Origin: Gammaproteobacteria bacterium
GTDB taxonomy: Bacteria; Pseudomonadota; Gammaproteobacteria; UBA6429; Thiohalophilaceae
Assembly: GCA_026196045.1 (NCBI GenBank)
Contig: JAPHRJ010000029.1
Span: forward strand, 1-40,631
Direction: 5' to 3'
Length of the DNA: 40,631 nucleotides
Shown here piece by piece: positions 1 to 40,631 of this stretch. The notes under the pieces were generated by a model. That model saw nothing but the letters and a program-made list of their open reading frames with translations, made no database searches and was not told where the DNA came from. Both the position numbers and the translations under genes were made by a program. How positions within the stretch are numbered: position 1 is the first letter of the stretch; the number at the start of each line of letters is the position of its first letter.

Positions 1-107
1 CGTAATACATCGACTACGAAAGGTTCATGGCCTCGTTGTTCACAGGCCTCTACAAGACGTCGGGTAGAATAGAGTTTTCTATTTCGAGATAAAATTGCAA
101 TTTTCAT
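1..107 (-). CDS. rimK: RimK-type ATP-grasp ligase, N-terminal end (cut by window edge)
   Basis: Only the first 35 codons are inside the window. The visible start reads [20 protein letters not shown], followed by [15 protein letters not shown], which is the N-terminal Rossmann-like strand typical of RimK, the ligase that adds glutamate residues to the C terminus of ribosomal protein S6. The ATP-grasp core lies outside the window, so catalytic residues cannot be checked. Its ATG follows the stop codon of the upstream retropepsin-like gene with no spacer (TAA then ATG), so the two are almost certainly co-transcribed and translationally linked. This pairing of a RimK ligase with a small retropepsin-like protein is commonly seen. 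A related alpha-L-glutamate ligase is the alternative identity. Confidence 0.85.
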
Positions 108-572
108 TTATACACCTTTATTTGTTTTATTATCCGTTTTCTTTCCAAGGATAAATGATTTGTCTGGATTGACAATAACTCGTTCTTTCATGGCGGTTCG
201 ACCAAGTAGCATACGAAACGTCATAGAATCACGATTGGTTAATGTAAGCTCAATAGGCCATTGCTGTGAACCAAGAACTAATTGTGTTGAAATTACATAA
301 CGTTTTTCCTTGTGCCCACCGGAATCAGTTACATCGCGTTCATCAACTATTTTGGCTTCGCAATAAATTTCAGTATTGGTATCCTTCTGATTTGGGTGCA
401 TTCCAAAGCGTACCCATTTTTGCCCATCTCTTATGTAATCTTCAGTTGAAAAGGCATGTAGGCAGGAGGTTCTAGCACCAGTATCGATCTTCGCCTTAAT
501 ATTATTTAGGCCAAGTTCGGGTAAAGAACACCATTCCCGCCAACCAATAGTTATTATTTCATTGTTTGTCAT
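108..572 (-). CDS. Retropepsin-like aspartic endopeptidase domain protein (formerly 'ATP-dependent zinc protease'), cytosolic
   Basis: This 154-residue protein matches the small family once called putative ATP-dependent zinc protease (PF05618), now regarded as retropepsin-like. The hallmark is the D-T-G triad at residues 30-32 in the stretch AKIDTGARTSCLHA; later LGRTAM resembles the second strand motif near the C terminus. There is no signal peptide, so it is expected in the cytosol. The reading frame extends upstream to 680, but that would overlap the end of corA; the ATG at 572, giving MTNNEIITIG, places the domain at the usual N terminus and leaves 17 bases after the corA stop. No strong ribosome-binding site is visible. 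It directly precedes rimK, so a role in processing or controlling RimK-modified targets is a reasonable inference, not shown here. Confidence 0.85.
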   Translation of the reverse strand: MTNNEIITIGWREWCSLPELGLNNIKAKIDTGARTSCLHAFSTEDYIRDGQKWVRFGMHPNQKDTNTEIYCEAKIVDERDVTDSGGHKEKRYVISTQLVLGSQQWPIELTLTNRDSMTFRMLLGRTAMKERVIVNPDKSFILGKKTDNKTNKGV

Positions 573-589
573 ATTGTATGTCGGTATAT

Positions 590-1663
590 TTAAAACCAAT
601 GTTTCTTTTTGAAATAAGTTATCATACCTATAACTATAGATATCATAATAACCCATATTAAAGGGTATCCATAATACCACCGAAGCTCAGGCATTGCCCA
701 TGGACTCTCTGGATGGTTAAAATTCATTCCGTAAAGTCCAACGACAAATGTTAATGGAATGAATATGGTGGCAATTATTGTAAGAATTCTCATGACTTCA
801 TTCAGCCGATGGCTTGACGAGGAAAGGTATATGTCCGTCATATTTGTTGTCATATCACGGTAGGTTTCAATGAGTTCCATAATCTGAATCGTATGATCAT
901 AACAATCACGTAAGTAAAGTAGAGTTCCCTCGTTGATTAGTTCATTTTCATCTCGCAGTAGACTATTTATAATGTCTCGTTGTGGCCAAAGATTTCGCCG
1001 CAACAAAAGGAGTTCTCGTCTGATGTGATGGATCTTCTTTAAGGTGATTTGTTTTGTTTTAGATGATAATAACTCATCTTCAATTGCTTCTATAACTTCC
1101 CCATAACTTTCTAGCAGAGGGAAACCCATATCAATCACAAGGTCAAGTATACAATACAGAAGATAATCTGCTTTTTTCTGTCTAATGCGACCCACTTTCT
1201 TCTGTAAACGACTACGTAATGGTTCAAATGGATCACTATCACCAGTGCAAATACTGATAATATAATTTTTTCCTAAAAATAATGAAATCTGTTCCAATGT
1301 TGTATTATTGATATTACCTGGAGCAGACATAATAATGAATAATTGCTCCTCATATTCTTCAATCTTGGAACGTTGTCCTGTATTTAAAATGTCCTCCATA
1401 GCAAGTGGGTGAAGTCCAAACTGATTGCCTATGTCCAGAATCATGTCAGCCTGGATCTGTCCCTGCAAATGAATCCACGTTACGCTATCTTTAGTAACAT
1501 AGTTTGAGCACTCATCTGCACGTTCTAATATCTTGTGACTATACTCGCTGCTCGTGTAATCAATGAGTCTAACTGACAATCCGTCAGATATGGCATCTCC
1601 ATACGCAACAAGAGTGCCCGGTGGGGTACCTGGTGGGTGGTAGGTTTTTTCAAAATAGCCCAT
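590..1663 (-). CDS. corA: CorA-family magnesium/divalent cation transporter
   Basis: The 357-residue protein has the CorA layout: a large N-terminal cytoplasmic domain, a long helix-rich middle (about residues 190-290), and two C-terminal transmembrane helices. The signature G-M-N is at residues 312-314 in LYGMNFNHPE, at the end of the first membrane helix (ILTIIATIFIPLTFVVGLYG); the second helix is YPLIWVIMISIVIGMITYF, followed by a lysine-rich tail (KKKHWF). These are the elements that form the pentameric pore of Mg2+ (also Co2+/Ni2+) channels. The start is an ATG with AGGA about 13 bases and a GAG about 8 bases upstream. It is the first gene of a leftward set corA, retropepsin-like protein, rimK. 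The coupling of Mg2+ import to S6 modification is only an inference from adjacency. Confidence 0.93.
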   Translation of the reverse strand: MGYFEKTYHPPGTPPGTLVAYGDAISDGLSVRLIDYTSSEYSHKILERADECSNYVTKDSVTWIHLQGQIQADMILDIGNQFGLHPLAMEDILNTGQRSKIEEYEEQLFIIMSAPGNINNTTLEQISLFLGKNYIISICTGDSDPFEPLRSRLQKKVGRIRQKKADYLLYCILDLVIDMGFPLLESYGEVIEAIEDELLSSKTKQITLKKIHHIRRELLLLRRNLWPQRDIINSLLRDENELINEGTLLYLRDCYDHTIQIMELIETYRDMTTNMTDIYLSSSSHRLNEVMRILTIIATIFIPLTFVVGLYGMNFNHPESPWAMPELRWYYGYPLIWVIMISIVIGMITYFKKKHWF

Positions 1664-1792
1664 ATAAGACTCTTTTTCCTGGGAATAACCAATATATACT
1701 AATAATAGTTTGAGCCTAAATTAGTAAATTTTCCAGTGAAATTAGTCTAATCTTTAATCTGGGTTAGATAGCATTTATAAGGTATCTGGAGC

Positions 1793-2647
1793 TTGTTAAA
1801 ATACATACACCGCCGTCTTGCGAAGCAAACAACAATATCCTGTTTTTTTACTATGTTTGTGGCGACATGTGCAATAGGAATACTGGATTATTTGATAGGT
1901 CCCGAGCTATCATTTTCAGTTTTTTATACCATACCAATAATGCTGGCTGCCTGGTATGGAGGCAAAATTATTGGATTTTCTATTGCAATAATATCAGCTG
2001 GAGTCTGGTTAGCTGCCGATCTGGCTGCTGGTAACCAATATTCATCATTATTGATTCCTGCCTGGAATACATCTGTCAGACTGGCTTTTTTTCTTATCAT
2101 TTTATGGTTATTGTTGATAATAAGGAAGAAGTTAGCCCTTGAAGAAAGTTTGGCAGATACCGACCATTTAACAGGACTGGCCAACCGACGGTACTTCTAT
2201 GAGCAGCTAGAACATGAATGTACTTTGATTCGTCGTTATCCTAAGCCGTTTACTATTGCATATATAGACCTGGATAATTTTAAATATGTAAATGATACTT
2301 TTGGTCATGACACCGGCGATGAATTATTACTTGCTGTATCAGAGAATTTGAAAAACAATCTTAGGGACACTGATATTTCAGCGCGGCTGGGTGGGGATGA
2401 ATTCGCTGTATTATTTCCTTTCCTGAATGGTGAGGATGCTGTACCGTTATTAAATCAATTACAGCGTAAATTGCTAGATTTGATGAATGTTAATAAGTGG
2501 CCTGTTACTTTTAGTATTGGTTCGGTTACTTTTTCTAAAGTTATGGGTTCAAGTCGTGACATGATAAAGCTGGTGGATGATTTGATGTATGACGTAAAGA
2601 AATCTGGAAAAAATAATATTCAACATAAAAACTGGCCGGGGTTATAA
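1793..2647 (+). CDS. Membrane-bound diguanylate cyclase (GGDEF domain)
   Basis: This 284-residue protein makes the second messenger c-di-GMP from two GTP. The N-terminal third (about residues 15-110) contains four or so membrane helices, including a segment FSVFYTIPIMLAAWYGGKII found in membrane sensors of this class. The C-terminal GGDEF domain begins near DTDHLTGLANRR (about residue 122) and carries an intact active-site GGDEF in ARLGGDEFAVLF. An RDTD sequence lies exactly five residues before GGDEF, matching the RxxD inhibitory I-site, so product feedback is expected. The listed start is TTG with only a weak upstream AAGG; an internal ATG at MFVATCAIGI (near 1853) is an alternative but would cut into the first membrane helix. 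It is isolated, flanked by minus-strand genes on both sides. Confidence 0.9.
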   Translation: MLKYIHRRLAKQTTISCFFTMFVATCAIGILDYLIGPELSFSVFYTIPIMLAAWYGGKIIGFSIAIISAGVWLAADLAAGNQYSSLLIPAWNTSVRLAFFLIILWLLLIIRKKLALEESLADTDHLTGLANRRYFYEQLEHECTLIRRYPKPFTIAYIDLDNFKYVNDTFGHDTGDELLLAVSENLKNNLRDTDISARLGGDEFAVLFPFLNGEDAVPLLNQLQRKLLDLMNVNKWPVTFSIGSVTFSKVMGSSRDMIKLVDDLMYDVKKSGKNNIQHKNWPGL

Positions 2648-2705
2648 GGATAATTTATTTGAAATTTAAGTATTATTCTGGTGTTTGAATAATTGAGCGT
2701 GACAT

Positions 2706-3203
2706 CTAATCACACGCCAGTGACGTAGTTTTTGTCTTCGATGAGTCAACCAGGTAATTACCGGCCAAATAATTTCTCCCAATTAAGACTGGATAGTTTT
2801 TTTTATGCCTGTCTGTCAGGTTTACTTCGACTTCTTTTTTAATTTTACCGATACATATTTCGAGCCTGATAACTGGGCGGATTTGTATTTTCCCAAAATC
2901 GCGTTTAATTTTTGTCTCTCTTATTATTAGTCTTTCGAATATCACTGGCTTACCGTCACGTCTTCTGACTGAAAAATTAATATATTTCTTTCCATTTTTA
3001 TGTTTGATTTGGATGTTGCTGGCATCAATTGATGAGGTTTTTGCACCAGTGTCAATTCGAGCTTTGAATTCTTCCCCTTCAGGATGAATGCTAACTTTTT
3101 CTACCCATCCTATTATAGGTGTCGCCATTGACGTCGGTACTACCGCCACCAACAGGCAGAAAATTAGAAAAAAATATTGTTTTAAGTTTGTTGAACTCAA
3201 CAT
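2706..3203 (-). CDS. Secreted/periplasmic retropepsin-like aspartic endopeptidase domain protein
   Basis: A second copy of the same family as the gene at 108-572, but with an N-terminal signal peptide (hydrophobic run YFFLIFCLLVAVVPTSM, likely cleaved near the Ala-Thr-Pro at residues 27-29). The mature part begins IIGWVEKVSIHPEG and holds the catalytic-type D-T-G at residues 51-53 in ARIDTGAKTSSIDA; VLIGRNYLAGNYLVD is the second conserved strand. It would therefore act in the periplasm, or be anchored there. It follows the 7-TM transglutaminase-like gene by 47 bases in the same direction, a partnership seen in many proteobacteria. The usual third partner, an ATP-grasp alpha-L-glutamate ligase-like gene, is not found here. 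Substrate unknown. Confidence 0.85.
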   Translation of the reverse strand: MLSSTNLKQYFFLIFCLLVAVVPTSMATPIIGWVEKVSIHPEGEEFKARIDTGAKTSSIDASNIQIKHKNGKKYINFSVRRRDGKPVIFERLIIRETKIKRDFGKIQIRPVIRLEICIGKIKKEVEVNLTDRHKKNYPVLIGRNYLAGNYLVDSSKTKTTSLACD

Positions 3204-3250
3204 AATTACACTACCTTTTATAAGGATGCCTGTTACGCATATAACATTGG

Positions 3251-4882
3251 TTATGTTTTGTCTGCTGTACTGTTATTTTTCAGGTCCTGTGATGGGTCTT
3301 TTACAATAGATTCACGTATCCACTTAAATAATTCGAGGTTGCTTAGTTTTTTCCCTTTATAAACACTAAGTAAAAGAGCTGAAGACAATGTAAACAGGTG
3401 AAATTCAGGATATTTCAACAGGAAATAGCCAAGGAAATCCATTTGAAACAGGAAAAAAGATATCACGGCTACCGTAATTGTCCAATACAATCGGGTTATT
3501 GCAATGTGTGCGCCCGATTCATCTAGAACGGTGTAGAATCTATCTACCAGCATGGTCATGATAACCATAGGTACAAGAACAATCTGGCCTTCTGTTTGAA
3601 GTTGAAAATACTCCATAATCGAAACACTTAATATCATACCAAATATTACAAGTGTTATGACCATAGTTAATCGCGACATTCTTTCTGGTTTTCCTGGAAT
3701 AAAGGATCGTCCTGTTAATGCTATGGAACCTACCACAGCAGCTAGTACAAGAGCCGTTATCCAGTCAGAATATATTGCTGATAAGGCCAGCAATGATGGT
3801 GTGAATGCACCATATGTTCTAATGCCAATTACCTGTCTAAAGAAAGTATTGATTAATGCTCCAAGTGGAAATAAAAGAAGAATGAAAAGAGTATTTTGCA
3901 TGGATATGGGTAATCGTGTTAAGTCAATTACATCAAACAGGCTCTTATCATGCAAACTCAACTGCTCACGATATTCATAGTCATATTTGATTTTATAGGT
4001 GATATTTGTTTTTACGGTTTCTGAAAGCGTGATAATGTTTTCATCGCCCCGTTTAACCGGGATGTAATTAGGTGGAAGCTGATTTTTGTATCCATTTTCC
4101 GGATCGTAAGGTATCCACTTATCTTCATCATATATTTCGACCCAGAAATGAGGCGGAGAATATGACGATTCCTCAAGACGAAACCCGGTAACTATTCGTG
4201 ATGGATATTTGGCTGCTCTGCTGAGGGCTATCAATAATCGTGCTCGACCACGTGGTGTTGTGTGTTTGGTTTTAATAATGTGGAGTAGAGTATCGTTTTT
4301 TAGTTTTTTATCGGTGATAAGTTTATTGTGTGTATAGTTAAATATATTGTCGAGTAGTTGTTGCTTATCAGCGCTATTTTTTGTTAGTTCTTCAATTAGT
4401 GCCAGAATCTGGATATTAACTGTTTCTTCCTCGGGTAGTAAATATTTATCACGATCTTCAATTGTTAATGAGGCTGGTTTTACTGGTGATTTCTTATAGG
4501 CATCTTTTGAAACCTGTATGATAAACTCTGTTATTAATTTAACCGTGCCTTTTTTGTTGGTCTTCGCAACAAGCTCCCTGTTTAAAACATTTTTAGTTTC
4601 TGCGCGCCTGATCTTGAGTCCAGGGTGAAATACATTTTGAGCAACAACTCGTGCATACCGAGTATCCTTTGGTAAAGCATGGACAACTGTCACCGCTTTA
4701 TCAGTAGCATTAAACTGTGTCTGTATGGTCAAGTTCCATATACTGTCTTCCTGATGAAGTCCATTTTCACCAGTTAATCCCCACCGCAATAAAATGCTAA
4801 TAGTCCCCATTATGAGTAGTATTACCACAATGATATGTATCTTCTGTGCGTGATTATTGAATAATGTTTTTTGTAAGTTCAT
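3251..4882 (-). CDS. Inactive transglutaminase-like protein fused to seven transmembrane helices
   Basis: The 543-residue protein has one N-terminal membrane helix (about residues 15-35), a periplasmic region of roughly 300 residues with a transglutaminase-like fold (about 170-275), and a C-terminal block of about seven membrane helices (about 335-515). In the fold the His and Asp positions are visible (PPHFWVEIYDEDKWIPYDPENGY), but the segment that normally carries the nucleophilic Cys reads TPRGRARLLIALSRAAKYPS, with Ala where Cys would be expected. That is the known state of the inactive-transglutaminase/7TM family (Pfam 7TM_transglut type), so peptide binding, not crosslinking, is likely. 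It leads a two-gene unit with the secreted retropepsin-like gene. The family is generally tied to ATP-grasp peptide ligases; actual role unknown. Confidence 0.88.
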   Translation of the reverse strand: MNLQKTLFNNHAQKIHIIVVILLIMGTISILLRWGLTGENGLHQEDSIWNLTIQTQFNATDKAVTVVHALPKDTRYARVVAQNVFHPGLKIRRAETKNVLNRELVAKTNKKGTVKLITEFIIQVSKDAYKKSPVKPASLTIEDRDKYLLPEEETVNIQILALIEELTKNSADKQQLLDNIFNYTHNKLITDKKLKNDTLLHIIKTKHTTPRGRARLLIALSRAAKYPSRIVTGFRLEESSYSPPHFWVEIYDEDKWIPYDPENGYKNQLPPNYIPVKRGDENIITLSETVKTNITYKIKYDYEYREQLSLHDKSLFDVIDLTRLPISMQNTLFILLLFPLGALINTFFRQVIGIRTYGAFTPSLLALSAIYSDWITALVLAAVVGSIALTGRSFIPGKPERMSRLTMVITLVIFGMILSVSIMEYFQLQTEGQIVLVPMVIMTMLVDRFYTVLDESGAHIAITRLYWTITVAVISFFLFQMDFLGYFLLKYPEFHLFTLSSALLLSVYKGKKLSNLELFKWIRESIVKDPSQDLKNNSTADKT

Positions 4883-5113
4883 TAGTTCAGACCATACCAG
4901 GAAAGATATTAAATTCTATCAAAAGATTGTAATCTGTCAGCTATGTATATGAACAAGCAAGTGAACGCAAATCAATTCTATGCTACTAAGTTTTATGCAC
5001 TAGATATATTATAAATTATGCATTTATATGTAAACAGGAACAATTCAGGACTAGGTTGCTATTATACTGGAGCATTCTATTCCAGTTTGTTATTTTATTG
5101 ATATGTGTATGTC

Positions 5114-8100
5114 TTAGCGTTCTATTGTGTAGAGCAAATCCGCACCTTGATGCTCACCACTAACTCCCTTAAGTTGCCATTTATCAGATATTTGATAACG
5201 AACATTTAGTGTATTGAACGATTCAATCAGGCCAACCCCATAACTGATGTAAAGTTTTGGGGACAGGTAACGTCCCATAGCTAATGAAGCCTGATCACCA
5301 CTATCACTGCTTTCGATACGCATTTCATCCAGCCCGAAACGATCTCCCAGTTTCCGTGCCAGGCTATCGCCACCACTCAGGCTCAATGCCAGCGCCGCTT
5401 TGGCCATCATGGATCCTTCTTTATTTGATGCATTTTCGATAGGTCGTCCCAATATTATGTAAGAAAGGATATCGGTTTGCCCCATGGCCGGGATCGAAAA
5501 TAGTTCCACCTGAGGTTGTTTGAGATTACCCCTGACTTTAAGGCCAGTAGTGATATTACCGATATGACGCACGGCGCGTAGATCCAGACCTGGGTTGGTG
5601 AGTGGTCCACGAGTGTATAGCAAACGGCCGTGCTCAACATTCAAGCGCTGACCATATGCATTATAGCGGCCTTCAGTGATGTTGATTTCACCCGTAGCTC
5701 GGGTAGGCTGGCCGGGTTCATCTTCTACTAACAGGCTACCAGTAAAGCGCCCATCAAACCCAAATCCAGAATAACTTACCCGTTCACCCAGTGTTAACCG
5801 TATATTACTGTGAATTTTCCACTTTTCCTCGATGGGTTGTTTGCTCCCCAGAATAATCGCATCATCTGATACCCGTGCAGCGGTGGTTATGTCTTTTGGA
5901 TGTAATCTGGCATAGGGAATGTCAATTTTTCCGTTAACATCAATTTTACGTTGTGTCAGTTTGATTGTTAGATCCGGTGAAATTTGCACGCGTGCTTCAG
6001 GAATTCGCGCCACGTCAAAGTTTTCACCTTTTATTATGAGCGCAGTCGGCCAGCCCGTATTTCTGTTCAGTTGGGTAGTTCCATTGATATTGATATAACC
6101 TTCACCTGAATGAGCATCAAGTCGAAAGCCAAGTGTTCCAGTACGGTTACTTTGTGCATTTAGACCAAGTCGGTCAATCATCAGGCCCAACCTTGGTATA
6201 CGTAAAGATCCATTACGTAAATGGGCGTTTGTAGTGATCTGAGGTTGATCAAGTGTTCCAATCGCAGAAAGATGGACTTCTACTTCGCCCTTAAGATCCT
6301 GCACTTCGGGTAACAATGCTTCGATTATACCGAGGTTATGTAGCTTGAGTTGAGCATTGGCCTGCAGAGTCTGGGTGTGTCTGTTTATGTTAAGCGGATT
6401 TATATTGGGTAATACTAATTTTCCATTCAAACGATCACCATTGTCCATGTTGATCTCAGAAGTTGCTTCCAGACCCTGTTGATTCAGTGTGGCACTAATT
6501 TTAGCATTACGATATTCCCAACGATCACGATTACCTTCAATTAATGGATAGCTAATAATTCCAGCAGGTAAGCTTATGTTGAGCTGGCCCTGAATTTTAT
6601 CGGAGGTGTCAAACTGTAATTCGGCTACTGCATCTGCAGTACCTTCAAGTTTCAGATCAGGTGGTAGCAAGGGATTGAAAATGAAAAGAGGTAGCTGCTG
6701 TGTTTCGAGCGAAGCCTGCCATGTCCTGTTCTTATATTTTAGATCGGTGCATAGTCGTGAAGCCTGATTTTTCCAGCATAGCGTTTCAAGTAGAATAGTA
6801 TTTCTGACTATCGTCAGACTTGCGGGGGCGTTGAGTTTCCAGTCCGAAAATTCAGTACTCAGAATGTCAGCTTTCTGAATTTCCCCCTGCCACCCCTCTG
6901 AGCTAGCTTTGCCTTTGAGCTCAATCAGAGCAGTCGCTTTTTCAGAGACCGCATTTAGCCGCAGGGATTGTGTGTCAGCATCAAGTTTTAGCGACTGGAG
7001 AATATAATCATTGAACCTGAGATTTTCTGCATCAAGTTTGATATCAATGTTTTGCCACCTGAAAATATCGACACCAACACTGGCATCAATACGGCCAATT
7101 TCGTAACCAGACAGGCGTAATACCTTGCCGTTAATTAAGGCATGCACCTGAGGTGCTGTTTGTGATCCAGTGAATTGCCCCTGAGCCTGGAGCTGGCCCT
7201 CGGCTTGTGGATAAAGTTCGGCCAGGTCGGTGGTGTTGATAAGCCAGTCCAGCTTCAGTGTTGGTCCAATGCGTCCCCTGGTACTGATATGGGACGTAGC
7301 AGAATAAAAATCAAAGTTGTGAATATTAAGTGTATCTCTGTTCCAGTCCAGATGCGTTTTAAGTGAAACAGGGTAGTCGCGTAGCTTGCCGGTTAACTGC
7401 TTAATATTAGTGTCTGTGACCCACTGGCCATTGTTATATTGACCCGTGCTGGTGAGATTGGCATTAAGCTGTCCAGACCAGTTTGGCCACAATTTACCGG
7501 GGTTAATATTTGAGGTGGTGGCCTTAGCCTGCCAGGTTAATGTGGGTGACCAGTTCAGCTTCCCCTGTATATTAGCTTCACCATCAAGAGTGATGATGCG
7601 CAGCTGGTGAAAATTCAGACCGTTGAGATTGCCGTCTGCACGAGCCTGCCAGGTAGAAGGAGGGGCCTGTGGCCAGGGGCGTGAGGTGGTCAGATTCAAG
7701 TGGTAGTTGTTGACATTACCCTGAATATAACCATTACCTTTTTCACTATTAAACCAGGTGGGATTTTGCAATGGCCATCGCAGATTTTGCCAGTCTAAAC
7801 ACAGGTCTATCGAACCATCATTCTCTCCAGGTATCCACATACCCTGAGCATTGATGTGTGTCTGACTGACTGACGAATTCAGGATAAGTTGTTCTATCTG
7901 CATGCTATTGTTACTCAAACGTTGAAGTTTGAATTGCGCATCGAAAGGACCCTGTTCAGGATAATGCCCATCTGCCTTACCTGAAACTGTCGCGGTAGTA
8001 AGATCACCCTGTGCCTGTATCTGAAGTGTACCGCTAATGGCAGGCCAGCTGGCATCCAGATGTGACGCATTGAAGTCACTGATGCTTAGCTGTGCCTGCC

Positions 8101-8848
8101 ACTGTAACTGTTGCAGCAGGTTGCGCAGATCGGCGTTCAGGATTAGTTTGGCCGGGCCACTGATCTGTTGTTGAATGTGGGTTGCAGCAAGATTGCCCTT
8201 AATGTGCCCTTTGCCTTCAACGGTGGGCTGGGAAGGGAATTCGGCTCGCCACTGGACATCCAGTTTGTGTTGATAGTTATTTGTGGGGTTGAGTTTTCCA
8301 TTAAGATTTATCTCAAAGCCATCCATGACCACATAAAGTTGCGCAATGTCGATCTGACTGAACAGTGTACTGGCATCAAGTTTAATCTGATTAACTTTGA
8401 AAGTTTGCTCAGCCTGATGAATGTTTGTATTGTTAATCAATACACCATTTAGTTTTAATCTCCAGGGTAGGTGGATCTCTGGCAGCTTAAAAGGCTGCTC
8501 AGTTCTGGTCGGCTGAGGCAGAGTGATGTTCAGGGACTGGACATGGAGCTGATGGATATCGATCTGACTGGTGAGCAGGGAGGAAGCCTGCCAGTCCAGT
8601 GTTAGCTGTTCAGCGTTGAGCTGGATGTCATTATGTTGAAACTGAATACCTGTGATGGTGATCGGGCCGATTAGTCGGCCTTCAAGTTTGTCGATATTAA
8701 TGTTGCCGGGTAAATAAGGACCGGCCAGTTGGTAACTCCAGCGTAGACCACTTTCAGTTGCCGTGAGCCAGACAAGGAAGAAGGCGACCAGTATCAGTAT
8801 CAGGGAACTGCCCAGAGCTGATCGCTTAAATAGACCTGACCAGTTCAT
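5114..8848 (-). CDS. tamB: Translocation and assembly module inner-membrane subunit TamB
   Basis: A very long protein (1244 residues from the chosen start) with a single N-terminal membrane anchor (LGSSLILILVAFFLVWLTA, about residues 13-31) and a long, repetitive beta-rich body full of alternating hydrophobic residues, typical of TamB and AsmA-like bridge proteins. The C-terminal few hundred residues carry the conserved TamB (DUF490) domain, including ITEGRYNAYGQRL, DILSYIILGRP and a final LLYTIER. It spans the periplasm and partners TamA in outer-membrane protein insertion and probably phospholipid transport. The ATG at 8848 overlaps the tamA stop as ATGA, a strong sign of coupled translation; a start at 8881 would lie inside tamA. 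It is the last gene of the DUF432-mscS-tamA-tamB unit. Confidence 0.93.
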   Translation of the reverse strand: MNWSGLFKRSALGSSLILILVAFFLVWLTATESGLRWSYQLAGPYLPGNINIDKLEGRLIGPITITGIQFQHNDIQLNAEQLTLDWQASSLLTSQIDIHQLHVQSLNITLPQPTRTEQPFKLPEIHLPWRLKLNGVLINNTNIHQAEQTFKVNQIKLDASTLFSQIDIAQLYVVMDGFEINLNGKLNPTNNYQHKLDVQWRAEFPSQPTVEGKGHIKGNLAATHIQQQISGPAKLILNADLRNLLQQLQWQAQLSISDFNASHLDASWPAISGTLQIQAQGDLTTATVSGKADGHYPEQGPFDAQFKLQRLSNNSMQIEQLILNSSVSQTHINAQGMWIPGENDGSIDLCLDWQNLRWPLQNPTWFNSEKGNGYIQGNVNNYHLNLTTSRPWPQAPPSTWQARADGNLNGLNFHQLRIITLDGEANIQGKLNWSPTLTWQAKATTSNINPGKLWPNWSGQLNANLTSTGQYNNGQWVTDTNIKQLTGKLRDYPVSLKTHLDWNRDTLNIHNFDFYSATSHISTRGRIGPTLKLDWLINTTDLAELYPQAEGQLQAQGQFTGSQTAPQVHALINGKVLRLSGYEIGRIDASVGVDIFRWQNIDIKLDAENLRFNDYILQSLKLDADTQSLRLNAVSEKATALIELKGKASSEGWQGEIQKADILSTEFSDWKLNAPASLTIVRNTILLETLCWKNQASRLCTDLKYKNRTWQASLETQQLPLFIFNPLLPPDLKLEGTADAVAELQFDTSDKIQGQLNISLPAGIISYPLIEGNRDRWEYRNAKISATLNQQGLEATSEINMDNGDRLNGKLVLPNINPLNINRHTQTLQANAQLKLHNLGIIEALLPEVQDLKGEVEVHLSAIGTLDQPQITTNAHLRNGSLRIPRLGLMIDRLGLNAQSNRTGTLGFRLDAHSGEGYININGTTQLNRNTGWPTALIIKGENFDVARIPEARVQISPDLTIKLTQRKIDVNGKIDIPYARLHPKDITTAARVSDDAIILGSKQPIEEKWKIHSNIRLTLGERVSYSGFGFDGRFTGSLLVEDEPGQPTRATGEINITEGRYNAYGQRLNVEHGRLLYTRGPLTNPGLDLRAVRHIGNITTGLKVRGNLKQPQVELFSIPAMGQTDILSYIILGRPIENASNKEGSMMAKAALALSLSGGDSLARKLGDRFGLDEMRIESSDSGDQASLAMGRYLSPKLYISYGVGLIESFNTLNVRYQISDKWQLKGVSGEHQGADLLYTIER

Positions 8849-10584
8849 AGATCGGGTCCTATATTGATGTGTATACGCCATGGATTACCATCACGACTTA
8901 CAGCAGAAGCCAGATCAATACGCACGGCTCCAATCGGGGACTTCCAGCGTATCCCCATTCCTGCGCCCCGTTCCAGTTTGTCTTCGAGGTTGTCGATAGC
9001 ATTGCCCGCATCATAGAACAGGGCGAGTCCCCATTTGCCATTGAGACTGTGTTCGTATTCGAGACTGCCAATCATCAGGTGCTTACCACCGATCACCTCT
9101 CCACTTTGATTGACTGGCCCCAGTGACTGGTAGCTATAGCCACGTACACTTTGTGCACCGCCAGCAAAAAAGCGTACCGAGGAAGGAAGTTGATGAAAAC
9201 GATCGGTCCAGGTGCTACCCAGTCGCCCGCGAGCAATAAAACGATTCTTCTGGTTAATGGATGTAATGGCTTTGATACCGCTTTGAACCTGAAAAAAATC
9301 GGTATCGGATATCAGTTTTTCACTGGCACCACGAAGATTAATATCAAAGCGCAGGCCGTCAATGGTATAGATAAAGCCCTCACCCCAGATACGACGCCAG
9401 CTTATGCCTGGCATAAGCAGTGTTGAGTCACCGTGGTCATCGGCGATGGTATACTCTTCCTGCTGGTAGTTAATAGCAATGGATTCACGCCAGAGACCTC
9501 GACTGCGGTTAAGACTGGCCCCAATTGTGCGTAGAATGCTGTCACTGGTATCGGTTGTTTCCTTAACAATGCCTGCACTGTATACCATTTGGTCAGTACG
9601 TGGATTTAGAACGGGGACACGATATTGAGCACCTAGGCTGTAACCAATTTCAGAAACCCTGGCTTCGGTATTAATACGGTGACCTGCCGGATTTAATCGC
9701 GGCATTTCCCAGCCAAACCTGGCTCGGGCACCAGTGTCGGTGCCATAACCGAGACCCATGGTGTAGCGATGAGGTTTGCGAGGAGTGAGGGTAATATTGA
9801 CAGGAACATCTTTAGTTTCAGATCGAGCTTGATCGGGAGAAACCTCGACTGTACGGAAATAGTCACTGTCATTGAGTGCTTGTTGCAGATCAATAAGTGC
9901 ACTGAGTGTATAGGGATCACCTTGTTCGAAAGGGATATATTTTTGTAACAACGCTGGCTCAAGTACATTTTGTTGCAGGTGTACATCACCAAAAAGATAA
10001 CGATGGCCACCATCATAGTGCAGGTGAACACGGGCTTCATAAACTTCAAGATCAATTTCAACGCGATGTTCGATAAAGTGGGCATTGAAATAGCCATGCT
10101 CTGCCGCAAGTCGAGTCAGGCTGGTCTTGATACTTTCGTATTCAACATGGCTGAAGACCTCGCCTTTACCTAAATTAAGATTCTGAACCAGATCCTGAAA
10201 CTCAGAATCTGTTTTAAGTGTTTCACTCAGTACAAGTTTGAACTCACTAATAAGTAAAGGTGGGCCAGGATCAATAGTATAAGTTGCCTGCCACTGTTCA
10301 GGGGGGGTGTGGGTTAACTCGGTTTTAATATTGGCTCGGTAATAACCATAGGGTTGCAAAGCCTGGGCTATTTCCTGTGGCGCTTTGGTGTGCAAGCGGC
10401 GCAGGCGGCCTTCGCTCAGAAGAGGATGATTTTTATGTTGTTCAATACTTAGGAACTGGCGAACATTCGCTTCTAGTTGACTATTTACGCCACGAATATC
10501 AATAGTAATATTGGCTTGCGCAAAAAGCGCATCAGAAATAAAGAAGGCTACCAGAACCAGCAGCCATTGCGGCGCCTTGCACAT
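8845..10584 (-). CDS. tamA: Translocation and assembly module outer-membrane subunit TamA (Omp85 family)
   Basis: The 579-residue protein starts with a signal peptide (PQWLLVLVAFFISDALFAQA), followed by POTRA-type domains (about residues 25-260) and a C-terminal 16-stranded beta-barrel. The Omp85 signature VRGY is seen in FFAGGAQSVRGYSYQSLGP, in the barrel lid loop, and the protein ends in a short final strand (RIHINIGPDL). Length matches TamA, which is shorter than BamA and has three POTRA domains. An AAGGAA ribosome-binding site sits about seven bases before the ATG. The stop codon overlaps the tamB start, which confirms the identity. The upstream mscS gene ends only 23 bases away, so it shares the transcript. 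Confidence 0.94.
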   Translation of the reverse strand: MCKAPQWLLVLVAFFISDALFAQANITIDIRGVNSQLEANVRQFLSIEQHKNHPLLSEGRLRRLHTKAPQEIAQALQPYGYYRANIKTELTHTPPEQWQATYTIDPGPPLLISEFKLVLSETLKTDSEFQDLVQNLNLGKGEVFSHVEYESIKTSLTRLAAEHGYFNAHFIEHRVEIDLEVYEARVHLHYDGGHRYLFGDVHLQQNVLEPALLQKYIPFEQGDPYTLSALIDLQQALNDSDYFRTVEVSPDQARSETKDVPVNITLTPRKPHRYTMGLGYGTDTGARARFGWEMPRLNPAGHRINTEARVSEIGYSLGAQYRVPVLNPRTDQMVYSAGIVKETTDTSDSILRTIGASLNRSRGLWRESIAINYQQEEYTIADDHGDSTLLMPGISWRRIWGEGFIYTIDGLRFDINLRGASEKLISDTDFFQVQSGIKAITSINQKNRFIARGRLGSTWTDRFHQLPSSVRFFAGGAQSVRGYSYQSLGPVNQSGEVIGGKHLMIGSLEYEHSLNGKWGLALFYDAGNAIDNLEDKLERGAGMGIRWKSPIGAVRIDLASAVSRDGNPWRIHINIGPDL

Positions 10585-10607
10585 CCAAGTTCCTTAATAG
10601 TAATAAA

Positions 10608-11465
10608 TCAGTTCTTACCTGATTCGTTGTTTTCGACCTGTTTTAATGGGAATGGTTCAGTAACGCTACCAGTATAAATACTTCGATGAGGGAAAGGAAT
10701 TTCAATATTGTGTTCATCAAAGGCATTTTTAATTTCTTCATGGATGCTGTTTTTTAGCTCAAGAAAATGTTCCCTTTTGGCCCAGACAGAATACTGGATA
10801 TCCAGGGAAGACTCACCAAAGCCCTGAAAAATATAAAGTGGCTTGGGTTCTTCCAGAGATAAGGGGTTCTTATCAGCAATGGTATCCAGTAGCTCCCGTA
10901 CCTTTTTCAAATCTTCCTTATAAGCAACCCCAACTTGCACATCAAGGCGACGAATTGGGAAGCGGGTAAGGGTGGTTACTTCTGATTTTATAAGTGACTC
11001 ATTGGGAATGCGTACAAACAAATTATCAAACGTCCGTAGTTTGACAGAAAGCAGGTCAATAGAAAGCACTTCCCCTGTGGTGGTGCCGACACGAATAACA
11101 TCCCCTACGCTAAAAGGTCGTTCTGCAACTAGAAACAGACCACTAATAAGGTTAGAAGCTGATGTTTGTGATGCAAAGCCGATGGCAACCGTAAAAATCC
11201 CGGCAGCACCCAGTAGTACACTGATATTTAATCCGAGCTCATCAAGTGCAGAAATGACAAACAGAATGAGAATTAAGTAATAGCTACCTCGTTTGAATAG
11301 CATAACACGATGTTTGTCAGCTTTCTTTTCAACCACTTTTTGGATAGACGAACTCACCAGCCTGGCGATAATCAACCCTGCAACAAGCAGGATAAGGGCA
11401 TAAATAATACTCAGTATTTTTTCGCCGCTAACAAAGTTGACAATATCAGTCCAATATTCGTTCAT
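10608..11465 (-). CDS. mscS: Small-conductance mechanosensitive channel, MscS family
   Basis: This 285-residue protein has the minimal MscS design: three N-terminal membrane helices, the pore helix VLLGAAGIFTVAIGFASQTSASNLISGLFL rich in Gly and Ala, a beta domain that begins RPFSVGDVIRVGTTTGEVLSIDLLSVKLRT, and a C-terminal alpha/beta domain (RRLDVQVGVAYKEDLKKVRELL). It opens when membrane tension rises on hypo-osmotic shock and releases small solutes. The start ATG has GGAG seven bases upstream. It lies 20 bases after the DUF432 gene and 23 bases before tamA, so all four are probably one operon. Exact subtype (E. coli MscS versus other homologs) cannot be decided by eye. Confidence 0.9.
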   Translation of the reverse strand: MNEYWTDIVNFVSGEKILSIIYALILLVAGLIIARLVSSSIQKVVEKKADKHRVMLFKRGSYYLILILFVISALDELGLNISVLLGAAGIFTVAIGFASQTSASNLISGLFLVAERPFSVGDVIRVGTTTGEVLSIDLLSVKLRTFDNLFVRIPNESLIKSEVTTLTRFPIRRLDVQVGVAYKEDLKKVRELLDTIADKNPLSLEEPKPLYIFQGFGESSLDIQYSVWAKREHFLELKNSIHEEIKNAFDEHNIEIPFPHRSIYTGSVTEPFPLKQVENNESGKN

Positions 11466-11485
11466 TATTATCTCCGGTTGGGACG

Positions 11486-12289
11486 TTATGTGAAGACCGC
11501 ATTAAATGCTCGAATTAATATATCCGTTTTACCTGTTTGTCGAGGTTGGCTCAGTTGAATGCCACCGTGTGCTTCAATGGGTGCCGAGGTGTCTATTTTC
11601 AGTCCGGCCATATCACCATCTTTTTCTCGCACCAATGAGATTGTCGGTGTCCACAGGTGACCATTGGATGAAGCATAAAGTGAGAGTAGTGGAGTGGGTA
11701 CATTTAATCGATCTACCGCGAGCATGGTATTGGCCTGATTCTGAATAATCACAGGAGTAATGGCACGATGAGGTCTGTGTGGCATTTCTTCAAGATTAAG
11801 ACGACAGTGGGTGGTGGAGGCATAGCAAAGCTCACCTTCGAGAGTTGATGGGCCGAACCAGGTATCGGATGGTCGCTGAATTGCAATTTCAGCTAATTTT
11901 TCCTCAGTGTTGTCTACGCCTAATCTTAGCCATAAAGGAGTACTGACGTATAGCTTAACCTCTTCTCCCGGGGTCAGATTAAAGGTGGTATTCGGACGGG
12001 AGATGACAGGCCGATCTGCCAATAATGGTGTCACAGTTAACAGACCACTTGTTTCTCGAAAGATGTAACGGGCAGTATTCTTCAGGGTTTCTGAAAATAC
12101 ATCAATTTCGTTTATTTCATATGAAACATTATTTTCATCAAAGTCACGATCCTGTTCGTAAGCAACCTGCCATTCATGTTGTAAGCACTGGACATTAAGT
12201 GTCAGTGCGCCAATGCGCCATTGGCGGATCTGTGCCATATCAAAGTTAAATTTTCCCCACCAGTAGGATGGTATTTGGGCTGTGTTCAA
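11486..12289 (-). CDS. DUF432-family protein
   Basis: A 267-residue soluble protein with no signal peptide or membrane helix. The motifs WWGKF near the start, SRPNTTFNLTPGEEVKLYVSTPLWLRL in the middle and RPSDTWFGPSTLEGELCYAS fit my recollection of the DUF432 family, whose function is unknown and which is often coded next to mechanosensitive channels. The first codon is TTG with AAGGAA about eight bases upstream; no ATG close by would keep the WWGKF start. It is the first gene of the unit with mscS, tamA and tamB. A role in modulating the MscS channel is only inferred from proximity. The family name is from memory and should be treated as probable. Confidence 0.75.
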   Translation of the reverse strand: MNTAQIPSYWWGKFNFDMAQIRQWRIGALTLNVQCLQHEWQVAYEQDRDFDENNVSYEINEIDVFSETLKNTARYIFRETSGLLTVTPLLADRPVISRPNTTFNLTPGEEVKLYVSTPLWLRLGVDNTEEKLAEIAIQRPSDTWFGPSTLEGELCYASTTHCRLNLEEMPHRPHRAITPVIIQNQANTMLAVDRLNVPTPLLSLYASSNGHLWTPTISLVREKDGDMAGLKIDTSAPIEAHGGIQLSQPRQTGKTDILIRAFNAVFT

Positions 12290-12636
12290 AATAAGTTTCC
12301 TTTTCTGTCAGGAGTGATGCGTGGTACGTCGGCATGAACCAATGGCATTTGTTTTGGAGATGACTCCCTGTGTTAATTGTACAGTCAAAAAACTTATTGG
12401 GTTAGCAAATCTTGTTAATTAATCCTTAATACTAAATATTACCTCGTGACTAAGAACAGGAGTGCCTATGGTTTGAAGATAGGTACAATTTATATTTTGC
12501 TAAATCAATGAACGTGGTAATAGCAATTTACCCCTGTTTATCTGGTTGATTTGCCAATTGTTTTTTGTCTTCGGTTTGTTTTAATCATGTGGTATGTTTA
12601 GAAAAGTACCATCTGGCTTTTTTAAGGGAATCCATC
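12290..12636. other. Divergent intergenic region between DUF432 operon and Mrp operon
   Basis: This stretch of 347 bases separates two divergent operons and must hold both promoters. It is AT-rich, with several AT tracts (for example TTAATTAA near 12415 and TAATA-N5-TATTA near 12430), but no -35/-10 pair close enough to consensus was found to name with confidence. No open frame with a ribosome-binding site was seen, apart from an upstream extension of mrpE that lacks one. The AAGGGAA just before 12637 fixes the mrpE start. Confidence 0.5.
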
Positions 12637-13143
12637 ATGAAACCCGTCTCCAGGTTTAGTTTGCCAACAATGACATCTCGTTTCCTTTTGTTTTCCTTCA
12701 TCTGGTGGATACTAACCGATGGTGCCGTGAATTCCTGGTGGATTGGTATACCAGCGGTTATTCTGGCTACATTGACAAGTGTTGCCCTGATCCCACCGGT
12801 GAAATTGGTCTGGTATGAGGTTGTCAGGTTTGTACCTTATTTTATTTTTCGCTCTGTGACTGGTGGTTTTGATGTGGCTAAGCGAGCATTTCATCCTGCT
12901 ATACCTATTGCGCCAGATCTGGTTGAGTACCCGTTACGATTGTCGCCAGGATTACCTCAGGTTTTTCTGATTAACACAATTAGTTTACTCCCCGGTACCT
13001 TAACTGCTGAATTAAACCAGAATATTCTGAAAGTACATGTGCTTGATGCACAGGCAAATTTTAAAGCTGAAATAGAAGCAGTGGAACAGCGTGTGGCTCG
13101 CATGTTTAGTGTAAACCTCACAAATCGTGGCGGAGGAGAATGA
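12637..13143 (+). CDS. mrpE: Na+/H+ antiporter subunit E (MrpE/MnhE/MbhA-like)
   Basis: A 168-residue membrane protein with the MrpE signature LRLSPGLPQVFLINTISLLPGTLTAEL and two or three N-terminal membrane helices. MrpE is a small accessory subunit of the multisubunit Mrp cation/proton antiporter in the inner membrane. The ATG at 12637 (MKPVSRFSLP) is chosen over an upstream frame start at 12565 because AAGGGAA lies about seven bases before it. It opens the operon, and the next short gene begins one base after its stop. The E-F-G order with E first is like archaeal Mbh and related Mrp operons rather than the classic A-to-G order. Confidence 0.9.
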   Translation: MKPVSRFSLPTMTSRFLLFSFIWWILTDGAVNSWWIGIPAVILATLTSVALIPPVKLVWYEVVRFVPYFIFRSVTGGFDVAKRAFHPAIPIAPDLVEYPLRLSPGLPQVFLINTISLLPGTLTAELNQNILKVHVLDAQANFKAEIEAVEQRVARMFSVNLTNRGGGE

Positions 13144-13144
13144 A

Positions 13145-13369
13145 ATGAACAGGTTTAAAAATATCCTTTGTGTTGTAGAGCCGGGTGAAAAAGCCAGGTT
13201 AGCACTGGCAAAACAAATTGATGCCAATCTGGTTGTTATGGGGGCAGTGGCTCGAACAGGAATTCCTGGATTCGTTATGGGTAATACCGCAGAGACCATT
13301 CTTAATCAGCTCGATTGCTCAATACTTGCGATCAAACCTCCAGGTTTTAAATCACCTGTTACCTTATAG
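13145..13369 (+). CDS. Short universal-stress-protein (UspE-like) ORF, apparently an internal-deletion relic
   Basis: The 74-residue product joins a Usp-like first strand (FKNILCVVEPGEKARLALA) directly to a Usp C-terminal half (KQIDANLVVMGAVARTGIPG, then FVMGNTAETILNQLDCSILAIKP). In full Usp and UspE proteins these two parts are 100-250 residues apart, so the middle seems to have been lost in frame. The G-x2-to-6-G/GNT nucleotide-loop style residues remain, but the fold cannot be complete. GGAGGAGA lies about eight bases before the ATG at 13145, so it is probably still translated. An upstream GTG at 13127 overlaps that site and is less likely. It sits between mrpE and mrpF. It could be a relic that maintains translation coupling or a small regulatory protein. 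Confidence 0.7.
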   Translation: MNRFKNILCVVEPGEKARLALAKQIDANLVVMGAVARTGIPGFVMGNTAETILNQLDCSILAIKPPGFKSPVTL

Positions 13370-13379
13370 GATTGGTTAT

Positions 13380-13640
13380 ATGCAAACGCTTTACTTTGCT
13401 CTGGCACTTTTCCTTCTACTCAATCTCTTTGCCGGTATGTGGCGCATCCTTAAAGGACCTACTGCCGCTGATCGGATGCTGGCTGCACAGTTATTTGGTA
13501 CGACTTCAGTGGGTGTACTGCTATTACTTGCACAAGCCTCAGCTAATACAGTGTTACATGATGTTGCATTAGTCTTCTCGCTTTTAGCCGCATTAACCTC
13601 TGTGGCATTTGTGCGACGTGCCTGGTTAAGCAAGGAATAA
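13380..13640 (+). CDS. mrpF: Na+/H+ antiporter subunit F (MrpF/MbhB-like)
   Basis: An 86-residue protein with three membrane helices, matching MrpF in size. The motif FAGMWRILKGPTAADRMLAAQLFGT (charged R-x-x-x-G-P-T-A-x-D-R between helices 1 and 2) is the family hallmark. The frame is open far upstream, but the ATG at 13380 gives the standard short N terminus MQTLYFALALFLLL and lies just after the Usp-like stop. It works as a small membrane subunit of the Mrp antiporter complex. It is followed at once by mrpG. Confidence 0.9.
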   Translation: MQTLYFALALFLLLNLFAGMWRILKGPTAADRMLAAQLFGTTSVGVLLLLAQASANTVLHDVALVFSLLAALTSVAFVRRAWLSKE

Positions 13641-13647
13641 GAATGTG

Positions 13648-13944
13648 ATGCTTACTGAATATGTTAGTGCCGTATTGCTTGTTGCAGGTGCCATATTTTA
13701 TCTTGCGGGTACTATAGGTTTATTGCGTTTCCCTGATGTTTATACTCGGCTTCATGCTTTAACTAAAGCTGATAACCTGGGTTTAGGTCTGATCGTGATT
13801 GGATTATCTCTCCAGGCCAGCTCCTTTGCAGCAGCAGGTAAATTATTCCTGATTTGGTTGTTGGTACTGTTAGCGGGAGCAAGTGTGTCTCATCTGGTTG
13901 CCAGGGCAGCATTACATAAGGGAGTTCATTTATGGAAGCGTTAG
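13648..13944 (+). CDS. mrpG: Na+/H+ antiporter subunit G (MrpG/MbhC-like)
   Basis: A 98-residue, three-helix membrane protein. GTIGLLRFPDVYTRLHALTKADNLGLGLIVIG is the standard MrpG signature. GTG at 13645 and ATG at 13648 are adjacent in-frame starts; AAGGAA lies upstream of both and the ATG is preferred. The C-terminal end overlaps the start of the next gene by 13 bases, a sign of a tightly packed operon. It is an accessory subunit of the same antiporter complex. Confidence 0.9.
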   Translation: MLTEYVSAVLLVAGAIFYLAGTIGLLRFPDVYTRLHALTKADNLGLGLIVIGLSLQASSFAAAGKLFLIWLLVLLAGASVSHLVARAALHKGVHLWKR

Positions 13945-14897
13945 CCCTGCTGCAAGATGTATTTGATATCCTGCTTGGTTTTGGGTTGTTGTGGTTAGCC
14001 TGGTTAGCACTTTTTTCTCTGGATTTATTTAGATCCATTGTATCGTTTATTTCATTTGGATTATTGATGGCGATTATCTGGGTAAGGCTGGATGCGCCAG
14101 ATGTTGCTCTTGCTGAAGCGGCTATTGGCGCAGGATTAACTGGTGCCTTATTTTTAGCGGCATTTGCAAAACTGCAACCTGCTTCAGTTAACGGGAAAGG
14201 CAGCAGCATAAATCCGCAAAAGCAATCTTCCAGGAAACAACTTCTACGCTGGTTACCTGCACTTATCATGCTATGGATCGCATCAGGATTAACCATTGCA
14301 ATTTTAGCTTTACCACCTCATGCGACAGGGTTGACTTCAGAGGTGACCTCGAATCTTACTGCAAGTGGTGTGAGCAATCCTGTTACCGCCGTGCTGCTTA
14401 ACTTTCGTGGTTACGACACCCTGTTGGAGATAGTCGTGTTATTACTGGCATTATTAGCTGTCTGGTCTATTGGTAGCTCAGTACCGAGCATCGAATCTGA
14501 GCCTGGCCCTGTACTTGATACCTTATCTCGTTTGCTGGTGCCAATATTGATCATGGTTTCTGCTTACCTTTTATGGGTTGGAGCCCATGCGCCTGGTGGC
14601 GCATTTCAGGCTGGGGCTGTGTTAGGTGCAGCGGGGGTATTGTTAGTTTTATCAGGTTGGAAACTTTATCCTGGGCTCGAAGGTTTTCCTTTACGACTTG
14701 TACTTACGGCTGGGTCTATCACCTTTGTTGTGATTGCTATACTAACAATGCTAGTCAGCGGGACATTTATGCAATTTCCTCCAGCGCAGGCCAGTATTCT
14801 AATCCTTATTCTTGAAATGGTGGCGACCCTTTCCATTGGTGTAACGTTGGCCGCACTTTTTATTGGAAGTCCACCTACCGATATAAAAAAATTATGA
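13932..14897 (+). CDS. Fused MbhD (DUF4040)-MbhE-MnhB antiporter subunit
   Basis: The 321-residue protein joins three units that are often separate or attached to MrpA. Residues about 1-80 match MbhD/DUF4040 (FGLLMAIIWVRLDAPDVALAEAAIGAGLTGALFL). About 105-185 match MbhE (GVSNPVTAVLLNFRGYDTLLEIVVLLLAL). About 190-315 match MnhB/MrpB (LLVPILIMVSAYLLWVGAHAPGGAFQAGAVLGAAGVLLVLSG). In classic Mrp systems MbhD/MbhE correspond to the C-terminal part of MrpA; here they are cut from any NuoL-like part and fused to MrpB. Roughly nine or ten membrane helices are expected. The Asp/Glu-rich D-A-P-D-V-A-L-A-E-A motif is likely important for proton or sodium movement. It shares ATGA with mrpC. Confidence 0.87.
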   Translation: MEALALLQDVFDILLGFGLLWLAWLALFSLDLFRSIVSFISFGLLMAIIWVRLDAPDVALAEAAIGAGLTGALFLAAFAKLQPASVNGKGSSINPQKQSSRKQLLRWLPALIMLWIASGLTIAILALPPHATGLTSEVTSNLTASGVSNPVTAVLLNFRGYDTLLEIVVLLLALLAVWSIGSSVPSIESEPGPVLDTLSRLLVPILIMVSAYLLWVGAHAPGGAFQAGAVLGAAGVLLVLSGWKLYPGLEGFPLRLVLTAGSITFVVIAILTMLVSGTFMQFPPAQASILILILEMVATLSIGVTLAALFIGSPPTDIKKL

Positions 14898-15202
14898 ATA
14901 CGGTATTTCTCTATGCACTGGTGGGTATAGGATTATTTTGCCTTGGATTATTTGCTTTAATTGTGCAGGCCCACTTACTACGAAAGATACTGGCAATCAA
15001 CATAATGGGTAGCGGGGTTTTTCTTATATTGGTTGCATTGGCCAGGCGTACTGAAGGAGGCATCCCTGATCCTGTTCCTCATGCCATGGTGATTACTGGT
15101 ATTGTTGTTGCCGTATCCGCGACCGCACTGGCACTGGTTATGATCCTGAAGGTAACAGAGAGCAGTGGACAACCCGAGTTTCCTGACGAGGAAAGTAAGT
15201 AG
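14894..15202 (+). CDS. mrpC: Na+/H+ antiporter subunit C (MrpC/MbhG, NuoK-like)
   Basis: A 102-residue protein with three membrane helices, homologous to NuoK. Signature regions are LRKILAINIMGSGVFLILVAL and DPVPHAMVITGIVVAVSATALALVMIL, the latter the typical P-x-P-H-A-x-V-I-T-G-I-V motif of MrpC. It begins at the ATGA overlap with the fused B subunit, and its stop is four bases before the next gene. It forms part of the membrane arm of the antiporter. Confidence 0.93.
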   Translation: MNTVFLYALVGIGLFCLGLFALIVQAHLLRKILAINIMGSGVFLILVALARRTEGGIPDPVPHAMVITGIVVAVSATALALVMILKVTESSGQPEFPDEESK

Positions 15203-15206
15203 ACTG

Positions 15207-16667
15207 ATGGGGATAACATTTATAGATTTCCCCTGGGCTATTGCACTCATCCTGTTGCCGTTAACAGGAGGGTTAAGCTGTTTTCTTTGGCCTTCTGTCA
15301 GCAAAATACTGGGTCTAGTTACAGTAATTGGTGTCATGCTGTCGGCGACAGGTCTTGGCTGGTTGGTAATAGATAAAGGTGTATATCACTATCTTGTCGG
15401 TGGTTGGGGTGCCCCGTTAGGTATTGAGCTGTATGTTGATGGTTTGAGTTTACTCATGCTGATGGTAACTGCCCTGGTTGCATTAGGTGTCAGCATCTAT
15501 TCAATACATTATTTTGAACTCAGTTATCAGCGTCGGTTCTGGCCACTCTGGCTATTTTTGTTGACAGCACTTAATGCCCTGTTTCTTTCGGCAGATATTT
15601 TTAACCTTTATGTTACCCTGGAACTGATGGGATTAGCGGCGGTGGCATTAGCCACGCTAACCGGTAGCCACGATGCCTTCACAGCGGCGATGCGTTATCT
15701 ATTGGCAACCTTATTAGGCTCCCTTGCATTTCTATTTGGTGTGGTGTTGCTGTATCACAGTTTTGGTAGTTTGGATATTGCAGTCCTAAGTGAGAGATTC
15801 GAATCTAACATAACGGCCTGGGCGGCATTTGGACTCATAAGTGCAGGACTTGTATTAAAAACAGCCCTGTTTCCAATGCATTTCTGGTTGCCTCCTGCAC
15901 ATGCCAACGCACCCGCACCTGTTAGTGCAGTGTTATCCGCACTGGTCGTAAAAGCTTCCTTCTATATTTTACTGCGCTTATGGCTAGAGATATTTAGTCA
16001 ACTTGATACCGATGTCGATATTTTGTTTGGGTTTTTGGGGTCTATTGCAATTATATGGGGGTCTTTGCAGGCTTTACGTCAGACACGAATCAAGTTGTTA
16101 GTGGCGTACTCAACGGTAGCTCAGGTGGGTTACCTGTTCCTTGCATTTCCGTTAGCGGAGAAAGTGGGTGTTACGGCATGGAGTGCTGCCGTGTATCTGA
16201 TACTTTCTCATGCCCTGGCTAAGTCTGCCATGTTTCTGGCGGCGGGTAATTTGTTGCGTTTTGGAGGCCATGATCGTATTGCCGATTTAGACCGGGTAGC
16301 ACAACGTTTACCGATTACCGTGGCTGCATTTGCATTGGCCGGTGTAAGTATTATGGGATTACCGCCAAGTGGTGGTTTTATCAGTAAGTGGTTGCTGCTT
16401 CAATCAGCTCTGGTTCAGAGTCAATGGGGGCTGGTTGGCGTCATGCTTATTGGGGGAGTATTGGCAGCCGCGTATATCTTTAAAGTACTGGGACGTGCTT
16501 TTACACAGGCACCCTTACCACATGAGCCAGGTGTTGTACCTGCAACAATGGAGTGGGCCGCACTATTACTTGCAGGTGGTGCTATCTTACTCGGGTTTTT
16601 TGCGTCTGAAATACTGGCAATCATTGAAATAGGCAGTCCATTTGGAGCCGGTGAGGTTAAGTTATGA
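15207..16667 (+). CDS. mrpD: Antiporter-like subunit 1 (MrpD/NuoN family)
   Basis: A 486-residue protein with about 14 membrane helices of the proton-conducting NuoL/M/N type. The key charged residues are in place: Glu139 in helix 5 (LYVTLELMGLAAVAL), Lys218 in helix 7 (LVLKTALFPMHFWLPPAHAN), His225, and Lys249 in helix 8 (SALVVKASFYILL). The ATG at 15207 (MGITFIDFPW) follows the mrpC stop by four bases and is chosen over 15165, which would overlap mrpC. It ends in an ATGA overlap with subunit 2. It is the best MrpD match in the operon; no MrpA-length protein exists here. Confidence 0.88.
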   Translation: MGITFIDFPWAIALILLPLTGGLSCFLWPSVSKILGLVTVIGVMLSATGLGWLVIDKGVYHYLVGGWGAPLGIELYVDGLSLLMLMVTALVALGVSIYSIHYFELSYQRRFWPLWLFLLTALNALFLSADIFNLYVTLELMGLAAVALATLTGSHDAFTAAMRYLLATLLGSLAFLFGVVLLYHSFGSLDIAVLSERFESNITAWAAFGLISAGLVLKTALFPMHFWLPPAHANAPAPVSAVLSALVVKASFYILLRLWLEIFSQLDTDVDILFGFLGSIAIIWGSLQALRQTRIKLLVAYSTVAQVGYLFLAFPLAEKVGVTAWSAAVYLILSHALAKSAMFLAAGNLLRFGGHDRIADLDRVAQRLPITVAAFALAGVSIMGLPPSGGFISKWLLLQSALVQSQWGLVGVMLIGGVLAAAYIFKVLGRAFTQAPLPHEPGVVPATMEWAALLLAGGAILLGFFASEILAIIEIGSPFGAGEVKL

Positions 16668-18163
16668 ACTGGAATGCATGGATCCCGCTGTTGGTGGTTG
16701 CCAGTTCGTTGTTGCCGGGGTTAATCATATTCAGGTTGCCAGAAGAAAGAGTACGAACACGTATTACACTCAACCTGATTGGTGCATTTTTAAAACTGGT
16801 ATTAGTCGGCTGGATGTTATGGGGCGTTTACCAGGGACAACATTTTGAAACACGCCTGGCGCTATTACCTGATCTGGATCTTGTGTTACGTGCGGGTCCT
16901 TTATCGTTAATTTTTGTTAGTCTTTCTACGGTGCTTTGGCTCGTTACAACTGTTTATGCTATTGGTTACCTGGAAAATTCACCCCATCGAAGTCGTTTTT
17001 TTGGATTTTTCAGTTTATGCGTTACGGCTACTGTCGGTATAGCACTATCCGGAAACCTGATCACCTTTTTGATCTTCTATGAATTGCTGACGTTGTCTAC
17101 TTACCCCCTGATTGTTCATCGAGGTACTGAAGAGGCGCGCCGGGCGGGACAAACATACCTTGCATATACCATTTTTGGTGGTGCCTTATTATTATTGGCG
17201 ACAGTGTGGCTTTATACTCTGACGGGTTCTCTTGAGTTTACACCACGGGGATTTATTCATGGGCTAGGAGAAGAACACCGCACGGCTTTAATTATTATTT
17301 TTGCATTGTTTATCACTGGCTTTGGTGTGAAGGCAGCACTGGTGCCCTTGCATGGCTGGCTACCTCAGGCCATGATTGCTCCGGCACCAGTTAGTGCTCT
17401 ATTACATGCTGTGGCGGTAGTCAAAGCGGGCGCATTCGGAATCATACGGGTGGTTTATGATGTATTTGGTATCGAGTCAGCCGCTGAATTAGGAGTGATG
17501 TCTCCGTTGGCATGGTTAGCCGCCGTGACCATTATTTATGGATCTTTACGGGCTTTGTTTCAGAATGATTTGAAACGTCGACTCGCATTCTCGACCATCA
17601 GCCAGGTGTCCTATATTACACTGGGAGTGGCCATTGCTGGGCCTATTGCCACAATAGGTGGTGTCGTACATCTGGTACATCAAGGTATCATGAAAATTAC
17701 CTTGTTTTTCTGCGCGGGTAATTTGGCAGAAACGCTGGGTATTCATAAAATAAGTGAAATGAATGGTGTCGGCCATCGCATGCCCTGGACTATGGCCGCC
17801 TTCACTGTTGGTGCGCTCGGCATGATCGGTGTACCACCGATTGCGGGTTTTGTTAGTAAATGGTATCTCGGGCTTGGGGCACTGGAAGTAGGAGAAGGGT
17901 GGGTAATGTTCGTGCTTGCGGGCAGTAGTTTACTCAATGCTGCGTATTTCTTACCAATTTTGCATCGTATCTGGTTCAGAAAACAAACGGCGGCCTGGCC
18001 ACATGAACACAACTTTGGTAACAAGGAGACCGCCTGGGCATTATTGCTGCCTCCCGTTGTGACAGCGTTGATGGCGTTAGCTGCAGGTTTGGTGGCTTCC
18101 GCTCCATTCAGTCCTCTGGAATGGGCACAACTGATTGCTCAGCGTGAGTTTTATCAGCCATGA
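16664..18163 (+). CDS. Antiporter-like subunit 2 (MrpD/NuoM/NuoL family)
   Basis: A 499-residue membrane protein, the second NuoL/M/N-type subunit. Conserved charges are intact: Glu140 (LIFYELLTLSTYPLI), Lys223 (GFGVKAALVPLHGWLP), His230, and Lys254 (HAVAVVKAGAFGIIRVV). The stretch APAPVSALLHAV is a strong signature of this family. It starts in the ATGA overlap with subunit 1 and ends with the same overlap into subunit 3. Together with subunit 1 it would give two proton/cation half-channels. Whether it fills the role of the missing N-terminal part of MrpA is not settled by sequence reading; NuoM-like and MrpD-like labels are both possible. Confidence 0.87.
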   Translation: MNWNAWIPLLVVASSLLPGLIIFRLPEERVRTRITLNLIGAFLKLVLVGWMLWGVYQGQHFETRLALLPDLDLVLRAGPLSLIFVSLSTVLWLVTTVYAIGYLENSPHRSRFFGFFSLCVTATVGIALSGNLITFLIFYELLTLSTYPLIVHRGTEEARRAGQTYLAYTIFGGALLLLATVWLYTLTGSLEFTPRGFIHGLGEEHRTALIIIFALFITGFGVKAALVPLHGWLPQAMIAPAPVSALLHAVAVVKAGAFGIIRVVYDVFGIESAAELGVMSPLAWLAAVTIIYGSLRALFQNDLKRRLAFSTISQVSYITLGVAIAGPIATIGGVVHLVHQGIMKITLFFCAGNLAETLGIHKISEMNGVGHRMPWTMAAFTVGALGMIGVPPIAGFVSKWYLGLGALEVGEGWVMFVLAGSSLLNAAYFLPILHRIWFRKQTAAWPHEHNFGNKETAWALLLPPVVTALMALAAGLVASAPFSPLEWAQLIAQREFYQP

Positions 18164-19455
18164 GTAACGAAATTTATAATATTTTCCTTGGCTTTGTTGT
18201 GGCCTGGCCATTACTTCTGACTATTCCGGCTTTACATACGCGTCTACCATGGCCATGTTTTTGGGCTATTTTTCCAGCGGCTGTGTTAATGATATTACCG
18301 GGAGAAGCTTTCGTGGCTCCGTCCTGGTTTCTGTTTGGAACGGGGCTTGGTGTCAACAGTGAAGCTCGCTGGATCCTCGCTATGACTGTTATCGTTTGGA
18401 GTATGACGGTTGCTGTTGTTAAATTCTCAAGTGAACAAACTTACAATTTTCGCACTCCGTTCTTTTTTCTTACTCTTGCCGGTAACCTTGGTGCAGTATT
18501 GGCAACTGATCTGGTTGTATTTGTTTGTGCCTCAACACTGATGGGTTACAGTTTTTATGGATTGTTGCTACAAAGAAGAAATGAATCATCATATCAAGCA
18601 GGAAAAATTTATCTTATTTTCCTGATTATTGCCGACCTGACATTATTTGATGCTCTCTTGCTGGCCGCATTTGAAACAGATGATTTAAGGTTTGAGTCGG
18701 TACGGCAAGCTATGACAAGCACAGCAGATACTTCTATAACCTACCTATGGTTAGTGTTAATCGGATTTGGGCTCAAAGCGGGTGTTTGGCCATTTCATCT
18801 ATGGCTAATAGAAACATTCAAGTACAGTTCGTGGCCAGCACGTTTGTTGCTGGGTAGTGTTCCAGTTGCGGTGGGATTACTTGGTATTGTGCGATGGGCA
18901 CCTCTTGGAGGAGCAACTTATTATATTCCAGGATTAATTTACCAGGGTCTGGGTATTGTTGCCCTGCTTTATATAATAATAAGGGCTTTTAGTCGCATTC
19001 AAATAACAGAAATTCCAGCCTGGACTATTGTTGCAGTAACAGGCCTGTGTAATGTTGCTTTAGGAGTCGGATTGGCATACCCATCTTTATGGCATAAATA
19101 CCAGTATCTGGTGTATCCATTAATTGCATTAACAGGCGTCTTCACAATGTTTCTTAGTTATGGTCTTAGCCGTACTAAAGATGAAAGCATTTCTTCAACT
19201 CATCGATCTTCTTTAAATATGTTCAAAGCCTGGTCTGAGAACTGGGCAGGTTTAATGCAACAAAGGAAGCAAAATATAAAAACCAGGTTTGTGTTACTTT
19301 GGGGCACTGTGGTTCTAAAGTTTAAGTTTCTTCATTGTTTTCAAAAATGGGGTATAGCTCCAGGAGTTTTAGAACAGCAGTTGCAGTACTGGCCTAATGC
19401 GATCACATTATTTTTAATACTGGTGATCGTAGTAGCATTATCAGTATTCTTATGA
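18160..19455 (+). CDS. Divergent antiporter-like subunit 3 (NuoL/M/N fold, degenerate)
   Basis: A 431-residue membrane protein that keeps the family pattern but has lost key charges. The helix 7 region GFGLKAGVWPFHLWLIETFKYSSW retains Lys206 and His213. The helix 5 site reads CASTLMGYSFYG, with Thr126 where Glu is expected, and the helix 8 site reads LLLGSVPVAVGLLG, with Ala237 where Lys is expected. It is also shorter by about 60 residues. A charged stretch with many Arg/Lys (about residues 330-385) precedes a final membrane helix, which may resemble a lateral anchor. It is coupled to subunit 2 by ATGA and ends the operon. It may be a structural or regulatory subunit rather than a pump. Confidence 0.78.
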   Translation: MSNEIYNIFLGFVVAWPLLLTIPALHTRLPWPCFWAIFPAAVLMILPGEAFVAPSWFLFGTGLGVNSEARWILAMTVIVWSMTVAVVKFSSEQTYNFRTPFFFLTLAGNLGAVLATDLVVFVCASTLMGYSFYGLLLQRRNESSYQAGKIYLIFLIIADLTLFDALLLAAFETDDLRFESVRQAMTSTADTSITYLWLVLIGFGLKAGVWPFHLWLIETFKYSSWPARLLLGSVPVAVGLLGIVRWAPLGGATYYIPGLIYQGLGIVALLYIIIRAFSRIQITEIPAWTIVAVTGLCNVALGVGLAYPSLWHKYQYLVYPLIALTGVFTMFLSYGLSRTKDESISSTHRSSLNMFKAWSENWAGLMQQRKQNIKTRFVLLWGTVVLKFKFLHCFQKWGIAPGVLEQQLQYWPNAITLFLILVIVVALSVFL

Positions 19456-19544
19456 AGAATACTATTGGTTCATGACTACATGTGTGCTTTAAATGCAGTG
19501 TCATTAACAAGTATCCAGTATAAGATATGAAATATGTGATTTAA

Positions 19545-20045
19545 TTATCTATAGTTTGCCATTAATGAGGTAAGAGTGATTTTAAACGTCATATCTTCAC
19601 CAAAAATATAAGATTCGATAAAGTTATCCTTGGCAGGAATAATATAAGATTCAGAAGTTGTAGTTATAATAGGGGACAACTCCTGACATTTGTTTTTAGG
19701 TAATTCTCTGATTTTAACAAGCTGTGGCTGTATTTTTGTATGCATAACCCTGGCCTCAATATTTTCCCCTTCTAGCTTATGGCTAATTTTTAAACCTGAA
19801 AAATGATCTTTTAACGATAACCGTTTTTCTGTTCCTCCCGATTTGTTTTTGTGACAGCTAAGCGTGAGGTAACTTTGCCGAAGGCCTTTACTCCAGGTCT
19901 TCGATTCCTGTGAAACCAGGAATCTTCCGGCTTCAATTTTTCTTGCTCCCTGGATAAGTTCAAACTTAACCAGAAATTCTTCAGTAGCATTTGCAGGGGT
20001 ACCTGTTGCTAAGGAAATGCCAACCAGTAAGATACGTAACAGCAT
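19545..20045 (-). CDS. Hypothetical secreted protein
   Basis: A 166-residue protein of unrecognised family. The N terminus MLLRILLVGISLATGTPANA looks like a short signal peptide with an Ala-x-Ala cleavage site near residue 20, so the product is likely periplasmic or outside the cell. The rest is beta-rich, with two Cys (in LSCHKN and NKCQEL) that could pair in the periplasm, and many Lys/Glu. GGTGA lies four bases before the ATG. The gene is convergent to the Mrp operon and has about 700 non-coding bases behind its start. The AT-rich composition is like the left end of the window. No function is proposed. Confidence 0.6.
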   Translation of the reverse strand: MLLRILLVGISLATGTPANATEEFLVKFELIQGARKIEAGRFLVSQESKTWSKGLRQSYLTLSCHKNKSGGTEKRLSLKDHFSGLKISHKLEGENIEARVMHTKIQPQLVKIRELPKNKCQELSPIITTTSESYIIPAKDNFIESYIFGEDMTFKITLTSLMANYR

Positions 20046-20746
20046 AGATTCACCTTTTGATCTTAATATGAAATTATCAACGATTGTTAAACTGTCTGAG
20101 ATAATAAGTTTACAGAAAAATAGATACCATTATTCTGAAAGATTAGAAACCATTATAACTTTCACTTTTATTGCTATTTACCCCAGTTCGAAAATTTTTC
20201 AGTAGCATTTTTTCAAAGCCGATGGAAATGGTATCAATACAGTAACGACTATAACCCGTAACCAGGACTCAAGGTTTAAGCTGTAATAGAAAACAGAGTC
20301 TGTATAAATGAGAGGTTAGTAAATCTCAGCCTGATTAGCAATAATAATGCTATTGCATAAGGATATATAGATCACCAATACGGTAACAGGTAAAATGATA
20401 TCTAAGCCAGAAGTATATCCAAAGCCAGAGATTGGTGAGGTAGTGCATTCTTTGCTAACCGTCATGATTATGTTGAAATGACAAGATCGAAAGTTTCAAA
20501 TGACCGGTGTCAGGTTAGGTATTATTTCAGGGGGCTGATTAGTCGCTATTAAACTCACATTCCAATTAATGCCATGGTTGAGCTGTAGATCAGATAAAAT
20601 GTGAAATATATAATTTTAAGTGGGACAAAGCTATTAGAGATTCTATACTTAGTATGTATTCTTTATTATATATGAATGAGTCAATCTTCTGAACAAATTT
20701 CTATCAATATTAAACCGCAATAAAAACTGGATATGAGGAGTGGTGG
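20046..20746. other. Long intergenic region without recognised gene
   Basis: These 701 bases hold no open frame with a credible start and no tRNA or known RNA family that I can recognise. The region is AT-rich. The only structure noted is an 8-base perfect inverted repeat, TCACCAAT (20372-20379) and ATTGGTGA (20431-20438), enclosing two imperfect copies of an ATATC..AAGCCAGA unit (20398-20413 and 20415-20430). Promoters for the genes on each side must lie here; GAGGAG at 20735-20740 is the ribosome-binding site for the next gene. Confidence 0.45.
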
Positions 20747-21019
20747 ATGGTTTCTGTAAAACGACTGGTTCTTGATATTCTTAAACCTCATCAGCCAAAC
20801 GCCCTGGAGTTTTCTGGTACCCTGGCCGAAGTTGGTGATGACTACTATGTAAGTTTGACCGTAATTGAGATGGATGAAAATACTGAAACGGTTCAAGTCG
20901 TAATTGAAGGGGGCAATATCGATTTTGAAGCCATTCAACTGGCGATATCGAACATGAGTGGCTCTCTACACAGTATAGATGTTGTGGAGGTACAAAGCAC
21001 ACCCTCTAATAACAATTAG
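20747..21019 (+). CDS. DUF211-family protein
   Basis: A 90-residue soluble protein. The pattern VKRLVLDILKPHQPNALEF, then VIEMDENTETVQVVIEGGNI and a final SGSLHSIDVVEV is the DUF211 signature, a small ferredoxin-like fold known mostly from archaea. Function is unknown; small ferredoxin-fold proteins often sense or bind metals or small ligands. A GAGGAG ribosome-binding site sits six bases before the ATG, suggesting strong translation. It is the first gene in a row with a VIT1/CCC1-family protein, a P-type ATPase and an ion channel. DUF211 next to a VIT1-like protein is also seen in archaea, so this pair may have been transferred together. Confidence 0.85.
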   Translation: MVSVKRLVLDILKPHQPNALEFSGTLAEVGDDYYVSLTVIEMDENTETVQVVIEGGNIDFEAIQLAISNMSGSLHSIDVVEVQSTPSNNN

Positions 21020-21042
21020 ATGATTTTTAAAAACATACTGTC

Positions 21043-21627
21043 ATGAAACCATTAAGTCAGATACGATTTCTGCTACGAATTACCCGAACTCACGGTATCA
21101 TTCGTCGCTATTTCGTTGTGAATGGTTTTGATGGTGCCCTCACTATGCTCGGGATTATTGTCGGTTTTCATTTTAGTGCACCAGCAAGCTTATCTGTAAT
21201 TATTAGTGCCTGTATTGGGGCTGCCATTGCTTTGGGCGTCAGCGGCGTAAGTAGTGCCTATGTCAGTGAGCAAGCAGAACGACGTCGAGCACTAAGTAAA
21301 CTGGAAGATGCTATGGTTACTGATTTGCAGGAAAGTGCACATGGCGACGCTGCGCGTTGGGTGCCCTGGTATATTGCGCTGGTCAATGGATCCGCGCCTT
21401 TGGTTATTTCGCTGTTAATTATCACCCCCTTATGGTTGTCAAATTCAGGTACACATCTGTTTATTTCACCGCTTTACGCAGCCATTATTATTGCCCTCAT
21501 ACTTATTTTTTTCTTTGGCGTTTTTCTCGGTCATATCTCCGGTATTTCATGGCTCCGAAGTGGTGTTCAGACTGTGTTAATCGCACTGCTTACGATCCTG
21601 CTAATTTATTTATTTACAGGGGTATAA
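21043..21627 (+). CDS. VIT1/CCC1-family (TIGR00267-like) membrane protein
   Basis: A 194-residue protein with about five membrane helices. YFVVNGFDGALTMLGIIVGFHF and ALGVSGVSSAYVSEQAERRR are the hallmarks of the VIT1/CCC1 family, whose members move Fe2+ or Mn2+ against protons. The loop carries an acidic/basic segment (LSKLEDAMVTDLQESAHGDA), shorter than the metal-binding loop of plant VIT1. Size and motif fit the archaeal-type TIGR00267 subgroup. It lies 23 bases after the DUF211 gene, and its stop is one base before the ATPase start. A role in divalent metal efflux or storage with the ATPase is inferred; the transported ion is not known. Confidence 0.82.
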   Translation: MKPLSQIRFLLRITRTHGIIRRYFVVNGFDGALTMLGIIVGFHFSAPASLSVIISACIGAAIALGVSGVSSAYVSEQAERRRALSKLEDAMVTDLQESAHGDAARWVPWYIALVNGSAPLVISLLIITPLWLSNSGTHLFISPLYAAIIIALILIFFFGVFLGHISGISWLRSGVQTVLIALLTILLIYLFTGV

Positions 21628-21628
21628 C

Positions 21629-24277
21629 ATGGTGCAAGTTAATTGGCACACTCTTGAGACTGATGAAGCGCTGAAGCGTCTTGAAAGCTCAGAATATGGC
21701 CTGGCGGCTGCCAGGGCTCAACAATGCCTGCTTGAGCAGGGCCCTAACGTTATGCCAGAAACACGGTCGCGTTCCCTGTTTAAAATGTTGTTGGGTCAAT
21801 TTACCGATTTTATGATCCTGGTGTTGCTGGTGGCGGCACTAATATCCGGTTTCATAGGTGAACCCCAGGACACCATTGCTATCCTGGTTATTGTTTTACT
21901 CAATGCAATTATTGGTACAGTTCAGGAATATCGAGCGGATCGAGCTGTTGCTGCACTACGTGAAATGGCCGTTCCCGATGCCCGAGTGATCCGTGATGGT
22001 GAAGCTGTCACAGTGGCCACATCTGATCTGGTGCAAGGGGATATCGTTTTACTGGAGACAGGTAATATAGTGCCAGCCGATCTACGGCTTATCGAAACAG
22101 AAGAAATGCAAACAGATGAGTCAGCTCTGACCGGTGAATCACTAGCTGTTGAAAAAAATGAAGCCGTACTGACTGAAGCAGACCTGCCGTTGGGTGACCG
22201 ATCTAATCTTGCATTTAAGAGCAGCATGATTACCCGAGGGCGAGGCAAGGGTGTGGTGATCGCCACTGGACTGAATACTGAAATAGGGCACATTGCTGAA
22301 TTACTTCGTAGCGAAAAGAGTGTCAAAACACCACTACAGAAACGTTTAACAAGATTTGGACGTTATCTTGCGATGGCAGTATTGGCGATCTGTAGTGTGG
22401 TGTTTATTGCGGGTTTGCTACAGGGCCAACCTGTCATGTTGATGTTTCTCACTGCAGTGAGCCTTGCTGTAGCGGCCATACCTGAAGCATTACCGGCAGT
22501 AGTGACCGTGTCGCTTGCTTTCGGTGCACATAAATTAATTCGCCAAAATGCGTTGGTGCGTAATTTACCGGCTGTTGAAACGCTGGGTTCGGTCACTTAC
22601 ATTTGCGCGGATAAAACCGGTACGTTAACGCAAAATCAGATGACTGCAGAATTGTTTTTTGTCGACGGACAACGTCAAACGTCATTAAGTGAAGTTGATA
22701 CCCAATCACCGTTAGTGGATCTGGGTTATGCAATGGCATTAAGCAATGATGTTGAAGAGATGGATGGTAAACCAACAGGTGAAGCAACTGAGTTGGCCCT
22801 GTTTGAAGCCGCATTTTCGGCAGGATTTGATAAACAGAAATTAGAACAGGAAAAACCACGCCTGGCCGTTATCGCTTTTGATAGTGATCGTAAAAGGATG
22901 ACAACGCTTCATCAGCTGGATGCGGGTGTTGTGGCTTATATAAAGGGGGCACCGGAACAGGTACTCAGTCAATGTATTAATGCTTCCGGCATGGATGGCA
23001 TCATAGCATTTGATTCTGAGAAAGTGCTTGCTGAAGCGGAGCAGTTAGCGCAGGAAGGTTACCGAGTACTTGCGTTAGGAAAACGTGAATTTGATAAACT
23101 GCCAGAACCAGTTGCTTCCGCAGAGATTGAACAGCAACTTACATTTCTTGGCCTGGTTGCGTTGATTGACCCACCCCGACCAGAAGTTCCACAGGCTGTT
23201 GCTGACTGTCTGACGGCAGGTATTACCCCAGTGATGATCACTGGGGATCACCCGGGCACAGCTATGGTTATCGCCAGACGTCTGGGGATAACCGACAATG
23301 ATCAGGCTATGCTGACAGGTGATGAACTTGCCAAATTGTCTGATGATGAGTTTATCCCGATTGTAAAAAAAATACAGGTTTATGCCAGAGTTAGTCCGCA
23401 ACAAAAATTACGTATTGTAAAAGCGTTACAGTTGAACAATGAATTTGTAGCGATGACAGGTGATGGTGTAAATGATGCGCCTGCACTGAAACGAGCGGGT
23501 ATTGGAATTGCCATGGGGCAGAAGGGCACTGATGTTGCTCGCGAAGCAGCTGATATGGTCTTGCTGGATGACGATTTTAGCACCATTGTTCGAACGATCC
23601 GATCCGGGCGGCGAATATTTGATAACATCCGGAAATTTATTAAAGATACAATGAGTTCTAATTCTGGAGAAATCTGGACACTTTTTCTTGCCCCGTTTTT
23701 TGGTTTACCAATTCCTTTATTACCTATTCATATTTTATGGATCAATCTGGTCACCGATGGCTTACCTGGATTGGCCTTTACGGCTGAACCCGCAGAGCCA
23801 GGGATTATGCGTCGTCCACCCAGGCCGACAGATGAGAATATTTTTGCACACGGTATGTGGCAACACATTGTGTGGGTTGGCCTGTTTGTAGGCGGAATAT
23901 CTATTGCGTCACTAGCATGGGGAATTTCTCGAGGTGTTGAATATTGGCAAACCATTGTCTTTACCGTTTTAACCATATCACAGTTGTTTCATTCGTTAGC
24001 TGTGCGAAGTGAAACCGCATCATTATTTTCAATCGGTCTGTTTAGTAATCTACCAATGCTGGGTGCTGTAATTTTTACCATTCTTTTACAGATGGCGGTC
24101 ATTTATATGCCGTTATTAAATGGGATATTTCATACTCAGCCCTTACCTTTGTATGACCTGGCCGTTTGCTTCATGCTTTCATCACTCGTACTTTTTGCAG
24201 TAGAGATTGAAAAATTCCTGGTACGTAAAGGCTTAATTTATGTAAATACTTACAATAGAGTAAGTAATGGTGGTTAA
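21629..24277 (+). CDS. P2-type cation-transporting ATPase, Ca2+-ATPase-like
   Basis: An 882-residue P-type ATPase with all core motifs: TGES in the actuator domain (about residue 168), the phosphorylated Asp328 in ICADKTGTLTQNQ, KGAPEQVL in the nucleotide domain, and MTGDGVNDAPALKRAG near the hinge. The helix 4 motif is IPEALP. Helix 5 has SSNSGEIW and helix 6 has WINLVTDGLPGLAF; the Asn/Glu and Asn/Thr/Asp residues are those that bind Ca2+ in SERCA, so Ca2+ or Mn2+ export is the best guess. An N-terminal cation-ATPase domain (WHTLETDEALKRLES) is present. It starts one base after the VIT1-like stop, clearly in the same operon. Confidence 0.92.
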   Translation: MVQVNWHTLETDEALKRLESSEYGLAAARAQQCLLEQGPNVMPETRSRSLFKMLLGQFTDFMILVLLVAALISGFIGEPQDTIAILVIVLLNAIIGTVQEYRADRAVAALREMAVPDARVIRDGEAVTVATSDLVQGDIVLLETGNIVPADLRLIETEEMQTDESALTGESLAVEKNEAVLTEADLPLGDRSNLAFKSSMITRGRGKGVVIATGLNTEIGHIAELLRSEKSVKTPLQKRLTRFGRYLAMAVLAICSVVFIAGLLQGQPVMLMFLTAVSLAVAAIPEALPAVVTVSLAFGAHKLIRQNALVRNLPAVETLGSVTYICADKTGTLTQNQMTAELFFVDGQRQTSLSEVDTQSPLVDLGYAMALSNDVEEMDGKPTGEATELALFEAAFSAGFDKQKLEQEKPRLAVIAFDSDRKRMTTLHQLDAGVVAYIKGAPEQVLSQCINASGMDGIIAFDSEKVLAEAEQLAQEGYRVLALGKREFDKLPEPVASAEIEQQLTFLGLVALIDPPRPEVPQAVADCLTAGITPVMITGDHPGTAMVIARRLGITDNDQAMLTGDELAKLSDDEFIPIVKKIQVYARVSPQQKLRIVKALQLNNEFVAMTGDGVNDAPALKRAGIGIAMGQKGTDVAREAADMVLLDDDFSTIVRTIRSGRRIFDNIRKFIKDTMSSNSGEIWTLFLAPFFGLPIPLLPIHILWINLVTDGLPGLAFTAEPAEPGIMRRPPRPTDENIFAHGMWQHIVWVGLFVGGISIASLAWGISRGVEYWQTIVFTVLTISQLFHSLAVRSETASLFSIGLFSNLPMLGAVIFTILLQMAVIYMPLLNGIFHTQPLPLYDLAVCFMLSSLVLFAVEIEKFLVRKGLIYVNTYNRVSNGG

Positions 24278-24307
24278 TGAAATATTTTTGCATAAGAGAT
24301 TAATGTT

Positions 24308-24817
24308 ATGAAGAAACGACTACTGAATAATAAAAAATTACGTTTAAGAAGGTTTATTGATGATATTTCTACTCATACGCCTTTTACAAAAATGCTTTTT
24401 TTACTGGTTTTTCTCTGGTTGTTATTTTCTTCAGGGCTGTATTATTTTGAGAGCCTAACTGAAGGTGCAAGTATAACCTCATTTGGTGAAGCGCTGTATT
24501 GGGGAGTGGCGGCATTTTCTACTGCGGGAATAGCTGATACACCAAAATCCAGTGTTGCACAGTTGCTTGGTGGGGTCTGGATAGTGATTGGGTCGGCTAT
24601 GTTTTTTGGGACTATTGTCGCAACGATTACTACTTACTTTATGCGCCCAATGCAACGACCCCATAAAAAAATTATTGAAACCATCGAATACAATCTTGAA
24701 CAGATGAATGACCTGACTGTTGAGGAACTTGATTTATTAAAGGAAACAGTTGATACATTAATCGTGCATGTAGAGCAACTCAAAGAAAAGCAATCCAGAA
24801 ATAAAGTTGCAAAATAA
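24308..24817 (+). CDS. Two-transmembrane ion channel protein with atypical filter
   Basis: A 169-residue protein with the layout TM1 (MLFLLVFLWLLFSSGLYYF), pore loop and TM2 (GGVWIVIGSAMFFGTIVATITTYF), as in the KcsA-like ion channel 2 family. The pore loop reads EALYWGVAAFSTAGIADTPKSS: where potassium channels have T-V-G-Y-G-D, this has T72-A-G-I-A-D77, so the second glycine is replaced by alanine. The C-terminal tail (about residues 118-165) is a likely coiled coil, rich in Leu, Glu and Lys, that could drive tetramer formation. It follows the P-type ATPase by 30 bases. Ion selectivity is uncertain; a K+ or non-selective cation channel is possible. Confidence 0.8.
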   Translation: MKKRLLNNKKLRLRRFIDDISTHTPFTKMLFLLVFLWLLFSSGLYYFESLTEGASITSFGEALYWGVAAFSTAGIADTPKSSVAQLLGGVWIVIGSAMFFGTIVATITTYFMRPMQRPHKKIIETIEYNLEQMNDLTVEELDLLKETVDTLIVHVEQLKEKQSRNKVAK

Positions 24818-24862
24818 TTTGAATGCGCGTTCGGTGAAATAGTAAAGTACTAGTGCGCAGGA

Positions 24863-26563
24863 TTATCTGAAATAGGCCTTGGACACATACTGACTAATCA
24901 TGCGCTCGGTGTTAAAAAAAGATCCATTGATGGCAATCGTATTGCGCATTATATCTATATAGGCATCGCGGTTATGGTAGTACATGGGGATGATAATGTT
25001 TTCCAGCTTGGAATAGAGTACATCGGCTTCACTGCTTGCTCCCAATGTTGTATCGAGAGTTTGTTGTTCAGTATCACTTATGGCCCATCCTGTTATGCCT
25101 TCGATGCAGCCTTCTATCCACCAGCCATCTAGAACGCTCAAGGAAGGCACACCATTAATAGCCGCTTTCATACCGCTGGTGCCTGAGGCCTCCATCGGTG
25201 GCAAAGGTGTATTAAGCCAAAGATCTACTCCAGAAGTCATTAAGCGGCCAATTTCCATATCGTAGTCAGGAAGATAGGCAATACGAATATCTTGATTCAG
25301 AGCCTCTTTTATCCTGAAGATCTCCCGGATCAATCTCTTGCCCTGTGTATCATCAGGATGTGCCTTGCCCGCGAATATAATTTGTAATGGCCCACAATGA
25401 CTGGCAATCGTTCTTAGACGATCAACATCGGTAAAAAGTAACGTGGTTCGTTTATACGGGGTGGCGCGCCGGGCAAATCCTAATGTCATCACGCTTTGGT
25501 CCATTCCCGCATTGCTGGTTTTATTTACGTATTCAATTAGACGGCGCTTGGCTCGCTGATGTGTCTGCCAGATATCATCATTATTAATGCTCATTGCATA
25601 GCGAAGACTTAAATTGTCTTCCCGCCAGTCCGGGATTTTTTTATTAAACAATGCACGCATAGCATCGGAGGCCCAGGTGTAAGCATGCACGCCATTGGTA
25701 ATAGAATTGATCTGATAACCTTCAAACATTTTTTTTGAAGTTTCTTGATGCTTCTTTGCCACACCGTTGATGTAATAACTCGCCGACAGTGCGAGGTGGG
25801 TGAGATTCAGCTCATTGTCACAGTACAGTTCTTCAGCGTAATCCCTGAACGGCTTGCATTGTTTCAGTACCCGGTGGGCGAGCGATGCAGGAAAGTGATC
25901 ATGCCCGGCCGCAACTGGTGTGTGGGTGGTAAAAATACATTCACGCCTGACCTGATCAATATGTTCAGACGTTGTTTTGCTGTCGCCCAGCTTTTGTGTC
26001 AGTTCCGCCATGAGCTCGAACACCAGCAGGCTGGAATGTCCCTCATTCATATGATAACGCTCGATATCGGTATGCCCAAGGGCGCGCAAAATTCGGATGC
26101 CGCCGATGCCAAGTATCGCCTCCTGGCAGAGTCGATAGTAGGCATCACCACCATAGAGCTGGCCAGTTAACGACCGGTCATAATTTGAATTGCCTTCTAC
26201 ATCAGTATCGAGAAGGTAGACCGGTACGATGTGATCACTGTGGCCTTTGATGTCATAGCGCCATGCACGTACGGTAACCTGTCGATCTTCAAGTTCCACA
26301 ATGGCGTGAGCATCGATGGGGAGAAGGTAATTATCGACTGGCCAGTTGACCGGCTCTTCCGATTGCTGTCCCTGCGCATCCAGTCGTTGTCGAAAATAGC
26401 CCTTGCGAGATAACAGGGTGATTCCGGCCATCGACAGACCGGCATCAGCAGCAGAACGCAGGGTATCTCCAGCCAGTACTCCCAGTCCCCCTGAATAGGT
26501 TGGGATAGTCGATTCAAGGCCAATTTCCATGGAGAAATAGGCAATAGAGATTTCGTTATTCAT
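24863..26563 (-). CDS. glgP: Alpha-glucan (glycogen) phosphorylase, short form
   Basis: The 566-residue protein belongs to GT35 phosphorylases, which release glucose-1-phosphate from glycogen or maltodextrin using pyridoxal phosphate. The pattern SIAYFSMEIGLESTIPTYSGGLGVLAGD at the start, the YHMNEGHSSLL motif and EASGTSGMKAAINGVPSLSV are diagnostic; Lys466 in GTSGMK is the expected pyridoxal-phosphate lysine. It is much shorter than the E. coli enzyme (about 800 residues) and lacks the extra N-terminal DUF3417-type domain of longer relatives, a recognised short variant. No strong ribosome-binding site is seen. It is the last gene in the leftward row ackA-xfp-glgP and supplies sugar phosphate to the same pathway. 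Confidence 0.92.
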   Translation of the reverse strand: MNNEISIAYFSMEIGLESTIPTYSGGLGVLAGDTLRSAADAGLSMAGITLLSRKGYFRQRLDAQGQQSEEPVNWPVDNYLLPIDAHAIVELEDRQVTVRAWRYDIKGHSDHIVPVYLLDTDVEGNSNYDRSLTGQLYGGDAYYRLCQEAILGIGGIRILRALGHTDIERYHMNEGHSSLLVFELMAELTQKLGDSKTTSEHIDQVRRECIFTTHTPVAAGHDHFPASLAHRVLKQCKPFRDYAEELYCDNELNLTHLALSASYYINGVAKKHQETSKKMFEGYQINSITNGVHAYTWASDAMRALFNKKIPDWREDNLSLRYAMSINNDDIWQTHQRAKRRLIEYVNKTSNAGMDQSVMTLGFARRATPYKRTTLLFTDVDRLRTIASHCGPLQIIFAGKAHPDDTQGKRLIREIFRIKEALNQDIRIAYLPDYDMEIGRLMTSGVDLWLNTPLPPMEASGTSGMKAAINGVPSLSVLDGWWIEGCIEGITGWAISDTEQQTLDTTLGASSEADVLYSKLENIIIPMYYHNRDAYIDIMRNTIAINGSFFNTERMISQYVSKAYFR

Positions 26564-26621
26564 TTGTGTTCAAGTTTCATAATGGGCATTAATGTAATTT
26601 AGTTATTGACTAAAGACATTA

Positions 26622-29003
26622 CTAATAAGGCCATTTCCAGTCGATAATTTCAGGCATATCCTGACCCTTCTTGTAGATATATTGTTTGTGTTCGATAAGC
26701 TTGTCGCGCACAAACTGTTTCAGGTAGGCCGCCTTGTAGCCTAGTCTGGGAACTCGGTCGATCACATCACCGACCAGGTGGAATCGATCCATATCATTCA
26801 GCACCGCCATATCAAACGGCGTCGTCGTCGTGCCTTCCTCCTTATAACCACGAACGTGCAGGTTTTTATGATTGCTACGGCGATAGCAGAGACGGTGAAT
26901 GAGATAAGGGTAGCCATGAAAGGCGAAGATGACCGGCTTATCAGTGGTGAACAGGGTGTCGAAGTCCTTGTCGGTCAGACCCTGAGGGTGTTCCTCCCGA
27001 GGTTGCAGGGTCATCAGGTCGACCACATTGATCACACGCACCTTGAGTTCCGGCACATGCTGGCGTAGCAGATCCACGGCCGCCAGGGTTTCCAGTGTCG
27101 GCACGTCACCGGCACAGGCCATAACCACATCCGGTTCGCTATCCCTGTCATTACTGGCCCATTCCCACATGCCGATACCGGCGCTGCAGTGCTTGATGGC
27201 CGCGTCCATATCCAGCCACTGCGGCTGGTGCTGTTTGCCGGCAATAATGACATTAATGAAATCACGGCTGCGCAGGCACTTATCAGTAATGTATAACAGG
27301 GTGTTGGCATCCGGTGCCAGAAACACGCGAATGATGCTGGCCTTTTTGTTAACCACAAGGTCAATAAAACCGGGGTCCTGATGTGAAAAACCATTGTGAT
27401 CCTGGCGCCACACGTGTGAGGTCAGCAGGTAATTTAACGAGGCTACCGGGCGTCGCCAGGGGATCTCCTTGCTGACTTTGGTCCATTTCGCATGCTGATT
27501 GAACATCGAGTCAACGATATGGATAAAGGCCTCGTAGCATGAAAACAGGCCATGACGCCCGGTCAGCAGGTAGCCTTCGAGCCAGCCCTGACAGGTGTGT
27601 TCGGAAAGGATTTCCATCACCCGGCCGTCAGGCGAAAGGTGATCATCCTCCGGCAGCGTCTCTGCCATCCAGGTGCGATCGGTGACTTCGAACAGTGCGC
27701 CTAATCGGTTGGAAGCGGTTTCATCCGGCCCCATGACACGGAAATTGCGCTTATCCATGTTGCGCTTCATCACGTCACGCAGGAACTGGCCCATCACCCG
27801 TGTGGATTCGGCGATGGTGTGGCCAGGTTTGCTCACTTTAACCGCGTAGTCGCGATAGTCCGGTAGTTTCAGATCCCGGAGTAACTGACCACCATTGGCG
27901 TGGGGGTTGCAGCCCATACGCCGCTGACCCTCAGGTGCAAGCTCACGCAGTTCCTGTTTGAGATAACCGCTGTCATCGAACAGTTCTTCAGGCCGATAAC
28001 TTTTCAGCCAGGTTTCCAGCAGCTTAAGGTGTTTCGGGTTGTCGATTACCTCAGCGAACGGCACCTGGTGCGAACGCCAGTAGTCTTCGGTTTTTTTACC
28101 ATCCACTTCTTTGGGTCCGGTCCAGCCTTTCGGGCTGCGCAGGATGATCATCGGCCAGCGTGGCCTTTGCACTTTGCCGTTGATGCGAGCCTCATACTGG
28201 ATATTGCGGATTTCATCGACGATGATATCGAACGTGGCGGCCATTTTCTGGTGCATCTCTTCTGGATCTGAGCCCTCGACAAAGTAGGGTTTGTAACCAT
28301 AGCCGATAAACAGACTTTCCAGTTCATCGTGGCCAAGTCGCGCCAGCAACGTGGGGTTGGCGATCTTGTAGCCATTGAGATGTAGAACGGGCAGCACCGC
28401 GCCATCATGCGCCGGATTCAGGAACTTGTTGGAATGCCAGGAAGTGGCCAGCGGTCCGGTTTCCGCTTCACCGTCTCCGACCACGCAGCACACCAGCAGG
28501 CTCGGATTATCAAAAACCGCGCCATAGGCATGGGAGAGGGCATAGCCCAGCTCGCCACCTTCATGAATTGACCCCGGGGTCTCCGCAGTAACATGGCTGC
28601 CGATACCGCCGGGGAAGGAGAACTGTTTGAACAGTTTTCTCATGCCATCGGCATCGGTGGAAATGTTGGAGTAAAACTCGCTGTAGCTTCCCTCCAGCCA
28701 GGTATTGGCCACCAGGCCTGGGCCGCCATGCCCCGGTCCGGCAATGTAGATCATGTCGAGATCATGGCTTTTGATAATGCGGTTACAGTGGGCATAGATG
28801 AAGTTCAGCCCGGGTGTCGTGCCCCAGTGACCGAGTAGCCGGGGTTTGACATGTTCTTTTTTGAGAGGCTGTTTCAGCAATGGATTGTCGAGCAGATAGA
28901 TCTGACCGACAGACAGGTAATTTGCGGCACGCCAATAGGCGTCAATCTTGCGCAACTGTTCCGTATTCAGGGGATTGCTATTGATGGCGATGGCGTCTTT
29001 CAT
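26622..29003 (-). CDS. xfp: Xylulose-5-phosphate/fructose-6-phosphate phosphoketolase
   Basis: A 793-residue thiamine-diphosphate enzyme that splits xylulose-5-P or fructose-6-P with phosphate into acetyl phosphate plus an aldose phosphate. Family motifs include [30 protein letters not shown] (about residues 87-96), [21 protein letters not shown], the diphosphate/metal motif GDGEAETGP at residues 176-184, and the C-terminal [14 protein letters not shown]. Length equals that of the family. The codons are clearly GC-richer than those at the window ends. It lies downstream of ackA, separated by 102 bases with a strong hairpin, so acetyl phosphate can go straight to acetate plus ATP. Confidence 0.96.
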
Positions 29004-29076
29004 GCTGATTTCTCTCCGTTGATAACAGTATAGATACTCGTAGAAAGATATAAAAAGATAGTTGTTTTTGCAGTCG

Positions 29077-29103
29077 TTGCCAAAGCAGAGAGTGCTTTGG
29101 CAA
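29077..29103 (-). terminator. Perfect 11-bp hairpin directly after ackA
   Basis: TTGCCAAAGCA (29077-29087) and TGCTTTGGCAA (29093-29103) form a perfect 11-bp stem with a 5-base loop. It begins two bases after the ackA stop codon on the minus-strand transcript. There is no U-tract right after it on that strand, so it is not a standard intrinsic terminator. It may protect the 3' end, or set relative expression of ackA and xfp. Confidence 0.6.
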
Positions 29104-29105
29104 TC

Positions 29106-30320
29106 TCAGGAGTTGCTAGCTGTAGTGGTGAGTGCTAGCGTCTGGCGGGCGATCTCCAGCTCCTCGTTGGTCGGTACCACCAGTACCTTTACTTCGCTAT
29201 CTTCCCTGCTGATAATTTGGGTGTCGCTTTCATTGTGCTGGTTTCGTTGCGGATCAAGGGTAATGTCCAGCGCCGACAGGCTATTGCAGATAGAGTATCG
29301 TATCACGGGATCATGTTCACCAATGCCAGCTGTGAATATTAGTAAATCCAGTCCGCCCAGGGCTGCGTAATAGGCACCGATATATTTACAGATCCGGTAG
29401 CAGTACATCTCAATGGCCAGTCGCGCCTGCTCATTTCCCTGTTGCGCCAATCGATGCACTTCACGCATATCGCTGGCACCACATATACCCTTCATGCCGC
29501 TATTATGGTGTAACAGAACTTCGATTTCATTGAGCTTCATACCAACGGTTCTATTGAGGTAGAAAGGCAGGGCAGGATCCAGATCGCCACTGCGAGTCCC
29601 CATGATCAGCCCTTCTAGCGGCGTCATGCCCATGGAGGTGTCAATGCAGATACCATTTCGGATCGCGGCGGCACTGGCACCATTACCCAGGTGCAGGGTG
29701 ATGATACGCAAGCTTTGTAGTGGTTGTTGCAGATAGAGAGCGGCCTGTTGGGCGACATACTGGTGTGAAGTGCCATGAAAGCCATAACGGCGTACATGAT
29801 AGTCTTTGTGCAGCTCATTCGGCAGGGCATAGCGATAGGCATGAGGGGGCAGTGTCTTAAAGAAAGCGGTATCGAATACGGCCACCTGCGGTACCTGTGG
29901 CCACAGCGTGCGTGCAGTCTCGATGCCGACCAGATTGGCTGGATTGTGTAATGGTGCTAGCGGACTCATCTCCCGTATACCCTCGATGACTCTGTCATCA
30001 ATGAGCGTAGGATCCTGGAAGGTCTCGCCACCATGGACGACGCGATGGCCAATCGCATCCAGTGATTTCATCGCATCGGTCGCGCTGCTGTTTTGCAGAA
30101 AAGCAAAGATCTGTTGCAGGCCAGCGACGTGATCCGCCACCGGTGAATGCTGTTTATGTTCTTTCACATCAGTCTCGGCAGAATGCTGGCGATAAACACT
30201 GCTGGCGTTGGCTTCACCTATGCGTTCCACTGTGCCCGATACCAGCAGTACTTCCTGAGCCATGTCATAGAGGCGGAACTTGATGGAGGAACTGCCTGAA
30301 TTGATGACAAGTACGTGCAT
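29106..30320 (-). CDS. ackA: Acetate kinase
   Basis: A 404-residue enzyme that interconverts acetyl phosphate plus ADP and acetate plus ATP. The N-terminal phosphate-binding motif LVINSGSSSIKFRLYD, GHRVVHGGETF, RRYGFHGTSHQYV, LHLGNGASAAAI, DTSMGMTPLEGLIMGTRSGDLDP and FTAGIGEHDPVIR are all present, which are the actin-like ATPase fold residues of this family. Length is normal. It precedes xfp in the same direction, which fits the substrate relation; no pta is seen, so acetyl phosphate is expected to come from phosphoketolase. Composition is GC-rich like xfp. Only a weak ribosome-binding site is visible upstream. Confidence 0.96.
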   Translation of the reverse strand: MHVLVINSGSSSIKFRLYDMAQEVLLVSGTVERIGEANASSVYRQHSAETDVKEHKQHSPVADHVAGLQQIFAFLQNSSATDAMKSLDAIGHRVVHGGETFQDPTLIDDRVIEGIREMSPLAPLHNPANLVGIETARTLWPQVPQVAVFDTAFFKTLPPHAYRYALPNELHKDYHVRRYGFHGTSHQYVAQQAALYLQQPLQSLRIITLHLGNGASAAAIRNGICIDTSMGMTPLEGLIMGTRSGDLDPALPFYLNRTVGMKLNEIEVLLHHNSGMKGICGASDMREVHRLAQQGNEQARLAIEMYCYRICKYIGAYYAALGGLDLLIFTAGIGEHDPVIRYSICNSLSALDITLDPQRNQHNESDTQIISREDSEVKVLVVPTNEELEIARQTLALTTTASNS

Positions 30321-30392
30321 GGAATTAAATGGCCTGTTGCAGCAGGGTTTGCGTTGCCGGCTGAAACATTGTCATATTCTATTCTGCGTAGC

Positions 30393-33107
30393 TCATGTTT
30401 GTTGGCCAAATTTGGTGTATTTTCGCAGCAACAGCTTTTCTATCTCCACCAGTATTAGCACCGAAGACGTTACCGCGATGACACGCAGCCAGGCATCGAG
30501 GTTCATGTCGGTGGTGGCAAATAGCATTTGCATTGGGCCGAGATAGGTAAAACTCAGCTGGATTATTAGCAACAGGCCAATGGCGTAGAGCGCATAACGG
30601 TTGCCGAATAGTCCCTCAAAAGTCAGTGCTGGTGCCAGCAGATAGCGGGCACTGAACAGGTAAAATATTTCGAACATCACCACGGTATTCACGGCCACGG
30701 TGCGTGCCAGTTCGATGCTGGCACCGTGATCCCGTTCCCACAGGAACAGCCCGAAGGTGCCGGTGACGATGATTAGCGAGACAAAGATGATACGCCAGAC
30801 AAGGAAGCCGGAGAGGATGGGCTCTTTGGGATTTCGCGGTGGCCGTTGCATGACGTTACGTTCAGCGGGTTCGAAGGCCAGGGTTAACGCGAGAGTCACT
30901 GCGGTGATCATGTTGATCCACAGGATCTGGGCCGGGGTGATAGGGAGCATTCGTCCCATAATGATAGCCGCAATAATGATGAGGGCTTCGCCACCATTAG
31001 TTGGCAGAATAAAAAGGATTGATTTTTTCAGATTATCGTAGACAGTACGACCTTCTTCCACGGCGTGGGCAATGGAGGCAAAGTTGTCATCGGTCAATAC
31101 CATCTCAGCAGACTCTTTGGCTACCTCAGTTCCTTTAAGTCCCATGGCTACACCAACATCGGCACGCTTGAGTGCGGGTGCATCGTTGACCCCGTCGCCA
31201 GTCATGGAAACCACTTCTCCGCTAGCCTGTAATGCAGTGACTAACTGTAATTTCTGTTCCGGCGAGACACGGGCGAAGATATCGGAACGTTGTACCGCAT
31301 CCTGCAACTGCTCTTCGTTATAGGCTTCAAGTTCGGTGCCATTAACCACAGTGACCCCGTCGCCTATGCCCATCATCGTACCGATGGCACGGGCGGTGAT
31401 AGCGTGGTCACCGGTGATCATCTTCACGCGGATACCAGCCGACTGGCAGGCATGAACCGATGCCGTCGCTTCTTCACGGGGTGGATCGATGATACCGACC
31501 ACGCCCAGCAGGGTAAGGCCATCTTCCACATCATTAAAGGCAAGGCTTTGATGTTCGGCCGCCGTCGGCTTGAAGGCGATCGCCAGCAGCCGTTGGCCAC
31601 GCGTAGCCATGGCGTGCATGTGGGTTTCCCAGTAGGCCTTATCCAGCGGAACATCCTCACCGCGCATCCGCTGTTTGTGGCACATTTCCAGTACTCGTTC
31701 TGGTGCACCTTTGAGATAGATAAAGCCATGGCCTGTGTGATCATGATGCAGGGTCGCCATGAAGCGGTGCTGCGACTCAAAGGGGATGGCATCGGTACGC
31801 GGATACTGGCTCTGGCAATAGTTGTGATCCAGACCTGCTTTTTGTGCCAGGGTGACCAGGGCACCTTCGGTCGGATCACCCTGTATTATCCATTGATTAT
31901 CGACCTCTGACAGGGTGGCATCGTTACAGAGCAGTGCTGCTTGAGCCACCTCATGCAGGAGCGGAAAACTTTCCGTTGTCACATCATTGCCATCGAGACT
32001 AAAGGTACCGTGAGGATCATAACCGGCACCGCTGACCTCACACAAACCGGTTCCGGTTGCCAAAGTCTGTACGGTCATTTCGTTACGCGTCAGGGTGCCG
32101 GTTTTGTCTGAACAGATAACCGTGACTGAACCTAAAGTCTCTACTGCCGGCAGGCGACGGATAATAGCGTGCTTTTTTGCCATACGCTGTACGCCGATAG
32201 CCAGCGTGATGGTCATGATGGCGGGTAGCCCTTCAGGAATACCCGCTACCGCCAGACCCACGGCGGCGAGGAACATGTCGCTGGCCGTAAAATTCTGTAG
32301 CAGCACGCCATAGGTAAAGGTTGCGGCGGCAATAACGCCGATGGCGAGGGTGAGCCATCGGGCGAAGGTAGCCATCTGCCGAAGTAGTGGTGTGGTGAGA
32401 ACCTGTACATGGCGCAACATACTACTGATACGGCCAATTTCGGTGTGGTCGCCAGTAGCAACAACAACACCCTGTCCCTGTCCATACGTAACCAGAGTAC
32501 CTGAGTAGGCGAGACACTTGCGATCGCCAATGGCTGCTTTTTCAATAGTCGTTTGAGTGGACTTTTCTGCCGGTACTGATTCGCCGGTGAGCATAGCTTC
32601 TTCAATACGTAGTTCACGGGTTTTGAACAGGCGCAGGTCTGCCGGGACTTTGTCACCAGACTGCAGTAACACAACATCACCAGGCACCAGCTGTTCAGCA
32701 GCAAGGCTGATGAACTTGCCGTTGCGTTTTACCATGGCCTGATGGGAGAGCATATTGCGGATAGCATCCAGGGCTTTTTCCGCTTTGCCTTCCTGAATGA
32801 AACCGATAATGGCATTAAGAACCACCACCCCAAAGATGACACCACTGTCTATCCAGTGTCCGAGTAAGGCAGTGACGCCACCAGCACCCAGCAGCACATA
32901 AATAAGGACGTTATGGAACTGTGCGAGAAAGCGAGCCAGAGGGCCTTTTTTCTTTGCGGGACGTAGTCGATTGGCACCGAACTCCTGCAAGCGGAGTTCA
33001 ATGTCCTGATCTGACAGGCCATCTACAGATGAAGACACCATCTGGAGTACTTTATCGGTATCGTAGCTGTGCCAGGGAGAGACCGTTGTGGAACTGTGAT
33101 CAATCAT
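30393..33107 (-). CDS. P2-type cation-transporting ATPase with altered helix 6
   Basis: A 904-residue P-type ATPase with TGESVPAEK, Asp334 in ICSDKTGTLTRNE, KGAPERVLE and MTGDGVNDAPALKRADVG. Helix 4 has IPEGLP, the classic P2 motif, and helix 5 has PTNGGEALIII, keeping Asn and Glu. Helix 6 reads WINMITAVTLALTLAFEP, so the Asp that binds Ca2+ in SERCA (in NLVTDGLP) is Ala here. The ion may therefore differ from Ca2+; the family also includes Na+, K+ or H+ pumps. AAGGAA lies about nine bases before the ATG. It lies between ackA and psiE in the same direction, with a gap of 72 bases before ackA, so co-transcription is likely. Confidence 0.9.
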   Translation of the reverse strand: MIDHSSTTVSPWHSYDTDKVLQMVSSSVDGLSDQDIELRLQEFGANRLRPAKKKGPLARFLAQFHNVLIYVLLGAGGVTALLGHWIDSGVIFGVVVLNAIIGFIQEGKAEKALDAIRNMLSHQAMVKRNGKFISLAAEQLVPGDVVLLQSGDKVPADLRLFKTRELRIEEAMLTGESVPAEKSTQTTIEKAAIGDRKCLAYSGTLVTYGQGQGVVVATGDHTEIGRISSMLRHVQVLTTPLLRQMATFARWLTLAIGVIAAATFTYGVLLQNFTASDMFLAAVGLAVAGIPEGLPAIMTITLAIGVQRMAKKHAIIRRLPAVETLGSVTVICSDKTGTLTRNEMTVQTLATGTGLCEVSGAGYDPHGTFSLDGNDVTTESFPLLHEVAQAALLCNDATLSEVDNQWIIQGDPTEGALVTLAQKAGLDHNYCQSQYPRTDAIPFESQHRFMATLHHDHTGHGFIYLKGAPERVLEMCHKQRMRGEDVPLDKAYWETHMHAMATRGQRLLAIAFKPTAAEHQSLAFNDVEDGLTLLGVVGIIDPPREEATASVHACQSAGIRVKMITGDHAITARAIGTMMGIGDGVTVVNGTELEAYNEEQLQDAVQRSDIFARVSPEQKLQLVTALQASGEVVSMTGDGVNDAPALKRADVGVAMGLKGTEVAKESAEMVLTDDNFASIAHAVEEGRTVYDNLKKSILFILPTNGGEALIIIAAIIMGRMLPITPAQILWINMITAVTLALTLAFEPAERNVMQRPPRNPKEPILSGFLVWRIIFVSLIIVTGTFGLFLWERDHGASIELARTVAVNTVVMFEIFYLFSARYLLAPALTFEGLFGNRYALYAIGLLLIIQLSFTYLGPMQMLFATTDMNLDAWLRVIAVTSSVLILVEIEKLLLRKYTKFGQQT

Positions 33108-33163
33108 TATAGGCTTTTCCTTAGATGACTAAGCGCTACCGAGGCGGGTTTTGCTATGAAATA

Positions 33164-33646
33164 TCATTGGTGTGGCGTAGGTTCTTCAGCGGGACTATCG
33201 CGCATTTTTATTTTGTCACGTTGAAAGTTGATAGATGTTGTGACGCGGATTGCCCCCAGGGCGAGTAGCAGCACACTGAGGGCATAGGTGTTATCGGTGT
33301 CGAGCTTATGATTGAACAGCTCAATCATGATATGTCTAAGAACAAAAACGATGCCTGCATCGATGATGGGGGTCATACGAAGCTGGTGTGAAGAAAAATA
33401 TTCGAACAGTGATCTGGATAGTTCGATAAGGATAAACAGAGTAAGCACGTCAGTAAAAATATAGAGGTAGTTTCCGGTGATTCCCCCTCCCTGGAGTAGC
33501 TCACCAATTCGGTAAAATAAACGTACTACGCCAATTAACATGGTCATAACAATGAACAGCAGGATAACCGCAAATACCAGGTCGATGGTCTTGTCAAAGA
33601 CCTTTTTGATATTGGTGGATGTTATTAATGCATCAGGCCTGGCCAT
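33164..33646 (-). CDS. psiE: PsiE-family (phosphate-starvation-inducible) membrane protein
   Basis: A 160-residue protein with four predicted membrane helices: IDLVFAVILLFIVMTMLIGVV, YLYIFTDVLTLFILIELS, a short third in DAGIVFVLRHIMIEL, and TYALSVLLLALGAIRVT. The pattern LIELSRSLFEYFSSHQLRMTPIIDAGIVFVLRHIMIEL is the PsiE core. In E. coli PsiE is induced when phosphate is low, but its biochemical role is not known. The C-terminal tail is charged (RDKIKMRDSPAEE). It is 56 bases before the ATPase start in the same direction. A PsiE-family label is safe; equivalence with E. coli psiE is not proven. Confidence 0.82.
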   Translation of the reverse strand: MARPDALITSTNIKKVFDKTIDLVFAVILLFIVMTMLIGVVRLFYRIGELLQGGGITGNYLYIFTDVLTLFILIELSRSLFEYFSSHQLRMTPIIDAGIVFVLRHIMIELFNHKLDTDNTYALSVLLLALGAIRVTTSINFQRDKIKMRDSPAEEPTPHQ

Positions 33647-33681
33647 GCTTAGAATCCTATGTATTTATAGATGAGGTTTCG

Positions 33682-33793
33682 TGCTAAATAACTGCTCCAA
33701 ATTCATATCCAATAAAAACCGTTCACCCTTCGACAGACTCACCACGAACGTAATGTTTGGTAGTGGACATGAATTTGCAACACTTATTTAGCA
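33682..33793. repeat. MITE-like element with 30-bp inverted ends around a REP-type core
   Basis: Two 30-base arms (33682-33711 and 33764-33793) are inverted copies of each other with 26 matching positions; the outer ten (TGCTAAATAA) are identical. Between them, 33719-33750 contains CCGTTCACCCTTCGACAGAC and then a GAACG end, which resembles the widely scattered REP-type sequences of gammaproteobacteria. No target duplication is seen. It lies between psiE and the aldolase gene and could fold as a stable hairpin in either transcript. Confidence 0.65.
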
Positions 33794-33881
33794 AATAATA
33801 TCGCTATACATATCTGTAATCAATAATGTGGCATCTTATTTAAAACAGGTTGCAGTTAGCTTTATCATTTAATGTTAACCG

Positions 33882-34907
33882 TTAGTTTTCTGATTCCATC
33901 GCATCCATATACTTTCCATAACGTGCAGCACCATTGAGTTTGGCACGTTTATATAATGCGGACTGGGTTTGTTGGGCATTATTTATTGAATCACCTTTCC
34001 ATGCCTGCAAAGCCGGTTCCTGTAGCGCACGCCCATAGGAGAAAGTTAATTCCCAGGGTTGCGGGTTCATCTGGTTCATCGCATTAAGATAGGCCGTCGA
34101 TTGTTCGGGTGTCAGGCCACCGGAGAGGAAATTGATACTGGGAACAGCAGCCGGTACCGTACGACGTAATACTCTGACAGTTTGTGCCGCAACTTCGTCT
34201 GGACTTGCCTTTTGTGAATGCTGTTTACCTGGCACCATCATGTTCGGTTTTAACAGCATATGTTCCAGAACTACGTGATGTCGGTGCAGGGCATGAAATA
34301 CTTCATGAAAAACTGCTTCGCTGACTTCGGCGCATCGGCTCAGGCTGTGGTCACCATCAATGAGTACCTCAGGTTCGACAATGGGCACGATACCCTGTGA
34401 CTGACATATGGCGGCATAACGGGCAAGGACTTCAGCATTAGCCTCAATGGCAAGCCGGCCTGGCGTGGTCTCAGAAATGTTATATACATCGCGCCATTTG
34501 GCAAACCGGGCACCTTGTTCTTTATATCCCTTTAAGCGTAGCTCCAGTCCATCCAGACCTTGAGTGATTTCATCCCCTGGAGAATTCGCCAGAGGAAGTT
34601 TACCCGCATCAACCTTAATACCCGGAACAATACCTTGCTTTGTACATAGTTCAGGTATTGTGATGTCGTCATCAGTACGCTGGCCGAGGGTCTCCTCAAA
34701 CAAAATAACCCCGCTGATAAACTCACCCAAACCGGGGGTTGATAAGATCAGACTTCGGTAAGCTCGCCGATTTTCCTCAGTCGATTCAACATCAATTGCC
34801 TTGAAACGTTTGGCAATGGTCGGACTACTTTCATCGGCAGCAAGAATTCCCTTGCCCTTTTGTACCAGTACATCGATTGTGGCCTGAAGTTCGTCTTGTA
34901 TGTTCAT
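33882..34907 (-). CDS. fbaB: Fructose-bisphosphate aldolase, class I
   Basis: The 341-residue enzyme splits fructose-1,6-bisphosphate to dihydroxyacetone phosphate and glyceraldehyde-3-phosphate through a Schiff base. The start GKGILAADESSPTIAKRF, the middle PIVEPEVLIDGDHS and the Schiff-base region VLEHMLLKPNMMVPG (Lys at about residue 220) are characteristic of the animal/plant-type class I aldolase, as is INFLSGGLTPEQSTAYLNAMN. The ATG at 34907 (MNIQDELQAT) has GAGGG just upstream; a start at 34928 has no support. The gene symbol is tentative, since symbols differ between class I lineages. It is 235 bases from psiE, with the inverted-repeat element between, so it probably has its own transcript. 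Confidence 0.92.
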   Translation of the reverse strand: MNIQDELQATIDVLVQKGKGILAADESSPTIAKRFKAIDVESTEENRRAYRSLILSTPGLGEFISGVILFEETLGQRTDDDITIPELCTKQGIVPGIKVDAGKLPLANSPGDEITQGLDGLELRLKGYKEQGARFAKWRDVYNISETTPGRLAIEANAEVLARYAAICQSQGIVPIVEPEVLIDGDHSLSRCAEVSEAVFHEVFHALHRHHVVLEHMLLKPNMMVPGKQHSQKASPDEVAAQTVRVLRRTVPAAVPSINFLSGGLTPEQSTAYLNAMNQMNPQPWELTFSYGRALQEPALQAWKGDSINNAQQTQSALYKRAKLNGAARYGKYMDAMESEN

Positions 34908-34979
34908 GATGCCCTCTGTGTAGATCAATCCCAGATGAATTTGAATTCGCCTTAATTACCGTGTAGGTATCTTGTTTAA

Positions 34980-35013
34980 GTGTAGATTATTACACAATAT
35001 GTCCTTGATTATA
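34980..35013 (-). promoter_or_regulatory. Possible promoter/operator upstream of class I aldolase
   Basis: On the minus strand TATAAT (35013-35008) matches the -10 consensus exactly, but no good -35 lies at the right distance. Just downstream, GTGTA-N6-TACAC (34980-34995) is a short perfect palindrome placed where a repressor could act. The region is AT-rich, so both could be chance. Confidence 0.25.
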
Positions 35014-35094
35014 TTTAATACAGAATACGATAAATGTCTTGTTTGGCAGTAACAGGAGTTATTAGTGTGTTATTTGTCCTGTTTTTTGTGATGA

Positions 35095-35405
35095 TTAATC
35101 AGCAGAGGGGGTTTCAGCCGTCTGATTTTCGTCATCCATAACATTCAGTTTTTCGATGAGCAGTTTACCTACTTGATGGCTTTCTACACTCTATATTGTA
35201 AAACGGTAGCCATGTTCAATAACTTCATTGCCAACCTGGGCTACTTCACCTGAAGAGGCCTTCGACTTCCCAACGATCTTTGTCAAGTTGGGTAATAGCA
35301 TGAGAAGTTGCGAATGAATCTGTTTCATCTTCAATATCACCCACAATTTCTTCCAGCAGGTCTTCGAGTGTGATGATGCCGACTAGCGCGCCAGGACAAT
35401 GCGAC
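35095..35405 (-). pseudogene. Decayed C-terminal remnant of a CorC/HlyC (CNNM-family) protein
   Basis: Read on the minus strand, this stretch gives LVGIITLEDLLEEIVGDIED followed by ETDSF..LDKDRWEVEGL, the CBS2 end of the CorC/HlyC family. Then a frame change gives GEVAQVGNEVIEHGYRFTI, a stop codon, and SVESHQVGKLLIEKLNVMDD up to a final stop at 35095. The GYRF part is typical of the C-terminal CorC_HlyC domain. At least two frame changes, an in-frame stop and loss of most of the transporter-domain residues show it is dead. The N-terminal CNNM and CBS1 parts are absent. An intact CNNM-family gene begins at 40346 on the other strand. Confidence 0.82.
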
Positions 35406-35411
35406 GTATGG

Positions 35412-35431
35412 AAAAGTTACATGTAACTTTT
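35412..35431. repeat. 20-bp perfect palindrome
   Basis: AAAAGTTACATGTAACTTTT is a perfect 20-base palindrome (10-base arms, no loop) next to the broken end of the CorC-family remnant and about 230 bases before the MscS-like gene. A T-rich stretch follows on the plus strand. It could be a regulator-binding site for the MscS/MgtE operon, or a scar of the event that removed the rest of the old gene. No known operator matches with confidence. Confidence 0.45.
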
Positions 35432-35662
35432 TTCTTTCTTTATTAGTCTAAATAGGAAATATTATGTTACTGAACCCTTAATTATGGTCTTATTTCGTTG
35501 CAGACAGAGATATATACTATATTGATAAGGTAGTCTGTAGTCAGGGATAGTTCGTTTTCCAGAAGGAAAGATTAATAAGTCATTCTGTGTGTTTAAGTAG
35601 GATAATATAGCTAATAAGTCACATCACGAATGCAGTTTTATTATTAAGGTGCGGAGAAAATC

Positions 35663-36493
35663 ATGAAAGAGTCGTATCATGTTCTGGATGGGCTAGTTGT
35701 GGGCTTCCAAAATATGACCGCACAGGTACTGGCGTACCTGCCCAAAGCTGCGCTTGCCGTACTGGTACTGGTGTTCGGCTGGCTCCTTGCTCGCCTGCTA
35801 CGACTGTTAGTTGTGCGCGCTGTCGGTCGCCTTGATCTGTTATGGCAACGGCTCATCACAAAACAAAGTCTGCTGCATCTGCAACCACGTCACCCACCTG
35901 CTCGTATTGTGGGTGAGCTGGTATTCTGGCTATTGATGCTCCTTTTTGTAACTTTGGCCACCGAGATTCTGGGGTTAAGCATCTTTGGTCTCTGGCTAAA
36001 CAAAATAGTTACTTTTTTGCCCTTAGTTGTTGCTGGTTTGCTTATTGTGCTTATTGGTTTCGTTATCAGTTCACTGGCTCGTGACCTGGTAGTATCTGCA
36101 GCAAGTTCTTCAGGATTGACCCAGGCTGACCTGCTTGGACGTTCGGTTCAAATTATTATCCTGTTTATTGCAATTATCATTGGTGTTGATCAAATCGGCA
36201 TTGATATTGCGTTTCTTTCCGTTGTGGCCGGGATCATTCTAGCGGCGTTACTCGGTGGTATCGCGCTAGCATTTGGTCTCGGAGCACGAACACATGTTAG
36301 TAATATTATTGCTGCCAATCAGCTACGGCAGATCTATCAGGTAGGTGACAAAGTACGAGTTGATAATATCGAGGGGCGAGTTATGGATATCACTGTATCA
36401 CGAATGTTAATTGAAACAGAGACAGGTATTGTTGCTATACCGGCAAAGATATTTGATGAGCAAGTGATAACAATTATTGAGAAAGGTGCCTGA
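35663..36493 (+). CDS. MscS-like mechanosensitive channel / conserved TM-helix protein
   Basis: A 276-residue membrane protein with about four or five helices, including QVLAYLPKAALAVLVLVFGWLLARLLRLL and SVVAGIILAALLGGIALAFGLGART, the latter resembling the Gly/Ala-rich MscS pore helix. The short beta domain IYQVGDKVRVDNIEGRVMDITVSRMLIETETGIVAIPAKIF matches the MscS middle domain, and there is no large C-terminal cage. It resembles CmpX-type conserved TM-helix proteins, which have MscS-like ends. GGAG lies seven bases before the ATG. Its stop is one base before the likely GTG start of the MgtE-N protein, so the channel belongs to a Mg2+/phosphate transport operon. Confidence 0.83.
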   Translation: MKESYHVLDGLVVGFQNMTAQVLAYLPKAALAVLVLVFGWLLARLLRLLVVRAVGRLDLLWQRLITKQSLLHLQPRHPPARIVGELVFWLLMLLFVTLATEILGLSIFGLWLNKIVTFLPLVVAGLLIVLIGFVISSLARDLVVSAASSSGLTQADLLGRSVQIIILFIAIIIGVDQIGIDIAFLSVVAGIILAALLGGIALAFGLGARTHVSNIIAANQLRQIYQVGDKVRVDNIEGRVMDITVSRMLIETETGIVAIPAKIFDEQVITIIEKGA

Positions 36494-36494
36494 G

Positions 36495-37331
36495 GTGAAA
36501 GTCGATAATCCACTGTCGCAGAAATTTCTAGTGCAATATCCAGTAGAAGCGGCACGAGTACTGGAAGAAGTATCGGCTCAACATGTCGCGGCACTGTTTA
36601 ATGAATTGTCGCCACAAACAGGTATACCGGTGTTGGCTGCTATGTTGCCGGAGAAGGCAGCAGCCTGCCTGGGATTAATGGGAGCCGTATCGGCAGCACG
36701 AGTACTAACAGATCTGCCTTTATCTACTGCCGCACGTATCTACCGACTGTTGGCTAGCACCAAACAAGATGAGCTATTGGCTCTTTTATCAGGAAAAATT
36801 CGTAGTCATCTTCACCAGTTTATGCTGTATCCAGCAGAATCTGCAGGTGCCTTACTCGATCCAAAGGTTGATATATTGCCTGATAATATAACGGTAGCTG
36901 AAGCTCTCCGTCGTATTGAACGTCTCAGTCATCCAGTTAGTTGTGAGATCTATATCGTCGATGACTCTCATCATCTGGTTGGCACGATTGACCTTGGTAA
37001 GTTACTGGTATCGAATCACCATGCAAAATTAAAAGACACCATGATTCGTAAGATACAAACCGTATCGGTGCATGCCACTGTAGAGTCATTATTATCTCAC
37101 CCGGGCTGGGCAAAACGGCGCAAATTACCTGTAGTGGCTCGAGATAATACGTTACTGGGTGTGCTGGATTACAGCTGCATGCAAGAGGCAATTAACGAAG
37201 CAGGTATGGTCGTGGCGCGTGATCCGTTGGATAACCTTTTATCTGTAGCGAGTCTTTACTGGCTCAGTATGGCACAACTGCTGGATAGTCTATTGAGCAT
37301 TTCCCACCCAGTTAAAGGAGAGCACAAATGA
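36495..37331 (+). CDS. Soluble MgtE N-domain plus CBS-domain protein
   Basis: A 278-residue protein with an MgtE N-terminal helical domain (about residues 10-115, with YPAESAGALLDPKVDILPDN marking the boundary) and a pair of CBS domains (about 120-235), but no TM domain. In MgtE these cytosolic parts sense Mg2+ and gate the pore. The preferred start is GTG at 36495, with AAAGG upstream; TTG at 36477 would overlap the channel gene. It shares an ATGA overlap with the full-length MgtE gene that follows, so the two are made together. It may be a regulatory partner that forms mixed complexes with MgtE, which is inference. Confidence 0.82.
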   Translation: MKVDNPLSQKFLVQYPVEAARVLEEVSAQHVAALFNELSPQTGIPVLAAMLPEKAAACLGLMGAVSAARVLTDLPLSTAARIYRLLASTKQDELLALLSGKIRSHLHQFMLYPAESAGALLDPKVDILPDNITVAEALRRIERLSHPVSCEIYIVDDSHHLVGTIDLGKLLVSNHHAKLKDTMIRKIQTVSVHATVESLLSHPGWAKRRKLPVVARDNTLLGVLDYSCMQEAINEAGMVVARDPLDNLLSVASLYWLSMAQLLDSLLSISHPVKGEHK

Positions 37332-38635
37332 GTAGTGATGCTATGCCTGCGGTGTACGCCCTGAACCAGACCTTTGTGCGTCGTCATCCATTACCTGCTC
37401 AGCACGCGATCAACCAGTTATCTGTCGACGATCTTATCGAGTTACTGCAACGGCAAGCGGTAACGGATATGGTCATGATCTGGGATGGATTAATGCCTGA
37501 TATGGCCAGTTTGGTACTGCAAAAACTGCCGGAAACAAATGTTAGGCAGATCTTGCAACGCAGTAATCCAGTACATGTTGCTCGAGCGCTGGTAAGAATG
37601 GCGACGGAAGAACGCCTGCGTATGATGTCACTTGTAGATAGCACCCGACAGCTCGAGTTGAACTCATTGGTGCAATATCCTGAAGAGAGTGCTGGTTCGC
37701 TTATGGATCCACGTTTTCTCTCACTGAATGAAACGCTATCGGTCAGGGAAGTGTTACATAAGATTCGAAAATTCAAACCAAATTTTTCCCGACAGCTGTA
37801 TATCACCGATAGTAAAGGACAGCTGCAGAGCATGGTCGAAATGCATCGTCTTGCGCTTGCTGAAGCTGGGGATATGCTAATTGCATTGGCACAGCCTGTA
37901 CCAGGTCTGGTGGAAGCAACAGCGACTCGAGAGGAAGTAGTGGAACAACTGGAAACGCATCGTGTTACCGACCTGCCCGTAGTGGATACCGACGGCCGAC
38001 TTATCGGTATTATCCGTTACGATGCTTTAATAGATGCGGTGCGCGAAGAAAGTAGTGTGGATATTCTTACTATGGTTGGCGCTAACCGAGATGAACGTGC
38101 CCAGTCACCCGTTAGTTTCGTGGTACGTAAACGTCTACCCTGGCTATCGATTAATTTATTGACGGCATTTCTGGCGGCATCTGTAGTCGGCCTGTTTGAA
38201 TCAACCATCGCCACCTATACGGCCTTAGCTGTTTTATTACCCGTCGTAGCCGGACAATCTGGTAATACGGGTGCTCAGGCACTGGCCGTTACCATGCGTG
38301 GTCTGGCGTTACGAGAGATTGGCACCAGCCAGTGGCTGCGGGTTGCACGGAAGGAAGTGGGTGCATCATTTATCAATGGTATCGCTATTGCCCTTGTTAC
38401 TGCACTGGGTGTGCTGGTATGGAGTTCTTCCACAGGGCTGGCTCTGGTGATTGGCTCGTCTATGGTGATTGCTATGGTAGCAGCAGCCTTTTCTGGAGCA
38501 ATTATTCCAGTAATTTTAGCATCGATGGGACAGGATCCAGCTCAGTCTTCTTCCATTATTCTGACGACCGTGACAGATGTGGTGGGCTTTTTTGCATTTC
38601 TGGGAATAGCAACTCTACTGTCTGGAATGTTGTAG
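37328..38635 (+). CDS. mgtE: MgtE-family magnesium transporter
   Basis: A 435-residue protein with the complete MgtE design: N-terminal helical domain (about residues 25-130), two CBS domains (about 135-245, including VTDLPVVDTDGRLIGIIRYD), and five membrane helices (about 280-435). The pore signatures LPVVAGQSGNTGAQALAVTMRGLAL and TTVTDVVGFFAFLG are present; the Asp in the last corresponds to the key metal-site Asp. It imports Mg2+ as a dimer and closes when internal Mg2+ is high. The stop is two bases before the Na/Pi gene. The neighbouring MgtE-N protein is shorter and lacks the pore. Confidence 0.93.
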   Translation: MSSDAMPAVYALNQTFVRRHPLPAQHAINQLSVDDLIELLQRQAVTDMVMIWDGLMPDMASLVLQKLPETNVRQILQRSNPVHVARALVRMATEERLRMMSLVDSTRQLELNSLVQYPEESAGSLMDPRFLSLNETLSVREVLHKIRKFKPNFSRQLYITDSKGQLQSMVEMHRLALAEAGDMLIALAQPVPGLVEATATREEVVEQLETHRVTDLPVVDTDGRLIGIIRYDALIDAVREESSVDILTMVGANRDERAQSPVSFVVRKRLPWLSINLLTAFLAASVVGLFESTIATYTALAVLLPVVAGQSGNTGAQALAVTMRGLALREIGTSQWLRVARKEVGASFINGIAIALVTALGVLVWSSSTGLALVIGSSMVIAMVAAAFSGAIIPVILASMGQDPAQSSSIILTTVTDVVGFFAFLGIATLLSGML

Positions 38636-38637
38636 TT

Positions 38638-40296
38638 ATGCAAAATAGTTTTATTCTTATTGGTATGCTGGTTGGTGGACTCGGTCTATTCCTGCTGGCG
38701 GTGAACATGATCACCGATGGCCTCAGACTGGCTGCCGGTCATACCTTACGTGACATACTGGCTAAGTGGACCCGTACACCTGCCCACGGCATTATTACTG
38801 GTCTATCCATTACTGCCATCGTGCAGTCATCCAGTGCGGTCACGGTCGCTATCATTGGCTTTGTCAATGCGGGTCTGATTACCATGCGTCAGGCCCTGGG
38901 TGTGGTCTATGGTGCCAATATGGGCAGTACCATGACAGGCTGGCTTGTGGCTATGGTCGGCTTCAATATCAAGCTTGAAATCTTTGCCCTGCCAATATTG
39001 GGCATTGGCATGTTATTACGTCTCACTGGTGGCGACAGCCGGCGCGCGTCGTTTGGTACTGCCCTGGTTGGTTTCGGCCTGTTTTTTATTGGTATCGACG
39101 TACTCAAGGAAACTTTTGAAGGCCTGGCGACTGCTGTTGATTTAGAAACATTAACTGTGGACGGTATTGCTGGTGTTTTTTTATATGTAGCTATCGGTTT
39201 TCTCATGACTGTGCTTACCCAGTCATCTGCTGCATCCATCGCAATTATTCTGACTGCGGCGACAGGTGGCATCCTTAGCTTAAATGCTGCAGCGGCCATG
39301 GTGATCGGTGCTAATGTCGGCACCACATCGACAGCGTTGATTGCGGCTATTGGTGCAACATCAAACGCGCAAAGAGTCGCGGCTGCGCATATTATGTTTA
39401 ATGTATCCACGGGAATGGTGGCTCTAATAATCCTGCCATTGCTGTTCTGGATAGTGAAAATCACGGGTGAACTGCTGGGTCTGGAGGATATACCCGCAGT
39501 TACCCTGGCGTTGTTTCATACGACCTTTAATATTTTAGGCGTGCTGCTGATGTGGCCGGTGACTGACCGGTTGACACAATTCCTGGGCAAACGTTTTGTT
39601 ACATTGGAAGAAATTGAAGGGCGACCTAAATATCTGGATAAAACAGTAGCCATTTCACCACCCCTGGCTTTAGATGCATTAGCACTGGAATTGTCACGTA
39701 TTTCAAATATAGCTCGACGCATGGCTTTTTCTGCATTAAGTACTGAATCAGCAACAGGGCAACGTATGTCCAGTGATCATGTGATAGCAGAGAAATTGGC
39801 AAATGCTGTAGCCGAGTTTATTACTCGTCTGGGAAGGGCATCACTGTCTCATGATGATGCTGAACAATTGGCGATGATGCTAAGAGCAGAACAACATCTG
39901 TTAGCATGTTGTGATCTTGCTCTAGAAATTGCCAGGGAACAAGGAAAGTTAGAGATTGTGACCGATGCAGAATTGGCAAATCACCTTGCTCAATATCGAG
40001 TTGAAGTTGTTAATCTATTTCACCTTGCCGACCCATTAATGGAAGGGTTTTCTATAGAAGACTGTGAAACACAGCTACAACAGGTTCAAGTGGCATATGA
40101 AGAAGTAAAAGAATTACTACTATATGCTGGTGCAGAGTTACGCACTCCTATACCGGGTGTGATTGATATTATAGAGCAGAACAGCCGTATACGGCGAATG
40201 GCACGTCAAATGATAAAAGCTATGCGCTATCTTAGCGGTTTGTACAGAGTGGATGAAGTAACCGCACCAGAGATAGATGAGACTGTGATAGAGTAA
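38638..40296 (+). CDS. Na/Pi-cotransporter family protein with PhoU-like tail
   Basis: A 552-residue protein with two copies of the Na/Pi-cotransporter motif: QSSSAVTVAI at residues 63-72 and QSSAASIAII at 195-204. Each is the inverted-repeat signature of the NptA/YjbB type that moves phosphate with Na+. Eight or so membrane helices lie in residues 1-340. The C-terminal part (about 370-545) is helical and PhoU-like, with many Glu/Arg/Leu. The ATG at 38638 gives MQNSFILIGMLVGGLGLFLL and lies two bases after mgtE; an open frame extends back to 38332 inside mgtE but is a shadow. It is probably a phosphate transporter or exporter; direction is not clear. Confidence 0.88.
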   Translation: MQNSFILIGMLVGGLGLFLLAVNMITDGLRLAAGHTLRDILAKWTRTPAHGIITGLSITAIVQSSSAVTVAIIGFVNAGLITMRQALGVVYGANMGSTMTGWLVAMVGFNIKLEIFALPILGIGMLLRLTGGDSRRASFGTALVGFGLFFIGIDVLKETFEGLATAVDLETLTVDGIAGVFLYVAIGFLMTVLTQSSAASIAIILTAATGGILSLNAAAAMVIGANVGTTSTALIAAIGATSNAQRVAAAHIMFNVSTGMVALIILPLLFWIVKITGELLGLEDIPAVTLALFHTTFNILGVLLMWPVTDRLTQFLGKRFVTLEEIEGRPKYLDKTVAISPPLALDALALELSRISNIARRMAFSALSTESATGQRMSSDHVIAEKLANAVAEFITRLGRASLSHDDAEQLAMMLRAEQHLLACCDLALEIAREQGKLEIVTDAELANHLAQYRVEVVNLFHLADPLMEGFSIEDCETQLQQVQVAYEEVKELLLYAGAELRTPIPGVIDIIEQNSRIRRMARQMIKAMRYLSGLYRVDEVTAPEIDETVIE

Positions 40297-40345
40297 TAGT
40301 TAATTATTAATCATCTATTGTAGATAATATACCAGGCATCAACCA

Positions 40346-40631
40346 ATGGACGCAGTGTCAGAAAATATTCTGGTATGGACAGGCATCCTGTTTTGTATCA
40401 GCCAGTCGGCCATGTTCTCAGGTTTGAACCTGGCACTACTTGGGATCAGCCGCCTGCGCCTGGAAGTGGAAGCTTCAACCGGTGATCCTTCCGCCATAAA
40501 GATCCTGGCTTTACGTAAGGATTTTAATTTTCTGCTTACCACTATTCTCTGGGGGAACGTATCTATTAATGTTCTGCTTACCCTGTTGTCAAATTCTGTC
40601 ATGGCTGGTCTAACGGCCTTTTTGTTTTCAA
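40346..40631 (+). CDS. CNNM/DUF21-family transmembrane protein, N-terminal part (cut by window edge)
   Basis: The visible 95 residues read MDAVSENILVWTGILFCISQ, then SAMFSGLNLALLGISRLRLE, which is the DUF21/CNNM transmembrane domain (S-A-x-x-S-G-x-x-x-A), followed by VEASTGDPSAIKILALRKDF and a second helix. This family includes CorC/HlyC and CNNM Mg2+/Na+ exchangers. The CBS domains would follow outside the window. No clear ribosome-binding site is seen. It comes 49 bases after the Na/Pi gene in the same direction, completing a Mg2+ and phosphate set. It is the intact relative of the pseudogene at 35095-35405. Confidence 0.82.
   Translation, partial: MDAVSENILVWTGILFCISQSAMFSGLNLALLGISRLRLEVEASTGDPSAIKILALRKDFNFLLTTILWGNVSINVLLTLLSNSVMAGLTAFLFS

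Follow-up and report, generated by a model that had tools for sequence, protein, structure and literature searches.

An operon with three antiporter-like genes in a row raises the question of what the third one does. In the Gammaproteobacteria bacterium contig JAPHRJ010000029.1 (40,631 nt, referred to here as the window), the open reading frame at 18160–19455 follows two such genes, D1 and D2, and encodes a third antiporter-like subunit, termed here D3. A preliminary description of this DNA had pointed out that D3 is without two charged residues that D1 and D2 carry. What kind of subunit is D3, and what can it contribute to the complex?

The Mrp operon and the residues of D3

Pfam matches to mrpB, C, D, E, F and G, all found at 12637–18163, identify a Mrp (CPA3) operon, with the gene order E-F-G-B-C-D1-D2-D3 on the forward strand. 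It consists of mrpE (12637–13143, PF01899), mrpF (13380–13640, PF04066, start codon taken from the sequence), mrpG (13645–13944), a fused MbhD, MbhE and MnhB gene (13932–14897) equivalent to the MrpA C-domain plus MrpB, an MrpC-like gene (Oxidored_q2, 14894–15202), the MrpD-like D1 (15207–16667), D2 (16664–18163) and D3. No MrpA-type fusion, i.e. one with TM17–21 in a fused MbhD/MbhE-like C-domain, is present in the window operon; the C-domain equivalent is a separate gene joined to MnhB. Group 3 Mrp clusters, mrpFGBCDDAE in Microbacterium sp. TS-1 (PMC5703873), have the same gene set and order, in which a third large subunit accompanies a pair of D genes, the likeness being one of gene content. 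One related locus, L048, reads exactly F-G-B-C-D1-D2-D3-E, as in group 3. By its genes the window operon is thus most likely a group-3-like Mrp cation/proton antiporter with predicted exchange activity.

Between mrpE and mrpF (13145–13366, forward strand), 74 residues remain of the 3′ part of a universal-stress-protein (UspE-like) gene. A longer UspE-family gene of about 280–370 aa is found in eight related loci, in seven of these between E and F (e.g. L029:4392-5390).

D3 is an exact open reading frame of 431 aa with an ATG start on the forward strand. It matches PF00361 with 56.7 bits (cut-off 21.5), compared with 205–210 bits for the neighbours D1 and D2. D1 displays Glu138, Lys217, His224, Lys248, Lys338 and Lys393, and D2, a canonical antiporter-like subunit, Glu140, Lys223, His230, Lys254, Lys344 and Lys399. 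D3 was aligned with both in a three-way alignment, and in larger sets and with E. coli NuoL, NuoM and NuoN, using MAFFT in three modes. Thr126 (18535–18537) aligns with D1 Glu138, D2 Glu140 and Glu144, Glu144 and Glu133 of NuoL, NuoM and NuoN, respectively, and Ala237 (18868–18870) with D1 Lys248 and D2 Lys254. The replacement of the helix 5 Glu by Thr and of the helix 8 Lys by Ala, as first described, is borne out by the three-way and larger alignments, and so is the presence of Lys206 (18775–18777, TM7) and His213 (18796–18798, TM7b). A shifted alignment as the source of the missing residues is excluded by the three-way alignment, the MAFFT modes and hhalign.

The reading of two lost charges is nevertheless incomplete. 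Both sites have changed, but in place of the helix 5 Glu there is an acid on helix 6, Asp159 (18634–18636), which is matched by an acid in all of the 62 distinct D3 sequences compared. In the three MAFFT modes and hhalign, Asp159 corresponds to NuoL Asp178 and Lys206 to NuoL Lys229. D1 and D2 have Ser or Gly at the Asp159 site. Thus the presumed acid partner of the TM7 Lys in D3 is situated on helix 6 rather than being absent. The preliminary description also did not mention that the lysines of TM11 and TM12 are gone and that TM12–15 are deleted. The lysine in the motif HHxLxKxALF is the TM11 lysine (K342 of E. coli NuoL), and the TM12 lysine corresponds to NuoL K399. Compared with the TM5 Glu, TM7 Lys, TM8 Lys and TM12 Lys-or-Glu of the MrpD/NuoN/NuoM type, the window D3 has only the TM7 Lys; TM5 carries Thr, TM8 Ala and TM11 Thr, and the TM12 helix is absent. 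In addition, the NuoL Arg175 site is occupied by Ile156, and without the Arg the four-residue NuoL/DabB network is incomplete.

The protein is shorter, and the charged segment before its final helix, already observed, is a largely helical linker (residues 338–408, 19171–19383) with a net charge of +7. It leads to a predicted last transmembrane anchor (residues 411–430, 19390–19449).

Conservation, gene linkage and phylogeny of D3

A survey of 369 genomes of the class showed a D2 orthologue (E ≤ 1e-150) in 33, and D3 lies directly after D2 in 31 of these. In the two exceptions, D3 is on another contig (G116) or about 32 kb away (G092). D3 is also adjacent in all nine additional genomes from the phylum that have a strong D2 match. 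With both surveys combined, D3 of any form adjoins D2 in 40 of 42 genomes, and D3 is therefore a conserved family found directly downstream of D2. In other genomes a longer D3 of 550–600 aa occupies this position. A long D3 is also found with a Mrp operon on the Aminobacter plasmid pMET1, in the order D1-D2-D3, and on Rubrobacter plasmid 1 (L164), where D3 is placed ahead of D1. Because of the Rubrobacter order, the gene order of D3 is no proof of its position in the complex. At another locus (L092, G058:C1:1737066) a long D3 immediately follows a D1-like gene without an intervening D2. Five loci with distant D2 relatives (L159–L163) continue with a different third antiporter-like protein, in which the TM5 Glu is kept, the TM7 Lys is changed to Asn and the His to Asn or Ser, i.e. 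a change opposite to that of D3.

Over the 62 distinct D3 sequences, the TM5 site is never Glu (36 Thr, 18 Ala, 6 Ser, 2 Val), the TM6 site is always an acid (41 Asp, 21 Glu) and the TM7 site is Lys in 60 and Arg in 2; as these sequences come from an uneven set of sampled genomes and one pattern-based scan, the shares of the types are not frequencies. The Glu-type sequences are full-length. They carry the TM8 Lys in 18 of 21 cases, and where checked the TM11 and TM12 lysines as well, except for one TM11 Gln. The Asp type is missing the TM8, TM11 and TM12 lysines altogether, and most of its members are also without TM12–15; a few intermediates (L011, L012, L089) retain the length. Since 18 of the 21 full-length relatives have the lysine, the reported loss of the helix 8 Lys is specific to one D3 clade.

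In a tree made by a quick method with SH-aLRT support, all D3 stand apart from the remaining antiporter-like proteins, D1 and D2 included (support 100). The Asp-type D3 sequences are split from the rest by a single branch (99), and so, each by a branch of its own, are those of the short form (99) and of the intermediate form (99). L001, a protein encoded beside a DabA fragment in the same genome as the window, served only as an outgroup. With a root on the D1/D2 side, the long Glu type would be ancestral and the short form would have a single origin.

The short form is represented by 38 distinct proteins from a collection scan and genome searches. Most of them are gammaproteobacterial, and others belong to bins named Nitrospinaceae, Opitutaceae and Polarisedimenticolaceae, although names of metagenome-assembled genomes may be wrong. 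Thr and Ala at the two changed sites are largely conserved in these homologs from the same operon position. TM5 shows 31 Thr, 5 Ala and 2 Val, and TM8 27 Ala, 4 Thr, 4 Val, 2 Ser and 1 Ile; Glu on TM5 and Lys on TM8 are never found in the 38, which excludes a sporadic or chance loss. The Lys206 site is Lys in 36 and Arg in 2, the His213 site His in 31, Tyr in 4 and Gln in 3, and Asp159 is present in 38/38. Eleven columns are invariant. In operons with a short D3, D2 keeps the Glu, Lys, His and Lys in 32/32 cases and D1 in 20–21 of 21.

Mean pairwise identity of the short forms is highest for TM5 (74%), even though the Glu is missing there, followed by 55–60% for TM6–8, 43% for the last helix and 36–42% for TM9–11. 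The linker is the least conserved part (23%), with a median net charge of +5 in 37 orthologues. By the Nei-Gojobori method, dN/dS of D3 is 0.22–0.36 in six close pairs, compared with 0.085–0.13 for D2 in five close pairs. D3 is thus under purifying selection and functional, but less constrained than D2. The conserved short orthologues and the dN/dS values exclude a pseudogene.

Structural class and comparison with known systems

The AlphaFold model of the short D3 (pLDDT 83.7, pTM 0.81) shows 11 TM helices, a helical linker that is poorly predicted (pLDDT 47–60) and the last TM helix. Chains of NuoL, MrpD and NuoM match this model about equally (Z 31–36, rmsd 2.5–4.6 over 320–371 residues), and the range aligned with NuoL chains extends into the linker. 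The profile score and these Z values place D3 in the PF00361 antiporter fold. Distal HL-class chains are characterized by 16 TM helices with the lateral helix HL between TM15 and TM16, in place of which the window D3 has its 11 helices, linker and anchor; it does carry the TM6 acid of the MrpA N-domain/NuoL class at the aligned position. A long D3 (L080; pLDDT 82.2, pTM 0.84) was modelled with 16 TM helices and with a stretch resembling HL. Among the 50 best structural matches of this model there are only chains of the distal HL type (NuoL/ND5/NdhF, MrpA and MBS; Z 38–42), and the matches include the HL region. For this reason D3 is probably to be grouped with MrpA-N/NuoL. The short linker is possibly a relic of HL, as modelled in a region with pLDDT of 47–60. 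Loss of TM12–15 removes an even number of helices, and the linker and last helix would thereby keep their sidedness.

A sequence comparison of D3 with solved structures gave weak matches (best E = 2.9e-9, or 1.9e-12 with a profile) and no specific relative. D3 is similar to the MrpA N-domain and NuoL (ND5, Nqo12) in the PF00361 fold, the TM7 Lys and the TM6 acid at the Asp178 position; in the long form the 16 TM helices and the HL-like segment are shared too, and NuoL, ND5 and MrpA are its best matches. However, D3 differs from them in having neither the TM5 Glu nor an Arg at the Arg175 site, in the absence of TM12–15 and of the TM11 and TM12 lysines in the window clade, and in being a separate gene that is not fused to a MrpA C-domain. 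The interface ion pairs of NuoL are Lys229/Asp178 and Arg175/Glu144 (PMC13144422). In ND5, D179 forms a hydrogen bond to E145, and a water network connects it to K223 (PMC10396290), and in Nqo12/13 the changes E132Q/E123Q open the pair and lower the lateral proton barrier (PMC11496545).

DabB2 of the DAB2 CO2-uptake complex also has the TM5 Glu replaced, keeps the TM6 Asp and TM7 Lys, and has an altered C-terminal half. It retains Lys235/Asp185 with Ile in place of the Glu, I151E halves the growth yield, TM12–14 are rearranged and completed by a helical finger of DabA, and the TM11 lysine is needed (PMC13144422). Unlike DabB2, D3 is found in a Mrp operon with D1, D2 and small subunits and no adjacent DabA, and it is without TM12–15 and the TM11 lysine. 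DabA (PF10070), the pairing partner typical of DabB, was not found in the window operon. The same genome carries it in two PF10070 pieces, one on contig C96 and one on C48, and four further PF00361 genes are located beside them. These four and D1–D3 make up all seven PF00361 matches of the genome, and no separate nuoL, nuoM or nuoN is seen in this incomplete assembly. HycC of the E. coli formate hydrogenlyase is another example of a broken helix 5/helix 7 pair, but with the opposite loss; it keeps the Glu and lacks the Lys, has 16 TM helices and is part of a hydrogenase (PMC9474812). A literature search for a described third, truncated or ion-pair-altered Mrp antiporter subunit gave none, the literature coverage being partial and no proof of absence.

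Proposed role of D3

D3 appears, with a likelihood put slightly above even, to be a distal HL-type (MrpA N-domain/NuoL-like) end subunit of the group-3-like Mrp complex, which would cap D2 with a half channel and an Asp-Lys pair and would not conduct by itself. Across the family the helix 7 Lys would be paired with the helix 6 acid rather than with helix 5, as in DabB. In the window clade the loss of the TM8, TM11 and TM12 lysines and of TM12–15 would make the usual two-half-channel path impossible, and for this reason the short D3 presumably carries no protons through on its own. The conserved TM4–8 half would dock on the distal face of D2, sealing the end of the D2 channel, while the basic linker and last helix may brace the complex. 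According to the Mrp model, the TM5 Glu/TM7 Lys of an outer subunit acts as a sensor for the TM12 Lys of the inner subunit (PMC7419157). By analogy, D3 would sense D2 Lys399, with a permanently available Asp159–Lys206 pair that would either react to the charge of this terminal lysine or shift it. Ion exchange proper would be left to D1, D2 and the small subunits. Exceptions at the pair sites are the Arg for Lys206 in 2 of 62 sequences and the Gln or Tyr for His213 in 7 of 38 short forms. A more specific form of this proposal, that D3 is a single-half-channel subunit with a helix 6 acid/helix 7 Lys switch and a docking half, which terminates the D2 proton relay electrostatically, is offered tentatively and as the lesser possibility. 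Of the structural, inhibitory or ion-switch roles suggested at first, the structural and ion-switch ones still offer the best kind of explanation, and no finding speaks for an inhibitory role specifically.

The short D3 could instead be a pure scaffold that braces assembly or stability, with Asp159–Lys206 as a buried structural salt bridge and no coupling. Deletion of a half channel and of every channel lysine past TM7 would agree with this, as would selection about three times weaker than on D2 and the full residue set in D1 and D2. Yet conservation peaks at TM5–TM8 around the ion-pair site and not in the linker, the acid is kept in all 62 D3 sequences, highly divergent ones among them, and the Asp/Glu split tracks the channel lysines. 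A pure scaffold is considered rather unlikely. An active proton path in D3, with the missing half provided by another protein, has its precedent in DabB2, which likewise has no TM5 Glu and is completed by DabA. But the short D3 has lost the TM8 and TM11 lysines, whereas DabB2 requires the latter, no extra membrane gene recurs after D3 in the compared loci, and the DabA pieces of the genome are found away from this contig, next to PF00361 genes other than D1–D3. This alternative is improbable. Truncation, loss of key residues and evolution faster than that of D2 would also be expected of a decaying duplicate on its way out, but this is very hard to reconcile with the adjacency to D2 in nearly all genomes, dN/dS well under 1 and the invariant columns of the 38 short forms.

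The control that buried inter-subunit ion pairs exert on proton transfer remains a matter of debate for both complex I and Mrp, with arguments drawn chiefly from point mutants and simulations. One operon type here provides a natural series, consisting of D1/D2 with the TM5 Glu, long D3 with the TM6 acid and all lysines, and short D3 with the TM6 acid and no path, which allows the function of the ion pair to be examined separately from proton conduction. If the terminator reading is true, nature would have given direct evidence that complex I-type subunits can have their ion pair and their transmembrane proton path as separate modules. The findings on D3 also suggest a function for proteins annotated merely as complex I subunit 5 family protein.

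Downstream of the operon (20747–24817, forward strand) there are genes for a DUF211 protein, a VIT1-like membrane protein, a P-type ATPase and a two-helix ion channel. The window contains two P-type ATPases of the IIA Ca type, at 21629–24277 (forward strand) and 30396–33107 (reverse strand). Of 25 loci compared, 10 have an ATPase of this family next to the Mrp operon, a neighbourhood that hints, suggestively only, at a tie of Mrp to the export of Ca2+ or another cation.
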